A stretch of 59,326 nt of DNA from Gammaproteobacteria bacterium (GTDB lineage Bacteria > Pseudomonadota > Gammaproteobacteria > Pseudomonadales > Azotimanducaceae): NCBI GenBank assembly GCA_002704225.1, contig PAFU01000043.1, positions 1-59,326 on the forward strand, given 5' to 3'. The notes below the pieces were generated by a model. It saw nothing but the letters and a program-made list of their open reading frames with translations, had not been told where the DNA came from and did not search any database. Shown here one piece after another: positions 1 through 59,326 of this stretch (position 1 is its first letter; each line of letters opens with the position of its first letter). The position numbers were made by a program, and so were the translations under genes.

Positions 1-288
1 CTCTCCACCCGGGGGAACAGTGCGCCTTATGATGGCGTTTTCTGGCTTGAACAGGTTAGAACCAGCAAGCCGATGCCGCGATTCAAAGCTGCGCGTGATC
101 AGGAAAGTGAGGAAGTGGGCCTACCCTAAACGGGCAGGCGTAAAAACTTTCACCCGAGCGGGTAACGGATTCGTTTCATTGTAGTGGCCCTTCCTCACAC
201 GGCCTCCGGATTTGGCGCGGTTGACGGTACCGGTCGATAAATTCACACTCTAGAACATCATCGTTGAACACTGTCGAGTGAGCGGAAT
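1..288. other. left flank, no confident gene
   Basis: No gene is convincing here. On the plus strand, frame 1 is open from base 1 to a TAA at 127-129 (42 codons), so this may be the 3' end of a gene beginning outside the window. Frame 2 is also open to about base 182, which weakens that reading. Bases 130-288 show no terminator or repeat and would hold the promoter of the SnoaL-like gene. Confidence 0.3.
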
Positions 289-729
289 ATGGCCATGTCA
301 CCTTATACTCTGACAACTGCTGATCGGGTGGAGATTCACGAACTTCCGGGGCGATATGGAGATGCGATCGATGATCGAGATTGGGCGAGACTCGATACCG
401 TATTCACTCAGGATGCTGTGTTCGATCTAACCGGTGTTGGCTCCCGGGTCTGCAATGGTCTCGACGACATAAAGGCCTTTATGGAATCGGAGGCCGCTCA
501 TCCCCGAACTCACATGATGACCAACATTTATGCCGAATCGGATGAACACGGCATTGAGCTTCGTTTTCGCATCGTGGCATTGATTGGCAAGGGCTTAACC
601 TCAACTGGCAGCTACTACGACAAACTTGTTAAAACCGATAACGGCTGGCGCACCTATCACCGATATGTTTCGAGCCGACGTCGTGACAAGCGCGATGCAG
701 AAGTTGATCTGAAGGGTATTTCGCTTTAA
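289..729 (+). CDS. SnoaL-like / NTF2-fold protein
   Basis: This 146-residue protein fits the SnoaL-like branch of the NTF2 superfamily, small cone-shaped proteins that serve as isomerases, hydratases or dehydratases or as ring-hydroxylating dioxygenase beta-like subunits. The family pattern is visible: an N-terminal helix, then the segment RDWARLDTVFTQDAVFDL at about residues 31-48, a mid-protein run of histidines (HPRTHMM) and a C-terminal beta sheet with the W-R-x-Y-H-R-Y motif. The whole family length is present. A purine-rich stretch (gagtgagcgga) precedes the ATG, and a second ATG lies two codons downstream. It stands alone, convergent with the next gene. The family is assigned with fair confidence, but no reaction can be assigned. 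Confidence 0.75.
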   Translation: MAMSPYTLTTADRVEIHELPGRYGDAIDDRDWARLDTVFTQDAVFDLTGVGSRVCNGLDDIKAFMESEAAHPRTHMMTNIYAESDEHGIELRFRIVALIGKGLTSTGSYYDKLVKTDNGWRTYHRYVSSRRRDKRDAEVDLKGISL

Positions 730-811
730 GACCAAGGATGGCAGCCGTAAGCGCAGTTTACAGTCTCTACCGGAATCTTTATCAGGTCCACTCAGAGGAC
801 AGAATAAGTCG

Positions 812-2269
812 TCAGGCGTCTCGTTCGCCTCTATTCCCCAGTTCCCGGCGCGCTAATCCACGCACAATTCGTGAGTGCAACTGCATGTCTAGTGGGTAGA
901 ACAGAATAACGAGCGCTGACAGTGCGCTCGCTGCGGCGGGAATCAAGAATGCAGACGCGCGAATGCCCTGTAAGGTCTCTGCGGATTGATCGATACCTGC
1001 CGTATAGCCTATTGCGCTTAGCAGCAGACCGATCATGCCGACACCGAGGCCAGAGCCCGCCTTGCTGATCAATTGGCTCAGCCCAAACACAATGCCATCG
1101 TCACGCACTCTGCTGCGCCACTGACCATATTCCACAGTATCCGGCAGCATGGACCAGAACATGACAGCCACCGCGCCGCCCATGATTCCATTGCAAAAGG
1201 CGAGCGCCGTTAAGGTAACCACCGCTTTTACGTCGAAGAAAAATAGCGCTAGATTTAGCAGCGCAGCGCCACTTGCTCCAATGACCCAAACCCACCTCTT
1301 AGAAAGCCGTCTTGCTATCAGAGTCCAGAGTGGAATGCCGATTCCTGCGCCTAAAATCCCAATTGACATCACCTCAGACACACTGTCGGGATGTCCGGCA
1401 TAGTAGTTTATGTAGTAGACAATTGATTTGCCGCCGATGGCGGAGCCGATAACGCCGATAAAAGAAGCACCGCATAAAATCCAGAATGCGCGGTTGTGGC
1501 GCAGGAAAGAAAGCGTTTGCCGACTTGTGACAGTTTGGCGGCTTGCAAGTCTGACTTCTTCCGATGTGGTAAGGAAAATCACCACCATCATCACCGAAGA
1601 CAGCAGGGCATAGACGCCAGCGACCTGCACAAAGCCCTCGCGCATGTCGCCGTTGCCAAAGTAACTTGCCAGTTTGAGCATGGTCGCTGCGGTAACAACG
1701 CCGCCGACCATAGCCGCGATCATTCTAACACCGGCCATGGTGCCGCGTTCCTGACTGTTGTGCGTCAACGCCGCCGCTAAAGAAGAGTAAGGTACCGAAG
1801 CTACGGTATAGGCTGTTCGGAAGATCGTATGCGTCACCACACACGCGATGATCACATGATCTGGGAACCAGATCGGAGCGGCAAACATACCCACAAAACT
1901 GAGCCCCATCAGCGGAGCCCCAAACAAGATATAGGGTCGGAATTTGCCGAAACGGGAACGTGTTCGAGTGACAATCCACCCCATCAACGGGTCAGACACT
2001 CCGTCCCAGATGACGGGCAGCATAATGATCAGCCCTGCCACGGCCGGGTCGATGTTCAGAACATCGGTGTAGTAGTAGAGCAGGTATAAGTTCAGACCAG
2101 CGAAATACAGATTGAAGCCAAAATCACCTGAGCCGTAACCCAAAGTGGTCACCCAACTCACATTTTTGACACCGTTTCCTGATGCCATGTCTTTCAAGTT
2201 ATGGTCCAAGGTTCTGGCTTCTCTCACGTTATCTTGGCAGCGGGGGTCCTGAGCATAAGGCGATTGCAT
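812..2269 (-). CDS. GPH-family sugar:cation symporter (MFS)
   Basis: A 12-helix inner-membrane carrier of the glycoside-pentoside-hexuronide family (MelB/XynP-like), which couples sugar uptake to Na+ or H+. The family signature is clear: a YGxGDFGFNL start to helix 1, then DGVSDPLMGW (about residues 89-98) followed by RTRSRFGKFRPYILFGAP, the conserved helix 2-3 loop. The length of 485 is normal for the family. The first 27 residues do not look conserved, so the ATG at 2188 (MASGNG) is an alternative start. It is divergent from the GST-like gene. Several glycosidase genes occur elsewhere in the window (GH43, GH3), which makes a sugar substrate reasonable, but it is not linked to them. Confidence 0.85.
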   Translation of the reverse strand: MQSPYAQDPRCQDNVREARTLDHNLKDMASGNGVKNVSWVTTLGYGSGDFGFNLYFAGLNLYLLYYYTDVLNIDPAVAGLIIMLPVIWDGVSDPLMGWIVTRTRSRFGKFRPYILFGAPLMGLSFVGMFAAPIWFPDHVIIACVVTHTIFRTAYTVASVPYSSLAAALTHNSQERGTMAGVRMIAAMVGGVVTAATMLKLASYFGNGDMREGFVQVAGVYALLSSVMMVVIFLTTSEEVRLASRQTVTSRQTLSFLRHNRAFWILCGASFIGVIGSAIGGKSIVYYINYYAGHPDSVSEVMSIGILGAGIGIPLWTLIARRLSKRWVWVIGASGAALLNLALFFFDVKAVVTLTALAFCNGIMGGAVAVMFWSMLPDTVEYGQWRSRVRDDGIVFGLSQLISKAGSGLGVGMIGLLLSAIGYTAGIDQSAETLQGIRASAFLIPAAASALSALVILFYPLDMQLHSRIVRGLARRELGNRGERDA

Positions 2270-2435
2270 CTAAATTTCTTGGGAATCGTTGCGTCGGGTG
2301 AATCTGGGGCAAGGCAGTGGCAACGCCGCGATTCAAATCGTTTTGCCCTAAGTAGTACACTCTGGAAGCATGCCGCCGGAGCAGCACCTAACCAGCACCT
2401 AATTGAACGAATTGGAACGTGAGAAAAATCAAACT

Positions 2436-3251
2436 ATGAACAATGAAAACACATCGGACAGCCCGCATTTCATATCGTTAAACGAAGCCGCGGAGATGAC
2501 CAAGGGGACTCGAATAACCTTTATTCCCGGCGTACAAGCACTGTATGCGGAGGCACTGAAAAATATCTGTTTTGTCAAAAACATACCGGTCATCAGGGCG
2601 TTGCACCCGGTGATGGGTATCGACAAAGACACAGGAGAGGATCGGCAGGCGCGGTTGTACGAACTGACCAGCCAGACGGGTTTGCCTACGATGTTTCATG
2701 ATGAAGAGCGTCCGCGCAACGTCTGGACGGAGCAACTTGCCCTTGCAGAAAGAATCGGCGGCTCGGGCAGCCCGTCGCTGATTCCCGCCAGTTTTGAACA
2801 GCGAGTCGAAATGTTCGGTCTTTGTGCCGTCGTCTTGGGTGAAGACGGTTTGGTATGGAACATGAGGATTTTGAACGACGGCCCGTTGAGTCGAAAGTAC
2901 GGATTCAGTGATGACGCGAGTGCAGCAGCACCCGCAAAAATTGCCGAGGTAATCACCTTGATCGACACTTGCCTGCAGCGACAGGCCGAGCAAGGGTCGC
3001 CCTATCTCGTCGGCGACGCGCTGACAGCAGCAGATGTCTATTGGGCGACGATGAGTATGTGCGTGACGGCTACCCCGCCAGAAATTATGCCGGTGACCCA
3101 GCAAAACAAGGGAATGCTGAAATTCTTTGCCGCCAATTCGCAACTGCCGATGATCGCCAATGTACTTTCAAAGCGCATAGAAGATCATCAACGTTACATA
3201 TTAACCACCTATTGTGAGACGCCAGCTGTTCTGGGTGGCGATCCTTTGTAG
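2436..3251 (+). CDS. glutathione S-transferase-like protein
   Basis: A cytosolic protein of about 271 residues resembling the thioredoxin-fold plus all-helical architecture of glutathione S-transferases. The N-terminal part contains a beta-alpha-beta segment with a TGLPTMFHDEERPRN stretch at the position of the cis-proline loop. The C-terminal part carries the helical-domain motif SPYLVGDALTAADVYWATM, equivalent to the N-capping box and hydrophobic staple. The open frame extends upstream to a TTG at 2403, but the ATG at 2436 follows a purine-rich GTGAGAAAAA stretch and is preferred. The N-domain is divergent and no catalytic Tyr, Ser or Cys is obvious, so glutathione conjugation is not demonstrated. 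Confidence 0.65.
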   Translation: MNNENTSDSPHFISLNEAAEMTKGTRITFIPGVQALYAEALKNICFVKNIPVIRALHPVMGIDKDTGEDRQARLYELTSQTGLPTMFHDEERPRNVWTEQLALAERIGGSGSPSLIPASFEQRVEMFGLCAVVLGEDGLVWNMRILNDGPLSRKYGFSDDASAAAPAKIAEVITLIDTCLQRQAEQGSPYLVGDALTAADVYWATMSMCVTATPPEIMPVTQQNKGMLKFFAANSQLPMIANVLSKRIEDHQRYILTTYCETPAVLGGDPL

Positions 3252-3398
3252 CGGTGACACACGGCGAACATGACACGGGGAGCACTTGCCGTCGATCCTA
3301 TTCGCCTGTTCGGCGCAGCAGTCCGGCTCATTTTGTGCTGTGTAATCGCAGGGCCTGAAATGCGGCAACCTTTGTTGGGAGATAGCTAATTGAGAAAC

Positions 3399-5399
3399 AT
3401 GAGTAAACGGGTGTCAGGCTCCACTGTGGTTATTGCGCTGATGACAATGGTCTTTGGCTGTTCTGAAGGAGAGGGCACAAGCGAGAGCCATAAAACGGCG
3501 ATGACTGAAGCGCCTGCGGTACAAGCTCCCTCCGTGCGGGCTGCGCTTGAAAGCACGCGTTACGCCTATTTCGGCGACCTCCACGTTCACACCGCGTATT
3601 CCATGGATGCCTTTCAGTTCGGCACCTTGGCGACACCCGATGACGCTTATCGCTATGCCAAGGGAGAGGCGATTAGGCACCCGGCAGGCTTTGACATGCA
3701 GCTCGAGCGTCCTTTGGACTTCTATGCGGTAACCGATCACGGCATTTATCTCGGCGTGGTCAGGGCAGGGGCGGATACCTCAACGGAAATTTCTGGGTAT
3801 CCGGCGATGCAGTCGATCCACAACCTAAACGCCGCTGAAAACCTGACGCTTGAGAGCGTTCCCTCACGCAACTTCCGTGCTTGGATTGGTCAGTTCAGAC
3901 GGGCAATGGCAGGTTCGGAACCTTTGAAGGCAGAGGTGGAACGCGTCATGCGAAGCGCTTGGGCTGATGAGATTCAAGCGGCGGACCGTCATTACCAGCC
4001 CGGTAAGTTCACCACCTTTGCCGCCTACGAGTTCTCAACCACGAAGCCGGACGGCGGCAGCATGCACCGCAACGTGGTTTTTCGAGGCACTGACGATTTG
4101 CCTGGGATGCCCTTTAGTCGGCTCGATTCGCTGGACCCAGAAGACTTGTGGGACTGGATGGACAATCTCAGAGAAGAAAAGGGCGTTGATAGTCTGGCGA
4201 TCCCGCACAATTCCAACAAGTCTAATGGACAGATGTTTGCTCTAACGACTTGGGCAGGCGACCCCATGACGCTGGAGCACAACGAAAAACGTATGCGTAA
4301 CGAACCCTTGGTGGAAATCACCCAAGTCAAGGGCACATCGGAAACGCACCCGGCGCTGTCGATGAACGATGAATGGGCCGGTTTTGAAATCGATCCCTAT
4401 GTGGCCGGTGGTGGCGGCTTGAGAATCGCTAAACCAGCCGGTGGTTATGTGCGTGATGCGATGAAACAGGGACTGGTGCTGGAGTCAGAGGGTCTGGGTA
4501 ATCCGTTCCAATATGGATTTATCGGATCGTCTGATACGCATACCGGAGCAGGTTCCTTTGATGAATCCAATTTCTTCTCAAAGGTAGGACTTCTGGACTC
4601 CACCCCGGCATTGCGCGGATTTGTGCCGATCAGCGACGAGGACTTGGAGGTTCTGCAACTCCTTGATGCGGACGAATCCACGTTCTATGTCGGGCCCGAT
4701 GGCAGGCGATATCTGTTGGCCAGAGCCTCGGTCTACGGCGCCTCTGGTTTGGCGGCAGTATGGGCAGAGCAGAACACGCGAGAGTCCATCTACGATGCCT
4801 TTCGTCGTAAGGAGACGTTTGCCACATCAGGCCCGCGCATGCGCGTGCGCTTTTTTGCTGGCTACGACCTTGATGCTGGGATGCTGAGCGCCGCCGATGG
4901 TATGGCTTATGCCTATGCGGGAGGCGTTCCGATGGGCAGCGATTTGATGGCCAAGAGCGAAGACACGCCTGCGTTTATGGTGTGGGCTGCGAGAGACGCG
5001 ATGTCCGCCCCGCTGCAGCGAGTGCAAATCATCAAGGGCTGGGTTGCCGAGGGTGAAACCCATGAGCGGGTATATGATGTTGGTTGCTCGGATGGCCTTG
5101 CCGTCGACCCAGTGACTCATCGTTGTCCGGACAACGATGCCAAAGTGAATGTAGCGGATTGCGCCATTTCTGCTGATCGAGGCGCCAGCGAACTGAAGGC
5201 GCTGTGGCAGGACCCAGAATTCGACCATACGCAAAAAGCATTTTATTACGCGAGGGTTCTGGAAAATCCAACCTGTCGATGGTCGACCTGGGACGCCATA
5301 CGCGCCGGTGTCCCACCTCGGGAAGACGTTGGCGTGTTGATTCAAGAAAGAGCTTGGTCTTCGCCGATCTGGCTGACGCCGCCTGAGGGCAAGGGGTAG
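3399..5399 (+). CDS. DUF3604 family lipoprotein
   Basis: A 666-residue DUF3604 protein. It opens with a basic n-region, a hydrophobic stretch and a lipobox ending VFGC, so it is probably a membrane-anchored lipoprotein facing the periplasm. The diagnostic motif YFGDLHVHTAYSMDAF follows at about residues 60-75. Further histidine/acidic clusters are TDHG, IPHNSNKSNG and GSSDTHTG, the layout of a PHP-like metal-binding barrel. The C-terminal third contains four cysteines in a DVGCSDG...HRCPDN region. The family is common in marine heterotrophs, often near sulfatases, and its activity is not established. The ATG at 3399 is preferred over an upstream TTG at 3390. Standing alone with about 100 bp on each side, it is probably monocistronic. 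Confidence 0.85.
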   Translation: MSKRVSGSTVVIALMTMVFGCSEGEGTSESHKTAMTEAPAVQAPSVRAALESTRYAYFGDLHVHTAYSMDAFQFGTLATPDDAYRYAKGEAIRHPAGFDMQLERPLDFYAVTDHGIYLGVVRAGADTSTEISGYPAMQSIHNLNAAENLTLESVPSRNFRAWIGQFRRAMAGSEPLKAEVERVMRSAWADEIQAADRHYQPGKFTTFAAYEFSTTKPDGGSMHRNVVFRGTDDLPGMPFSRLDSLDPEDLWDWMDNLREEKGVDSLAIPHNSNKSNGQMFALTTWAGDPMTLEHNEKRMRNEPLVEITQVKGTSETHPALSMNDEWAGFEIDPYVAGGGGLRIAKPAGGYVRDAMKQGLVLESEGLGNPFQYGFIGSSDTHTGAGSFDESNFFSKVGLLDSTPALRGFVPISDEDLEVLQLLDADESTFYVGPDGRRYLLARASVYGASGLAAVWAEQNTRESIYDAFRRKETFATSGPRMRVRFFAGYDLDAGMLSAADGMAYAYAGGVPMGSDLMAKSEDTPAFMVWAARDAMSAPLQRVQIIKGWVAEGETHERVYDVGCSDGLAVDPVTHRCPDNDAKVNVADCAISADRGASELKALWQDPEFDHTQKAFYYARVLENPTCRWSTWDAIRAGVPPREDVGVLIQERAWSSPIWLTPPEGKG

Positions 5400-5514
5400 C
5401 AATCTCATTCGCTTCAGGGACTCGCGACCAGATCGGTACACAGATAGTTTTTGCTTCTACCCGTTGCTACTGTAGTTTAGCTCCTCATATTCACTACAGG
5501 TTTTGCGGGGATTC

Positions 5515-6492
5515 ATGCAGTACAACAAGCTCGGACAGCTGTTCGATGTCGGCGCGTATACCCTGGGCGGCGGCGGAATCGGTCAGGTATGGGGTGAGAC
5601 CAACCGGGAAGAAGCTGTCGCAACCGTGCGCGAAGCCTACGACGCCGGCATTACGTTGTTCGATATGGCCCCGCTTTATGGCAACGGAGAGGCAGAACGG
5701 GTGATGGGTTTGGCGTTCCCTGATGGTTACCCTGCCGATGTGCGTCTCACCACCAAGTGCATGGTGGGTGCAATTGCCCGAGAAGAGATCGAAGCGCGTT
5801 TAGTCGGTTCTTTGACGGAAAGTTTTGAACGGCTCGGTCGCGACTATGTGGATGTGTATGTTCTGCATGGATACATTATCCCGGATGGCTGGCAGGACAC
5901 AATTCGAGTCAGGGCGCTACCCCATATCGCCGTGGAATATTCAACCTACCGAGATGTCGTCATCCCCATATTCGAATCGTTGATCGCCGCAGGGAAAATA
6001 GGGGCTTTTGGCATTACGGCGGCGAGTACCCAAGGCACCAACCTGGCGGCCATCGAAGGTGTGCCTAGCCCGGGGCTGGTTCAGTGCATTACCAATGTGC
6101 TCGACTCCCCAGGCAGTATGGCCATCACTACCGAGACGCCTGCACCACGAGAGGTGGTTCGCGTCGCCAAAGAACAGGGCGTGGGTGTGATGGGGATTCG
6201 CGCCGTTGCCGCTGGTGCGTTGACCGCGCAAGTGGATCGGACCGTTAAACCGGACTCCGGTGAAGCCAAGGATTTCGTAAGGGCCGAACCGTTTCGCAGG
6301 CTTGCCAGCGACATGAATACATCGCCGGCAGCACTGGCGCATCGCTATGCCTTGTCGATGCCCGGGGTCGACACGGTTGTTCTAGGGGTCAAAAACCGTG
6401 AGGAACTCGCGGAATGCTTGCAGGCTGAGGCATTGCCTCGGTTTACCGAGGACGAAATGAAAACCATCGAACAGCACGCAGGAGGCTCATAA
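5515..6492 (+). CDS. aldo/keto reductase
   Basis: An NAD(P)H-dependent aldo/keto reductase of the (beta/alpha)8-barrel family, 325 residues. All four catalytic residues are visible: Asp50 and Tyr55 in FDMAPLYGNGEAE, Lys81 in LTTKCMVG and His118 in VYVLHGY. The C-terminal half carries the usual cofactor region (VMGIRAVAAGAL, then VLGVKNREELAE). The start at ATG 5515 lies four bases after a GCGGGG stretch; an in-frame TTG at 5503 is less likely. It is the first gene of a probable operon with a small open frame and the selenoprotein candidate downstream (GGAGG at 6481-6485, TAATG overlap). The substrate is not predictable; the VLHGYIIPDGWQDTIRV insert differs from classical AKRs. Confidence 0.85.
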   Translation: MQYNKLGQLFDVGAYTLGGGGIGQVWGETNREEAVATVREAYDAGITLFDMAPLYGNGEAERVMGLAFPDGYPADVRLTTKCMVGAIAREEIEARLVGSLTESFERLGRDYVDVYVLHGYIIPDGWQDTIRVRALPHIAVEYSTYRDVVIPIFESLIAAGKIGAFGITAASTQGTNLAAIEGVPSPGLVQCITNVLDSPGSMAITTETPAPREVVRVAKEQGVGVMGIRAVAAGALTAQVDRTVKPDSGEAKDFVRAEPFRRLASDMNTSPAALAHRYALSMPGVDTVVLGVKNREELAECLQAEALPRFTEDEMKTIEQHAGGS

Positions 6493-6572
6493 TGGGTGTC
6501 TGTGTCTGCGACCGGGTAGTAGTAGCCTTAGGAGTAAGTGTCCACCGCAAAACGTGTAGGAGCGGCCTGTGA
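6492..6572 (+). CDS. possible 26-aa coupled small ORF
   Basis: A 26-codon frame starts at an ATG overlapping the stop of the aldo/keto reductase (TAATG), with GGAGG at 6481-6485 seven bases upstream. It ends in a TGA that overlaps the GTG start of the peroxiredoxin-like gene (GTGA). The peptide contains CVC and a short hydrophobic VVVALGVSV run. It may be a genuine small protein, a coupling peptide that carries ribosomes to the next gene, or chance. I recognise no family. Confidence 0.3.
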   Translation: MGVCVCDRVVVALGVSVHRKTCRSGL

Positions 6573-7303
6573 GCTTAACCCTGTCAGCAGTTGGGCTGTG
6601 TGTTCTGATCGTGGCTTGGACCGTGTGGCTCAAAAAAGCCTTTCGTCAGGCTTTGCCGAGAAATCTTCTTGGGTTCGCTGTGTCGATGTTTCTGGGTCTT
6701 GGTTTAGTCGCTTCCTCTTTTTTCTTTGAAGTTACGTCCCTGAGCGGCCTGATCGCCCTGCCTGCATTGGCTTTAGGTCTTTTTTGGTTCGCTTCAGCTG
6801 CGTTAGGCGGACAAAAAACGAACGTGCCCAAAATTGCCGTTGGGCAACCGCTCCCAGAGTTTTCGGCGCTAAACGAAGACGCCTCGATGTTTCGCAGTGG
6901 GGAAATGGAAGGCTCACCCTATTTACTTAAATTTTTTCGAGGTCATTGGTGACCTTACTGTGTGGCCGAGCTTAAACGCTGGCAAGAGCTTCGGTCGGAG
7001 CTCCAGATTTCACTCAACATGATTGCTGTATCACCGGATTCCCCCAAGGACATATCCAAGAGCAAGGGCCAACATGGGCTGCAGGCCCGAATGCTGTCGG
7101 ATCAGAGCTTAGCAGCGACCACTGCGTTGGGTTTAAAGAATGTGGGCACCAATATGCCTCCGCGTGCGCTGCCGGTACCAACGTCGATTTTAGTCAGTGG
7201 CGAAGGGATTGTGCTATGGATTGACCAAGCGGAGCACTATACGGATCGTTCTGATACCAGCGTCTTAAAGGCTGCGCTGGATACGTATTTAGACTGCACC
7301 TGA
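6569..7303 (+). CDS. peroxiredoxin-like selenoprotein candidate (in-frame UGA = Sec128)
   Basis: Read through the TGA at 6950-6952, this is a continuous 244-codon frame. Residues 1-80 form three predicted membrane helices (about 3-21, 33-53, 60-79). The basic loop between helices 1 and 2 and the basic segment after helix 3 suggest that the following domain faces the cytoplasm. Residues 85-244 are an AhpC/TSA-type peroxiredoxin-like domain. The active-site segment reads FFRGHW-[UGA]-PYC-VAEL, so the UGA sits exactly where family members carry the first cysteine of Cys-x-x-Cys; Cys131 is the resolving partner. The downstream 116 residues, including LPVPTSILVSGEGIV, are intact. The GTG start has AGGAG at 6558-6562. 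A SECIS-like hairpin follows the UGA. The alternative is a nonsense mutation, which would leave 127 residues without an active site. Confidence 0.8.
6963..6997 (+). promoter_or_regulatory. candidate bacterial SECIS hairpin
   Basis: Directly downstream of the in-frame UGA the mRNA can fold a stem: 6964-6969 pairs with 6991-6996, a bulged U at 6990, and 6970-6973 pairs with 6986-6989. A U-G pair at 6963/6997 can extend it. The 12-nt apical loop (6974-6985, AAACGCUGGCAA) contains G residues and begins 22 nt after the UGA, within the distance expected for bSECIS elements bound by SelB. The stem lies in coding sequence, as bacterial SECIS elements do. Folding was done by eye. Confidence 0.55.
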
Positions 7304-7339
7304 GGGTGCGATTCTGAACGTGTTCAAGTTGCTATCAAT

Positions 7340-8002
7340 ATGAAGCTGGATAAATCCTCGCAGCAAGGCGTTCGGTCGGATCTTGCCGATATTGTTGGGA
7401 CGCATTTTAGGTCTGAGTGGCAGCGCCCGATCGGTGCGCATTCGACAGCGGCCTTCGAGGCCGTTCGCGATCGGGTGGAGGCTTCGGCAGCACCTCTGAT
7501 CATCGATTCCTGCTGCGGCACCGGTGATAGCACACGTAATTTAGCTGCTGCGTTTGTCGATGCCTTGGTTCTTGGCGTCGATAAATCGGCGCATCGACTG
7601 GCGCGTCACCGGGATGGCGACGCGCAAAACTACATCATGCTGCGGGCAGACGTGAATGATTTTTGGCGGCTGGCAGTTGACGCGGGCTGGCGGCCGGCAC
7701 GGCACTATCTGTTGTATCCCAACCCCTATCCTAAGGCGGCTCAAATTCGCAAACGCTGGTACGCCTCGCCTGCCTTTCCTACCCTGATCAAACTTGGTGG
7801 AGTGCTCACGGTTCGTACCAATTGGGCTTTATATGCAGAAGAATTTGCGTGTGCGCTTGCTGTTGCCAACCGCAATGTCAGTCGTCGAATACTCATAAAT
7901 GAGCCGCCTGTTTCAGCATTTGAAACCAAGTATCAAGAGCGTGGCCACGACCTCTTTGAGGTGGTCAGTGATTTGAATGATCGTCGTACAGCCGCAGAGT
8001 GA
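7340..8002 (+). CDS. TrmB-like SAM-dependent methyltransferase
   Basis: A class I SAM methyltransferase of 220 residues. Motif I is IIDSCCGTGDSTRNLA (about 54-69), followed by the acidic GVDKS ribose-binding segment. The motif LLYPNPYPK...KRW and the later TNWALYAEEF match the layout of the tRNA (guanine-N7) methyltransferase family TrmB, where the first is normally DPWPKKRH-like. The C-terminus retains an F-E-T-K-Y-x-x-R-G segment, also TrmB-like. It therefore looks like a diverged TrmB paralogue; whether it still acts on tRNA G46 is unknown, and a canonical trmB may be elsewhere in the genome. It follows the selenoprotein candidate by 36 bp on the same strand, so cotranscription is likely. 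Confidence 0.7.
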   Translation: MKLDKSSQQGVRSDLADIVGTHFRSEWQRPIGAHSTAAFEAVRDRVEASAAPLIIDSCCGTGDSTRNLAAAFVDALVLGVDKSAHRLARHRDGDAQNYIMLRADVNDFWRLAVDAGWRPARHYLLYPNPYPKAAQIRKRWYASPAFPTLIKLGGVLTVRTNWALYAEEFACALAVANRNVSRRILINEPPVSAFETKYQERGHDLFEVVSDLNDRRTAAE

Positions 8003-8141
8003 ATGGGTCGCTTGGCCCGATGCGATTGTTCTTGGATAGATCGGTGGCGTATGTCATCTTTTGGTTAACACCTCAACCCAGCCTCTTTGAACCCTCTCGG
8101 GCGGCACCACAGCCAAGCCCTTTATTCGTTGGAGCCATGTC

Positions 8142-9470
8142 GTGAGTAATTCTTCGCCGTTGATTGACGCACCCTTGGGCCCCACGATGCTTAGGCTCGC
8201 CGTGCCTGGCGTCATCGGCGCGCTGCTAACATCCCTGCCGGGTTTGTTCGAGGCTGCATTTTTGAAAGCGGCCGGTGCGGAGGCCCTTGCGGCTGCTGCG
8301 CTGGTGTACCCATTGGTGATTCTGTCCGGCATGTTCTCTGCCGGTGCTTTTGGTGGGGCGGTCAGCGGTTTTATCGCTCGCGCCATTGGTTCAGGCGATG
8401 CTGAGGAGGCGAGTGGTGTGCTTGTTTGCGCTGTTCTGATCTCTCTGGGCGGTGGTGTGCTGATGTGGTTGTTGGTCGTGCTCTTCGGCCCGCTCTTGTA
8501 TCAGTCTGCGACGGATAACGTTACGGTCATTGAGTCTGCCCGATACTACGCGGCGTTGTTGTTTCCGGTCATTCCCGCGTACTGGTTGATCAACATGCTG
8601 TCCTCTGTCTTGCGGGGTAGTGGCGATATGAAACGACCGGCGATAGCGGCGGCGAGCTTGCTCGTGTCCTACATTCTGTTGGCTTGGTTGCTGATTCCCT
8701 TGGATGGATCGGGCACGATGCTCGCTATTGAGGGTGCCGCATCTGCCATGGCGGGTTCCTATGTGTTTGCGGCAGCCCTAGTGATTTATTTTGTTGTTCA
8801 TCCCAGTCAGCCCATTCGTTTTCGCATAAGCGCCTTTCGCTCCGAGCTGTTGGCGCGCATTCTCAAGCAGGGGCTGTTGGCGGCCACGCAATCGGTGATG
8901 ACCATTGTCTATGCCATGGTAACGACGGTCATTTTCAGTGCCTACGGCACAGATTGGTTAGCCGGTTTCGGTCTCGCGGTTCGGCTCGAACTGATCATGG
9001 TGCCTGTGATTTTTGGGATTGGTGCATCAATGATCGCCATCGTCGGAGCCTATGTTGGCGCCGGCAGGCGTGCTGAAGCCATTGCTATCGCCTGGCGGGG
9101 TGTTCTGGTGAATGTAATGCTGATAGGAACGCTGGGTTTGATGTTGGCGGTTTTCCCCAACGGGTGGTGTGCCATGGTGGGTAGCGACCCAGCGGTCATA
9201 GGGAGTTGCGGCCAAGCCTTAACCGTTGTTGCGCCGACCTATGCTTTCTTCGCGCTGGGCTTGAGCTGCTACTTGGCGAGTCAGGCGCTGAATACGCTGT
9301 CCTACCCGGTGTTGGGCGCCTTAGTCCGGCTGCTTGTTGTGTCTAGCGGCTTATTCTGGATTGGCGCAGAGACGTCGATTGATGCAGGCCTGTACCTCGT
9401 GGCGCTGGCGGCAGTGGCCTACGGTCTCGTGGTGGCGCTGGGTCTGCGGATGGGGCCTTGGAAGGTCTAG
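8142..9470 (+). CDS. MATE family efflux transporter
   Basis: A 442-residue, 12-helix inner-membrane antiporter of the MATE family, which exports drugs or metabolites in exchange for Na+ or H+. The two-fold repeat is visible: an N-half beginning TMLRLAVPGVIGALLTSLPGLFEAAFL and containing SGFIARAIGSGDAEEAS, and a C-half with LAGFGLAVRLELIMVPVIFGIGASMIAIVGAYVGAG spread over about residues 268-305. The start is a GTG at 8142. The 3' end overlaps the convergent GH43 gene by 4 bp. No regulator is adjacent. Substrate unknown. Confidence 0.85.
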   Translation: MSNSSPLIDAPLGPTMLRLAVPGVIGALLTSLPGLFEAAFLKAAGAEALAAAALVYPLVILSGMFSAGAFGGAVSGFIARAIGSGDAEEASGVLVCAVLISLGGGVLMWLLVVLFGPLLYQSATDNVTVIESARYYAALLFPVIPAYWLINMLSSVLRGSGDMKRPAIAAASLLVSYILLAWLLIPLDGSGTMLAIEGAASAMAGSYVFAAALVIYFVVHPSQPIRFRISAFRSELLARILKQGLLAATQSVMTIVYAMVTTVIFSAYGTDWLAGFGLAVRLELIMVPVIFGIGASMIAIVGAYVGAGRRAEAIAIAWRGVLVNVMLIGTLGLMLAVFPNGWCAMVGSDPAVIGSCGQALTVVAPTYAFFALGLSCYLASQALNTLSYPVLGALVRLLVVSSGLFWIGAETSIDAGLYLVALAAVAYGLVVALGLRMGPWKV

Positions 9471-10540
9471 GGCTGACAAACTGTAGGCCATTGATCTTCG
9501 GTCCAGTTCAAGGCCCGAATCTGTAAATACGTTAAGTGTTTTTTTGCGGTTATTTTCGGGTGATGGAAAAGCCAGTGCCGGTCGTCTGTCTGCATGATAT
9601 CGCCGTGTCCCGTTGCGACGAAGGGTGGATCGGTTGCGATCAACAACGATCCCCCGCCGAGGTATAAGGGCCAGCCTTGTTGATCAATGTAGGGACCAGT
9701 GACCTCCTTTGATCGCCCAAACCGCATTTGGTAGCTCGTGTCGTCATAGATGCAGCAATGGTTGAAGGACATGAACAGATAGTAGTATCCGTCGCGAAAA
9801 GTGATAAACGGCGCTTCGATGATCGGGTCTTCTTGTAAGAGCCAACGCTGGGCTAACGTCGTATACGCCGCATCGTCTGCTGGCTTTAGCGTTTTAGGAT
9901 CAAGTTGAATCAACTTGATGCCGCCGATGGTGGAACCGAAGACCAGCCAAGGGATGTTCTCTTCATCAACGAAGAACTGGGCATCAATGGCATTGAATGT
10001 GGCGTCATCGTTGCCGCAATAGATCGGCACATCGTCATAAAAAGGTTTAGATCGCAAGATAAGCCCATGGTCGACCCACGCGTAATCGGGGTGCTCTGGG
10101 TCTAATACCGCATTCGATGCCAAGCCCGTTGCTGCGTTGCAGGTGTCGGAAATATGCGATTGATAGAACAGCAGATATCGGCCTTGGTAATAGGAAATGT
10201 CCGGTGCGCCAATGTGGTCAGCCTCTGGAAGTTCGCGCAACAGCCAGTCTGGCATTGCGTCAAATACCGCACCGGACGCCTGCCAGTTTGTGAGGTCCGC
10301 TGACTGATAAAAACTGCCCAATGCACTCGACGAATAGACGTAGTACCTATCGTCAAAGTGCTCGATCGACGGGTCGTGAATGGGACTGGTGGCGGCGTCA
10401 TTGTCGACGACGTTAGGGCTAATCTGACAGGTCAGTGGTCGCTCGCTGCAGCCTACGATGGTGAGCAGAGCGATCCCCAGCCAAGGCCTGATTCTACGGC
10501 GGCGTTCGGATGTACCGATTGAGCTACAAATCCTGAACAT
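9467..10540 (-). CDS. GH43-family glycoside hydrolase lipoprotein
   Basis: A 357-residue protein with a basic n-region, a hydrophobic stretch and a lipobox TIVGC (Cys31), then a five-bladed beta-propeller of glycoside hydrolase family 43, which cleaves arabinan or xylan-type linkages. The three acidic catalytic residues are visible: Asp56 in HDPSI (general base), Asp186 in FNAIDAQFF (pKa modulator) and Glu242 in IIEAPFI (general acid). The GAPDISYYQGRYLLFYQ blade is typical of endo-arabinanase-like members. It should act in the periplasm or at the outer membrane. Its start overlaps the end of the upstream luciferase-like gene by 17 bp, so the two are translationally linked. Confidence 0.82.
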   Translation of the reverse strand: MFRICSSIGTSERRRRIRPWLGIALLTIVGCSERPLTCQISPNVVDNDAATSPIHDPSIEHFDDRYYVYSSSALGSFYQSADLTNWQASGAVFDAMPDWLLRELPEADHIGAPDISYYQGRYLLFYQSHISDTCNAATGLASNAVLDPEHPDYAWVDHGLILRSKPFYDDVPIYCGNDDATFNAIDAQFFVDEENIPWLVFGSTIGGIKLIQLDPKTLKPADDAAYTTLAQRWLLQEDPIIEAPFITFRDGYYYLFMSFNHCCIYDDTSYQMRFGRSKEVTGPYIDQQGWPLYLGGGSLLIATDPPFVATGHGDIMQTDDRHWLFHHPKITAKKHLTYLQIRALNWTEDQWPTVCQP

Positions 10541-11612
10541 GAGGAATGATGTCCTTACTGATACGTTCGAGTACTTGGTGCCGAGTATCGAAGTTGGGCA
10601 ACACCATCACTTGATTCAACCCAGCAGAGGCTAAGCCATGCAGTCGCTCGATCAGTTGATCCTGAGTGCCGATCATATTGGCTGCTTGCAGCACGCTGGG
10701 CGTCAGGAATTGTTCCTCCTCCGGTAGAACCCAGCAGTTGTGGCCGGCATGGATGCGCTGGTGAACACGCTCCGCGGGTTCGCGACTGAGCAAGGCGCAG
10801 TAGTCGTCCCATATTTCGGCCAACCAATTTGGCGGCTGGTGGCCAAAATTTCGAAACTGATCAAAGGCATAGTGCACGCTGGCCATGGCCATCGCGCCAC
10901 ATTCACGCTTTACTCGAGGTGAATCCACCGGTTCTTGCGGGTCTAACACGGTGATGCAGGTGAGTGCTGTGTTGTAGAAGTTCGCCTCGCTGCCTCCTGG
11001 GGCCAAGGCGCGGCTCGATGCTCTCGCACCCTCGTGCACCGCTGCTAACGATTGTCTGACGGCACTCTGTGTGGATACGCCGAGTACAGCGCCATCGCCG
11101 TAAGTGCCCGCAAGGGCGAGAGATCTTGGGCCAAAACCCGAGACGAAGAGGGGGATCGGATCCTTGAAATTAACGAATCCGTCCTCGGGCATAATATGTC
11201 TGATGGGTATGTCGCGGTCTCCGTGTTTCAGCCAAGCCTCCTCCCCGCGCATGAGAGGTACCAGAGTTTCCAGATAGGCATCGAATTCGGCGATTTTTTG
11301 CGGCGGCATTCCCATGATACGTCTGGCCGTGTTACCCGAACCGACACCGAGGAAAGTTCGTCCGGGGGCGAGGGCATTGATGGTAGCGATGCCTGCGGCA
11401 TTGACCGCAGCGGGGCGAGTGCCTGAGACGGCAACACCGGTGCCGAGCTTGATGGTTTCGGTGCGCTCAGCCGCAAGTGCCAGGCTTGCGTAGACATCTG
11501 ACCAAAGCATTTGCGAGTCGGCCATCCAAGCGTGGCTAAATCCGAGCTGCTCGGCATGCACGACGTAATCAATGTCCGTCACTCGTGAGGCGACGCAAAC
11601 GCCAATATCCAT
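10524..11612 (-). CDS. LLM-class flavin-dependent oxidoreductase
   Basis: A luciferase-like monooxygenase-family TIM barrel of about 362 residues. The family layout is clear: MDIGVCVASR at the first strand, HAEQLGFSHAWMADSQ with the second strand, ERTETIKLGTGVAVSGTRPA, then GRTFLGVGSGNTARRIMGMPP and VSGFGPRSLALAGTYGDGAVLG for the phosphate-binding region. Members use FMN or F420 and reduce or monooxygenate varied substrates. It most resembles the F420-dependent reductase-like subgroup, but gammaproteobacteria usually use FMN. The ATG at 11612 (MDIGV) is preferred over the one at 11633. It is the first gene of a two-gene unit with the GH43 lipoprotein. Confidence 0.82.
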   Translation of the reverse strand: MDIGVCVASRVTDIDYVVHAEQLGFSHAWMADSQMLWSDVYASLALAAERTETIKLGTGVAVSGTRPAAVNAAGIATINALAPGRTFLGVGSGNTARRIMGMPPQKIAEFDAYLETLVPLMRGEEAWLKHGDRDIPIRHIMPEDGFVNFKDPIPLFVSGFGPRSLALAGTYGDGAVLGVSTQSAVRQSLAAVHEGARASSRALAPGGSEANFYNTALTCITVLDPQEPVDSPRVKRECGAMAMASVHYAFDQFRNFGHQPPNWLAEIWDDYCALLSREPAERVHQRIHAGHNCWVLPEEEQFLTPSVLQAANMIGTQDQLIERLHGLASAGLNQVMVLPNFDTRHQVLERISKDIIPHVQDL

Positions 11613-11795
11613 AGGGTCTCTCCTGTCTTGCATGCTTGAACGATGGTCAAGCCATGACCATAGCGCACATCAGGGAGAATAAAAAAATAGCCGGTAAGCC
11701 ATTTAACGAAGAAAAAGTGCGCTTATGAGCCCATCAAGAGGGCCTGGCAGAAACCACAGCCCGCAAAAGCGGACGTGAGAGCGAATTGAAGATGG

Positions 11796-12287
11796 TCAAC
11801 ATTTTCGCATCGCGGCGCGGCCCAGCAGATACATCACGAAGAAGGTAAAAAACATCCCGCCGCCGCCACTGAGAAAGGCAATGGCTCCCCAGATGTCGGC
11901 GCTACCGTAAATCGTATCGTCTACGGACAAGCCTCGGTTCGGCGCAAGGTTTCCGGCCCAGTAAAAGATGGTGTTCGCCCAGCCAGTGATGATCAGTGAC
12001 CACGAGCCAAGCCGAAAATCCCGCTCCGACAGTTCGAGTTTGGTTGCCAGATTGATTAGGGCGATCAACAGGATGCCGTTAAGTATCCCGCCGACGTGAG
12101 CGGTGGCCCAGCCTCGGTCTGAACCCGGTATGGATACCTCCCACACCGGCAAGGGCCAAAGATTCACTGCGTCCAACAGAGAAAAGGTCAGCATGAGTCC
12201 AGCGATCAAACCGATGCTGAGTACGATGATGGCGTGCAGAACAACGCGGTGAAAGTAGGCGCTGCTTTGAGTGCTGAGATCTGTCAT
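11796..12287 (-). CDS. styrene-oxide-isomerase-like membrane heme protein
   Basis: A small four-helix membrane protein of about 163 residues that aligns along its length with bacterial styrene oxide isomerase (StyC). Shared blocks are IPGSDRGWATAHVGGILNG, GWANTIFYW and LAPNRGL. Relative to StyC of Pseudomonas, the heme-ligand His58 (here His64), Asn64 (here Asn70) and catalytic Tyr103 (here Tyr109) are kept, while Asp95 is replaced by Thr101. The family performs the Meinwald rearrangement of epoxides to aldehydes with a heme b Lewis acid. The ATG at 12287 lies 8 bases after GGAG; an ATG two codons upstream is too close. It is the last gene of a six-gene operon. The substrate is surely not simply styrene oxide given the neighbours. 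Confidence 0.7.
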   Translation of the reverse strand: MTDLSTQSSAYFHRVVLHAIIVLSIGLIAGLMLTFSLLDAVNLWPLPVWEVSIPGSDRGWATAHVGGILNGILLIALINLATKLELSERDFRLGSWSLIITGWANTIFYWAGNLAPNRGLSVDDTIYGSADIWGAIAFLSGGGGMFFTFFVMYLLGRAAMRKC

Positions 12288-12307
12288 CTGCATGACTCCG
12301 TTTTGCG

Positions 12308-13180
12308 TTACGTTTTGAGCAGTGCGCTCATGATGCTGTCGTTCAGAGACAGCACGTCGCCACCGTTTTGGTGGTGTTCGCGCCATGCCAGCGCAATGGG
12401 GTTCTGTGCATTCGTGCAGATCGGGTGGTTGCGCGGATGGTAACCCCGTTTCAGCACAGGTAGGGCAGACCAGGCCAGATCAAAGCCAAAGCGGCAGAAG
12501 AAGCCCCAGGCTTTCAGGGCTTTGCCCGGTGTTTTGTACAGCCCCTCGCCACGCACCATGGGGGCATAGGCCTTGAAGGTTTCGCTCAGGATGTGACCAA
12601 AGGCGCGAACCACCATAAACTTTCGAAACCACTCGTCTTCACGGTAAAAGGCGTTGTAGAAGTCGAAGGCGACGGCGCCATGCTCCACTTCTTCAACCTG
12701 ATGCCATACCCAAATGGCCCGCATCACCGGATCGGCCTCGCCCATCAGTTCATGGTAGCGCTGTAAAATGATCAAACCGCCTAAGAAGGTGAATGTCTCA
12801 TAGCCGGCAACAAAGCCGATCTGAAATTTTTTGCTGCGTTGGGTCATGCCGGTAAAGGTCTTGCTGCACGCGTCGTCTACTCGCGCAACATCTGGGTATT
12901 TTTCGGCCAGATGCTGGGTCCACTTGGAGAAGTTGAACGCATGGTGAGACTCCTGACCAATGATGGCCTGTACGTCCTGTAGCAGCCCGGGGTCGCTCAG
13001 TTCGCCACGGTACTCTCGCATAACGCGAACTAAAAACCGTTCAAAGTGAGGTACGTCCACACCCAAGGCGTTGATGAACATGGCGAACTCCGGTGAGCTT
13101 TTGCTCCAGACAGGCTCAGAATGTGTGGCGTCAAATTTCAGCGGGCGGACCGGAATATTATCCATGGGATGATGCGTCAT
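12308..13180 (-). CDS. PF10118 metal-dependent hydrolase-like protein
   Basis: A 290-residue protein of the family called predicted metal-dependent hydrolase (PF10118, COG3687), which has a ferritin-like helical fold. Putative metal ligands are spread over helices: QESHHAFNFSKW (about 90-101) and HQVEEVEHGAVAFDFYN (about 170-186), typical E/H pairs of a dimetal site. The chosen ATG at 13180 is preceded by AGAGGAG at suitable spacing, which rules out the upstream ATG at 13228 that would overlap the PhyH gene. It lies between the PhyH dioxygenase and the SOI-like gene with gaps of 4 and 20 bp. In related clusters these proteins accompany fatty-acid or hydrocarbon metabolism; the actual chemistry is unproven. 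Confidence 0.8.
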   Translation of the reverse strand: MTHHPMDNIPVRPLKFDATHSEPVWSKSSPEFAMFINALGVDVPHFERFLVRVMREYRGELSDPGLLQDVQAIIGQESHHAFNFSKWTQHLAEKYPDVARVDDACSKTFTGMTQRSKKFQIGFVAGYETFTFLGGLIILQRYHELMGEADPVMRAIWVWHQVEEVEHGAVAFDFYNAFYREDEWFRKFMVVRAFGHILSETFKAYAPMVRGEGLYKTPGKALKAWGFFCRFGFDLAWSALPVLKRGYHPRNHPICTNAQNPIALAWREHHQNGGDVLSLNDSIMSALLKT

Positions 13181-13184
13181 TGGC

Positions 13185-14051
13185 CTAGCTCCTCTGCACG
13201 GTTTGTTGCGGTCCTGATGTTTCGCCAACCCTTAGTGGGGGCTCAGGCAGTTCCGTCGATGGTGGCCATAATATGGGCATACCGGTGCCGCGTAATCTGT
13301 CGCCAACCGCGATGTTTTCGCGATCTAACGGAAAACATGGCCACGTTTTGACGCGTTCGGCAGTGCTGGCGATGTATACCACGGTGAAGACGCGGCGCGT
13401 ATTCGGGCTTTCGTTGGCTGATGCCTGATGAACGGTGAACCCGTCGTGCCAGACCACTGCGCCAGGGTCTACCTCTACCCACTGGGGTTTTTTGCCCCCA
13501 AGTTTAGGATCACCCAAAATATTGTAAGGTTCTGAGCGGTGGGTAATATCTACGGTTCTCAAGGACCCTGCTTTGTGTGAACCCGGGACGTAGGCCATAG
13601 CCCCGTTATGGATGGTAATTGCGTCGAAAGGGATCCAAGCGCTGATCAAAGGTGCGTCGCCAATCGGCCAAAACGTCTCGTCCTGATGTGCGGTAGTTTC
13701 TCGTCCCCCGGATTCCTTGTAGAGCGCTTGATCCTGCCACAGGCGGACACTGTCGACGCCAAGCAGCTGGGCGGCCATACCGGCCAGACCCGCATGACAC
13801 GACAAAGGTCTCACGTCGGCATTGGTCTCCCACAATCGCATGCATTGAATAAAACTCTGTTCGTAGGTGTTTTTTTCCGACACCGGGCGGTTGTCTGCGG
13901 CGGTTCTGATTGCCACCTCGGCATCAACCGCGCGGGCATACTGGCCAAGCTCCTGCAAGCTGAATACATCCGCGGTTTTCACAAAGCCATCCTGTTGAAA
14001 ACTCGCGATGGTCTCTGCGTGCAATGTGACGGGGTATTGATGTGTGCTCAT
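13185..14051 (-). CDS. phytanoyl-CoA dioxygenase (PhyH) family oxygenase
   Basis: A 288-residue Fe(II)/2-oxoglutarate oxygenase of the PhyH family. The jelly-roll facial triad is visible as His122 and Asp124 in AHQDETFW and the distal His208 in VHQASANESPNTRR, with the following Arg binding 2-oxoglutarate. The segment AMAYVPGSHKAGSL is also characteristic. It would hydroxylate an aliphatic carbon of an unknown substrate, not necessarily a CoA thioester. It sits 14 bp after the sulfatase and 4 bp before the PF10118 gene in the minus-strand operon. Confidence 0.85.
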   Translation of the reverse strand: MSTHQYPVTLHAETIASFQQDGFVKTADVFSLQELGQYARAVDAEVAIRTAADNRPVSEKNTYEQSFIQCMRLWETNADVRPLSCHAGLAGMAAQLLGVDSVRLWQDQALYKESGGRETTAHQDETFWPIGDAPLISAWIPFDAITIHNGAMAYVPGSHKAGSLRTVDITHRSEPYNILGDPKLGGKKPQWVEVDPGAVVWHDGFTVHQASANESPNTRRVFTVVYIASTAERVKTWPCFPLDRENIAVGDRLRGTGMPILWPPSTELPEPPLRVGETSGPQQTVQRS

Positions 14052-14065
14052 AATCTTAAGGCTCT

Positions 14066-15463
14066 CTAATGCAGCAAAGACCAGTCCGGTTCGCTTTCCG
14101 GGTGACTGAGTTCACCAAAAGCATTTCGAACCACCCGGCGCTCTTTGTCCAGCCAGTGTTTCCAATCCGTACAACGGACCAGTTCGTCTTGGCGCCTGCT
14201 CTGATGCGCCAGCAGGCGCTGATGCATATCGGCTTCTGCGTTAGTGCCCTGGCCCGCCAGATTGTTCATTTGCAGAGGGTCGTCGCGCAGGTCATACAAC
14301 TCCTTTTTGCCATTTAACCACTGGGCATAGGTATGGGTCTGGCTGCGCACGCCGCGCCACTCTGCGCCGTCTTGGAACCAGTCGAACCACTTGGAGAAGT
14401 TCATGATAAAGGCCGTGTCGTCGCTGTCGTCGCCGCCGAGAATGGCCGGGGCTTTGTTCGCGCCCTCAATGCTGCGGGGTATGGGGATGCCCGCCAAACC
14501 GCATAGCGTCGGAAACCAATCCACCATGGACACGATACTGTCGCAGCGACCGCCAGCGGCCACAGTGCCCGGATAACGAATGATCCCGGGTATGTGGATC
14601 GAGGCGTCGTACGGGTTTTTCTTGGACCAAGGATTCACCCCCTGGGAACCGCCTTGGGTGCCGTGGTCCGAGGCGAACATGACAATGGTATTGTCGGCCA
14701 AACCCTTTTCGTCAAGGTAGTCCAGCAGGTTACCCAGCATGTCATCGACGGCGAGAATCATCGCCAAATAATGCCGGTACATGTCCACTGACGTTTCGCG
14801 CAAAGCCTCCGGCACGTTACTGGGCAGGGTGAGCGTAGCGGGTAGGCGGTCGTAGTAGGCCTCAGGTGCAAAGGTAAAGGGTGTGAAGTGCGGTTGATGC
14901 GGAGACAGAAACAACAAAAAGGGTTCGTCACCAGCAGAATCCATAAATTCTTTGCCGTAGTTCATGAGTCCGTCGGTTTCGTACCCATCCCAGCGTTCGT
15001 AGTTCCAATCGCCTTTTTGTACGAACCCATCGAAATACACCATGTGTTGGTTGTAAGCCCGCCAGTAGTCGAATCCCAAACGGTCGCGCCCCTCGGGTAC
15101 CCAGTCTGGATGCTGGGGCATGCGGTCTAAGGCAGGCCACAGGCCAGTGTGCAGGTGCCATTTGCCAACCCAGCCGGTTTTGTAGCCCTGATGAGCAAAG
15201 GCATCGCCAATGGAAATTTCGCTGTGTCGGGTTCGGGTGGTGTTGATTAAGTGGCCGGTGGTTTGGGGATAGCGTCCGGTGAGCAGCATAGCCCGGGCCG
15301 GTGTGCATACCGGACAATTCGAAACGGCTTGGGTCAACAGCGTGCCTTCGTCGGCGAGACGGTCTATGTGCGGCGTGGCAATTTGCGTCTCGCCGAACAG
15401 GGGTAAGGACTGGGCCCTGAGTTGATCAGGAAACAACACCACGATGTTGGGTCGATTGCTCAT
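14066..15463 (-). CDS. sulfatase (arylsulfatase-type, Cys-type FGly)
   Basis: A 465-residue alkaline-phosphatase-superfamily sulfatase. The formylglycine motif C-x-P-x-R is present as Cys53-Thr-Pro-Ala-Arg57 in CPVCTPARAMLLTGR. It is accompanied by the metal-binding FPDQ at the N-terminus, GKWHLH (about 99-104) and FASDHGTQGG. Cys53 must be converted to formylglycine by a maturase that is not in this window. There is no signal peptide, so the enzyme is predicted to be cytoplasmic, which suggests a small imported sulfate ester rather than a polysaccharide. The ATG overlaps the nucleoside hydrolase stop (ATGA). PhyH follows immediately. Confidence 0.9.
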   Translation of the reverse strand: MSNRPNIVVLFPDQLRAQSLPLFGETQIATPHIDRLADEGTLLTQAVSNCPVCTPARAMLLTGRYPQTTGHLINTTRTRHSEISIGDAFAHQGYKTGWVGKWHLHTGLWPALDRMPQHPDWVPEGRDRLGFDYWRAYNQHMVYFDGFVQKGDWNYERWDGYETDGLMNYGKEFMDSAGDEPFLLFLSPHQPHFTPFTFAPEAYYDRLPATLTLPSNVPEALRETSVDMYRHYLAMILAVDDMLGNLLDYLDEKGLADNTIVMFASDHGTQGGSQGVNPWSKKNPYDASIHIPGIIRYPGTVAAGGRCDSIVSMVDWFPTLCGLAGIPIPRSIEGANKAPAILGGDDSDDTAFIMNFSKWFDWFQDGAEWRGVRSQTHTYAQWLNGKKELYDLRDDPLQMNNLAGQGTNAEADMHQRLLAHQSRRQDELVRCTDWKHWLDKERRVVRNAFGELSHPESEPDWSLLH

Positions 15464-16386
15464 AGGGCTTCGCCAATCAGTCGCTGGGTGACTAAGTCCA
15501 AAAATGCGTCTTTGTCCCGCCAGTTCGTGGCGCAGAGAACGACTTCGCCGGAGTCATCGACCAAGGTTTTGCCGTCCGGGGTAATTACGATGGGCAGTGA
15601 TTCCATGTCCAGCAAGTCATTGGCGAAACCCAAGTAGACTGCCACCAAATCGTAGAGGATCGAGCTTTGTTTGAGGGGGTCAAGCGTCTTTAGGATTGGC
15701 CATGCGCGCACGGCCTCAAACCAAGCCAAGTGATTGTCCATAGTGATGCCTGCTGCACTGGCGGGCCCGTTCCGCTCGGCGGCCTGTCGAATAGCAGCAA
15801 AACGCTCGCCATCGAGAATCACGTTGCCGCAGGTGTCCAGAGGCGTGATGACTTTCTCCCAGCTCGCTTCGAATACCGCGCGGCAAGCCAATGCGTGCAT
15901 CTTTACGTTGAATTCCCGCATGGGTTTGGGCGCATCGAGATAGCCGCGTCGTATGCTGCCGTGCATGCCAATGAACGTTGCCTTGTCGGTAATCTCTGGC
16001 TGCCTTGCAAGGGCGGCGGCAATATTAGGCAGTGGGCCAATGCAAATCAGCGATACCTTGTCATCGGCTTGCATGATGGTGTCGCAGATTGCTCCCACTC
16101 CATCGGGCAGTATGGTTCCGGAGTACTGGTCGAGATCGTAGTCTCCCAGCCAAGCGTCGTGGGTATGCGGGTTGTCATCCAGAGGAATACCAATGCCGAT
16201 GGGGATATGGGTGCAGCCCATCAATTCCAGAATCTTGGCGACCAGACGGGCTCGGTAGACGGTGTCGCCGGTGCTGGTGGTGATGAGCTTGACGTCCAGT
16301 TCCGGGCAGCGGAGCAAAAAGGCAAGGGCCCATACATCATCGACATCGTGACCGATGTCGGTATCCAGAACGGTGGGTATCGCCAT
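15460..16386 (-). CDS. inosine-uridine preferring nucleoside hydrolase-like protein
   Basis: A 308-residue member of the nucleoside hydrolase family, Ca2+-dependent enzymes that break the N-glycosidic bond of ribonucleosides. The N-terminal metal cluster is DTDIGHDVDD (residues 8-17), a variant of the classical DTDPGIDD with one extra residue. LICIGPLPNIAAAL corresponds to the conserved second motif, and the central IGMHGSIRRG corresponds to the usual mid-protein glycine-rich segment. The C-terminal part is divergent, so the base or even the nucleoside preference cannot be assumed. It lies 33 bp after the CmcJ-like gene and overlaps the sulfatase by 4 bp. Confidence 0.82.
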   Translation of the reverse strand: MAIPTVLDTDIGHDVDDVWALAFLLRCPELDVKLITTSTGDTVYRARLVAKILELMGCTHIPIGIGIPLDDNPHTHDAWLGDYDLDQYSGTILPDGVGAICDTIMQADDKVSLICIGPLPNIAAALARQPEITDKATFIGMHGSIRRGYLDAPKPMREFNVKMHALACRAVFEASWEKVITPLDTCGNVILDGERFAAIRQAAERNGPASAAGITMDNHLAWFEAVRAWPILKTLDPLKQSSILYDLVAVYLGFANDLLDMESLPIVITPDGKTLVDDSGEVVLCATNWRDKDAFLDLVTQRLIGEAL

Positions 16387-16419
16387 ACGCGTTTACTCGT
16401 GTGTTGTTGAGGTTCGGTT

Positions 16420-17655
16420 CTAGAAGAATACGAAGGATCGCACGACCACATTTTTCCGGCAGCGCGCGTCTGCCGGCGCGCTATGGTCGATGCTCGCAGA
16501 GTGAAAGGACCAGCGAGAAACCGAGCCGTCTTTGACGGAGTCATAGCACTTGAGCATGGATACTTCGTGGGGTTGCTGCTGAGGCAGCCAGTACCATTCG
16601 TGACTGGGGCGATAGGTGAAGCGGGTGGTTTCACCAACGCGGTCGTCGTAGACCCGATAGTTGTTGATGTAGGGTTGATCCGCAAAGGAAGGCCAGGCAC
16701 AAAGAACAAAGGGGTTTTGTTCAACGGTCTCCATGGGCTTGGCCAAATTAATCGACATGAAACGGCGCGACATTTTTTCCTCTGCTTCCGCTTCGGTGTA
16801 CTGTTGTTCGCGACCAAAGTTCCTGAGGTTTCGAGTCAGCAGTTCCCGACAACGCACCCGCCCGCTGTTGTCATTCAAATCGTTGTGCACCAGATTGGCG
16901 TAGTTGGCATTGACGCCTGGGTTTTTGGCATCTTGGTCTTCGGTACGATCGCCTTCGTAATCCTTATCAAAAACGTCGTGATTGAAGACTAAGGCGTCGC
17001 TGGCGTCTGGGAAAAATTCCAGCAGCAACTGCTCCATCTCGGCATAAAACACTGAGCGAACTTCTTCGGAGTCGTAGAAGTTCTGGCACTGGGATCGACA
17101 AGAGGCCAACGAAAGCCCCAGCTTGTCCATGCATTCCGGGGAGTTTGGCGACAACCCCGGGTAGTACTCGGAGATGCGTCGGGCGTCGCGCATGATTTGC
17201 GGAAAGTAGAGGCTACGCCGAGCGTTGTCGCGTTCGTCCTTCGCAAGCTTGGCTGCGTCGGCCCTCCGGTCAGGGTCGTTCCAGATTGCGTTAGACGGCA
17301 CCACGGAGTACGACGGCGCATTAAAGATTGTGTAATGCAATGGCAGGGCGAGGCCGCCCTCGGGCGCCTGCATGTCACTGGATTCGATGTGAGCGAGGCA
17401 CTCGGCATAGCGCCTGAAGCCCTTGCCCCATGGGGTTTCGATTGGGCCCGGAGGAGCGTTTTCGATAAAGTCCGTGACTGCCTGGCCCTCGCCGCTGGCG
17501 ATTTGCTCCAGCGCATCGCTGACGGCTGCGGTGGTGCCAGCATCACCGTTGACGTCAAGGCTGGTGTAGGCCCTGCCGCCATTTGCTGCGATGGGCTGCG
17601 GTTGACCAGCGGTTAATTCGACTTCTGGTACAAAAGGTGTTGTGTCTGTCTTCAT
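16420..17655 (-). CDS. CmcJ/NvfI (AsaB-like) family oxidoreductase
   Basis: A 411-residue protein of the CmcJ/NvfI/AsaB family. The family blocks are VFNHDVFDK, NLVHNDLND, MSINLAKPMETVEQNPFVLC, the EWYWLPQQQPHEVSMLKCYDS segment and the C-terminal FHSASIDHSAP...VVVRSFVFF. Members occur in fungal and bacterial natural-product pathways: CmcJ in cephamycin C 7-methoxylation, and NvfI as an Fe/2-oxoglutarate endoperoxidase. The candidate iron ligands His and Asp are in VHNDLND and the distal His in FHSAS. The ATG at 17655 follows GGGGAG by six bases and is preferred over a start at 17706. It is the first gene of the six-gene minus-strand operon. It is unusually long for the family because of an acidic N-terminal extension. 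Confidence 0.72.
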   Translation of the reverse strand: MKTDTTPFVPEVELTAGQPQPIAANGGRAYTSLDVNGDAGTTAAVSDALEQIASGEGQAVTDFIENAPPGPIETPWGKGFRRYAECLAHIESSDMQAPEGGLALPLHYTIFNAPSYSVVPSNAIWNDPDRRADAAKLAKDERDNARRSLYFPQIMRDARRISEYYPGLSPNSPECMDKLGLSLASCRSQCQNFYDSEEVRSVFYAEMEQLLLEFFPDASDALVFNHDVFDKDYEGDRTEDQDAKNPGVNANYANLVHNDLNDNSGRVRCRELLTRNLRNFGREQQYTEAEAEEKMSRRFMSINLAKPMETVEQNPFVLCAWPSFADQPYINNYRVYDDRVGETTRFTYRPSHEWYWLPQQQPHEVSMLKCYDSVKDGSVSRWSFHSASIDHSAPADARCRKNVVVRSFVFF

Positions 17656-17892
17656 TGTACGCTCCCCGTTTGCGGAACCCTCCCCACCAGGATTCCCTCC
17701 GTCCAAGCATACTGTCAGAAACCCTTTTCGGTCTCTACTGTCGCGGGCTGCGGTCTTGGTTAGGGATAAACCCGCAACACTCCTGTGCCAACGTTAAGTG
17801 ATCGTGAATCCAGGCGGTGTCGACTTGTCCCGAGCTAGCTTCTAGTATGATTCGTTAACGGTATTGGGTACTTACACCAAGGGAGATCGAAG

Positions 17893-18369
17893 ATGAAGAC
17901 GTTGAATGTTAACGGTCAGCCGGTAGAGGTTGATGCGCAGGACAGCACGCCACTGCTGTGGGTGTTGCGCGAGCATTTGGGGCTTACCGGAACAAAGTAT
18001 GGCTGCGGTATCGCCCAGTGTGGTTCCTGCACTGTGCACCTAGATGGGGTCGCTGTGCGCAGCTGCGTTATGCCCTTAGCTGCTGTAAGTGAGACAACCA
18101 AGGTCACGACCATTGAAGGATTGTCGGCAGATGGCAGCCATCCGGTACAGCAAGCTTGGGCAGAACTGGATGTTCCCCAATGCGGCTACTGTCAGCCCGG
18201 AATGATCATGGCTGTATCTGGCATGCTGAACGCGTCGCCTGATGCGGATGATGCGCAAATTGACAGTCAAATCACCAATATTTGTCGCTGCGGTACGTTT
18301 CAGCGCGTGCGTGAAGGCGTGCATTTGGCGAAGGAAGTGACGAAGAAGAGCAAGGGAGAAACGGCATGA
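17893..18369 (+). CDS. [2Fe-2S] subunit of IorAB-type molybdenum oxidoreductase
   Basis: A 158-residue small subunit of the xanthine oxidase family, isoquinoline 1-oxidoreductase alpha type. The N-terminal plant-type ferredoxin cluster is in [16 protein letters not shown] with a later RSC. The C-terminal helical cluster is in [10 protein letters not shown] and NICRCGTF. It passes electrons from the molybdenum centre of the next gene to an external acceptor, probably the cytochrome c encoded downstream because no FAD subunit is present. GGGAGA precedes the ATG. Its stop overlaps the large-subunit ATG by 4 bp. The 186-bp divergent region upstream holds its promoter. Confidence 0.9.
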
Positions 18370-20564
18370 GCGAGTCAATGAAAAACGCAATGACGGTTTC
18401 TCGACGCGGATTTTTAGTTATCACATCAACCCTAGGCGCGGGGTTAGCCTTAGGCATGACCACACGCCCGACAGCTGCATCGGCCAGCGCCTATGATGAG
18501 GTCAATGCCTGGGTGCATATTGCCTCTGATGAGACGGTCACGATTCGTATTGCTCGCTCCGAGATGGGGCAGGGCACGCTCACCGGTTTAGCGCAGCTGG
18601 TCGCCGAAGAGCTGGATTGTGATTGGAACAAGGTCACTTATGAATTCCCCACTCCCGGGCAGAATGTTGCGCGAGAGCGTGTTTGGGGCGATTTCTCAAC
18701 CGGTGGCAGTCGTGGACTACGCGGCAGTCATCAGTACGTGCGGGAAGGCGGTGCTGCGGCGAAATTGATGTTGATTCAAGCAGCAGCGGATGCGTGGAAT
18801 GTTCCAGCGTCCGAGTGTACTGCCGCCGAGAGTGTGATCTCTCATGCTGCCTCAGGGCGCACGACCACATACGGCAAGATGGCTGAGGCTGCCGCTTCCG
18901 TGCCGGTGCCGACGCAAGTGACCTTGCGCGACCCCGCAGATTGGCGGGTGGCAGGTAAGCCCGTAAAGCGGCTGGATACCGCCGACAAGCTGACGGGGAA
19001 ACTGGTTTACGGTGCCGATATCAGTCTGCCCGGTATGCTCTGCGCGAGCATCATGGATTGCCCGGTCATGGGGGGCAAGCTTGTCAGTTTCGATGAAAGC
19101 GCGATTCGCAAGATGCCTGGAGTCAAGGGTGCGGTTGCCGTCGTCACCAGTCAGGGTACCAACGGCGTTGCTGTGGTAGCGGACACCTGGTGGCAAGCAC
19201 ACTCGGCGTTGAAACAGTTGCCCATCGAGTGGGACCGAGGGCCCAATGCCAATTTTGATGATGCGGCGGTCACTGCTCTGCTGGAAGATGGCCTGGTTGC
19301 TGATGATGCCTATGTGGGGAATTGGGGTGGTGATGTGGAAGCTGCCTTTGGCGCGTCTGCGACCCAAGTGGAGGCGACGTATAAAGTGCCATCTCAGAAC
19401 CACGCGCCCATGGAACCCATGAACGCGACGGCCTTGTTCACTAAGGATCGTTGTGAGGTGTGGTGCCCAACTCAGAATGGTGAGGCAGCCTTGGCTGCGG
19501 CTTCGGAAGCGTCAGGTCTGCCGCTGACCCAATGCGAAGTGTACAAAACCATTTTGGGTGGTGGCTTCGGGCGTCGCGGAGCTGGCGATTATGTGCATCA
19601 GGTGGTGGAAATCGCGAAGGTATTTCCTGGTACGCCTATCAAGCTTCAATGGTCGCGTGAAGAAGATCAAAAGCATGGCTTCTTTCATCCCACGACCATG
19701 GCCAAAATGCGCGGGTCCTTGGACGCCGAGGGCAATTTGACCGGCTTGCATATGCGTATATCGGGACAGTCAATCCTTGCAGGCTTGATGCCTCACGCCT
19801 TGGTGGAAGGCGCCGACTACTTGCAGTTTCAAGGTGTGATTAAGGAAGGCTTGAATCCCAGCATGGACGATCACTCCATTTGCTACGACATCCCCAACGT
19901 CTTGGTGGATCACGCCATGCGTAACCCGCCCATCCGCCCCGGATTTTGGCGCGGTGTAAATGTGAATCAGAACACCATCTATCTGGAATGCTTTCTCGAG
20001 GAAATGGCTCATGCTGCGGGTCGCGACGCATTGGAGTTTCGCTTGGCACTGATGAAGAACCATCCGAAGAGCGCTGCCGTGCTCAAGGCTGCAGCGGAGC
20101 AGGGCGGCTGGGGTAGCAATGACGGCAAGGCCCGGGGACTCGCCTTTTTGCACTCCTTCGGCAGTTATGTTGCCGCCTGTGCTGAGGTGAGCATTGACGA
20201 CGACGGCAAGCTGTCGATGGATCGTATTGTCGCCGCGACAGACTGTGGTACGGCAGTTAACCCCCAGCAGATCGAAGCTCAAGTTCAGGGTTCCTTCGTG
20301 TACGGACTGTCCGGGGCGCTTTACAGCGAAAGCACCTTGGCTAACGGTGAGTTCCAAGAGGATAACTTCCACACCTATCCGTCGATGAAAATTGCAGCGA
20401 TGCCAAAGGTGGAAGTCATTGTGATGCCGTCAGGAGGGTTCTTTGGTGGAGTTGGTGAGCCGACGATTGGGGTTGCGGCACCTGCCGTGCTGAACGCGAT
20501 CTTTGCTGCGACGGGTAAGCGCATTCGCCAGCTTCCGCTGAAGGATCAAAGCCTGCGGGCCTGA
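18366..20564 (+). CDS. IorB-type molybdopterin-binding large subunit, Tat-exported
   Basis: A 732-residue molybdenum hydroxylase large subunit of the isoquinoline 1-oxidoreductase beta type. It begins with a twin-arginine leader ([19 protein letters not shown]), so the complex works in the periplasm. Mo-pterin motifs are [35 protein letters not shown] (about 398-412) and the C-terminal [14 protein letters not shown] with the catalytic Glu. Family enzymes hydroxylate N-heterocycles or oxidise aldehydes with water as the oxygen source. It is directly upstream of a cytochrome c and the fcc-sox genes, three bases separating its stop from the next ATG, so one transcript probably covers 17893-24139. 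Confidence 0.9.
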
Positions 20565-20567
20565 TCG

Positions 20568-20873
20568 ATGTGCTACCGTCTCGCATCTATGTTGATGTTG
20601 GGTCTGGCCGTTAGCGGCCAGCTCCAAGCAACAGAGGACGCGCTGACTCAATCGGCAAGTGCGGCGTCGGTATGTTCCGGTTGCCACGCGCTGACCTCTG
20701 GAGCTTCTGTGCCCACTCTGCAGGGACTGAGCGCGCTCGCGATCGAGCAGCAGATGCTGGCGTTAAAGCGTTCAGGCGGTCAAAGCGCCATGCATCGCTT
20801 GATTAAGGCCTACGACGACGCGCAAATTCGCAGCATTGCGAATGTGTTGGCCCAAGATGAACGTGTCCAATGA
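20568..20873 (+). CDS. monoheme cytochrome c (FccA-like)
   Basis: A 101-residue secreted class I cytochrome c. The signal peptide ends near LQATED, and the single heme motif is CSGCH (about 36-40). Size and sequence resemble the small subunit of flavocytochrome c sulfide dehydrogenase, which accepts electrons from FccB encoded immediately downstream (ATGA overlap). Because IorAB lacks an FAD subunit and needs a periplasmic acceptor, the same cytochrome could also serve the molybdenum enzyme; three-subunit IorAB-cytochrome complexes are known in the family. No clear distal Met is obvious in the short C-terminal part apart from Met in QQMLALK and SAMHRL. Confidence 0.75.
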   Translation: MCYRLASMLMLGLAVSGQLQATEDALTQSASAASVCSGCHALTSGASVPTLQGLSALAIEQQMLALKRSGGQSAMHRLIKAYDDAQIRSIANVLAQDERVQ

Positions 20874-22135
20874 AGGGTTTGCGCAGACGACATGTGTTGG
20901 CGGCCATGGCAGCGTCGGCCCTGCTACCGGGTCGAACGCTCGCTGCTGAACCAAACTCCCGTTTGGTGGTGGTCGGTGGCGGGTTTGCTGGTGCGACGCT
21001 GGCGCGTTCCGTCAAGCGCTTATCGCCGGAAATCACCGTTGTTTTGATTGAAGCCCGCGAACGTTACGTTTCTTGTCCTATGAGCAACCTAGTTATCGCT
21101 GGCCGGCGTAGCCTGGCGGCGCAAACTTTTGACTACCGAGGCCTTGAGGCCGCTGGCGTTGAGGTTGTACGCGGTATGGCGGTAGATGTGGACGCGACGA
21201 AGCAATGCGTCAGGCTACAAGGTGGCGTGACCATAGACTATGACCGCTTGGTGCTTGCGCCGGGTGTGATGCTTAACTTTGACCAATTGTCCGGCATGTC
21301 AGAGCAGGGTGCGGAGAAAATGCCGCATGCTTGGCAGGCCGGTGCGCAAACCACCTTGCTGCGTCGTCAGATCGAGGCCATGCCCGATGATGGGCTCGTC
21401 GTGATCAGTGTGCCGGCCGCACCGTATCGCTGCCCGCCCGGCCCCTATGAACGGGCCAGTCTGATAACCAGCTATTTGAAACAGAACAAGCCCAAGGCGC
21501 AGATTCTGATTCTGGACAGCAATGAACGCTTTTCCAAGCAGGCACTGTTTCAACAGGGCTGGAAGCATTTGTACGGCGACAGAATTCGCTGGCAGAGCGC
21601 CTCCAATGACGGTCGCGTTATTCGGGTGGAACCCGACGCCATGCGCCTGCATACGGATTTTGCGACCCATACGCCGGATGTGGCCAATATCATACCGCCA
21701 CAGCAAGCTGGGCTGATCGCGCATCGTGCCGGTGTGGCTGATGCCTCGGGGTGGTGTCCGGTGAACAGTCTGAGTTTTGAATCGCGTTTGCAACCGAATA
21801 TTCACGTGATCGGTGACGCAGCCATCGCGGCTCCCATGCCCAAGTCTGCATTCGCCGCTAATGCCCAAGCCAAGGTCTGCGCGATTGCCTTGGTACGCTT
21901 GTTTCGCGGAATGCAGCCACAATCGACGGTGTTGGCGAACACCTGTTATTCCTATCTGGAACCGAACAGCGCGATCTCGATAAGTGGCGCCTATCGAACA
22001 CAGGATGGCCAGTTTGCTTCCATCGCCGCCGCTGCCGGTGCCAGCCCCCTGATCCCTCCGGAGGGGCTTCAAGCCCAAGAAGCGCTTCATGCTGCGGATT
22101 GGTTTCGTGCGATTACCCAGGAGACTTTCGGTTGA
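20870..22135 (+). CDS. fccB: sulfide dehydrogenase flavoprotein subunit (FccB)
   Basis: A 421-residue FAD protein of the flavocytochrome c sulfide dehydrogenase family, which oxidises sulfide to sulfur or polysulfide in the periplasm. It has a Tat-like leader (RRRHVLAAMAASALLPG), the dinucleotide motif VVVGGGFAGATLAR, the redox cysteine in YVSCPMSN, a second conserved cysteine in YRCPPGPYERA, and the C-terminal FAD motif IHVIGDAAIAAPMPKSAFAANAQAK followed by the family-typical CYSYL. Length matches FccB. It overlaps both neighbours and precedes soxX. Confidence 0.88.
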   Translation: MKGLRRRHVLAAMAASALLPGRTLAAEPNSRLVVVGGGFAGATLARSVKRLSPEITVVLIEARERYVSCPMSNLVIAGRRSLAAQTFDYRGLEAAGVEVVRGMAVDVDATKQCVRLQGGVTIDYDRLVLAPGVMLNFDQLSGMSEQGAEKMPHAWQAGAQTTLLRRQIEAMPDDGLVVISVPAAPYRCPPGPYERASLITSYLKQNKPKAQILILDSNERFSKQALFQQGWKHLYGDRIRWQSASNDGRVIRVEPDAMRLHTDFATHTPDVANIIPPQQAGLIAHRAGVADASGWCPVNSLSFESRLQPNIHVIGDAAIAAPMPKSAFAANAQAKVCAIALVRLFRGMQPQSTVLANTCYSYLEPNSAISISGAYRTQDGQFASIAAAAGASPLIPPEGLQAQEALHAADWFRAITQETFG

Positions 22136-22572
22136 AGACGATACTCTGGACGGTATTGATGCTGATTGGCCCGACGGTAGAGGCTGGGACTGTGCTGCAA
22201 ATCATTGGCGACGCCATCGTTGCTCCGCTGACTGAACGCCCCGCATCGGCGGAGATCGGGAAACGCCTTTTTGTTTCGCGAGAAAGTGGCCACTGTGTGC
22301 TTTGTCATCGAGTCGAGGGGCTCGACGCGCCCTTTCAGGGCGATATCGGTCCCCAGTTGAGTGATGTAGGCGACCGCCTAAGCCCGGGCCAACTCAGACT
22401 GCGTATCGTGGACAGTTCGATACTCAATGCGCAAACCATCATGCCCCCGTACTATCGCAGTGAGAATCTGCATCGGGTGGCCAACGCCTATGAGGGTGAG
22501 ACCGTCCTTACTGCTTTGCAGATAGAACACTTGGTGGCCTATTTGTCGCAACGTCGGAGTGATATGCCGTGA
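22132..22572 (+). CDS. soxX: sulfur oxidation cytochrome SoxX
   Basis: The monoheme subunit of SoxAX, which couples thiosulfate to the SoxY cysteine. The start is the TTG overlapping the fccB stop (TTGA), giving 146 residues with a signal peptide ending TVEA. The heme motif is CVLCH. The SoxX signature GDIGPQLSDVGDRLSPGQLRLRIVD and the methionine-ligand region IMPPYYR follow. It overlaps soxY. The gene order fccA-fccB-soxX-soxY-soxZ-soxA is compact with all joints overlapping or a few bases apart. Confidence 0.88.
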   Translation: MKTILWTVLMLIGPTVEAGTVLQIIGDAIVAPLTERPASAEIGKRLFVSRESGHCVLCHRVEGLDAPFQGDIGPQLSDVGDRLSPGQLRLRIVDSSILNAQTIMPPYYRSENLHRVANAYEGETVLTALQIEHLVAYLSQRRSDMP

Positions 22573-23033
22573 ATCGAAACCTACCGCGACGGCGGTTTTT
22601 GCAAGCTGCTGTAGCATTGCAGGCCAGCGGGCTCTTGTCCTCTGCGGCGGCGGACGCCGACACGGGAAGAAGGCAGGTAGAGCAAGCGATTGCGGATTTT
22701 TTTGGGGCAGGTCGCAGTGCGCAGAACGGTCGCGTGACGGTTTCGGTGCCGGCTATCTCTGAGAACGGCTACTCGGTGCCCTTGAGCCTGGCGGTGGACA
22801 GTCCCATGACGGCGGACGATTACGTGCGCCGCGTATTAGTCGTATCTCAGTCCAATCCTCTGCCGATTGTTGCAAGCTTTGAGCTTGGGCCCAAAGCGGG
22901 CTTAGCGCAGATGAGTACGCGTATTCGCTTGGCAGACTCTCAACGTATTTACGGCATTGCCGAGATGCATGACGGCACTCTCTGGTCCGGCTATGGACAC
23001 AGCATCGTGACGTTGGCGGCCTGCGTTATATGA
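22569..23033 (+). CDS. soxY: thiosulfate carrier SoxY with atypical C-terminus
   Basis: A 154-residue sulfur carrier. A Tat leader (RRRFLQAAVALQASG) exports it folded with SoxZ. The body shows the immunoglobulin-like SoxY pattern, including PLPIVASFELGP and TRIRLADSQRIYGIAEMHDG. The usual C-terminal swinging arm GGCGG, whose cysteine carries the sulfur intermediates, is replaced by VTLAACVI-stop: the cysteine stays three residues from the end but all glycines are lost. The bases leading to the TGA at 23031-23033 are unambiguous. It overlaps soxZ by ATGA. Confidence 0.85.
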   Translation: MNRNLPRRRFLQAAVALQASGLLSSAAADADTGRRQVEQAIADFFGAGRSAQNGRVTVSVPAISENGYSVPLSLAVDSPMTADDYVRRVLVVSQSNPLPIVASFELGPKAGLAQMSTRIRLADSQRIYGIAEMHDGTLWSGYGHSIVTLAACVI

Positions 23034-23359
23034 ACGAGCAACCCACAATTCGCTTGGCTGTGCCTCAGAACGTACCTGCGGGTGAAGTGGTCGAAATCAA
23101 GGTTATGATCCAGCACCCCATGGAGTCTGGGTATCGACGCGGAGCGCTGGGAGAGCGCATTCCACGAGATATCATCAAATTTTTTCGCTGCAGCCAAGAG
23201 GGTGAGACGATCTTTGAGGCGGAATTTCATCCGGGTGTGGCGGCCAATCCGCTGCTGACATTTCATATGCGGGCCGAGCGCAGTGGAACATTAAATTTTG
23301 AGTGGACGGATCAAAACGACCTGCGCTGGAGCAAGCAGGCTGAGCTGTCGGTGATCTAG
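23030..23359 (+). CDS. soxZ: thiosulfate carrier partner SoxZ
   Basis: A 109-residue SoxZ, the cytoplasm-translated partner exported with SoxY. The family pattern is present: IRLAVPQNVPAGEVVEIKVMIQHPMESGYR, then FEAEFHPGVAANPLLTFHMR and the C-terminal GTLNFEWTDQN spread through the beta sandwich. No own signal peptide is seen, as expected. The N-terminus overlaps soxY and soxA follows 3 bp later. Confidence 0.93.
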   Translation: MNEQPTIRLAVPQNVPAGEVVEIKVMIQHPMESGYRRGALGERIPRDIIKFFRCSQEGETIFEAEFHPGVAANPLLTFHMRAERSGTLNFEWTDQNDLRWSKQAELSVI

Positions 23360-23362
23360 GTC

Positions 23363-24139
23363 GTGCGACTGCTGATTTTTGTCGGCTTATGGCTAGCGAG
23401 TTCGGCGATCGCTGCGCAAGACAACAACGGCACTGTAACAGCGCCATTCGAGCAGCCGGTATCTGGTTATCGTTTTCTTACCCCGGAAACTCAGGCATTG
23501 CAGGATGATGCCTTTGCCAATCCCGGCTACTTGTGGGTTGCCGCAGGAGCCGAGGCCTATCAGAAAGAACATGGCACTGACTCGTGTGCAAGTTGTCATG
23601 GTGAGGGCAGCATGGTTGGCGTGGCCACACGCTATCCGCGCTTCGACGAAGGAGCGCAAACACTGCTCAATCTGGAAGGCCGTATCAATGCCTGTCGCAC
23701 CGAGCATCAAAAGCTGCCCGCGCTGGCTTATGAAAGTCAGGAACTTTTGGCGCTGACTAGCTATGTCGCGGAACAGTCTCGCGGCATGATGACGCAAGTC
23801 AGCGTATCGGCGGACGCTGCGCCATGGTTTCAGGCAGGCGAAGCATACTTTTTACAGCGGCGCGGTCAGCTCAATCTCGCCTGTCAGCAATGCCACGATC
23901 AGTCGTGGGGAAAGATGCTACGAGGCGATCGGCTTAGCCAAGGCCAGCCGAATGCCTTCCCTGCTTATCGATTGGAGTGGCAATCGCTTGGTTCTCTGCA
24001 TCGACGGCTGCAAAACTGCGAGACAGGGGTCAGAGCTGAACCACAAGCCTTGGGTTCCCGCGCCTACTTGGGGTTGGAACTTTACCTGGTTTGGCGCTCT
24101 CGGGGTCTGGTGCTGGAAGCGCCCGGGGTGCGCAGGTAA
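23363..24139 (+). CDS. soxA: sulfur oxidation diheme cytochrome SoxA
   Basis: A 258-residue diheme SoxA. It starts at GTG 23363 with a signal peptide cleaved near IAAQD. Heme motifs are CASCH (75-79) and CQQCH (174-178); Cys111 and Cys219 are the conserved thiolate ligands, Cys219 (LQNC) being the active-site persulfide position. The C-terminus LELYLVWRSRGLVLEAPGVRR follows the family pattern. It closes the fcc-sox operon. SoxB and SoxCD genes are not adjacent; 147 bp of non-coding sequence follows before the enoyl-CoA hydratase. Confidence 0.92.
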   Translation: MRLLIFVGLWLASSAIAAQDNNGTVTAPFEQPVSGYRFLTPETQALQDDAFANPGYLWVAAGAEAYQKEHGTDSCASCHGEGSMVGVATRYPRFDEGAQTLLNLEGRINACRTEHQKLPALAYESQELLALTSYVAEQSRGMMTQVSVSADAAPWFQAGEAYFLQRRGQLNLACQQCHDQSWGKMLRGDRLSQGQPNAFPAYRLEWQSLGSLHRRLQNCETGVRAEPQALGSRAYLGLELYLVWRSRGLVLEAPGVRR

Positions 24140-24286
24140 ATACGAAACAGGTATGGTACGAGACTTATCCAGAATAGGTGAGAGGGTGATGCAATCGTAT
24201 TCCAGACCGCAAAGTCGCGCTGGCCAACCGCATCATTCTGCGATTAAACCGACGGCCCAGTATTTTATGAGATGGAAGAGACCAAT

Positions 24287-25030
24287 ATGACTGCACTCGT
24301 TCTACGCCAAGACATCGACGGCATTGCCGTACTGACGCTAAACCGGCCCGACAAACTGAATGCACTGAACGTTCCGCTGTTTCAAGAGCTTTACGAGCAC
24401 GCCAAGGACATTGAAAACACGCCAGAGACGATTGGCTGTGTGGTGATCAAGGGCGCCGGTCGATGTTTCTCTGCTGGCCATGACTTGGGCGATATTGCCA
24501 CCGGTGAAAAACTGCCCAGACCGAATTTTCAGGCCAAGGTTATCGAGGCGCTAACAGCACTGCCCCAGCCGGTGATCAGTGCCGTGCACGGCCACTGCTA
24601 CACGGGAGCTTTGGAACTTGCGCTGGCCGGTGATTTGATTGTGGCCAGTGAGAACGCCAAGTTTGCGGATACTCACGGCAAGTGGGCGCTGCAGCCGGTG
24701 TGGGGTATCAGTCAGCGTTTGCCGCGAAAGATCGGCAACGCCAAGGCCACTGAGATGATGTTGACTGCTCGCACCTACAGTGCGGCTCAAGCGCTGGATA
24801 TGGGCTTGGTGGTGCAGGTATTTGCCGACGACTCCTTTGAGGCAGAAGTCATCGCCTACTGCCACGAGATGCTGGAAAACTCCTGGCATTCGTTGCGTGG
24901 CTACAAAGCGCTGCTGAACGGAACCGATGGGATGAGCTTAGCGGAAGGACTGGCTTACGAGGTCTATAACGGCGCTGGCACAGGCCCTGACATGGCGGAG
25001 CGCATTGCCGGATTCGGTAAGAAGAAATGA
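24287..25030 (+). CDS. enoyl-CoA hydratase/isomerase family protein
   Basis: A crotonase-fold protein of about 247 residues. The oxyanion-hole segments are FSAGHDLGDIATG and HGHCYTGALELALAGDLIVA, and the N-terminal LTLNRPDKLNALN is typical. It contains a catalytic-region GKWALQPVWGISQRLPRKIG. The start at ATG 24287 is six bases after GGAAGAG. The family includes hydratases, isomerases and dehalogenases, so the exact reaction is open. It heads a probable unit with the following MFS carrier (54 bp) and CoA-transferase, consistent with catabolism of an acid via a CoA thioester. Confidence 0.85.
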   Translation: MTALVLRQDIDGIAVLTLNRPDKLNALNVPLFQELYEHAKDIENTPETIGCVVIKGAGRCFSAGHDLGDIATGEKLPRPNFQAKVIEALTALPQPVISAVHGHCYTGALELALAGDLIVASENAKFADTHGKWALQPVWGISQRLPRKIGNAKATEMMLTARTYSAAQALDMGLVVQVFADDSFEAEVIAYCHEMLENSWHSLRGYKALLNGTDGMSLAEGLAYEVYNGAGTGPDMAERIAGFGKKK

Positions 25031-25083
25031 CTCAAGTTGATGGTCTGGTCTAAGCGTTACCGCAGCGAGCCACAAGAAGAACA

Positions 25084-26289
25084 ATGACTATGCAACATCC
25101 AGACTCTGAATCTAAGTCGTTCCTGAGCAGCGGTTGGGTTGTCGTGCTACTGATGGCGTTATCCGCCGCCGTGGGTCAGGCCTTCGGGCGCTTCAGTTAT
25201 GGTGTGCTGCTGCCGGCGGTGCGGGACGATATGGGTATCAGCAATACATTGGCAGGCTTTATCGGGGGAGCCAATGTGGGGGCCTATTTGGTTGGTACGT
25301 TGCTGGTGTCTTGGATTGCCGGCCGTTACCGGCTGTTGGCCATTATGCGACTGGGTTTGCTGATGGTGGTCGCAGGCCTTTTCGGTGCCGCGTTCAGCGC
25401 AACCCCCTTGGCGCTGGCATCTGCGCTGGGGTTGGCGGGTGTGGGCGGTGCCATGCTTTGGATACCCGCTCCCGTGGTTGCTGCGGATGCCATCCCAAGC
25501 GACCAGAGGCCGTTGGCCGTTGGCCTGATTGGGTCGGGTATTGGTCTGGGTGTGGTGTTCGCCAGTTCGGTCAGTGGCTCCCTGCGAAATTCTCTGGGCG
25601 ATGCGGCTTGGTCCAGCGTTTATCAGATTCAATTTGCGATTGGTTGCGTTGTTATGGTCGCCGTGTTTTTGCTCGTGCGGCATCATCAGGCCAACCCAAC
25701 TGGTGGTGGCGGACTGGGTGGATTTTCTGCGTTGCAACGCATGCAAGGTTGGCTGCCCCTGATACTGGCTTACGCCTGCTTTGGTTTCATGTATCTATTA
25801 GTGCTCGGATTTTTAACCACTCGACTCGAAGACGACAGTGGTTGGACCTCGGCCAATGCGTCCTGGGCGTTTTCCTTGCTTGGCCTGTCTATGATTTTTG
25901 GCGGGCCCCTGTTCACTACGATGGCCCAGCGATTCGGCGTGCGATTTGCACTGACCCTCGCCTTTGGTCTGTGGCCTGTTTTTGCCTTGGTCGTGTTGAC
26001 CGGGCTGGCGGTGCCGGTTTGGCTGGCCTGTATCGGTATTGGCTTTTTGTTCAGCGCTCTGCCGAGCTTGATCACACTTTATGTGGTAGAAAATACGACA
26101 GCTGAGGATTACGGCGCGAGTTTCGCAGCGGCGACCTTGGTGTTCGGTGTGGCGCAGATGATTTCACCACCCATCGGCGGTTGGATAGCGGATGCAGACG
26201 GGTCCTTTACGTTGGTGTTTTTGCTGTCAGCGGTAACCGCCCTGATCGGACTGGTGGCCACTCTGCGTTTGCCTCGACGAGCCGAGTAG
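25084..26289 (+). CDS. MFS transporter (YbfB-like)
   Basis: A 401-residue, 12-helix major facilitator. It resembles the YbfB group: an N-terminal AVGQAFGRFSYGVLLPAVRDDMG, the loop ISNTLAGFIGGANVGAYLVGTLL spread over helices 1-2, and a GPLFTTMAQRFGVRFAL segment in the C-half. The substrate is unknown; its location between enoyl-CoA hydratase and a CoA-transferase suggests an organic acid. A second ATG lies two codons downstream. Confidence 0.82.
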   Translation: MTMQHPDSESKSFLSSGWVVVLLMALSAAVGQAFGRFSYGVLLPAVRDDMGISNTLAGFIGGANVGAYLVGTLLVSWIAGRYRLLAIMRLGLLMVVAGLFGAAFSATPLALASALGLAGVGGAMLWIPAPVVAADAIPSDQRPLAVGLIGSGIGLGVVFASSVSGSLRNSLGDAAWSSVYQIQFAIGCVVMVAVFLLVRHHQANPTGGGGLGGFSALQRMQGWLPLILAYACFGFMYLLVLGFLTTRLEDDSGWTSANASWAFSLLGLSMIFGGPLFTTMAQRFGVRFALTLAFGLWPVFALVVLTGLAVPVWLACIGIGFLFSALPSLITLYVVENTTAEDYGASFAAATLVFGVAQMISPPIGGWIADADGSFTLVFLLSAVTALIGLVATLRLPRRAE

Positions 26290-26352
26290 GCTTGGGTAGA
26301 CAGGAAGATTGCACAATCTAACGACAACGAATGAACAGTTCTGGGGGGAACG

Positions 26353-27528
26353 ATGAAACCACTTGAGGGGATAACAGTACTGGAGTTTTCAACCATGATT
26401 ACCGCCTCCTTTGCGGCCATGATGATGGCCGAGCAGGGTGCCAAGGTGATTAAGGTGGAGCCGATGAATGTTGGAGATCCAATGCGCTATATCGGCGCGA
26501 ACAAAGGAGGGATTTCTTCTCTCTTCGCCAACTGCAATCGGGGTAAGCAATCCATTCGGGTCAATCTCAAAGAGCCTGAGGGTCAAGAACTGATTCGTGA
26601 ACTCATTCCGCAGGTCGATATCTTCATTCACAACTTTCGTCCCGGGGTAATGGACAAACTGAATCTGGGCAGCGAGGCGCTGCGGGGCCTAAATCCGCGC
26701 CTAATTTATGCGGCGATTTCAGGTTTTGGTAAGGAGGGCCCCCTAGGTCGTGCTCCGGCCTATGACCCCATTATCCAAGCGCAAGCCGGACTTACCGCGG
26801 CCCAGGGTAAGGACGAGCCCAGTTTTTTTCGGACGTTGATCTGCGACAAAATCACCGCATATACAGCGTGTCAGGCGGTGACCTGTGCGCTCTATGTCAG
26901 AGAGAGAAGCGGTGCCGGACAACATATTGATCTGTCCATGCTGGATTCGGGTTTGTTCTTTATCTTCCCTGACGGTTTTCAAAATCATACGCTGCTCGAT
27001 CCAGACCACGAACCCGGTCCGTTGCTGATTGATCTGCTGTACGAACTCACCCTTACCAAGGATGGGGCGGTGACCATTTCTGCTGGTAACCAAGACATGC
27101 AAATGCGTTCTCTCATTGCGGTGGGCATGGAGCATTTGTTGGCGGATGACCGCTTTAACAGTTTTGATAAAATGGTGGCGAATTTGGAGGCCTTCAAAGA
27201 GGAAGTTGCGGGCGCCTATCTTCAGTTCACGACCGAAGAGGTGCTCGCCAAGCTCAAAGAAGCCGATGTGCCTTGTGCGCGATGTCTTGATCGAGACGAG
27301 GTATTGGCCCAGGAACAACTGGCCGCCAATGACACACTGGAAGTGATCGATCATCCGATCATGGGACAAATGCGAGTCGTGAAATCACCGGCCCGCTTTG
27401 GCGGCGAGCGCCTCACGCCCTCCAGACCCAGTCCAGATCATGGCGAGCATACGCATGAAGTCTTGGCGGACTTTTCGGTATCTCAAGCCCGGATCGCCGC
27501 GATGACCGAACAGGGGATTGTTGCCTGA
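26353..27528 (+). CDS. CaiB/BaiF class III CoA-transferase
   Basis: A 391-residue family III CoA-transferase, which moves CoA between carboxylic acids through an aspartyl-CoA anhydride. The N-terminal LEGITVLEFSTMITASFAAMMM and EQGAKVIKVEPMNVGDPMR motifs are present, as are FIHNFRPGVMDKLNLG and YAAISGFGKEGPLGRAPAYDPIIQAQAGLT across residues 115-150, containing the catalytic Asp (in AYDP). It is preceded by GGGGGGA near 26343. It is convergent with the following MFS gene (9 bp gap). Confidence 0.88.
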   Translation: MKPLEGITVLEFSTMITASFAAMMMAEQGAKVIKVEPMNVGDPMRYIGANKGGISSLFANCNRGKQSIRVNLKEPEGQELIRELIPQVDIFIHNFRPGVMDKLNLGSEALRGLNPRLIYAAISGFGKEGPLGRAPAYDPIIQAQAGLTAAQGKDEPSFFRTLICDKITAYTACQAVTCALYVRERSGAGQHIDLSMLDSGLFFIFPDGFQNHTLLDPDHEPGPLLIDLLYELTLTKDGAVTISAGNQDMQMRSLIAVGMEHLLADDRFNSFDKMVANLEAFKEEVAGAYLQFTTEEVLAKLKEADVPCARCLDRDEVLAQEQLAANDTLEVIDHPIMGQMRVVKSPARFGGERLTPSRPSPDHGEHTHEVLADFSVSQARIAAMTEQGIVA

Positions 27529-27536
27529 GCGCCGCC

Positions 27537-28760
27537 TTATCGCTCTCTCAGCCAAGCCATCGCGATACCGCTGGGTAGCATGATGATGATCAGAGCGATG
27601 AAGGCGTAGCTGTAGCTGCCGTACAGGTCGTAAACCCAACCGGCACCGATGGGGCTGATGGCGCCAGCCATAATGGTGAGCATGCCAAATCCCATGACGC
27701 GGCCAAAGGAAGCCACGCCAAATCGGTAGCTGTACATCAAGCCCATCAGAGGCAGGATGCCGCCGCCGGAAATCCCTGTGGCGAACGTGGCGATCACTAA
27801 TACCGTGAGGCTTTGCGCGTTCATGAACAGTAGGACGGCAACAATGGTCGCCGCATTGGCGACCCAATAGAGTTTTCGATGATCGACGCGGTCGCCCATG
27901 ACCCCAAAAAAGAGCTTGCCTAAGACCATGGAGACCGAGGTCAATGCAATGAGTCCGGCGGTAACATCACCGTCCAAACCGATGTCTTGCACGATGATGC
28001 CCAAATTAAACTGTAGCGTGCCAAAGGCCATGCTCAGTGGGGCCAGACCGCAAAATGGGATCCAGAACAGCGATGTCGTGAGAATTTCTTTCGTCGTCCA
28101 GACCCGCTGATCGACGTCATCCTCAGAAGGCTCACGGGTTGCCGCTGCTGGGGATCTTCTGAGTATCAGTAAGGTCAGCGGCAGGACCACTGCAACAGCG
28201 AGGATCAGTAAGTTGTTTAGGGTGCCCCGCCAGCCTACATGCAAGAGCCAGGCGGAAACGAGGATGGGCAGTATGATGCCGCCCACGTTGGTGCCAATCG
28301 CTGAAATGCCCAAGGCGAATCCGCGATTGTCTGTAAACCATCGGCTCACCAACGTCTGGCTTGCCAAAGTGCCCATGAGCGTCATGGCCACCGGCAACAG
28401 GGTGGCGTAAATCAGCCAAAGCTGCCAAAGCGCGGTGACCTGTTGCGCTAGGGCGAGGGCCAACACCATGGCGGCTAGGCCCGTGAGAATGACCCACCGC
28501 AGCGGAAAGGTGTCGAGTGCTCTTCCTGCGAGCGGGCCTAGGACGCCGGCACCAATTTGCAGTAGTGCAATGGTCAGCATCATGTCGCGCCGACTGGAAC
28601 CAAATTCGTCGAGCCACGGCAGCGTAAACAGGGTGAAACAGTAAATGATCGTGCCAACGCTGATGGCCTGCAGAACCACGCCATAGAGCAGGACGATCCA
28701 ACGATAGTAGTCGTCGGAGATCAAGGGTGCGCCGGCGGGTCTGGTTTTCGATAAGGTCAT
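27537..28760 (-). CDS. MFS transporter (monocarboxylate-type)
   Basis: A 12-helix major facilitator of about 407 residues. The pattern YGVVLQAISVGTIIYCFTLFTLPWLDEFGSSRRDMML and the loop RWFTDNRGFALGISAIGTNVGG (about 145-165) match the oxalate/formate antiporter-monocarboxylate group. The ATG at 28760 is chosen; the frame extends to a TTG at 28802 that has AGGA too close. It is divergent from the M20 amidohydrolase with about 160 bp between starts and convergent with the CoA-transferase. It may bring in the substrate of the neighbouring amidohydrolase or CoA-transferase; this is inference. Confidence 0.82.
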   Translation of the reverse strand: MTLSKTRPAGAPLISDDYYRWIVLLYGVVLQAISVGTIIYCFTLFTLPWLDEFGSSRRDMMLTIALLQIGAGVLGPLAGRALDTFPLRWVILTGLAAMVLALALAQQVTALWQLWLIYATLLPVAMTLMGTLASQTLVSRWFTDNRGFALGISAIGTNVGGIILPILVSAWLLHVGWRGTLNNLLILAVAVVLPLTLLILRRSPAAATREPSEDDVDQRVWTTKEILTTSLFWIPFCGLAPLSMAFGTLQFNLGIIVQDIGLDGDVTAGLIALTSVSMVLGKLFFGVMGDRVDHRKLYWVANAATIVAVLLFMNAQSLTVLVIATFATGISGGGILPLMGLMYSYRFGVASFGRVMGFGMLTIMAGAISPIGAGWVYDLYGSYSYAFIALIIIMLPSGIAMAWLRER

Positions 28761-28922
28761 GGATAAAGCTTTGATCGATTCGGTAAAACGGACTGCCGAC
28801 AATCCTACGCTGTCGTCTTCATGAAAACTTCTTTACATCCGGCCCGTCTCAAGGTTCGGGTTGGCATGTGACGAAAATTCCGGATACTGGAGACAGTCAC
28901 GCGGTGATAGAAGGAAAGTGGT

Positions 28923-30089
28923 ATGGATTTAGTTGCTGATATTGAAGCCATGCAGGCGGAACTCGCCGGATGGCGCAGAGATCTGCACGCGCACCCCGAG
29001 TTGGGGTTTGAAGAGAATCGCACAGCAGACTTTGTCGCGGCAAAGCTCGAGACCTTTGGGGTACAGGTGTATCGCGGCATCGGTAAGACCGGTCTGGTTG
29101 GCGTGCTGCGTGAGGGCAACGCTACCCGCTCGATTGGTCTGCGCGCCGACATGGACGCGTTGCCGATTTTGGAGCAGAACACCTTTGATCACTGTTCCAC
29201 TCACCAAGGCACCATGCACGCCTGTGGACATGATGGTCATACCGTCATGCTGCTGGCCGCCGCAAAGTATTTGGCAGCCACGCGTGATTTTCAGGGTCAG
29301 GTGAACTTTATCTTCCAGCCTGCGGAAGAAGGTTTGGGCGGCGCCAAGGCGATGATCGCTGATGGTCTGTTCGAGGATTTTCCCTGCGATCGTATTTACG
29401 CCATGCACAATGGTCCCGGGCTACCCGTTGGTAAATTCGCCGCTGTGCCGGGGGTCAGAACCGCGGCAGGCGCTTTTTTTGATATCGACATTCAAGGCAA
29501 AGGCGGTCACGGTGCCTTCCCTCATTTAGCCATCGACCCGATTCCTATTGCGGCGCAGCTAATCGGGGCTTTGCAAACCTTGGTTTCTCGCGCGACTTCA
29601 CCCAACGACAGCGTGGTGTTGTCGATCACCAAGGTGCATGCCGGTGACGCATACAACGTGATTCCGGACGCGGCCCGGCTGTCTGGCACTGTGCGATGTT
29701 TCTCCATGCAAAAGATGCGTGAACTGGAAGCCCAGACCCGAGAGCTCGCGGAGAGCGTGGCTGCCGGCTATGGGGCATCGGCGACGCTGGATTTTCGGGT
29801 GCCGTTTCATCCTGTGGTGAATGATGATGAGGCCACCCGGTTTGCCGGGGATATTTGTGCTTCGATTGCCGGTGAGGGCAATGTGTTCCGATCTGGTGCG
29901 CCGGGCACGGGTTCAGAGGATTTTTCTTTTATGACGGAACAGGTGCCGGGCTGTTATTTGATTATCGGTAATGGCGAAGACAGCAGTGCGCTGCATAACC
30001 CTGGCTACGATTTTAACGATGAGGCCTTAGTCTATGGCGGCAGTTTCTTTGCTCGGGTGACCGAGCACGAACTGGCGAGAGTGCAATGA
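28923..30089 (+). CDS. M20-family amidohydrolase (hippurate hydrolase-like)
   Basis: A 388-residue zinc amidohydrolase of peptidase family M20D, which cleaves N-acyl amino acids or related amides. Metal ligands are visible in MHACGHDGHTVMLL (Cys/His pair), QPAEEGLGGAKAMI (Glu) and AMHNGPGLPVG (His). The PHLAIDPI dimerisation-domain segment and GTGSEDFSFM near the C-terminus are typical. AAGGAAAG lies just upstream of the ATG. Its TGA overlaps the ATG of the deiodinase-like flavoprotein, so the products are probably used together. Confidence 0.9.
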   Translation: MDLVADIEAMQAELAGWRRDLHAHPELGFEENRTADFVAAKLETFGVQVYRGIGKTGLVGVLREGNATRSIGLRADMDALPILEQNTFDHCSTHQGTMHACGHDGHTVMLLAAAKYLAATRDFQGQVNFIFQPAEEGLGGAKAMIADGLFEDFPCDRIYAMHNGPGLPVGKFAAVPGVRTAAGAFFDIDIQGKGGHGAFPHLAIDPIPIAAQLIGALQTLVSRATSPNDSVVLSITKVHAGDAYNVIPDAARLSGTVRCFSMQKMRELEAQTRELAESVAAGYGASATLDFRVPFHPVVNDDEATRFAGDICASIAGEGNVFRSGAPGTGSEDFSFMTEQVPGCYLIIGNGEDSSALHNPGYDFNDEALVYGGSFFARVTEHELARVQ

Positions 30090-30766
30090 CTGCACAGGAT
30101 GGCAGCCAGCCCCTTGAGTTTCAGGAGTTGGCTCCTGAGGCAATGATCGCTCAAGCTGAGCGCTTCTACGCTCAGATGCAGGCGCGCCGCAGCGTGCGGG
30201 ATTTTTCCGATCGGCCGGTACCCATGCGAGTGATCGATCAAGCAATTTTAGCGGCTGGCCCCGCCCCCAGCGGAGCCAATAAGCAGCCATGGCACTTTGC
30301 GGTGACGACGGATCCTGAGGTGAAGTTGGCAATTCGCATTGCAGCGGAGCAGGAGGAGCAAGCATTCTATGAACGGCGGGCATCCCAACAGTGGTTGGAT
30401 GCACTGGCGCCGCTCGGAACGGATGCGAATAAACCCTTTTTGCAGACGGCACCGGTGCTTGTTGGTGTGTTTATGGAAAAAACCGCGGTGTCGGCGCAGG
30501 GAGAGCGAAGCAAAAACTATTACCCCATGGAGTCTGTGGGTATCGCTTGTGGGTTGCTGATTTCAGCCTTACATCTGTCCGGTCTGGTCACTCTGACCCA
30601 TACCCCCAGTCCCATGGCTTTTTTGAGCTCGGCCTTTGAGCGGCCTAAGAACGAAAAACCATACTTGCTGCTGGTGGTTGGCTACCCGGCTGAACATTGT
30701 CGATTGCCTGATATTTCGCGAAAGCCGCTAGCGGCTATTTACAGCCGCGTTGGTCGTTCTTCATAG
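30086..30766 (+). CDS. iodotyrosine deiodinase-like nitroreductase-family flavoprotein
   Basis: A 226-residue FMN protein of the nitroreductase superfamily, closest to prokaryotic iodotyrosine deiodinase (IYD) homologues. FMN-binding RRSVRDFSDRPVP (34-46) and APSGANKQPWHF (60-71) and the C-terminal LTHTPSPMAFL are present. The IYD active-site lid triad Glu-x3-Tyr-x20-Lys is exactly spaced as Glu91, Tyr95 and Lys116, the residues that bind the zwitterion of halotyrosine in animal IYD. Reductive dehalogenation of a halogenated tyrosine-like molecule is therefore plausible. It overlaps the M20 amidohydrolase stop by 4 bp. Confidence 0.82.
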   Translation: MTAQDGSQPLEFQELAPEAMIAQAERFYAQMQARRSVRDFSDRPVPMRVIDQAILAAGPAPSGANKQPWHFAVTTDPEVKLAIRIAAEQEEQAFYERRASQQWLDALAPLGTDANKPFLQTAPVLVGVFMEKTAVSAQGERSKNYYPMESVGIACGLLISALHLSGLVTLTHTPSPMAFLSSAFERPKNEKPYLLLVVGYPAEHCRLPDISRKPLAAIYSRVGRSS

Positions 30767-30775
30767 GCCGTCTTC

Positions 30776-30973
30776 ATGAAATTGATAAATTCTCTGCGCT
30801 TTGTGGAAGGCCATGTGTTGGCTGACGTCGCTTCGCAGGTGCCGTCAATCGGGTTTTGCCCTTAGGCTCGGGGTTGCCGGGTTTGGATCTAAAGGCCACG
30901 CTCGACCAAGCTGTGGATGACACCGATGAGGAGGAGCGTTTAAGGTGGAGGACATTTCTGGGGCGGAGGGCTG
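30776..30973 (+). pseudogene. possible frameshifted small ORF
   Basis: An ATG at 30776 opens a 29-codon frame ending in TAG near 30860-30864. A different frame continues with a protein-like sequence (RVLPLGSGLPGLDLKATLDQAV), and a third frame gives FKVEDISGAEG and ends in a TGA overlapping the next ATG (TGATG, 30972-30976). The three pieces together look like one small gene with frameshifts, or chance. I recognise no family. Confidence 0.2.
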
Positions 30974-31201
30974 ATGAAAGCGTTACGGATAACCGTGCTC
31001 GCGTTATTGCTGGTCTTTGGTGGTGGCTACTTAGGGCGCGATGGGCTGGTGCGGATGCTAGATCAGCATTTCTACGAGTCAACGCTTTCTGTTTGCGTTG
31101 CAGGGATGGGCTTGCTCGCGCCGGATCGTTTGCCGATAGAGCTGCGTTCCTTTTGCAATATCGCCATTGTGGCGCGAGCTTCAGAGGCCTATGACGATTA
31201 A
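30974..31201 (+). CDS. hypothetical small membrane-anchored or secreted protein
   Basis: A 75-residue protein with a basic start and one hydrophobic helix (LRITVLALLLVFGGGYLG), either a signal peptide or anchor. Two cysteines (SVCVAG and SFCNIA) follow that could form a disulfide in the periplasm. GGAGGG precedes the ATG closely. It overlaps the convergent renalase-like gene by 4 bp. I do not recognise a family. A competing longer frame (30856-31194) has no ribosome site and lacks such structure. Confidence 0.5.
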   Translation: MKALRITVLALLLVFGGGYLGRDGLVRMLDQHFYESTLSVCVAGMGLLAPDRLPIELRSFCNIAIVARASEAYDD

Positions 31202-32172
31202 CTCAATAGCTCAATGGCCGCTGACCATGCGGCGTCGGCACTCTTCAAGGCACTCGTAACGTCGTTGCCTAGACACCAGTCGCCAGCGCACATCAGTTTA
31301 CGCTGAGTGTCCAGCAAAATGGCTTCGCCCAGCGGTTCGGCAACGCCGGCGTAAAGCCATCGATGCATGCGGTGATAGACGATGTTCATTCGGCCAAACC
31401 CTAGCCGATCAAGTTCACTCAGTATCTTTTTGCAGACGAGGGTTGGATCTTCGTCCATATGGCGTTGACTCCATGCTCGGTGAGCCTGAATTGTGTAAAC
31501 CCCCCAGGTGTTGCTTAAACGCCCCTTGGTGTGTTCGCTGATCACACGCTCGATAAGACTGTCCTGTGGTGTCAGGAGTGGCGCTATGTCCCATGGGTGT
31601 TCGGTAACCAGCATAAGGGACCAGCAGCCTTCTGGGCGCATTGTGTTTAGCTGCTCAATCATTGGGGTCTGGGTGGCTTTCAGTATGTTTGCTGCCTGCA
31701 GGGGCGGGGTCGTGGTGATGACCAAGTCAAAGTTCTGGGGCCTCAATGTGCTTTCGCTCTCGATCTGCCAAGTCTTCCCGCCGCAGCTTTCTCGCAATGC
31801 AGTGACCGGCGCGTTCAACGCAATGCTCTGACCCTGAGCCAACCATTTGCCGATGCCATTCATGCCACTGGCGAGGCTAAAGTGTGGTTCATTCCCTGTC
31901 ATTGCTGACGGCGGGAGCCATGGCTCCAGCGCCAGTTGGGTTGGCATGGTCAATGAGCTGATTTTTTCTGCCTGACATTCGGTAAGGCCAGGCGTGCCGT
32001 GATCGAACCGCAGCGTGTGGCCTGCAACCTCGGCGCGACGGGTAGCGACACGGCCGCTTACGCCCCGGCTCTTGTCGAAAAGCGTGGTAGACACTCCTGC
32101 GTTGGTCAACTGTCTCGCAAGCTCTAGGCCAGAAAGGCCGGCTCCGACAATGGCGACATGGCGTTGGGTCAT
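31198..32172 (-). CDS. renalase-like FAD-dependent amine oxidase family protein
   Basis: A flavoprotein of about 324 residues. The N-terminal dinucleotide-binding motif is VAIVGAGLSGLELARQL, followed by the FAD ribose acid in LFDKSRGVSGRVATRR, a pattern shared with renalase and its bacterial homologues, which oxidise alpha-dihydro-NAD(P) isomers. The C-terminal FAD motif is MCAGDWCLGNDVTSALKSADAAW. The ATG at 32172 is four bases after GGAG and replaces a longer frame beginning at 32238. The substrate is unproven. A 418-bp divergent region follows upstream. Confidence 0.82.
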   Translation of the reverse strand: MTQRHVAIVGAGLSGLELARQLTNAGVSTTLFDKSRGVSGRVATRRAEVAGHTLRFDHGTPGLTECQAEKISSLTMPTQLALEPWLPPSAMTGNEPHFSLASGMNGIGKWLAQGQSIALNAPVTALRESCGGKTWQIESESTLRPQNFDLVITTTPPLQAANILKATQTPMIEQLNTMRPEGCWSLMLVTEHPWDIAPLLTPQDSLIERVISEHTKGRLSNTWGVYTIQAHRAWSQRHMDEDPTLVCKKILSELDRLGFGRMNIVYHRMHRWLYAGVAEPLGEAILLDTQRKLMCAGDWCLGNDVTSALKSADAAWSAAIELLS

Positions 32173-32308
32173 GGGACTCCTAAAGAATTGCGTTGAACTT
32201 GGGGTGCTGAAAACCGTCTCGATACCTGGGTTGTCCAACTAAGTCGTGAAAATTCGGCTAAAAGTACCACGTATACAGATAATGTCTAAGTTAATGGCGC
32301 ATTCAATT

Positions 32309-32337
32309 TTGACTTTTATTGTTCGTGCCTAGATTAT
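32309..32337 (+). promoter_or_regulatory. candidate sigma70 promoter
   Basis: TTGACT at 32309-32314, a 17-base spacer and GATTAT at 32332-32337 (4 of 6 matches to the -10 consensus). It would start transcription near 32344, at the left edge of the probable RNA described next. Confidence 0.4.
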
Positions 32338-32343
32338 GTCCCC

Positions 32344-32560
32344 ATGAAATTAGACAGAAAGCACCGTGTACCAGAGTCGTCGCTTCCCGTGATGGTGAGA
32401 AGCAAGGTAGCCCAGCTCGGTTCGAGCAAGGCAGAGAGGGCGTCTTCATGGTGTGTGTCGGTAGTAGTAGCTCTCGTTTTGGCATTGGCACTGCAGTAAC
32501 AGTCCCTCAAGCGCTCGTCTCGTCCCCTCCTCCTCCCCTGAGGCGAGCGCTTCTCTTTTC
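32344..32560 (+). ncRNA. candidate small RNA (or 51-aa small mRNA)
   Basis: Within the 418-bp gap between the divergent renalase-like and GNAT genes lies a complete small transcription unit: a promoter-like sequence (32309-32337) and a strong intrinsic terminator (32509-32560). The resulting RNA would be about 215 nt. The terminator loop is rich in CUCC repeats (CCCCUCCUCCUCCCC), complementary to Shine-Dalgarno sequences, as seen in several regulatory RNAs. Alternatively an ATG at 32344 opens a 51-codon frame ending at 32499, with a basic N-terminal part and a hydrophobic C-terminus (CVSVVVALVLALALQ); it has no ribosome site and would be leaderless. I match it to no known RNA family. Confidence 0.4.
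32509..32560 (+). terminator. intrinsic terminator with C-rich loop
   Basis: AAGCGCTCGTCTC (32509-32521) pairs with GAGGCGAGCGCTT (32540-32552) over 13 positions including one G-U, enclosing a C-rich loop. TCTCTTTTC follows. The sequence lies 9 bases after the stop of the 51-codon frame and about 40 bases before the GNAT gene. Confidence 0.7.
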
Positions 32561-32590
32561 TTTCCGGGAAGCCCACTGAGCCTCACAAAG

Positions 32591-33133
32591 ATGATAATCC
32601 AGCCCCCATTTCGAGTGATTCAACGCCCCCTAAGTCATCGCGATCTACCTGAGATTAATCGGGTAATTCAGGCATCGATTGAAAGCTGGCCGACAACGGC
32701 GCGATTGAAGCGCTTGTCGATGAGCCCGCTACGCTATCGCGACGCGGATCTCCAAGATTTTGAATTTGTCCTGTGTTATAAAGCGCACGCTTGTTTGGGC
32801 ATCGCCGCATGGCAGCCGGACGTTCCGCTCGTTTTTCAAAGGTCAGAATCTTTTGCTAAGGGCGAGCAGAGTCAAAAGGTGGTCAATGCGGTGCTACTCC
32901 ACGGCCTTTTTGTCAGCGCGGAAGCGCAGGGGCGTGGTATTGGTGGTTTGTTGCTTGACGAATTAACTCGTCAGGCAAGGGAGAGGCGTTTCGCGGGCAT
33001 TTTTGCAAAAGCGGAGCGGTTTTCGATCAGCTTCTTTGAGCAAAAAGGCTTTCATCCGTTACGAGATGGGGATCAGGTTGGCTTGCAGCCGGCGAATTAT
33101 CCTCACCGCTACTTGATGGATCTGAGCGTTTGA
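32591..33133 (+). CDS. GNAT-family N-acetyltransferase
   Basis: A 180-residue GCN5-related acetyltransferase. Acetyl-CoA-binding motif A is clear as LLHGLFVSAEAQGRGIGGLLLDELTRQA (about 101-128), with the Q-G-R-G-I-G pyrophosphate loop, and motif B as KAERFSISFFEQKGFHPL. The N-terminal region SIESWPTTARL is typical of acyltransferases of the YafP/YjdJ-like type. The acceptor substrate is unknown. It lies 31 bp after the terminator of the preceding RNA unit. Confidence 0.85.
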   Translation: MIIQPPFRVIQRPLSHRDLPEINRVIQASIESWPTTARLKRLSMSPLRYRDADLQDFEFVLCYKAHACLGIAAWQPDVPLVFQRSESFAKGEQSQKVVNAVLLHGLFVSAEAQGRGIGGLLLDELTRQARERRFAGIFAKAERFSISFFEQKGFHPLRDGDQVGLQPANYPHRYLMDLSV

Positions 33134-33241
33134 GCTTCGAAGCAGTCTAAACGCTCGGTGGCTCGTGATACCGAAGAGTGGGCGACCTGGTCGGCACCGA
33201 AACAAGCGGAATAAAACTTAGCGGTTAAAGGAAAACGCGAA

Positions 33242-33571
33242 ATGCTCAGGAAAGTTCTCGATATTCGAGTCGCTGTTAGCGTATGCGCCGTGCTGATTGG
33301 GACGTTGCTCAGTGCAATCTCACACGCGGCAGATGCGGGGGAAAACGCAGCTTTTAAACATCATTGTGTGACCTGTCATGGGTACGAAGGGAAGTCGAGC
33401 GCTCCCCGATACCCCAACTTGGCTGGGCAAAATGCACCCTATCTCGTTAGCCGGCTGAAGTACTTCCGCGCGGAAGAGGAGCCAGGCAATCAAATGAATG
33501 CGCAAGCGGTGTTATTGACGGATGAAGAGATTGATCTGTTGGCCGAATATTTCAGCAAGCAAGCCAACTAG
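33242..33571 (+). CDS. monoheme cytochrome c (c553-like)
   Basis: A 109-residue periplasmic class I cytochrome c. The signal peptide ends around ISHAADAGE. The heme motif is CVTCH (about 42-46), followed by the c553-type pattern YPNLAGQNAPYLVSRLKYFR and a distal Met in NQMNAQAVLLTDEEIDLLAEYFS. It lies 9 bp before a second small cytochrome and upstream of the octaheme protein; the three are probably one electron-transfer unit. Confidence 0.88.
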   Translation: MLRKVLDIRVAVSVCAVLIGTLLSAISHAADAGENAAFKHHCVTCHGYEGKSSAPRYPNLAGQNAPYLVSRLKYFRAEEEPGNQMNAQAVLLTDEEIDLLAEYFSKQAN

Positions 33572-33580
33572 GGGAAAGAC

Positions 33581-33889
33581 ATGATTATCAAGAACGTATT
33601 CGTCAAATCCGCCATGCTCGCTGGAGTAATGTTGCTTACCGCCTGCGGTGGCCACGATGTTGACGGCGCTGCTCTGGCGGCAGAAAAAGGCTGTGTGGCC
33701 TGCCACGGCACGAAGGGCAAGGCCATAGCCCCTATGTATCCGAATCTGAACGGTCAGTGGGAAACCTATCTGCGCAAGCAGCTCGTCGCCTATCGGGACG
33801 GTTCTCGCCAAAACGCGATCATGGCGCTACAGGCGCAAAACCTGAGCGATGAAGACATCGCTGTCTTGGCCGCGCACTACGGCAACTGA
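33581..33889 (+). CDS. lipoprotein monoheme cytochrome c
   Basis: A 102-residue cytochrome c with a lipobox LTAC (about residue 22), so anchored to a membrane. The heme motif is CVACH. The pattern YPNLNGQWETYLRKQLVAYRDGSRQN and a distal Met (IMALQAQNLSDEDIAVLAAHYG) parallel the preceding cytochrome, and the two are evident paralogues. Its 3' end overlaps the start of the octaheme gene by about 40 bp if that gene begins at 33849. Confidence 0.87.
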   Translation: MIIKNVFVKSAMLAGVMLLTACGGHDVDGAALAAEKGCVACHGTKGKAIAPMYPNLNGQWETYLRKQLVAYRDGSRQNAIMALQAQNLSDEDIAVLAAHYGN

Positions 33890-36215
33890 GTCCGCTGCTC
33901 TGTCGGGCAGGGGCGGTTGTGGGGTAGGAGACTACGTCACACGCTTCTCCCCGACCTTGGGCTTCCGCGCCTTTCTCCTGTGTGCGCTGATGGCCCTGGC
34001 CGGCTGTGAGGGCCAAGAGTCGTCAAAGGCTCAGACGGTCACATCTCTGGATCAAGCGCCCAGAGCTTCAGATCCCACGGCATCCGATCAAACGTTACTC
34101 AGCCATGTTGCTGACAGAGGCCAACAATACGTTGGTTCGGCAACCTGTGCTCAATGTCATAGCCAAGCCTATGCTCAGTGGCAGAAGTCTCATCACGCCA
34201 TGGCAATGGCTGAACCCACCGCTGATTCTGTCAAAGGGAAATTTGGCGCTGCGCCTCTAAAGCTTGCGGGCCAAGAAATTTCATTTGCAGAAAGCGACGG
34301 CAATTTCACCATTCGCTTGGATGGGACGGGCGGTGAGCTCGAGTCATTTCGGGTGGCCTATACGTTCGGCATTTCTCCTCTACAGCAGTATCTCGTCAAT
34401 GTTGGTGGCGGGAGATTGCAAGCGCTTCCGGTGGTGTGGGATGCGCGGGATGATGGTCAGGCTTGGTACCACTTGCAGCCTGAGACCCAGGGTAAGGCAG
34501 ATGATGTTTTGCACTGGACGGCCGGTGGTCAGAATTGGAATAATATGTGCGCAGATTGCCATTCCACCGCGGTGACTAAGGGTTTTGATGCCGCAACGAA
34601 TACCTTTCGCACGCAGTTTGCTGAGGTCAGTGTGGGTTGTGAGGCTTGTCACGGCCCCGGTGCCGCCCACAGCAAGACGCCCGCAGAATTCCCCGTGGTC
34701 TCCCTGCGTGATCCGGACATTCGGCTTGCAGTGTGCGGATCTTGCCACAGTCGTCGCAGTCAAGTTGCCGAAGGTTTTGCGCCCGGTAAACGGCTTTTAG
34801 ATCACTACGAGCCTTCGCGATTGGATGAGGGTCTCTATTTTCCCGATGGCCAGATTTTGGATGAGGTTTTTGTCTACGGTTCGTTTTTGCAAAGCAAAAT
34901 GCACAACGCCGGTGTCAGTTGTGGTGATTGTCATGCGCCGCATTCCGGTCAGCTACAGCGCAGCGAAAATGCGGTTTGTACCGACTGCCACAGTCCTGCT
35001 GGTAGCGCGCGTTTTCCGGGTCTGAGGCCAGTAGTGTACGACTCGCCGGATCATCATTTTCATGCCGTGATTAGCCCCCAAGTGGGTCAGCCTGTGTCTG
35101 GCACTGGCACTGGCACTGGCACTGCCTGTGTCGATTGCCATATGGCGGCTCGTACCTATATGGGCATAGATGACCGACGGGACCACAGCTTTCGCGTGCC
35201 GCGTCCGGATCTTAGTATCGAGTTGGGTGTGCCCAATGCCTGCATTGGCTGCCACCAGCAACAAAGCCATGAATGGGCTGCCCAGCAGATTGAGTCTCAT
35301 ACCGGTCATGCGCCGGCCCCTCATTTCGCCCGTGTGTTGGCGCCTGCTCGTCAGGGCAGGCGGCAGGCTCAGAAGGCGTTGCGGGCTCTGGTCGCGGATC
35401 AGAGCCAGCCGGCAATCGTGCGCGCGACTGGTTTGGGTTTGCTTGGGCAGTACGACCCCTTTGCCCGCGAACTGCAGTTGGCCATTGCCGACGCAGACCC
35501 CTTGGTTCGCTTGGGTGCGTTGCGTGGGCTTGGCGCGTCTGGGCCCGCTAATTGGCAGATTCTGATGCCAATGTTAGACGATCCGTTGCGCGCTCTGCGT
35601 TTTGCCGCGATCACGGCTTTGTTGCCCGCCTATGCTCAACTGCCCGTTTCGTCGCGCGCTCGGTTGACGCCTGTGGTGGATGAATATCTGGAACATCTGT
35701 CCCTGAACGCTGATCGGGCTGAGGCGTTGACCAGTCGTGCGCTGGTCTATCTGGCCAAGGGTGAGATAGACCGCGCAGAAACTGATCTGTTGTCGGCTTT
35801 AGAGCGCAATCCTGCGTGGGTGCCGGGGATGGTGAATCTGGCGGACCTGTACCGGTCGACGGGTCGCGATGCACAGGCGGGTCCGCTGCTGGATCAGGCT
35901 TTGGCGCTCTCGCCTCAATCCAGTCAGGTTAGGGTAGCCGCTGCTCTATGGCGTGTTCGTCAAGGGAATCTGGATCAAGCCATCCAACTGTTGGCTGCAG
36001 GCCATGCCGAGCGTTTAGAGGCAGCCAGTGGTTATGTGTATGCCGTTGCCCTGAGCTCCGCTGGTCAATCCGACAAGGCGCTTGGTGTCGTTGATGAATT
36101 GTTGGCCGCCGATTTGTATTCCGCCGAGCTCATGCAGCTTGGCATTTCGCTAGCCCAGCAAGGTCAGGCGCCCGGCCGCTTGGGCCGCTATCAAGACGCG
36201 CTTCGGCGTCTGTAG
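33849..36215 (+). CDS. octaheme cytochrome c with HEAT/TPR C-terminal domain
   Basis: A 788-residue multiheme protein. Eight CxxCH motifs occur at about 100, 234, 264, 296, 358, 377, 427 and 465. The first heme region (YVGSATCAQCHSQAY) is cytochrome-c554-like, and the HWTAGGQNWNNMCADCHS and CEACHGPGAAHSK pairs are typical of this uncharacterised family. Residues about 500-620 look like HEAT-type repeats and 640-780 like tetratricopeptide repeats (ALVYLAKGEIDRAETDLLSAL). A lipobox LAGC lies at about Cys53, so the protein is an exported lipoprotein. The start is uncertain: no in-frame ATG lies nearer the signal, and TTG at 33957 has no good ribosome site. A (CTGGCA)4-type repeat encodes GTGTGTG just before heme 7. 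Confidence 0.85.
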   Translation: MKTSLSWPRTTATESAALSGRGGCGVGDYVTRFSPTLGFRAFLLCALMALAGCEGQESSKAQTVTSLDQAPRASDPTASDQTLLSHVADRGQQYVGSATCAQCHSQAYAQWQKSHHAMAMAEPTADSVKGKFGAAPLKLAGQEISFAESDGNFTIRLDGTGGELESFRVAYTFGISPLQQYLVNVGGGRLQALPVVWDARDDGQAWYHLQPETQGKADDVLHWTAGGQNWNNMCADCHSTAVTKGFDAATNTFRTQFAEVSVGCEACHGPGAAHSKTPAEFPVVSLRDPDIRLAVCGSCHSRRSQVAEGFAPGKRLLDHYEPSRLDEGLYFPDGQILDEVFVYGSFLQSKMHNAGVSCGDCHAPHSGQLQRSENAVCTDCHSPAGSARFPGLRPVVYDSPDHHFHAVISPQVGQPVSGTGTGTGTACVDCHMAARTYMGIDDRRDHSFRVPRPDLSIELGVPNACIGCHQQQSHEWAAQQIESHTGHAPAPHFARVLAPARQGRRQAQKALRALVADQSQPAIVRATGLGLLGQYDPFARELQLAIADADPLVRLGALRGLGASGPANWQILMPMLDDPLRALRFAAITALLPAYAQLPVSSRARLTPVVDEYLEHLSLNADRAEALTSRALVYLAKGEIDRAETDLLSALERNPAWVPGMVNLADLYRSTGRDAQAGPLLDQALALSPQSSQVRVAAALWRVRQGNLDQAIQLLAAGHAERLEAASGYVYAVALSSAGQSDKALGVVDELLAADLYSAELMQLGISLAQQGQAPGRLGRYQDALRRL
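35098..35123 (+). repeat. in-frame hexamer repeat in octaheme gene
   Basis: Four tandem copies of a CTGGCA hexamer encode alternating Gly-Thr in the linker before heme motif 7. Gains or losses of one unit would add or remove two residues without changing frame. Confidence 0.85.
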
Positions 36216-38675
36216 TTAAGTGGTGCGAGCTCGGCGGTGCTGGATGATATGCCCCAAGGCTTTTAACGGGTGACCGTTCAGTAGTGCCACCAAGCCGTCG
36301 ATTTGGTGATAACTGATTTTACCCTGTTGAAACAGTGCGATTGCGCGCAGGGGCATGTGGTTGGCCATCTCTTCGAACATTTTCCGCGTTGTTGGGTCAG
36401 CGTTTTCCAGCCCCATGCTGCCCAAGAATTCAGCTAACGCTTTGTCCTGTATTTTACCGCCAATCCACGTCGTTCCGATTTCGGCCAACGAGGAATTGCG
36501 GTGAAAGGGGCGGATGTCCTCACCGGTTGGTGCCGGCCGTCCGAGCATTTTGCTGAACAGGTCATCCGATACCGATATCGCATGCTCTGCATTAACGGGT
36601 GAAAACTCGGGTGCGGGAGTGCTGATCGCTAGGTCGCTGAGGGTTTGTTTTGAAACCACATTGATGGCTTGGGTGAGGCGAATGTCCCTGCTGGAGGACC
36701 CGATGCGCAACTGCACGGTCCCGGCCTCTAGTACCCATCGCTGAGCTCCGTGATCGAAAACGCGAAATGACTCAGACTCTAACGTGATGTTCACGATTCG
36801 GATTTCGCCCGGTTGCAGCAAAATTTTGGCGAAGCCGCACAGTTGTTGCTCTGGTTGGTGAGTGGCGCTACCGACACAGTGCCGATACACCTGTACCACT
36901 TCCGCTCCGGTTCGTGCCCCGGAGTTTTTTACCTGTACGCTCAGTGTTACTGGGCGCTCGGCGGTAAGAGAACTGTTGTCAGCTCGTACGTCCAGATAGT
37001 CGAACTCGGTATAGCTCAGGCCATGTCCAAAGGGAAACAAGACGTCGCGTTTGGCGGTGTCGAAGTAGCGATAGCCGATGTACACGCCTTCGCGATATTG
37101 CATCTGGCGTTGTTCCCCCGGAAACCACGCGGTTGAGGGTACGTCACTCAGGGCTATGGGAAAGGTTTCAGCGAGTTTGCCGCTGGGGTTTTCCTTGCCC
37201 ATCAAGATGTCTGCCAAACCGCCACCGCTGGCCTGACCGCCGAGGTAGCCCTCCAATACGCTGGATACTTGAGCGATCCATGGCATGGTTACCGGCGCGC
37301 CATTGGCAAGCACGACAACGGTTTTGGGGTTGGCCTCGGCCACGGCCTGAATGAGCGCGGTGTGCTGCCCCGGCAGTTCCAGGTGTTCTCGGTCAAAGCC
37401 CTCGGATTCAAAAATCCCGGGTAGGCCTGCATAGACGACCGCAACCTCTGCATTCTGTGCGAGTGCGACGGCTTGATCGATTAGGGCCTGGTCGGGCTGG
37501 CTGGTCACTGGGTCATAACCCGCAGCATAGGTCAGGTCGTTGATGTATTCGCCTAATGCCGCGTGCAGGGTCTCCACGCGGGTGGGTCTGACCTGCGAAC
37601 TGCCCGCTCCTTGGAAACGGGGGGTTTCTGCGAAGGCGCCAATCAATGCAACCCGCGTCTGCGCGGATAGCGGCAAAACGTGATCCTTGTTTTGCAACAG
37701 TACGCAAGAGTGTGCGGCGGCTTTTCTAGCCAGTGCATGCTGTGCATCGGCGTCGGCTGGCGTGGCAGGTTTTTGTCGATTCAGGCTGGACAGACTGAGG
37801 GTAATGTTTCGGACGATGGCGCGATCGAGGTCCGCCTCATCAAGGGTACCGTCCGTGACGGCTTGAGCCACCAAGGCATCGTTGATACCGCCGCTGCTGG
37901 GCATTTCTAGGTCCAGTCCGGCCTTGACGCCAAGTGGTCGGTCATTTGCTGCCCCCCAATCGGTCATCACCGCTCCATCAAAGCCCCATTCTTCACGCAG
38001 CACAGTATTCAGCAGCCAGTCATGCTCGCTGCAAAAAACGCCATTGAGGCGGTTGTAAGCGCACATAACTGTCCAAGGTTTTGCTGTTTTGACGGCGATC
38101 TCAAAGCCACGCAAATAAATCTCTCGAAGCGCGCGATCATCCACAATGGCGTCCATGTACATGCGGCCCAGTTCTTGATTGTTCACGGCAAAGTGCTTCA
38201 GGCACGCGCCCACACCTTGAGACTGAATACCGTTGACCAGATTCGCGGCGATATGCCCATTGAGAAATGGATCTTCGGAAAAATATTCAAAATTACGACC
38301 GCATAAGGGGCTGCGCTTGATGTTCATGCCGGGCCCAAGCAGTACGCTGACGTCTTCGTCCACGCAGGTTGCGCCCAAGGCTTCGCCGACCTCCTGCATC
38401 AATGCCACATCCCAGGAGCTGGCCAATGCTGAGGCGGTGGGGAAGCAGGTGGCGGGGATGCTGCGGTGGGCGCCAAGATGGTCTGCGCCTTGGCCTTGTT
38501 TGCGCAATCCGTGGGGCCCGTCGGTCACCATGATGCTGGGTACCTGCAGTCGCTCAAGTCCGGGTAGATGCCAAAAATCCTTGCCGGAACAAAAGTCTGC
38601 TTTTTCTGCTAGCGTCATCTGCGCAACCAAGGCTTGCGCCTGAGCACTCAGTGTGGGATCAAGGGGATAATTCAT
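36216..38675 (-). CDS. GH3 family beta-glucosidase-like enzyme
   Basis: An 819-residue glycoside hydrolase family 3 enzyme. The TIM-barrel domain contains KHFAVNNQE (about 160-168) and the catalytic nucleophile Asp239 in AVMTDWGAAND. The alpha/beta sandwich (about 300-560) is followed by a fibronectin-III-like domain (GYRYFDTAKRDVLFPFGHGLSYTEFDY). A further ~130-residue tail resembles the extra domain seen in some plant-type beta-glucosidases and -xylosidases. No signal peptide is visible, so the enzyme is intracellular. Substrates would be beta-linked disaccharides or aryl-glucosides. It is convergent with the octaheme gene, one base apart. Confidence 0.9.
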   Translation of the reverse strand: MNYPLDPTLSAQAQALVAQMTLAEKADFCSGKDFWHLPGLERLQVPSIMVTDGPHGLRKQGQGADHLGAHRSIPATCFPTASALASSWDVALMQEVGEALGATCVDEDVSVLLGPGMNIKRSPLCGRNFEYFSEDPFLNGHIAANLVNGIQSQGVGACLKHFAVNNQELGRMYMDAIVDDRALREIYLRGFEIAVKTAKPWTVMCAYNRLNGVFCSEHDWLLNTVLREEWGFDGAVMTDWGAANDRPLGVKAGLDLEMPSSGGINDALVAQAVTDGTLDEADLDRAIVRNITLSLSSLNRQKPATPADADAQHALARKAAAHSCVLLQNKDHVLPLSAQTRVALIGAFAETPRFQGAGSSQVRPTRVETLHAALGEYINDLTYAAGYDPVTSQPDQALIDQAVALAQNAEVAVVYAGLPGIFESEGFDREHLELPGQHTALIQAVAEANPKTVVVLANGAPVTMPWIAQVSSVLEGYLGGQASGGGLADILMGKENPSGKLAETFPIALSDVPSTAWFPGEQRQMQYREGVYIGYRYFDTAKRDVLFPFGHGLSYTEFDYLDVRADNSSLTAERPVTLSVQVKNSGARTGAEVVQVYRHCVGSATHQPEQQLCGFAKILLQPGEIRIVNITLESESFRVFDHGAQRWVLEAGTVQLRIGSSSRDIRLTQAINVVSKQTLSDLAISTPAPEFSPVNAEHAISVSDDLFSKMLGRPAPTGEDIRPFHRNSSLAEIGTTWIGGKIQDKALAEFLGSMGLENADPTTRKMFEEMANHMPLRAIALFQQGKISYHQIDGLVALLNGHPLKALGHIIQHRRARTT

Positions 38676-38807
38676 GCAGCCTCCAGGCGGTCGAAAGACT
38701 CACGCTCTCTAAGGGACGCAAGGGTCGCAGACATTGCGCTGCTTGCCCAGAGGTTCGTCAGACATTTAGCCGTTACCGGCTGCCTTAGACTATTTTAGGA
38801 GCGCTCT

Positions 38808-40373
38808 GTGTATCACCCGCAACAACGTTATCCATCCGCTCGCTCGCCGGTGGCCGCCGACAACCTAGTCGCCACCTCACAACCCTTGGCCACCGAGGCC
38901 GGGTTGCAGGCCTTGCGTCAAGGCGGTAATGCGATTGACGCAGCCCTTGCCTCGGCCATTACGTTGACCGTAGTGGAGCCAAATAATAATGGCTTAGGCA
39001 GCGATGCCTTTGCGCTGCTCTGGGATGGGGATAGCGTCGTGGGGCTCAATGCGTCCGGTAGGGCACCCATGGCGTGGCGGCCCGAGCGATTTGCGGGCTT
39101 GAAGCGTATGCCGGAACTGGGGTGGGACAGTGTGACTGTGCCCGGAGCGGTTTCGAGTTGGGTGGCGCTCAGTCATCGCTACGGCAAGCTGCCATTCGCC
39201 GCCCTGTTTGACGCAGCCATCCATTATGCAGAAAACGGCTTTTTGGTCGGCCCTAAGAGCGCTTTCTACTGGCAGTTGCTAGAGCATTATTACGACGATT
39301 ATCCGGATTGGTCTGCGCACTTTGGGCCTGCGCCCAAGGCGGGGGAGCGGTTTAAGCGTCCCGATATGGCACACAGTTTGCGATTGATCCGCGATAGCAA
39401 GGGCGAGGCTTTTTATCGCGGCGAGTTGGCTCAGTTGATGGTGAGCACAAGCGCTCAGGCCGGTGGCGTGCTGTCCATGGCTGATCTGGATCAGCATCGC
39501 TGCGACTGGGTGACGCCGATCAGGCAGTCGTATCGCGGTGTGGAGTTGCTGGAAATCCCCCCCAACGGGCAGGGTTTAGCGGCGCAAATAGCGCTGGGTA
39601 TTCTTGCTCATCTGCCAGTACTGGAAATGGACTCTGTGGCCTGTGTTCATCAACAGATAGAGGCCATGAAGATTGCCGTGCACGCGGCAAATGAGCATTT
39701 CGCTGACTCGGATGTCATGGTCCTGTCGCCGGAGCAATTGCTTGAGCCGGGCTCACTGGCTCGGGCTGCCCAAGGTATCGGCTTCGAGGCAGCGGCGTTG
39801 CCGCCGGTATCGCTGCCGGTGGGTCACGACACTGTGTACCTCACAACGGCAGACGCTCAAGGCATGATGGTGTCCTTTATTCAGTCGAATTTCCGCGCGT
39901 TTGGTTCGGGTATCGTGATTCCCGGTACCGGAATCTCGATGCAGAATCGGGGCTCGGGATTTTCGTTGGATCCTGCTCATCCAAACTGTGTTGCCCCGGG
40001 TAAGCGCCCGTTTCATACCATTATTCCTGGGTTCGTAACCCAAGATGGTAAGCCGGCCTTAAGCTTTGGTGTGATGGGCGGTCATATGCAGCACCAAGGG
40101 CATGTCCAAATGGTCAGTCGTATTTTTGATTACGGCCAGAACCCGCAAGAGGCCAGCGATGCGCCGCGCTGGCACGTCTATCCGGATCTCTCCGTGGGCT
40201 TGGAAAACGGTATGCCGCAAAGTCTCTTTGATGGGCTGAAGCAGCGCGGACATAACGTGCGCTACGAATCTCAAGAGAGCGTATTTGGCGGAGCGCAGCT
40301 GATTCAGGCCCTGTCCTCGGGCTATGTGGGTGCCTCGGATCATCGCAAAGAAGGGTACGTGGGCGGTTTCTGA
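38808..40373 (+). CDS. ggt: gamma-glutamyltransferase-family protein
   Basis: A 521-residue Ntn-hydrolase of the gamma-glutamyltranspeptidase family, processed autocatalytically into two chains. The large-subunit pattern is QPLATEAGLQALRQGGNAIDAA and NGLGSDAF; the small-subunit start is at the Thr of GHDTVYLTTADAQGMMVSFIQSN (about residue 344), the nucleophile. The usual TTH motif is replaced by DTVYL, which occurs in a divergent subgroup. GTG is the start. No signal peptide is seen, unlike classical periplasmic GGT. It is upstream of the sulfate activation genes, in keeping with glutathione or cysteine turnover. Confidence 0.85.
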   Translation: MYHPQQRYPSARSPVAADNLVATSQPLATEAGLQALRQGGNAIDAALASAITLTVVEPNNNGLGSDAFALLWDGDSVVGLNASGRAPMAWRPERFAGLKRMPELGWDSVTVPGAVSSWVALSHRYGKLPFAALFDAAIHYAENGFLVGPKSAFYWQLLEHYYDDYPDWSAHFGPAPKAGERFKRPDMAHSLRLIRDSKGEAFYRGELAQLMVSTSAQAGGVLSMADLDQHRCDWVTPIRQSYRGVELLEIPPNGQGLAAQIALGILAHLPVLEMDSVACVHQQIEAMKIAVHAANEHFADSDVMVLSPEQLLEPGSLARAAQGIGFEAAALPPVSLPVGHDTVYLTTADAQGMMVSFIQSNFRAFGSGIVIPGTGISMQNRGSGFSLDPAHPNCVAPGKRPFHTIIPGFVTQDGKPALSFGVMGGHMQHQGHVQMVSRIFDYGQNPQEASDAPRWHVYPDLSVGLENGMPQSLFDGLKQRGHNVRYESQESVFGGAQLIQALSSGYVGASDHRKEGYVGGF

Positions 40374-40376
40374 ATC

Positions 40377-40471
40377 TGGCGTAAAATGCATTATTCTTTA
40401 AATAGATATGCTCATTCTTATAAAATACTGTCTAAAATCTGCGAAATTAGTAAATAATGCAATTTACGACA
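40377..40471. repeat. 19-bp inverted repeat spanning the cysD promoter region
   Basis: Bases 40377-40395 (TGGCGTAAAATGCATTATT) and 40453-40471 are inverted copies matching at 17 of 19 positions, separated by 57 AT-rich bases that include a -10-like TATAAA at 40419-40424. The left arm begins three bases after the ggt stop and the right arm ends 17 bases before the extended cysD start. It could be a paired operator or an mRNA hairpin; it lacks the T-run of a terminator. Confidence 0.6.
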
Positions 40472-40488
40472 TGCAGTAGGGCGGCGGT

Positions 40489-42021
40489 TTGGAACCAACA
40501 GAACTGATAGAGCAAATGAAAGCGTTAGGCGGCGTTTGGGACAACAAGCGTGTTCATGAACTGCTGACTGATGCGGATAAAAACCAATCGTTGAGGTCGA
40601 CAGAAAGAATGCTCGAGGGTTTATTGGTGATCCCGAAGGCGTTGAAAATCGAGGAACTGTGCGATGAGGACCAGCGACCGCTCAGGCGCGCAGTGGTGGA
40701 CGCTCTCCAGGAAGAGGTAAAACGCAAGCGTCATCACAGTTTGGTGCTGCAGATTGGTGAAACTGCAGCGGGTCCAGTGGTCTGCGTTAATGACGGCCGT
40801 CTTGCGCGTCATTGGGTCTTTCTGTCTTCCCTGGGCAATGATTTGGATGCTCAGGTCAACCGCTTGTCTGACGCGCTGGATCTACTGGTTCAAGACAAGG
40901 CTGCGCTACTGTGGCCTCAGGGTTCAGTGCTTGCTCCCTGCCGCCACTGGATCGCCCGCGAAGGAACCCACGATGTCCTGCTGCCGTCGGGTTTGTCAGT
41001 AAAATTTGCGTTGATGGCTTATCAGGCACCGAAAGCCACTGCCGGAGCCGGCGTGTTGAGCAGTCGAGTTGCTCGCCGTGATGCCGCGACTGTCTCAGAC
41101 GTCTCATCGGATGTGGTAGCGGGCAGTTTGTCTCATCTGGATCGTCTGGAGGCTGAAAGCATTCATATTATGCGCGAGGTGGTGGCGCAGGCTGAGAATC
41201 CGGTGATGCTCTACAGCGTGGGCAAGGACAGCTCAGTCATGCTGCATCTGGCTCGTAAAGCCTTCTATCCCAGCCCTCCGCCGTTTCCGCTCATGCATGT
41301 AGACACACGCTGGAAGTTTCAGGCCATGTACGATTTTCGGGACTACATGGCAAAAGAGAGTGGTATGAACCTGTTGGTGCACATCAATCCAGAAGGGGTG
41401 GCAAAAAACATCAATCCCTTCGATCACGGCAGCGCGATCCATACGGATGTCATGAAGACACAGGGCCTTAAGCAGGCGTTGGACGCCCAGGGCTTTGACG
41501 TGGCCTTTGGCGGTGCGCGACGTGACGAAGAAAAAAGTCGTGCAAAGGAACGGATTTTTTCGTTTCGTAATCCGGCCCATCGCTGGGATCCCAAGAATCA
41601 GCGGCCTGAGTTATGGAACCTCTACAACGGGCAGAAAAATCCGGGCGAAAGCATTCGCGTGTTCCCGCTGTCAAATTGGACCGAGCTGGATATCTGGCAG
41701 TACATCTACCGCGAACAAATTCCCATCGTGCCACTGTATTTCGCTGCTGAACGTCCGGTGGTGTTAAAGGACGGCATGTGGGTGATGGTCGACGACGATC
41801 GCCTGCCGATCAGCGCAGAAGAGACTGTTCAGATCAAGCGCGTACGGTTCCGCACCTTGGGCTGTTATCCGTTAACGGGAGCTGTGGAATCCAACGCCGA
41901 CGACCTCTCGTCCATTGTTCTGGAACTGCTCAACAGCCGCACCAGTGAGCGTCAAGGTAGGGCTATTGATTCCGATTCGTCCGCGTCGATGGAGAAGAAA
42001 AAACAGGAGGGCTATTTCTAG
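40489..42021 (+). CDS. cysD: sulfate adenylyltransferase subunit 2 (CysD) with N-terminal extension
   Basis: A 510-residue protein whose residues from about 214 are a complete Cys[19 protein letters not shown], the PP-loop [18 protein letters not shown] (242-259), [18 protein letters not shown] and the C-terminal [10 protein letters not shown]. CysD uses ATP and sulfate to make adenosine phosphosulfate with CysN. Residues 1-213 are an unfamiliar extension with helical segments and a predicted beta-rich middle ([22 protein letters not shown]). CysD is normally about 300 residues. The frame is open from the TTG at 40489 and no ATG with a ribosome site lies near residue 214. The stop overlaps the cysNC GTG. 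Confidence 0.88.
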
Positions 42022-43901
42022 TGAGTACAAAAGAGATGAGTACCTCAGAAGAGGTGAATGAGTATTTGCGTCAGCAGAATCAGCTGGACCTGCTGCGATT
42101 CATTACCTGCGGCAGCGTAGACGATGGCAAGAGCACCTTAATCGGACGCATGCTCTATGAGGCTCAGCTTGTTTTTGAGGATCAGGTGGCGACGCTGCTG
42201 AAGGACTCCAAAAAGCAGGGCACCCAGGGTGGCGACATTGATTTCGCGCTTCTGGTAGATGGCTTGGCGGCTGAACGAGAGCAGGGCATTACCATTGATG
42301 TGGCTTACCGTTTCTTTGGCACCGATCACCGCAAGTTTATTGTGGCGGACACACCCGGGCATGAGCAGTACACGCGTAACATGGTAACGGGTGCGTCTAC
42401 GGCGGACGTGGCTGTTATTCTTGTCGATGCCTCGCAGGGGGTGCTCACGCAGACTCGACGCCACTCCTTTTTGACGTCGCTGCTGGGCATTCCCAACGTC
42501 GTGTTGGCAATCAATAAAATGGATTTGGTGGATTTTGATCAGGCGGCATTCGACCAAATCGAAGCGGAGTATCGCGCCTTCGCTGATGCGCTGACGTTTA
42601 AAACTATTACCGCGATCCCGCTGTCAGCGCTGCAGGGCGACAATGTGATCGAGCGGTCGAGCCGCACAACATGGTATTCGGGGCCCACGTTGCTGGGCTT
42701 TTTGGAAACCGTGGAAATTGCTGTAGACAATAATGAGGCGAGCTTTCGCATGCCGGTTCAATGGGTGAATCGACCCCATTCGGACTTCCGCGGGTTCGCC
42801 GGTACCGTGGCCGCTGGAAGCATCGCCCCCGGGGACCCGGTGCAAGTCTTGCCCAGTGGTCAGCAAGCCCTTGTCGAAGAGGTGATTTTGTTTGATCAAT
42901 CGCTGCCCAAGGCATTGCCAAAGCAAAGTGTGACGCTGACGCTGGATCGTGAGGTTGATGTATCTCGCGGTGACGTCTTGGTTGCGGCTGCTGCGCCCTG
43001 CGAGGTGTCGGATCAATTCGATACCTCCTTGGTCTGGATGGACCAAGATGCCGGCTACGTTGGTCGAGGCTATGACCTGATGTTAGGCGCTAAACGTGTC
43101 AATGCGACGCTTACTGAGATCAAATACAAGGTTAACGTCAACACGCTAGAACAGATGCCAAGTCGTAACTTGTCGCTCAATGACATTGGCAGAGTGACGC
43201 TGAGTTTGGATGAGCCGATCCCCTTTACGCCTTATCTTGAATGCCGCGATCTTGGGTCATTCATCTTGATTGATCGCTACAGTAAAGCCACGGTGGGCGC
43301 GGGCATGATCAATTTTGGCCTTCGTCGCGCTCAAAACCTCCATCCCACCGCAACGACAATCGACAGCCAGCGTCGTTCGCAACTGATGGGGCACAAGGGC
43401 AAGGTGATCTGGCTGACGGGATTGAGCGGGTCAGGCAAATCCACCATTGCGGACGCGCTGGAAAGTCGCCTACACGGTATGGGAATACACAGCTACATTC
43501 TGGACGGCGATAATATTCGTGGTGGTCTAAACAAAGACTTGGGTTTCACCGAGGCGGATCGGGTAGAAAACATTCGACGTACCGCGGAGGTTGCCAGATT
43601 GATGGCAGACGCCGGACTGGTGGTCATCACGGCATTTATTTCGCCCTTTAGATCGGAGCGAGATATGGCGCGTGGGCTGTTCGAGCATGGGGAGTTCGCC
43701 GAAGTATTTCTCGACGTGACGCTGGATGTGGCTGAGTCTCGTGATCCCAAGGGTTTGTACAGAAAGGCTCGGCGCGGTGAACTGCCGCACTTTACCGGCA
43801 TTGATTCACCTTACGAGGCTCCGGAAAGTGCCGATCTTCGGATAGATACCAGTGCAACAAGCGTTGAAGAATGTGTTGATCTGCTGCTGGAGTTGCTTTG
43901 A
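42021..43901 (+). CDS. cysNC: CysN-CysC fusion: ATP sulfurylase subunit 1 / APS kinase
   Basis: A 626-residue bifunctional protein. Residues 1-450 are the GTPase Cys[17 protein letters not shown] (P-loop), [12 protein letters not shown] and NKMDLVDF. Residues about 455-626 are APS kinase Cys[20 protein letters not shown] (P-loop near 468), the switch [16 protein letters not shown] and [10 protein letters not shown]-like segment. Together with CysD it makes PAPS from sulfate, ATP and GTP. GTG at 42021 shares a base with the cysD stop. The DUF2061 gene overlaps its end by TTGA. Confidence 0.95.
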
Positions 43902-44113
43902 GTTTATCCGGGTCAGAACCACAGGGTTCCTCACACTTGATCAGCTTAGCCAAGGCGTTTTCCTGGCGTATCGTAGCGACGCTGACAACGGCGTTAATCG
44001 CCTATGCCATCACAGGAGAAATAGATACCGCCTTGTGGATCGGTGGGATCGAGTTCTTCCTCAAGATCGGCATCTACTACGCCCATGAGCGCCTCTGGCT
44101 TTGGTTAACCTGA
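43898..44113 (+). CDS. DUF2061 small membrane protein
   Basis: A 71-residue protein with two predicted membrane helices ([15 protein letters not shown] and [23 protein letters not shown]). The pattern [13 protein letters not shown] and the C-terminal HERLW are the DUF2061 signature. DUF2061 genes frequently sit next to or are fused with adenylylsulfate kinase, as here (TTG start overlapping the cysNC stop). A role with sulfate or sulfur transport is inferred from this linkage only. Confidence 0.85.
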
Positions 44114-44152
44114 TTCTTTGGGCCTAACGGCTGCTGCTGTTACGCTAGGCAA

Positions 44153-45151
44153 ATGCCTACAAGATTTTTTTCAATCAAAGCCTTTGTCTTTGTCACTGCC
44201 TGCCTCTTGGCGGGTTGCGGTCAAAGCGATCGAACCCTTGCGCTGGCGACCGGCGGCCCGGCAGGACTCTACTATCCCTTTGGTGGTGCCATGGCATCAC
44301 TGTGGTCGGAGGTCCTGCCGAATGTGAACGCCAAGGCAGAGGTTACTGGGGGTTCGGTGACCAATGTGATTCAGGTGGCTCGGCAGGAGAGTGATTTGGG
44401 CATTGCCATGGCCGATGTGGTGAGCAGTGCCTACGCCGGTACTGGGCGGTTTCCGGAGCCGCTTCCCCTTCGTGTTTTATTTACGGCCTATCCGAACATC
44501 GTGCATCTGCTCAGTCTCCAAGGCAGCGGCATCCGCTCGATTGCCGATTTGGCCGGTAAGCGGGTGGCCTTGGGCGCACAGGGCTCGGGTACCTCGGTCG
44601 CCGCGCTCAACATGTTGAACGGTTTGGGGTTGAGCGTGGACGATATTGCCCCCCGCTATTTGAGTTTCGGTGAAACGACCTCGGGTCTCAAAGACGGCAC
44701 GCTGGATGCGGGCTTTGTTGTGGGAGGATTGGGTATCGCTGCAGTCACGGAACTGTCCGTGACTCGTGATATCGAAATTATCGCGCTCAGTGACGCCGAA
44801 ATGGCTAGCCTGACAGCGCAGTTTCCGGCCTATTCCGCCTATGAAATTCCAGCAGATACGTATGCGGGAGTCAGTCAGTCCCGGCAGGCTCTGGGCATTT
44901 GGAGTGCTGTGGTCGTGCACGAATCCATGCCCGAAACCTTGGCTTTTGCACTAACGTGTGCGGTGTATCGAGACCATGCCCGGTTGCTTAGCATCTCGCC
45001 GGTGGTCAAAGACATGACGATAGCCAATATCCGTCAACTTGCGGCCGTACCCCTGCATCCCGGGACAGAGCGCTACTTGCGCAACCCAGAAGCGAACTGC
45101 ACGACGGTTACGGACACGCCCGTGCAGCCACTTCCCGTGATGGCGAACTGA
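44153..45151 (+). CDS. TAXI-family TRAP transporter solute-binding lipoprotein
   Basis: A 332-residue extracytoplasmic solute receptor of the TAXI family. The lipobox LLAGC marks it as a lipoprotein, unusual for TRAP receptors that are mostly free in the periplasm. The receptor pattern TLALATGGPAGLYYPFGGAMASLW and TGGSVTNVIQVARQESDLGIAMADV are typical, and the C-terminal TAXI domain continues to YRDHARLL. It is followed 3 bp later by the fused permease. The ligand is unknown; TAXI systems take up acidic solutes. It lies 39 bp after DUF2061, so it may be in the sulfur operon. Confidence 0.87.
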   Translation: MPTRFFSIKAFVFVTACLLAGCGQSDRTLALATGGPAGLYYPFGGAMASLWSEVLPNVNAKAEVTGGSVTNVIQVARQESDLGIAMADVVSSAYAGTGRFPEPLPLRVLFTAYPNIVHLLSLQGSGIRSIADLAGKRVALGAQGSGTSVAALNMLNGLGLSVDDIAPRYLSFGETTSGLKDGTLDAGFVVGGLGIAAVTELSVTRDIEIIALSDAEMASLTAQFPAYSAYEIPADTYAGVSQSRQALGIWSAVVVHESMPETLAFALTCAVYRDHARLLSISPVVKDMTIANIRQLAAVPLHPGTERYLRNPEANCTTVTDTPVQPLPVMAN

Positions 45152-45154
45152 GCG

Positions 45155-47056
45155 GTGTCGTCCCAGTTGTTTCCGTCGAATCGAACGCCTAGGTACGTTG
45201 CGCTATTTGCCAGCACGCTAGCAATAAGCTTGTCGTTGTTTCAGCTTTGGCAGCCCTTGGTCGGTTTCTTCCCTGTTGGAAGCCTGCCCTTCGAAAGCAT
45301 CCTAGGTCAGCAGCCGGCGACGTACTTTCGTCCCATCCATTTGGCGTGGATTTTGGTGCTCGGCTTCGTGGTTTATCCCGTTGCAAAAGAGCAAGGGCTG
45401 CTGCGCTGGCTCGACGCTGGGGCCATTGCACTGGTGGTTTGGGCCAGCGCGCGAATCCTGAGTTTTGACTACCAGTCCATTGATCATTTACTGCATGGCC
45501 TAAGCCGTCCTGACTTTGCCGCAGGAATGATTTTAGTTTTGGCGACCTTGGAAATGGCGCGCCGCGCGGTAGGCCCAGTGATGATGTGGGTGGGGTTGGT
45601 GTTCTTACTCTACGGGGCCTTTGGCAATGTGCTGCCCGATGTTCTGGCCACCAAGGGTTTTTCCTTTGAGCGTATCGTGCGCTTCCAAGTGTTCACTGGC
45701 GCGGGTCTCTTCGGTGCGCCGCTGGGCATCGCCGCCGGAGCGGTGTTTAGCTTCGTCTTGTTCGGAGCATTTTTGCAGGTTACCGGTGCCGGTAAATTTC
45801 TGATCGACCTGTCTTTTGCCGCTGCAGGACGATACCGAGGCGGTCCGGCCAAGGCGTCTGTCATTGCTTCTGCGGCCATGGGTTCGATCTCGGGGAGCGC
45901 CATAGCCAACACAGTCACTACCGGCTCGCTGACCATCCCGATGATGAAAAAGCTGGGTTATAAGCCGGAAGAAGCGGCAGGGATCGAAGCGGCCGCGTCC
46001 ACTGGCGGACAAATTATGCCGCCGATTATGGGTGCTGGTGCATTCGTCATGGCGGAATTCACCAAAACCTCCTACGGCGATATTGTCTGGATGGCCTTGG
46101 TGCCGGCACTGCTCTACTTTTTATCAGTGCTCCTATACGTGCATGTCCTCGCGGTTAAGGGCGGCTTTAAAGGCATGCAGGGGCAAACGGGCGCTTGGCG
46201 GGTGCTGTTAAACGGACTTCACTTTCTGTTACCGCTGGCACTGATTACCACCTTGCTGCTATGGAATTATTCGCCCGTACTGGTGGGCGTCGCGGGTAGT
46301 GGAGCAGTTCTGCTTGCTAGCTTGCTGCGCAGCCATACGCGGATCGGTCTCGCCCAGTTACTCGCCGGTTTACGGCAAGGAGCGATGTTGGCGGTATCCA
46401 TCTCCGTAGCCTGCGCGGTTGCCGGCCTCGTGGTCGGTACCATTGGCCAAACCGGTATTGGTCTACAGTTCACCGAATCGGTGGTTGCGCTCAGCGGCGG
46501 CCAGTTGTGGTTGGCGCTGATTTTAGTCGCCGTCGCGGCCCTCGTGTTGGGTATGGGGTTGCCGGCCACCGCTGCCTACATCGTGCTGGCGGTGATGACC
46601 GGACCAGCACTGCAGGAGCTGGGGCTGGCGTTGATTACGGCTCATATGATTATTTTCTGGCTGGCTCAAAGTTCCAACGTTACCCCGCCCATTGCGCTCG
46701 CGGCTTTCGCCGGAGCCGGCGTCGCTGGTGCGTCTCCCATGGGGTCGGCCGTAGAGGCGGTCAAGTTGGCCAGTGGGCTGTTTATTATTCCACTGATGAT
46801 GGCCTATTCCCCGTTGCTGCTCAGTGCTGAATTTGGCTGGGCCGGTGTGTTGCTATCGGCGGTGGTCACAGGCTTGCTGATGCTGATGCTGGCGATGTTG
46901 TTGCAGCAGTACCTGTTCAGGCCTGTTACCCCAGTGGGGCGAACGATTGCATTGCTTGCTGCTGCACTGCTGGTTTACCCATCCACCGTTTCACGAGCGG
47001 TCGGCGCTGTCGTCGCCGCGGGTCTTATGTTGGCCAATCGTTTGGGACGAGTTTAG
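45155..47056 (+). CDS. TRAP transporter fused DctQM-type permease
   Basis: A 633-residue fused TRAP permease, 4TM/12TM, of the type that pairs with TAXI receptors. Signature segments are GAVFSFVLFGAFLQVTGAG, the SISGSAIANTVTTGSLTIPMM box (about 244-266) and LVLGMGLPATAAYIVLAVM. GTG is the start, 3 bp after the receptor gene. It overlaps the convergent cupin-like gene by 4 bp. Energised by Na+ or H+ gradients. Confidence 0.9.
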   Translation: MSSQLFPSNRTPRYVALFASTLAISLSLFQLWQPLVGFFPVGSLPFESILGQQPATYFRPIHLAWILVLGFVVYPVAKEQGLLRWLDAGAIALVVWASARILSFDYQSIDHLLHGLSRPDFAAGMILVLATLEMARRAVGPVMMWVGLVFLLYGAFGNVLPDVLATKGFSFERIVRFQVFTGAGLFGAPLGIAAGAVFSFVLFGAFLQVTGAGKFLIDLSFAAAGRYRGGPAKASVIASAAMGSISGSAIANTVTTGSLTIPMMKKLGYKPEEAAGIEAAASTGGQIMPPIMGAGAFVMAEFTKTSYGDIVWMALVPALLYFLSVLLYVHVLAVKGGFKGMQGQTGAWRVLLNGLHFLLPLALITTLLLWNYSPVLVGVAGSGAVLLASLLRSHTRIGLAQLLAGLRQGAMLAVSISVACAVAGLVVGTIGQTGIGLQFTESVVALSGGQLWLALILVAVAALVLGMGLPATAAYIVLAVMTGPALQELGLALITAHMIIFWLAQSSNVTPPIALAAFAGAGVAGASPMGSAVEAVKLASGLFIIPLMMAYSPLLLSAEFGWAGVLLSAVVTGLLMLMLAMLLQQYLFRPVTPVGRTIALLAAALLVYPSTVSRAVGAVVAAGLMLANRLGRV

Positions 47057-47502
47057 GTCGACAGTTCGTTGATCAACGCCGCGTTTTTTTCGCGTTCCGC
47101 CAGCCACTCGTGATGAGGTGTGTAATGACCCTCGTGCCAAAATCCCCAGTCACTGGATTTGCTGCCGGTGAGAATCAGGGTCCATACCGGTCGCTCTTCA
47201 ATGAGCTGCACAATGTGCTGGTGGGACGCTGGCCGAAAGTGCGGGCGAAGCGCCTGAACCATGGTCAGCGGGCCCTCGGGGGTTTTTTCCAGATAGGGTT
47301 CCAAAGGCAGGGTGATAAACCACCATGGGTGGTCGTGAAAGGCGCGATCGTCGTCGCCCTTGTGGAATTTGTGCACGCGCAAGGTAAAGCCTAGCCAAAG
47401 AATCCATCGCTCGAGATAGGGTTGTCCGCAGTCGTACACCAGATCGTGGGTCCAACCAAAGGTAAGCGAGCCGAAAGAGAATAAGCGTTCTGAGTAGGTC
47501 AC
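47053..47502 (-). CDS. cupin-like conserved hypothetical protein
   Basis: A 149-residue protein with a single beta-barrel pattern. Candidate metal ligands are His44, His47, His56 and His58 in LRVHKFHKGDDDRAFHDHPW, and His94/His96 in RPASHQHIVQL. The later LTGSKSSDWGFW is a feature of an uncharacterised cupin-fold family also found in phages. No function can be assigned. It is divergent from the P450 gene with an 87-bp gap. Confidence 0.7.
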   Translation of the reverse strand: MTYSERLFSFGSLTFGWTHDLVYDCGQPYLERWILWLGFTLRVHKFHKGDDDRAFHDHPWWFITLPLEPYLEKTPEGPLTMVQALRPHFRPASHQHIVQLIEERPVWTLILTGSKSSDWGFWHEGHYTPHHEWLAEREKNAALINELST

Positions 47503-47589
47503 TGGGCCATGGTTCTAGCGTAGAAGGGCGTAGTATAAAGACCATAAGATTCCGGGTTAAGTTCTAAGACGCGAAAAGGGAGAGAAAGT

Positions 47590-48846
47590 ATGGATGTATT
47601 CACCGAATCACCGGCGCTTGATAACGCGCTAGTCAGTCCGTCGAACTGGGGCAGTGAGCAGTGGGTGCACGACCAATTCGCTTGGTTGCGGCAGAACGAA
47701 CCGCTGAAATATCTCTCACCAGAAGGCTATAAACCGTTTTGGAATGTCACACGCTATAGCGACATCAAGGAGATTGAGGGCCAAAAACAGCTTTTCATTA
47801 ACGATCCTCGCCCGACCCTGGGCCTCGAGGTGATGGAGCAGCTTGTTCAGCAAATGACCGGGCGCAAGCACTTGGTTCGCAGCCTGGTGCAGATGGATGA
47901 TCCGGACCATATGAAATACCGCATGCTGACTCAGGGTTGGTTCATGGGCAGTAACTTACGCAAGCTGCAGGCGCGGGTGGATGAATTGGCGGATATGTAC
48001 ATCGACCGCATGGCGGATATGGGGGGCGAGTGCGACTTCGTCAAAGACGTCGCAATTTGGTATCCCCTGCGCGTGATCATGAGCATCTTTGGTGTGCCAG
48101 AGGAAGACGAACCCCTGATGTTGAAGCTTACTCAGGAACTGTTTGGTAGCACGGATCCTGATGTGAACCGTTCCTTCGAGCCCGCGGAGTTTTTGAATGT
48201 GGTCAAAGACTTTGAAGAGTATTTCGTTAAACTGAGTGAAGCCCGTCGAGCAGAGCCTCGGGATGATCTGGCAACGATTATTGCCAACGCAGAGATTGAT
48301 GGTGGACAGATTCCCGATCACGAAGCGAACGGCTACTACATGATCATAGCCACTGCCGGACACGACACGACGAGCGCGTCTACCGCCGGAGGGTTGCTCG
48401 AGCTCATCAATAATCCGACTCAAATGGCCGCTTTTCGTAATGACGTAGATGGCCTGATGCCGACGGCTATCGATGAAATGATTCGCTGGGTGTCGCCGGT
48501 TCGGCACTTTATGCGGACGGCCACAGCAGACACCGAGGTCGCGGGGCAAAAAATTAAGGCCGGAGAGTCGATGATCTTGTGGTACCCGTCTGCGAATCGA
48601 GACGAGGCTGTGTACACCGAGCCCAACGCGTTTCGTATTGATCGAAAGGAGGGCAAGCAGATTGCCTTTGGTTTTGGCGCTCATGTCTGCCTGGGCCAAC
48701 ATCTGGCGCGAATGGAGATGAGCGCATTGTTCCGGAAATTGTTGGCGCGAGTAGAGCACATCGAACTGGCCGGCGAGCCGCAATACACTCAGGCGGTATT
48801 CGTTGGAGGGCTGAAGAGCTTACCCATACGCTACAAGATGAAGTAG
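47590..48846 (+). CDS. cytochrome P450
   Basis: A 418-residue soluble class I bacterial P450. The oxygen-activation helix I motif is AGHDTTS, the K-helix ExxR is EMIRW, the family-typical VRHFMRTA follows, and the heme-thiolate loop is FGFGAHVCLGQHLAR with Cys367 as ligand. The substrate is not readable; the group includes terpene and steroid hydroxylases. No ferredoxin or ferredoxin reductase lies nearby. An aldose-1-epimerase gene follows 5 bp later. GGGAGAGAAAGT precedes the ATG. Confidence 0.92.
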   Translation: MDVFTESPALDNALVSPSNWGSEQWVHDQFAWLRQNEPLKYLSPEGYKPFWNVTRYSDIKEIEGQKQLFINDPRPTLGLEVMEQLVQQMTGRKHLVRSLVQMDDPDHMKYRMLTQGWFMGSNLRKLQARVDELADMYIDRMADMGGECDFVKDVAIWYPLRVIMSIFGVPEEDEPLMLKLTQELFGSTDPDVNRSFEPAEFLNVVKDFEEYFVKLSEARRAEPRDDLATIIANAEIDGGQIPDHEANGYYMIIATAGHDTTSASTAGGLLELINNPTQMAAFRNDVDGLMPTAIDEMIRWVSPVRHFMRTATADTEVAGQKIKAGESMILWYPSANRDEAVYTEPNAFRIDRKEGKQIAFGFGAHVCLGQHLARMEMSALFRKLLARVEHIELAGEPQYTQAVFVGGLKSLPIRYKMK

Positions 48847-48851
48847 GGCTG

Positions 48852-49766
48852 GTGGTCGCGACCCATCGCTTACTCCGGGGCGATCTGGCCGTCGAGGTGT
48901 CCCTGCAGGGTGGGGGCATTCAGCGCTTCGCTCGGGGTGGGCAGACCCTCATGTGTCCGGCCCCAACGGCTCCTCACTTGGCATGCTTCGCTATGCTGCC
49001 GTTCTGTAGCCGGATCAACAACGGCCGCTTTCAATACGGCGAGCATCAGGTTGCGTTAACGCCGAATTTTCCGCCAGAACCTCACGCCATACACGGTTTT
49101 GGATGGCAGGGGTTATGGCAGTTGGAAACTCAAAGCGATGAGGCCTGTGTTTTGGTGTACGAGCACGATGGGGCGGCCAGCGACGATACGGGATGGCCTT
49201 GGACGTTTCGCGCCTCCCAACACGTGGTCCTGTTGGAAAGCGGGCTGTCGGTAACGTTGGCTCTGGAAAATTTATCCCACGATGTCATGCCAGCGGGGAT
49301 GGGTTTGCACCCGCATTATCCCTTTGCCGCGGGTATGCATGTGTCGATGGCTTGCGCAGATCGGGTTGTTATGACCGATGACTCGCTGCCGATGTTAGCG
49401 AAGCTGGGCGATCACGGTGAGGTGAACCCATTGGCAGACCGGCCTTGGTTACGCCGGGGTTTGGATGATGTGTTCGCCCATCGCATCGGTGGTGCCCAGG
49501 TTGTGTGGCCAGATCAGCCATGGTCACTATCCATTGAGCCGGATCCAATGCTTGCGCACTGGATTGTTTATGCGCCCCGCGATAGCGCATTCATCTGTAT
49601 CGAACCGATCAGTCATCTGCCTAATGCGGTCAATCTCAATCCATTAAAGCCGCCTTTTGCCGGTGAAATGAAAGCGCTGAAACCAGGACAGAGTTGGACA
49701 ACGACTACCTCGTTTATGACGTTGGCAACTGTGCAGTCAACCCTCCAAGCCTCGCCAACTTCGTGA
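48852..49766 (+). CDS. aldose 1-epimerase family protein
   Basis: A 304-residue galactose-mutarotase-like beta-sandwich enzyme. The active-site histidines are in PHAIHGFGWQ (about residue 80) and GLHPHYPF (about 157), with the catalytic Glu in CIEPISHLPNAVN. This matches the mutarotase type that interconverts alpha and beta anomers of aldoses. GTG start. The linkage to the P450 (5 bp) is curious and could be accidental. Confidence 0.85.
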   Translation: MVATHRLLRGDLAVEVSLQGGGIQRFARGGQTLMCPAPTAPHLACFAMLPFCSRINNGRFQYGEHQVALTPNFPPEPHAIHGFGWQGLWQLETQSDEACVLVYEHDGAASDDTGWPWTFRASQHVVLLESGLSVTLALENLSHDVMPAGMGLHPHYPFAAGMHVSMACADRVVMTDDSLPMLAKLGDHGEVNPLADRPWLRRGLDDVFAHRIGGAQVVWPDQPWSLSIEPDPMLAHWIVYAPRDSAFICIEPISHLPNAVNLNPLKPPFAGEMKALKPGQSWTTTTSFMTLATVQSTLQASPTS

Positions 49767-49806
49767 TAGATTGAGATCAGAAAAACCCCTTGGAGAGAGT
49801 CCTAAC

Positions 49807-52062
49807 ATGGCTGAAGCAGTAGAGTATAAACAGATTGGCACCACTCCCGTGCGGCCAGACGGTTTCGACAAAGTCACCGGGCGAGCCCAATTTGGTGCCG
49901 ATGTGAATTTGCCCAACATGATTCACGGCAAGGTGCTGCGCAGTCCCCACGCCCACGCTCGTATCAAGAGCGTTGATGTCAGCGGTGCGCTGGCAATGCC
50001 CGGCGTTTACGCGGCAATTTCCGGTGCAGACTTTCCTGGCGGGCGGTTAGAAGGCGAAGCCGGCGGCGAAGGTGGCGGCTCCATGAACGATGTCGCCAAG
50101 AATGTTATGGCGCGCAACAAAGTGCTGTATCACGGCCACGCGGTCGCAGCTGTTGCAGCGTCGACGGTGCGCCTGGCGGAGCAGGCGCTGCAGGCTATCA
50201 AGGTGGAATATGAGGTGCTTGAGCCGGTACTCGACGTGGTCGGGGCCATGGATCCTCAAGCCACCTTGGTGAACGAAGATAACTACACCGCCTTGCCCGA
50301 GAAGCCCGAAAAACCCTCCAATATCGCCAATGTCGGTCGGCTGGAACGGGGCAACCTTGAAGAAGGCTTCTTGGCAGCGGATGTGGTCGTAGAGCGCGAG
50401 TTTACCTGCCCAATGGCCCATCAGGGGTATATTGAGCCTCATGCCTGTGTTGCGAGTATTGATGAGCGCGGTCGGGGTACGGTTTGGTGTTCCACCCAAG
50501 GCCACTTCGAGCACCGGGCGGCAACGTCGAAAATGCTTGGTAAGAATATGGCCGACTTGAAGTTTGTGGCCACAGAAATTGGCGGTGGCTTTGGCGGCAA
50601 AACCGTGGTTTATCTGGAACCGCTGGCGGCCATGATGTCAGAAAAATCCGGCCGTCCGGTGAAGATGACCATGTCCCGGGAAGAAGTGTTTCGTGCCACG
50701 GGTCCCAGCTCAGCCACCGTGGCTCGAGTGAAGGTTGGGGTTCGCAAAGATGGCACCATTACCGCCGCCCAATCTTGGATTGCGTTTGAAGCCGGTGCAT
50801 TTGCGGGAGCGCCCTACATGCCTGGCGCCATGTCGATATATGCGCCCTATGCCATCGAGAATTTCCTTGTCGAAACCTTCGACGTGCTCGTGAATAAGCC
50901 TAAGGTTGCCGCCTATCGCGCGCCGGGTGCGCCACAGGCCATGCACGCCTTCGAATGCGCCCTTGATGAAGCAGCCCAGCTGCTGAATATGGATCCGATC
51001 GATTTGCGAATGGTCAATGCAGCGGATGAAGGTACACAGGCACCCTATGGGCCCAAGTACCCGCCCATCGGTTTCAAGGCGTGCCTGCAGGCTGCAAAGA
51101 AACATCCCAACTACCTGAAGCCTGTGCCAGACGGCGCAGGCCGCGGCGTCGCCGTAGGTTTTTGGTTCAACGTAGGCATGCAGTCCAGTGCGGAAGTGAA
51201 CATCAACGAAAATGGCTCAGTTATGATCATTGAGGGCAGCCCGGATATTGGTGGCTCTAGAGCCTCGATGTGCCTGATGGCGGCGGAAACCCTCGGCGTT
51301 GAGTACGACGACGTTCGCGCCCAAGTGGGCGATACCGAAAGCACCGGTTTTTGTAACGTTACCGGCGGCAGCCGCACAACCTTCGCGACGGGTATGGCCG
51401 TGACGCAAGCCTGTGAGGCTGTCATTGCGGACTGCAAACGTCGTGCGGCCATGACCTGGGGCTTGGACGAGGATCAGGTGGAATGGGAAGACGGACAGGC
51501 CGTCCCGGGTCCTGGCGTGAATGCCGACGTCAAGCCGCTGAGCCTAGCGGAACTGGCCCGTAAGGCGGGTAAAACCGGTGGCCCGATTACTGCTCGTGCC
51601 TCTTTGAACGCACAAGGCGCTGGTGCCGCGTTCTCAGTAAATTTTGGCGATCTTCGAGTCGACAAAGAAACCGGCAAGGTCGATGTGCTCAGCTTTACCG
51701 CGATCCAAGACGCCGGCAGGGCGATTCATCCCGCCTATGTGGAAGGTCAGATGCAGGGCGGAGCCGTTCAGGGGATCGGCTGGGCGCTGAACGAGGAATA
51801 CATCTTTGATGACAATGGTGTTTTGGAGAATGCTGGATTCTTGGACTACCGGATTCCCGTGGCCTCAGATCTCCCCATGATCGATACAGAAATTGTCGAA
51901 GTGCCGAACCCAAGTCACCCGTTTGGGGTTCGCGGTGTGGGTGAAGCGCCGATCGTTGCGCCCTTGGCGGTCTGCGCCAACGCAGTGTCGCGGTCTCTAG
52001 ACATGCGGATTACTGATTTGCCGATGTCGCCGCCACGCCTGCTGGACGCGATTGAAGGCTAG
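49807..52062 (+). CDS. xanthine dehydrogenase-family molybdopterin-binding subunit
   Basis: A 751-residue molybdenum hydroxylase large subunit. Motifs are RPDGFDKVTGRAQFGADV at the start, EIGGGFGGKTVVY (about 259-271), RAPGAPQAMHAFECALDEAA and the catalytic-Glu motif VRGVGEAPIVAPLAV. It has no Tat leader, so it is cytoplasmic, unlike IorB at 18366. No [2Fe-2S] or FAD subunit lies next to it, so partners must be encoded elsewhere. The ATG at 49807 follows GGAGAGAG. A strong terminator follows its stop. Confidence 0.88.
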   Translation: MAEAVEYKQIGTTPVRPDGFDKVTGRAQFGADVNLPNMIHGKVLRSPHAHARIKSVDVSGALAMPGVYAAISGADFPGGRLEGEAGGEGGGSMNDVAKNVMARNKVLYHGHAVAAVAASTVRLAEQALQAIKVEYEVLEPVLDVVGAMDPQATLVNEDNYTALPEKPEKPSNIANVGRLERGNLEEGFLAADVVVEREFTCPMAHQGYIEPHACVASIDERGRGTVWCSTQGHFEHRAATSKMLGKNMADLKFVATEIGGGFGGKTVVYLEPLAAMMSEKSGRPVKMTMSREEVFRATGPSSATVARVKVGVRKDGTITAAQSWIAFEAGAFAGAPYMPGAMSIYAPYAIENFLVETFDVLVNKPKVAAYRAPGAPQAMHAFECALDEAAQLLNMDPIDLRMVNAADEGTQAPYGPKYPPIGFKACLQAAKKHPNYLKPVPDGAGRGVAVGFWFNVGMQSSAEVNINENGSVMIIEGSPDIGGSRASMCLMAAETLGVEYDDVRAQVGDTESTGFCNVTGGSRTTFATGMAVTQACEAVIADCKRRAAMTWGLDEDQVEWEDGQAVPGPGVNADVKPLSLAELARKAGKTGGPITARASLNAQGAGAAFSVNFGDLRVDKETGKVDVLSFTAIQDAGRAIHPAYVEGQMQGGAVQGIGWALNEEYIFDDNGVLENAGFLDYRIPVASDLPMIDTEIVEVPNPSHPFGVRGVGEAPIVAPLAVCANAVSRSLDMRITDLPMSPPRLLDAIEG

Positions 52063-52090
52063 GGCCGGACGACGTGTTCGGTGATCAACA

Positions 52091-52116
52091 AACCCTGCCC
52101 AGTGGCGGGGTTTTTT
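52091..52116 (+). terminator. intrinsic terminator after xdh-like gene
   Basis: AACCCTGCC (52091-52099) pairs with GGCGGGGTT (52104-52112) around a CAGT loop, followed by TTTT. Nine base pairs including one G-U. It separates the molybdenum hydroxylase gene from the MoaD-like gene, whose ATG is only 23 bases further on. Confidence 0.8.
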
Positions 52117-52138
52117 GTGTACAAAACAGGCTGGGGCT

Positions 52139-52381
52139 ATGGCCAGAGTAGTATTTTCTAATGCCATGATGGTGGCCACTGACGGCACGCGAGAGGCCGT
52201 GTTAGCCGCAGAAGATTTCCGCGAGTTAACGCTACTGCTTATGGAACAATGGCCTGCCTTAGCGGAACTGATCGAGCAATCCGCCGTCGCCATTGACGGT
52301 CAAATTTATCAGGGTGCCTTCGCTGAACCGTTGGCGCCGGAAACCGAAGTGTTTTTTATGCCTCGAATTGAAGGGGGTTAG
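52139..52381 (+). CDS. MoaD/ThiS-like sulfur carrier
   Basis: An 80-residue beta-grasp protein ending VFFMPRIEGG-stop. The terminal diglycine and the FxPRIxGG ending are characteristic of MoaD-type carriers, whose C-terminus is thiocarboxylated to deliver sulfur to molybdopterin. The central pattern (ALAELIEQSAVAIDG...APETEVFFMP) fits ubiquitin-like MoaD. It lies between a molybdenum hydroxylase and an acyl-CoA dehydrogenase, not with moaE or other cofactor genes. An upstream in-frame start at 52115 lies too close to the terminator. Confidence 0.75.
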   Translation: MARVVFSNAMMVATDGTREAVLAAEDFRELTLLLMEQWPALAELIEQSAVAIDGQIYQGAFAEPLAPETEVFFMPRIEGG

Positions 52382-52391
52382 GGAGAGACTT

Positions 52392-53597
52392 ATGAACATC
52401 AGTTTTGGTGCGGAATACGAGGCGTTTCGGGATGAGGTCCGCGGTTTTTTGAATGACAACCTGACGGATGAGCTGCGCGAGGCGCAGCGCTTTTGCCCGG
52501 GCATCTTTCTCGATTACGAGCACAACATTGCCTGGCACAAAATTCTGCACAAACAAGGTTGGATCGCACCCAGCTGGCCCAAGGAGTTTGGCGGCACCGG
52601 CTGGGATCTGATGCGCCGGTATATCTGGTCCATAGAAAAAGCGGAAGCAGGAGCGCCGGATACCGCTCCCATGAGTCTGAACATGTGTGGGCCCATGCTG
52701 ATTGGCTGCGGCAGTCCGGAACAGCAGCGGGAGTATTTGCCGCGCATCCTCTCTGGCGAAGATTATTGGTGCCAAGGCTACTCCGAGCCCGGTTCCGGCT
52801 CGGATCTAGCAAGCCTGAAACTGAAAGCCACATCTGACGGCGATTTTTATCGTCTGAATGGCAGCAAGATTTGGACATCCCATGCTCATTTTGCCAACAA
52901 AATGTTCATTCTCGTGAGAACCAACGACCAAGGTAAGCCCCAGGAGGGCATTACGTTCTTGCTCTTGGATATGGATACCCCAGGGATTCGGGTAGAACCC
53001 ATTTTGTTCGCCTCTGGCGCTCACGAAGTGAATCAGGTGTTTTTTGACGATGCCCGTGTACCCAAGGCCAACGTTGTGGGCGAAGAGAACAAAGGCTGGC
53101 AGGTTGCCAAGTATCTATTGGAATTCGAGCGCGGTGGCTCAGCTGGCGGCAATGCGGCGCGCAAAGTCAGTTTGCAGAGGCTGAGGGAGCTGGCACAGAT
53201 CATTCCCCATGAAAATGGCACGCTGGCTGACGATAACGACTTTACCCGCAAGATGGACGAAACCTCGGTGCAACTTGAGGCCATTCAATACACCGAGTTT
53301 CGCATGATGGCGGCATTGTCTAAGGGTGATAGCCCGGGCCCTGAGTCTTCGGTGATCAAGGCGCTGTCCGCGGAGATCACCCAGCGGATTACCGAACTGA
53401 CCGTAGAGGCCATGGGCCAATATGCATCGGTGCATCAGCCGGAAGCTCGTGCAGTGGGCTCGAATGTCCCGACGGTTGGCCCCGCCGAGGGTGTGGTCGC
53501 ATTTTCGCGCTACTTTAATCTGCGAGCTAGCTCCATCGCTGGAGGCAGCAACGAGGTTCAACGCAACATCATGGCCAAGCTGGTACTGGGTTTGTAA
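52392..53597 (+). CDS. acyl-CoA dehydrogenase
   Basis: A 401-residue FAD acyl-CoA dehydrogenase. Motifs are WPKEFGGTGWD, YSEPGSGSDLASLKLKA (FAD/substrate loop), NGSKIWTSHA and the C-terminal IAGGSNEVQRNIMAKLVLGL. The Glu base typical of helix G is not evident in the usual place, so the group may be one of those with atypical substrates such as side chains of sterols. The ATG at 52392 follows GGGAGAG. It is 10 bp after the MoaD-like gene and its stop overlaps the next ATG (TAATG). Confidence 0.88.
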   Translation: MNISFGAEYEAFRDEVRGFLNDNLTDELREAQRFCPGIFLDYEHNIAWHKILHKQGWIAPSWPKEFGGTGWDLMRRYIWSIEKAEAGAPDTAPMSLNMCGPMLIGCGSPEQQREYLPRILSGEDYWCQGYSEPGSGSDLASLKLKATSDGDFYRLNGSKIWTSHAHFANKMFILVRTNDQGKPQEGITFLLLDMDTPGIRVEPILFASGAHEVNQVFFDDARVPKANVVGEENKGWQVAKYLLEFERGGSAGGNAARKVSLQRLRELAQIIPHENGTLADDNDFTRKMDETSVQLEAIQYTEFRMMAALSKGDSPGPESSVIKALSAEITQRITELTVEAMGQYASVHQPEARAVGSNVPTVGPAEGVVAFSRYFNLRASSIAGGSNEVQRNIMAKLVLGL

Positions 53598-54610
53598 TGC
53601 GTGAGCCAGAAGCGTCAGCCACCGGATATCGGTCTTTCGCAGCGCAGTCTAGGCATTACTTCGCTCGTGAGCATCTCCGCGTGCCAACCAAACCGCTGTC
53701 CAGTCCGGCGGCTTGGCGAGGCAGTGACCTAAGGGCTGAATGGGATTCTGGAACCGCCTCTTGGTGCTACGAATTGTCCGATGACGATCGTGCAGAGATT
53801 TACGCGGCGGTGGCGCAAGCGCCAGAGGAACTGGCCCTGATCAACCGGGAAAATTTCGTTCTTCCGAGCTTGGCAGCATCCATTGCCCAGTGGCGTAACC
53901 GGCTTGCAACGGGTATGGGAGTACAGATCATCAAGGGGTTGCCAACCCGTGAGCCCATGGAATGGGTGCGCCGAGCCTATTGGGGTTTGGGCCATCATCT
54001 GGGCGAACCCGGTGCACAGAACCCGCAGCAGGAACTGCTGGGAGAGGTCAGAGATTACCGCGAGGACGATCCCAACGTGAGACTCTACCGCACCCCCCAT
54101 AACATCAACCTGCACTGTGACGCCGCCGATGTCGTCGGCCTGTTGTGTTTGCAGACCGCCGTCCGAGGAGGACACAGTCGAATCGTTAGCACGGTCACCT
54201 TGTTCAATGAACTGATGGGGGAGCGCCCCGACTTGGTCGCTGCGCTTTTTGACCGCTTCAAGCTTGATAGCAGAGGCGAGCGGCCGGAGGGTGCCTTGCC
54301 TTATAGCGAACCGCTGCCATGTTGTTTCGATGGGGACATGCTGAGAACCTTCTATCACAGCGATTACATGCGTTCGGTCTCCCGGCACGCTGGCGTCACG
54401 GTGTCATCTGAGCAGCAACAAATTCTCGACTTCTACGACGATCGAGGTGCGCGCCCAGATTTTTACTTTGATATGTGGCTGGAGCCCGGTGATATTCAAC
54501 TGCTGTCGAATCACACGGTTGCTCACGCTCGCACGGCCTATCAAGACAGTGCTGAACAACAGCGACATCTGTTGCGGCTTTGGCTTTCTCTCAGTCAGTC
54601 GAGTCGCTAG
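53597..54610 (+). CDS. TauD/TfdA-family Fe(II)/2-oxoglutarate dioxygenase
   Basis: A 337-residue oxygenase. The facial triad is His173 and Asp175 in NLHCDAADVV and His310 in NHTVAHARTAY with Arg312 for 2-oxoglutarate. The family includes taurine and clavaminate-type oxygenases; the RTPHNINLHCDAADVVGLLCL stretch resembles the latter. The ATG overlaps the acyl-CoA dehydrogenase stop. Its 3' end overlaps the convergent DUF2239 gene by 20 bp. Confidence 0.88.
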   Translation: MREPEASATGYRSFAAQSRHYFAREHLRVPTKPLSSPAAWRGSDLRAEWDSGTASWCYELSDDDRAEIYAAVAQAPEELALINRENFVLPSLAASIAQWRNRLATGMGVQIIKGLPTREPMEWVRRAYWGLGHHLGEPGAQNPQQELLGEVRDYREDDPNVRLYRTPHNINLHCDAADVVGLLCLQTAVRGGHSRIVSTVTLFNELMGERPDLVAALFDRFKLDSRGERPEGALPYSEPLPCCFDGDMLRTFYHSDYMRSVSRHAGVTVSSEQQQILDFYDDRGARPDFYFDMWLEPGDIQLLSNHTVAHARTAYQDSAEQQRHLLRLWLSLSQSSR

Positions 54611-55184
54611 CCCAGACCGGCTCAGCGATCGACCTTGCTCGAGAAGCAAAATCCGGTGGCCAGGTAGAGGTGTGTGCTTCGAATCCATCGCGATCACCTG
54701 CGTATAAGGCTCGTAGAGCCTCTTCATAGCCTTGGAAATCACCGCATAGGGTCTGGCAAAAGCGATAGGTGAGCTGTTGCTGGTGTTTACAAGCATCGTC
54801 GGCTAGTTGTTTAGGGTCTCGCCGAGCGTCATCGATCAGGCGGCGAAGCGTTGCTGATGCATTGTCCCCTTGCTGGGACAGCCACTGCCAATGCCTTGGC
54901 AGTAAGGTAATCTCCTGAGAAATCGGGGCGTTGTTGGCTGCGACGGGAGTCAGCGAACGAAATGGGTAGTGATTGGCCTTACGTTCAAGCAACGCCTCGT
55001 CGCCGCTGAGATCCAAGTCGATGATCTGGCAGGTGCTGTCCTGCAAAATCAGCGCAGACCGATCTGGGTGTGTTCGCAAGAAACGGTGCGCGGCCAGTGC
55101 CACGTCGGTCAGCGCGCCTTGGCCGATGCAGCTGTCTGGGCCGTAGGCCGAGAACGTATCCTGTGTCGCGACGTCAGTTCCCAT
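54591..55184 (-). CDS. DUF2239 family protein
   Basis: A 197-residue member of DUF2239. The diagnostic segment ITLLPRHWQWLSQQGDNASATLRRLIDDARRD is spread over residues 92-124, followed by FCQTLCGDFQGYEEALRALYAGD. Function unknown; widespread in proteobacteria. Its start overlaps the end of the hexapeptide-repeat gene upstream by 11 bp, so the two are cotranscribed. Confidence 0.88.
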   Translation of the reverse strand: MGTDVATQDTFSAYGPDSCIGQGALTDVALAAHRFLRTHPDRSALILQDSTCQIIDLDLSGDEALLERKANHYPFRSLTPVAANNAPISQEITLLPRHWQWLSQQGDNASATLRRLIDDARRDPKQLADDACKHQQQLTYRFCQTLCGDFQGYEEALRALYAGDRDGFEAHTSTWPPDFASRARSIAEPVWASDSTD

Positions 55185-55755
55185 GCGTGTTCTTTAAAAG
55201 GGCCTCGAGATCGATTTTCCGCTGGGCCATCTTGGCTTGTTGTTCTGGGTCTGCCCACACACGATAATTGCCGAGGGCGTATGCCTCGCCGTTATCAAAA
55301 TACGCGAGGGCGTTGAGCCGGTTGGCAACAAAATTGTTGCGGGTCGCCTTTACCTTCCCCGGAGCGCCTGCAACGATGGAATTGGCCGGAATGACCGTGT
55401 CTTCGGTGACGATGGTATGACCGGCGATGATGCAATTGTCCCCGATAACCGCCCGGTCCATGATCGTGGCATTGATACCAATCAGGCAGTTGTCGCCAAT
55501 GGTGGCGCCATGAATCGTGCAGTGGTGAGTGATGGAACAGTAGGCCCCAATGGTCGTGGGACAGTCTGCGATATGGATCATCGTGAAATCTTGGATGTTC
55601 GTGAACGCGCCAATGTCGATGTAATCGGACTCGGCCCGCATGACGACCTTGGGCCACACCGAGACTCCCTCGTGCAGGCGGATATCGCCATACAATTCGG
55701 CGCTATCGGCCTGCCAGACCGGACCTTTGCTAGCCGGTACGTTACTTCGCTGCAT
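55174..55755 (-). CDS. gamma-carbonic anhydrase-like hexapeptide-repeat protein
   Basis: A 193-residue left-handed beta-helix protein of the YrdA/PaaY/gamma-CA group. Repeated I-x-x-x-x-x turns run from about 20 to 140; the metal-ligand pattern is MIHIADCPTTIG, ITHHCTIHGATIG, with three histidines at the gamma-CA positions. The usual zinc-enzyme role is CO2 hydration, but some members are thioesterases or acetyltransferase-like. GGAGAG precedes the ATG. Confidence 0.85.
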   Translation of the reverse strand: MQRSNVPASKGPVWQADSAELYGDIRLHEGVSVWPKVVMRAESDYIDIGAFTNIQDFTMIHIADCPTTIGAYCSITHHCTIHGATIGDNCLIGINATIMDRAVIGDNCIIAGHTIVTEDTVIPANSIVAGAPGKVKATRNNFVANRLNALAYFDNGEAYALGNYRVWADPEQQAKMAQRKIDLEALLKNTHGN

Positions 55756-55867
55756 TATCCGTCTCTCCTCGGGTTTGCAGGCCCAGCTTAACGGTTTATT
55801 GCCAAAGATTAAGCCCTAACAGTGGGCTGCGGGTCTCAGTACAGAGCACTTCATCGCCCTTTCAACG

Positions 55868-57151
55868 TCATTGCGAGTCTGTGGGTAACTCGGTGCGACG
55901 CTTCTCGCCGCGACGCTGGCTCATCACAAAAGCCAGCAACGGCAGGTAGACGGCAAAGGTGAACCAGTAGGGTAGGTCCGGTGAAATTTGATAGAAAAAT
56001 CCGCCCAGCAGTGGGCCAATGGTAAATCCTAGAGGGCCGCAGGAACCGGCAATGCCTGCCACCGCGCCTTGTTCGTGAGGTTCCACCGCCAAGGATGCAC
56101 CCGCCATAAAAGCGGGACCGGCCAGTCCCATGGCAGCGCCCTGCAGCACCATTGCAAACATCATCAGCGCTTGAGTTTCCGCCAGTGCTAGGCCGGCAAA
56201 GGCCACGGCGAGTATTGGCAGGGCGATGCGGAGCCACTGAAATGGGGTCAGATTGATGCGCTGCATCAGGCCGATTTGGCTGAGCAGTGATGCCGCTGCG
56301 GAGCACCCCATGGCGAGGCCAAAAGTTTGCGCAGTCTCCACTGCTGTGAGTCCGAGCACGTCCTGAAAACGAAACGCCAAGGTTTGCTGCACGAGGGCCA
56401 TGCCCATGAACATCAATGCGCCAACAATGATGTAGGGGAGAATGCGGGGGTCGAAGTAGCTGAGCTTCTTCGGTGGCGGTGCGCTCTCTTGGTTGGCTTT
56501 AGGGAGAGCCCTTGGTATGTCGGGTAGTAACACGATCACAAAAAGGGCTGTCGTCACGGCAATGCCTGAAGCCACCCAAAGTGGTGTGAGCAGCGTAATA
56601 CCCGCGAGCAAACCGCCAAGCGCCGGTCCCAGAATACTGCCAAAGTTATTGGCTGCGCCGACCGCACCCATGCCCTTGGTGCGGGTTGCAGTGGATGTGA
56701 TGTCTGCCATGTAGGCGCTGCTTGAAGGCATGATCGCCGACATCACGCTGGCGTGCATGACGCGGGTCAGCATCAGCAGCAGGTAGCCAGTGAGAGGCAA
56801 CAATGCCCCTACCAAGGTAAGGTGGAATACCGACGCAAAGAGTAAGTTGCCGCACGCGTAGCCAAATAGACCGATCACCATTACGCGCTTGCGTCCCCAA
56901 CGATCACTCAATCTGCCCCAGCGCGGGCTAGCCAGAAAGACGACCAAGGACGACGCCGCGATAATGGAGCTGATCTGCAATTCACTCATACCCACTTCTC
57001 GACCCAAGGGGCCCAGAATCGCAAACAGCACGGTAAAGCCAAAACCAACGGCTATCAGGGCGAGCAGTAGGATCATTCGGGCATAGCGGAATTCTTTGGG
57101 GCTCAGCGGTGACGCTGGACTTTCTGCGGCTTGAGTAGGGATTTCAGGCAC
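55868..57151 (-). CDS. MFS drug/metabolite exporter (DHA1-like)
   Basis: A 427-residue, 12-helix carrier. The loop SPRWGRLSDRWGRKRVMVIGLFGYACGNLLF (about 76-106) is the MFS motif A; GAVGAANNFGSILGPALGGLLAG is the antiporter motif C of drug-type exporters. The N-terminal 20 residues are soluble. No regulator is adjacent. It is divergent from the following small membrane protein (150 bp to its start). Confidence 0.86.
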   Translation of the reverse strand: MPEIPTQAAESPASPLSPKEFRYARMILLLALIAVGFGFTVLFAILGPLGREVGMSELQISSIIAASSLVVFLASPRWGRLSDRWGRKRVMVIGLFGYACGNLLFASVFHLTLVGALLPLTGYLLLMLTRVMHASVMSAIMPSSSAYMADITSTATRTKGMGAVGAANNFGSILGPALGGLLAGITLLTPLWVASGIAVTTALFVIVLLPDIPRALPKANQESAPPPKKLSYFDPRILPYIIVGALMFMGMALVQQTLAFRFQDVLGLTAVETAQTFGLAMGCSAAASLLSQIGLMQRINLTPFQWLRIALPILAVAFAGLALAETQALMMFAMVLQGAAMGLAGPAFMAGASLAVEPHEQGAVAGIAGSCGPLGFTIGPLLGGFFYQISPDLPYWFTFAVYLPLLAFVMSQRRGEKRRTELPTDSQ

Positions 57152-57300
57152 GTAAACTCGATGCTTGCGAAGCGGGGCGCCATATTAGCTCAAGCGCCCG
57201 GCCTTTGCTGCGAAAGCCTGCGTCGTTGGCGATGGCGATGGCGATGGCAAAGGGCGACAGGGCTTTAGGATTGCGTAACAATTGGCAACCCTTGAGCGAG

Positions 57301-57618
57301 ATGTATAAAGCGATGAGCCAGCAGGATTCGAACGAGCAGTTGTCGAGATCAGATCGCATAGCGTCATCCACTCGGGCCAGCGACAGGGCCAGCGCTCAGC
57401 GCAAGAAGTCTAGGCGTATGCTACGCACCATCTTTCTGGGCACTGTGGCTATGATCGGCGGAGTGTTCTGGCTGGGCGATCAATACGGTGTTGACCGAGC
57501 GGATACATGGAACCTGTTGGTAACCAGCGCGGGATTTGTTGCGCTGCTCGCATTCGCCGGTCTCGCCGGCGCAGCGTGTATCTGGCTGATTCGGCGTGTG
57601 TTCGGTAACAACCAGTAA
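57301..57618 (+). CDS. hypothetical two-helix membrane protein
   Basis: A 105-residue protein with a hydrophilic, Ser/Arg-rich N-terminal part (RASDRASAQRKKSRR) and two membrane helices (TIFLGTVAMIGGVFWLG and AGFVALLAFAGLAGAACIWLI). I recognise no family. The frame is open from 57205, where a GATGGC x3 repeat occurs, but the ATGs at 57301 or 57313 are better because the leader encodes low-complexity AMAMAMAK. It is convergent with lepB, 3 bp apart. Confidence 0.5.
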   Translation: MYKAMSQQDSNEQLSRSDRIASSTRASDRASAQRKKSRRMLRTIFLGTVAMIGGVFWLGDQYGVDRADTWNLLVTSAGFVALLAFAGLAGAACIWLIRRVFGNNQ

Positions 57619-57621
57619 GGG

Positions 57622-58299
57622 TTATTCAAGCCGCATGCCGGCTCGCTTGCTCCGGGGCCAGTAGTACTGCTGGGGATCCAGCGAGAACAAAATATGGGTC
57701 GCTTGACCTACCACATTGCTTCTGGGAACGAAGCCAAATTTGCGAAAATCGCCGCTGTTGTCTCGGTTATCTCCAAGCACCAAATAGTGATCATCAGGCA
57801 CGACGACGTCATGAAAGGCGCCGCCGCCGCGTCGTGGCGTGATGCGGTATTGCAGGATATCTCGTTGCTCGCCGAGCAATCGCTCTTGGCGTCTTCGAGT
57901 GTGGCTGTAGTCGGGCAGTTGGAATGCAAGTCCTTTTTCAGCCGGCAGAGTTCGATAGACAGCATTCTCCTCGTTGATCCGCAGAGAGTCACCGTCCCAA
58001 CTTACCCTGTCTCCCGGCAAGCCGATGACGCGCTTCACGGTCAAAATATTGGTGTTGGGTGCGCGGAAGACGATGACATCTGAATGTTTTGGATTGCCCC
58101 ACTGGATCGGCATGCGATTGCTGAAAGGTAATCGCAGCCCATAGGCCAATTTATCGACAACAATACGATCGCCTGGGATGATCGTGGGCACCATGGACCG
58201 AGAAGGTACATGATTCCAATCTACGATGAGCATTCTCACTGCGATGAGGATCGCGAGAAAAATTATCAGGCCACGCCATTCGCGCCAAACAGCGGTCAT
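57622..58299 (-). CDS. lepB: signal peptidase I
   Basis: A 225-residue type I signal peptidase, which cleaves export signals in the periplasm. An N-terminal anchor (GLIIFLAILIAVRMLIV) precedes box B with the nucleophile Ser35 (SRSMVPT). The general base Lys89 is in TVKRVIGLPGD, and box E GDNRDNSGDFRKFGFVP follows. The ATG at 58299 (MTAVW) is preferred, 11 bp after the DUF1244 stop; a longer frame overlaps that gene. It is somewhat shorter than E. coli LepB, with a single anchor and a moderately long insert rich in Arg. Confidence 0.93.
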   Translation of the reverse strand: MTAVWREWRGLIIFLAILIAVRMLIVDWNHVPSRSMVPTIIPGDRIVVDKLAYGLRLPFSNRMPIQWGNPKHSDVIVFRAPNTNILTVKRVIGLPGDRVSWDGDSLRINEENAVYRTLPAEKGLAFQLPDYSHTRRRQERLLGEQRDILQYRITPRRGGGAFHDVVVPDDHYLVLGDNRDNSGDFRKFGFVPRSNVVGQATHILFSLDPQQYYWPRSKRAGMRLE

Positions 58300-58310
58300 A
58301 ACGCTGGGTC

Positions 58311-58616
58311 TCAGCCGTTGGCTTTTTGCATGGCAGCGAGCTGCTCTGGGGTGGCCTCTGTCTGATAGGTGTTTTTCCATTCATCGTAGGTCATGCCGTA
58401 GACGGCCTGACGCGCATCGTCCAGGTCCAGACTCACTCCCTGATCGTCGGCGCTGGCCTTGTACCACTTAGATAGGCAATTACGGCAAAAGCCGGCCAAG
58501 ATCATCAGATCGATGTTTTGCACATCCTTGCGTTCATCAAGGTGGGCAACCAACCGTCGAAACGTGGCGGCTTCCAGTTCGGTTTGTTGGTTCGGCGTTA
58601 GAGTGTTGTCGCTCAC
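58311..58616 (-). CDS. DUF1244 family protein
   Basis: A 101-residue protein from the GTG at 58616. The DUF1244 core TFRRLVAHLDERKDVQNIDLMILAGFCRNCLSKWY is present at about residues 18-53, with the Cys-x-x-Cys in FCRNCLSKW and MTYDEWKNTYQTEA near the end. Homologues are small helical proteins of gammaproteobacteria without an established role. The upstream codons in the frame are out-of-family and would overlap yaaA, which supports the GTG start. Confidence 0.88.
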   Translation of the reverse strand: MSDNTLTPNQQTELEAATFRRLVAHLDERKDVQNIDLMILAGFCRNCLSKWYKASADDQGVSLDLDDARQAVYGMTYDEWKNTYQTEATPEQLAAMQKANG

Positions 58617-58644
58617 AGTTATTATCCGTTTGGTTGCAGGAGTT

Positions 58645-59326
58645 TTAAGCCGAGTGCCGAGTGAATATCCACTCGTCTTCCGTCGACAGTTCGGGGTTAA
58701 ATGCATAGCCTTCGACGTCAAAATCTTTGAGCCCGTCGGCTTTTTCGATCCTTTGATCAATCATGTAACGAGCCATCAACCCTCGAGCCTTTTTCGCTGA
58801 AAACGACACGAAGCGATAGGCGTCGCGTCGCCACTCTTTGAAGTTAATGGTGACAATACGACCTTCGATGTTTTCTGGCTGCACGACTTTGTAGTATTCG
58901 TTAGATGCCAGATTGATCAGCACTTTGCTGCGCTGCTCCGCTAAGGCCTCGTTCAAAGCGTCCGTTACTTTACCGCCCCAAAACTGATACAGGTCTGCGC
59001 CACGCGCGTTCTCCAGCTTAGTGCCCATTTCCAGCCGATAGGGGTGTATGCGATCCAGCGGCCGCAATAGCCCATGCAAGCCAGACAAGACGCGCACGCG
59101 TTTTTGCGCCCAGCTAAAATCTCGCTTGTTCATGGATTGAGCGTCGAGGCCCAAATAAACATCACCCTTAAACGCAAGAATCGATGCTCGGGAATCTTCC
59201 GCGTCTTCGAACTTGGCCGACCACTGGGCGAAGCGATCATGGTTCAGCGACGCCAGTTTGTCGCTGATACGCATTAGGCTGCCAATCTCAGCGGGTTCCA
59301 GTTGTCGTAACGTTTTAATGAGCGCG
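58645..59326 (-). CDS. yaaA: peroxide stress protein YaaA (5' end outside window)
   Basis: The C-terminal part of YaaA (DUF328), which limits intracellular iron during peroxide stress and binds DNA. The visible part continues from the right window edge as LIKTLRQLEPAEIGSLMRISDKLASLNHDRF, the family N-region, so about 20-25 codons are missing. Conserved segments include FKGDVYLGLDAQSM, LSGLHGLLRPLDRIHPYRLEMG and NLASNEYYKVV, then SAKKARGLMARYM. It lies upstream of DUF1244 and lepB on the same strand. Confidence 0.92.
   Translation of the reverse strand, partial: ALIKTLRQLEPAEIGSLMRISDKLASLNHDRFAQWSAKFEDAEDSRASILAFKGDVYLGLDAQSMNKRDFSWAQKRVRVLSGLHGLLRPLDRIHPYRLEMGTKLENARGADLYQFWGGKVTDALNEALAEQRSKVLINLASNEYYKVVQPENIEGRIVTINFKEWRRDAYRFVSFSAKKARGLMARYMIDQRIEKADGLKDFDVEGYAFNPELSTEDEWIFTRHSA

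Follow-up and report, generated by a model that had tools for sequence, protein, structure and literature searches.

The window, the whole 59,326-nt stretch of DNA that was analysed, carries on its forward strand a gene whose product would be a membrane-anchored redoxin and whose reading frame contains one in-frame TGA. The features of this locus, given as positions in the window, are:

6558..6562, + strand: AGGAG, probable ribosome-binding site, read from the sequence, 6 nt before the GTG
6569..7303, + strand: gene for a very probable membrane-anchored redoxin selenoprotein, GTG start, TGA stop at 7301-7303, 244 aa with Sec as residue 128
6572..6643, + strand: predicted transmembrane helix 1, residues 2-25 (AlphaFold2 model, mean pLDDT 88.7; hydropathy)
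6668..6724, + strand: predicted transmembrane helix 2, residues 34-52 (AlphaFold2 model; hydropathy)
6737..6805, + strand: predicted transmembrane helix 3, residues 57-79 (AlphaFold2 model; hydropathy)
6839..7273, + strand: redoxin (AhpC/TSA, thioredoxin-like) domain, residues 91-235 (PF00578, PF08534; Foldseek 3hjp Bcp4)
6950..6952, + strand: TGA very probably read as selenocysteine, first residue of U-P-Y-C
6962..6980, + strand: site at which 39 of 43 genes have a hairpin that fits the bSECIS model; the window gene has no fitting hairpin at this site
6965..6983, + strand: hairpin 1, GCC.AGC-UUAAAC-GCUGGC with a bulged G, predicted fold, sequence the same in 4/4 clade members
6986..7003, + strand: hairpin 2, GAGCUUC-GGUC-GGAGCUC, predicted fold, the same in 4/4 clade members, and the same 18 nt in the gene of genome G395

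Between the GTG at 6569 and position 7303, the only interruption of the frame is the TGA at 6950-6952, within FFRGHW-U-PYC, which bears out the claim of an earlier note on this DNA that the frame is open on both sides of this codon. The read-through product matches two Pfam models that span the TGA, AhpC-TSA PF00578 over residues 91-217, at 66.3 bits against a cut-off of 26, and Redoxin PF08534 over residues 91-235, at 57.9 bits against a cut-off of 26.6. With this domain above the gathering score and a UPYC motif, it falls among the Prx-like UxxC redoxins (PF00578). On base composition alone, the 116-codon stop-free run after the TGA has a chance of about 1%; homology on both sides of the TGA, together with conservation in relatives, weighs far more than that figure. 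Neighbouring genes in the window encode an aldo/keto reductase, a PF02390 methyltransferase, a MatE transporter, and DUF3604 and GH43 proteins, types that recur in 2 to 4 of the 43 stretches compared. A conserved operon partner across the family was sought and not found; the best recurring neighbour is DsbD, in 6/42 loci, and many flanks are short, so absence means little.

The AlphaFold2 model of the product (39 rows; pTM 0.80) has three helices and, after them, a redoxin fold in which residue 128 immediately precedes the helix 129-145. Its best PDB matches in Foldseek are peroxiredoxins of the Bcp/Tpx/AhpE kind (top match 3hjp, Bcp4, E 2.8e-11, TM-score 0.83 by target length), whereas in a sequence comparison the top match of solved structure is ResA (4nmu, E 1.4e-12). 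Canonical peroxiredoxins carry the motif PxxxTxxC together with an active-site Arg, and both the Thr and the Arg are catalytic. In profile alignments with peroxiredoxins, Sec128 lies opposite a Thr (5enu) or Ser (2cx3) and Cys131 opposite the Cys, which we take to be the peroxidatic one; in those with ResA, the two residues lie opposite its first and second Cys, respectively. Pro204 aligns with the Arg of 5enu and with the Pro of ResA, presumably the thioredoxin cis-Pro. The canonical peroxiredoxin motif is absent: the Pro, Thr and Arg of 5enu are replaced by Arg124, Sec128 and Pro204.

These alignments bear on how a true selenoprotein of this kind would work. One account is that it acts as a peroxidase, with Cys131 as the peroxidatic residue and Sec128 as its resolving partner. 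While the structural matches to peroxiredoxins and the position of Cys131 on their presumed peroxidatic Cys are consistent with this account, Sec128 and Pro204 occupy the places of the Thr and Arg in the 5enu alignment. Moreover, P202 and P204 are invariant in the 39 rows of alignment A4 (the window protein and 38 of 42 TGA loci; L086, L092, L093 and L099 left out), as expected of thioredoxin-like reductases. We consider peroxidase action possible and rather doubtful. A thiol:disulfide oxidoreductase-like cycle appears more likely than direct peroxidase action, since the peroxiredoxin Thr and Arg are replaced and UPYC and Pro204 align with the CxxC and Pro of ResA. The description of the gene as peroxiredoxin-like in the earlier note therefore stands for the fold; for the activity, the oxidoreductase-like cycle is the better guess.

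The three-helix membrane anchor that the earlier note had described agrees with the model and with hydropathy. Its view that the anchor makes this version unusual did not survive comparison, as hydrophobic N-terminal stretches of the same kind are seen by eye in the TGA-form relatives whose sequence includes the start and in the two closest Cys forms. Positive-inside charge counts for 41 of 43 genes place the redoxin domain inside in 18 and outside in 23, with the window gene counted as inside. Among these 41 genes, groups differ in the charge pattern of the anchor, which looks as though the protein were inserted in opposite directions.

The DsbD gene lies upstream on the same strand in loci L073, L081, L087, L092, L095 and L096, and the encoded proteins have DsbD_TM and Thioredoxin_7 domains in 6/6 and DsbD_N in 5/6. 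Five of these loci are from Myxococcota (named or assigned), and two have identical redoxins. All six DsbD-linked redoxins count as outside by charge, and five form one tree branch (support 100/99), with L073 in the wider group. DsbD may feed this group of redoxins; for the window gene, thioredoxin is as likely a donor as DsbD.

The TGA is kept among relatives. In the same family, a homologue was found in 14/150 genomes (E <= 1e-15), with TGA at the same codon in 14/14, and the protein of the partial gene from the same-genus genome G021 is 77% identical to that of the window gene, with the same TGA. A scan of genome_contigs gave 46 loci, several of them from the same genomes as the family set, with TGA at the site in 42. 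The other four are L110 and L112, which have Cys at the site and match only partially at 26% identity, and L109 and L111, which look broken and lack the motif. In L111 the middle, including the Sec site, is missing, and the start and end of the frame are still joined. Locus L093 lies on a contig titled as a Klebsiella pneumoniae MAG; its homologue groups with those of unclassified Proteobacteria MAGs and has a further in-frame TGA, and it is perhaps from a misnamed bin.

At the level of the order, 81/390 genomes match (E <= 1e-20), and the best seven matches are TGA forms. Next come L119 and L120, Cys forms with E of about 1e-50 that match over nearly the full length, including the membrane part, and below them lie many weaker matches. 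All 23 further order-level loci read at the site (L119-L141) have Cys; for L129 this is a reading of the frame by eye. Two weak order-level rows with a TGA, from G519 and G282, have no WxP motif in the stretch examined. The alignment of homologues that the earlier note had named as a check thus gave Cys at the UGA column in distant homologues, in keeping with its placement of the UGA at the first position of the family Cys-x-x-Cys.

In a tree of 74 of 75 rows (L104 left out; L129 not included), one group (support 100/99) unites 49 Sec rows with 2 Cys rows, and the Cys pair lies beside a Sec row (96/94). With a root set by midpoint only, this grouping would fit a single Sec family in which Cys was regained. 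Myxococcota and Gammaproteobacteria are intermingled in this group, and horizontal transfer is therefore likely, as judged from the tree. A second redoxin from the window genome, on contig C41, sits on a branch of length 6.13, and its placement is meaningless.

Additional evidence for recoding came from the DNA just after the TGA. Across 43 genes, codons +3 to +9 are nearly fixed in their synonymous choice (TGT 42/43, GCC in 41/41 Ala, GAG 43/43, CGG in 37/39 Arg, CGA 38/43), and each is narrower than the genes' own usage (p <= 0.0005, 2000 draws). The draws ignore the relatedness of the genes, which makes these p-values too small, and p <= 0.0005 is likewise seen at codons +11 and +28; that seven consecutive codons are affected therefore carries more weight than the p-values. 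Constraint at the RNA level just after the TGA was found in the 43 genes and also within the window's own clade. In most relatives, codons +3 to +9 form a hairpin, UCGCCG-AGUUR-CGGCGA, 12-30 nt from the UGA. Its pairs are standard in 99.6% of 224 cells (32 distinct rows) of alignment A2, which holds 35/43 genes and leaves out the four of the window clade and the extra-codon loci L090, L095, L098 and L108. In L102 and L103 both sides of one pair have changed; 4/7 pairs are invariant, and 46/500 shuffles reach this one both-side-changed pair.

The bSECIS model, as given in the consulted part of a review (PMC13188914), has a loop of 3-9 nt, a stem of 4-16 bp, a G in the first two loop positions, a spacing of 16-37 nt and an MFE <= -7.5. 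Applied with our own script, these rules fit 39/43 genes, always at the same place and with a spacing of 16. The rules alone are weak evidence, because 119/543 other positions in the same genes, taken as a control, fit them too.

The standard model fits none of the four genes of the window clade (the window gene, L067, L068 and L104). Nevertheless, the 54 nt from the TGA on are 96-100% identical in the five pairs of this clade compared, against 69-96% for other 54-nt blocks of the gene in the closest pair and 48-85% in the four wider pairs. Two hairpins are predicted in this stretch. Hairpin 1 of the window gene has no G at the start of its loop, and the GGUC loop of hairpin 2 begins 40 nt after the UGA, compared with the published range of 16-37. 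The more distant gene from G395 also fails the rules; it shares the 18 nt of hairpin 2, where all six codons are identical, and differs in the first part. The RNA of the window gene folds no better than shuffles (z -0.67), and, since folding-energy z-scores of single sequences are weak evidence, folding energy was rejected as proof of a SECIS. A changed reader was also considered: by eye, the last 62 residues of SelB show no sign of an altered RNA-binding end that would lie behind the odd SECIS, and the ordinary look of the C-terminal domain in the window lineage argues against it. As a tentative model, one we hold to be improbable though worth stating, the window lineage may have lost the standard hairpin, and Sec insertion may be directed by, or may need, the GGUC hairpin 2 beyond the published spacing.

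Another redoxin gene with an in-frame TGA (FYRGHWUPYCRRL), this one for a soluble protein, is found elsewhere in the genome, at L034:3412-3885 (G000:C41:87411-87881). It is unrelated to the window gene, and no NCBIfam model fits it. Redoxins of this C41 type match in 61/150 family genomes, with an internal TGA in 62/62 places and the TGA at the motif in 30/30 read. The C41 redoxin, too, fails the bSECIS rules. In alignment A5 (27 of 30 rows), the first hairpin of this family covaries, with 8 double-change cells compared with 0/500 shuffles. Its second hairpin lies at 37-54, where the codons CGC and CGT are each found in 26/30; the stem of 37-42 against 49-54 is paired in 98.6% of 144 cells, with no double changes and 170/500 shuffles as high. 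In the wide family of the window gene, covariation does not support hairpin 2 as a general part of the element, 82.8% of 192 cells being paired against a shuffle mean of 83.9. On the tentative model above, the conserved hairpin of the C41 Sec redoxin at the same place would suggest a two-hairpin SECIS class in these bacteria; hairpin 2 as a recoding signal is a reading and not a result.

The earlier note had called the gene a probable selenoprotein and had pointed to the Sec machinery of the genome as a check. The machinery is complete, with each component above its curated cut-off: selA (Pfam SelA, 464.9 bits, cut-off 22.8), selB (TIGR00475, 398.6 bits, cut-off 242.25) and a tRNA-Sec with anticodon tca (ARAGORN; RF01852, 72.4 bits, cut-off 47), the product of selC, on contig C19, and selD (258.3 bits, cut-off 125) on contig C35. 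These contigs are separate from that of the window, in an assembly whose completeness is estimated at 97% and its contamination at 6.65%. Both SelB and a TGA-form gene, partial at a contig end, are also present in G021, a genome of the same genus (99% complete, 1% contamination).

Across the order, Sec machinery follows the Sec form, with exceptions. At E <= 1e-60, SelB was found in 12/14 TGA-form family genomes and in 4/5 further order genomes, 16/19 together, and in 0/27 of the Cys-form genomes tested (23 read at the site and 4 taken as Cys for having no internal stop), which were drawn from the 74 order genomes that match but lack the TGA form. The presence of SelB is not by itself a predictor of the gene, since 20/20 tested family genomes without the gene have SelB too. 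The exceptions are G079 (87% complete), G069 (77%) and G362 (100%, 6 contigs), which have the TGA form and in which neither SelB nor tRNA-Sec was found, the latter at E <= 1e-8. G362 is the strongest counter-example. Its locus, L118, keeps the TGA and an intact standard hairpin in a near-complete genome, and the gene there seems unreadable; recent loss of the selenocysteine trait or a missing contig would each account for this.

G362 bears on the proposal that the TGA is a recent nonsense mutation, such that the gene is decaying or only a 127-aa membrane piece is made. In that genome the TGA may indeed be a stop, and the broken appearance of L109 and L111 is also what decay would produce. However, 43 genes share the TGA at this codon and stay open over a long stretch 3' of it (L093 having its further TGA), the G021 protein has diverged to 77% identity with the same TGA in place, and the 54 nt from the TGA are constrained. 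The case foreseen in the earlier note, that relatives would have a stop with no downstream conservation, does not apply: the TGA is kept and the sequence after it is conserved. A nonsense mutation is, on this evidence, very improbable. Reassignment of TGA to an ordinary amino acid such as Trp in the window genome would also let the in-frame TGA be read through, but it is the most improbable account of all and was rejected as a genome-wide change, as TGA serves as a stop in window genes (5/15 picked genes, including the redoxin gene, end in TGA, and the other 14 have no internal TGA), the aligned residue elsewhere is Cys and not Trp, and a tRNA-Sec with anticodon tca is present.

The window gene is thus very probably a selenoprotein gene, with the UGA at 6950-6952 read as Sec in a membrane-tied UPYC redoxin. 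This reading draws on the conserved TGA, the Cys of distant homologues, the sel machinery, the constraint on the DNA after the TGA and the predicted fold. The ribosome would read this UGA as selenocysteine delivered by the genome's SelB and tRNA-Sec, and insertion would be directed by an RNA element in roughly the 54 nt from the UGA on. The product would have three membrane helices and then a redoxin domain, in which UPYC performs selenol/thiol redox chemistry. In the putative catalytic cycle, Sec128 would be the attacking nucleophile and Cys131 would resolve the mixed bond; the resulting selenenylsulfide may then be reduced by a donor of the thioredoxin or DsbD type. The most likely activity would be the reduction of disulfides, or of peroxides through them, at the membrane.

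UxxC Prx-like selenoproteins have been described before. In the portions of the sources consulted, 22 Prx-like sequences are listed for the Sargasso Sea set (PMC1088965), Prx-like 1 (225) and Prx-like 3 (68) for the GOS set (PMC2398784), and such proteins again in a 2026 review (PMC13188914). Like the window protein, they are marine bacterial members of the redoxin family (PF00578) with Sec in UxxC, as described in these portions. They differ in that a membrane anchor goes unmentioned: the word "transmembrane" does not occur in the main text of PMC1088965, nor "membrane" in that of PMC2398784. Neither a membrane-anchored form nor a two-hairpin bacterial SECIS is named in the titles and abstract openings surveyed.

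Other known systems are more distant. SelL-related redox proteins (NCBIfam NF040769) match weakly over residues 94-191, at 23.1 bits against a cut-off of 120. ResA and DsbE (CcmG) are thioredoxin-like with a CxxC that aligns with the UxxC, and ResA is the best solved sequence relative, but the window protein scores far below their NCBIfam cut-offs (22.8 against 170 for ResA, 24 against 359 for DsbE). Whereas ResA has a single membrane anchor, the window protein has three predicted helices. The peroxiredoxins Bcp/PrxQ, AhpE and Tpx are the closest PDB folds, but the Thr of their TxxC and the aligned Arg are replaced. The Cys-form membrane redoxins of the same order (L119, L120) are similar in their near full-length match, hydrophobic N-terminal part and W-C-P-Y-C; they and the more distant L121-L141 have Cys instead of Sec, and in the genomes tested no SelB was found at E 1e-60. 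The window protein stays below the cut-off of every NCBIfam model. For 39 members, the best NCBIfam E-value, 5.2e-18, belongs to a thiol peroxidase model whose cut-off is 140 bits; in this comparison by E-values only, the match is taken as below that cut-off. We judge that UxxC Prx-like selenoproteins as such are established and that the membrane-anchored form, which no NCBIfam model fits, is what appears to differ.

Gene finders that stop at the TGA split the locus into a membrane fragment of 127 aa and a detached stump, which makes the anchored redoxin subfamily easy to overlook in annotation. This redoxin uses Sec in nearly all close relatives seen, across Gammaproteobacteria and Myxococcota. 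The window clade provides a natural instance of a SECIS that changed within a gene family: the standard hairpin is retained in related genes but not in the clade itself, so that matched genes are at hand for a direct test of the published rules on spacing and loop.
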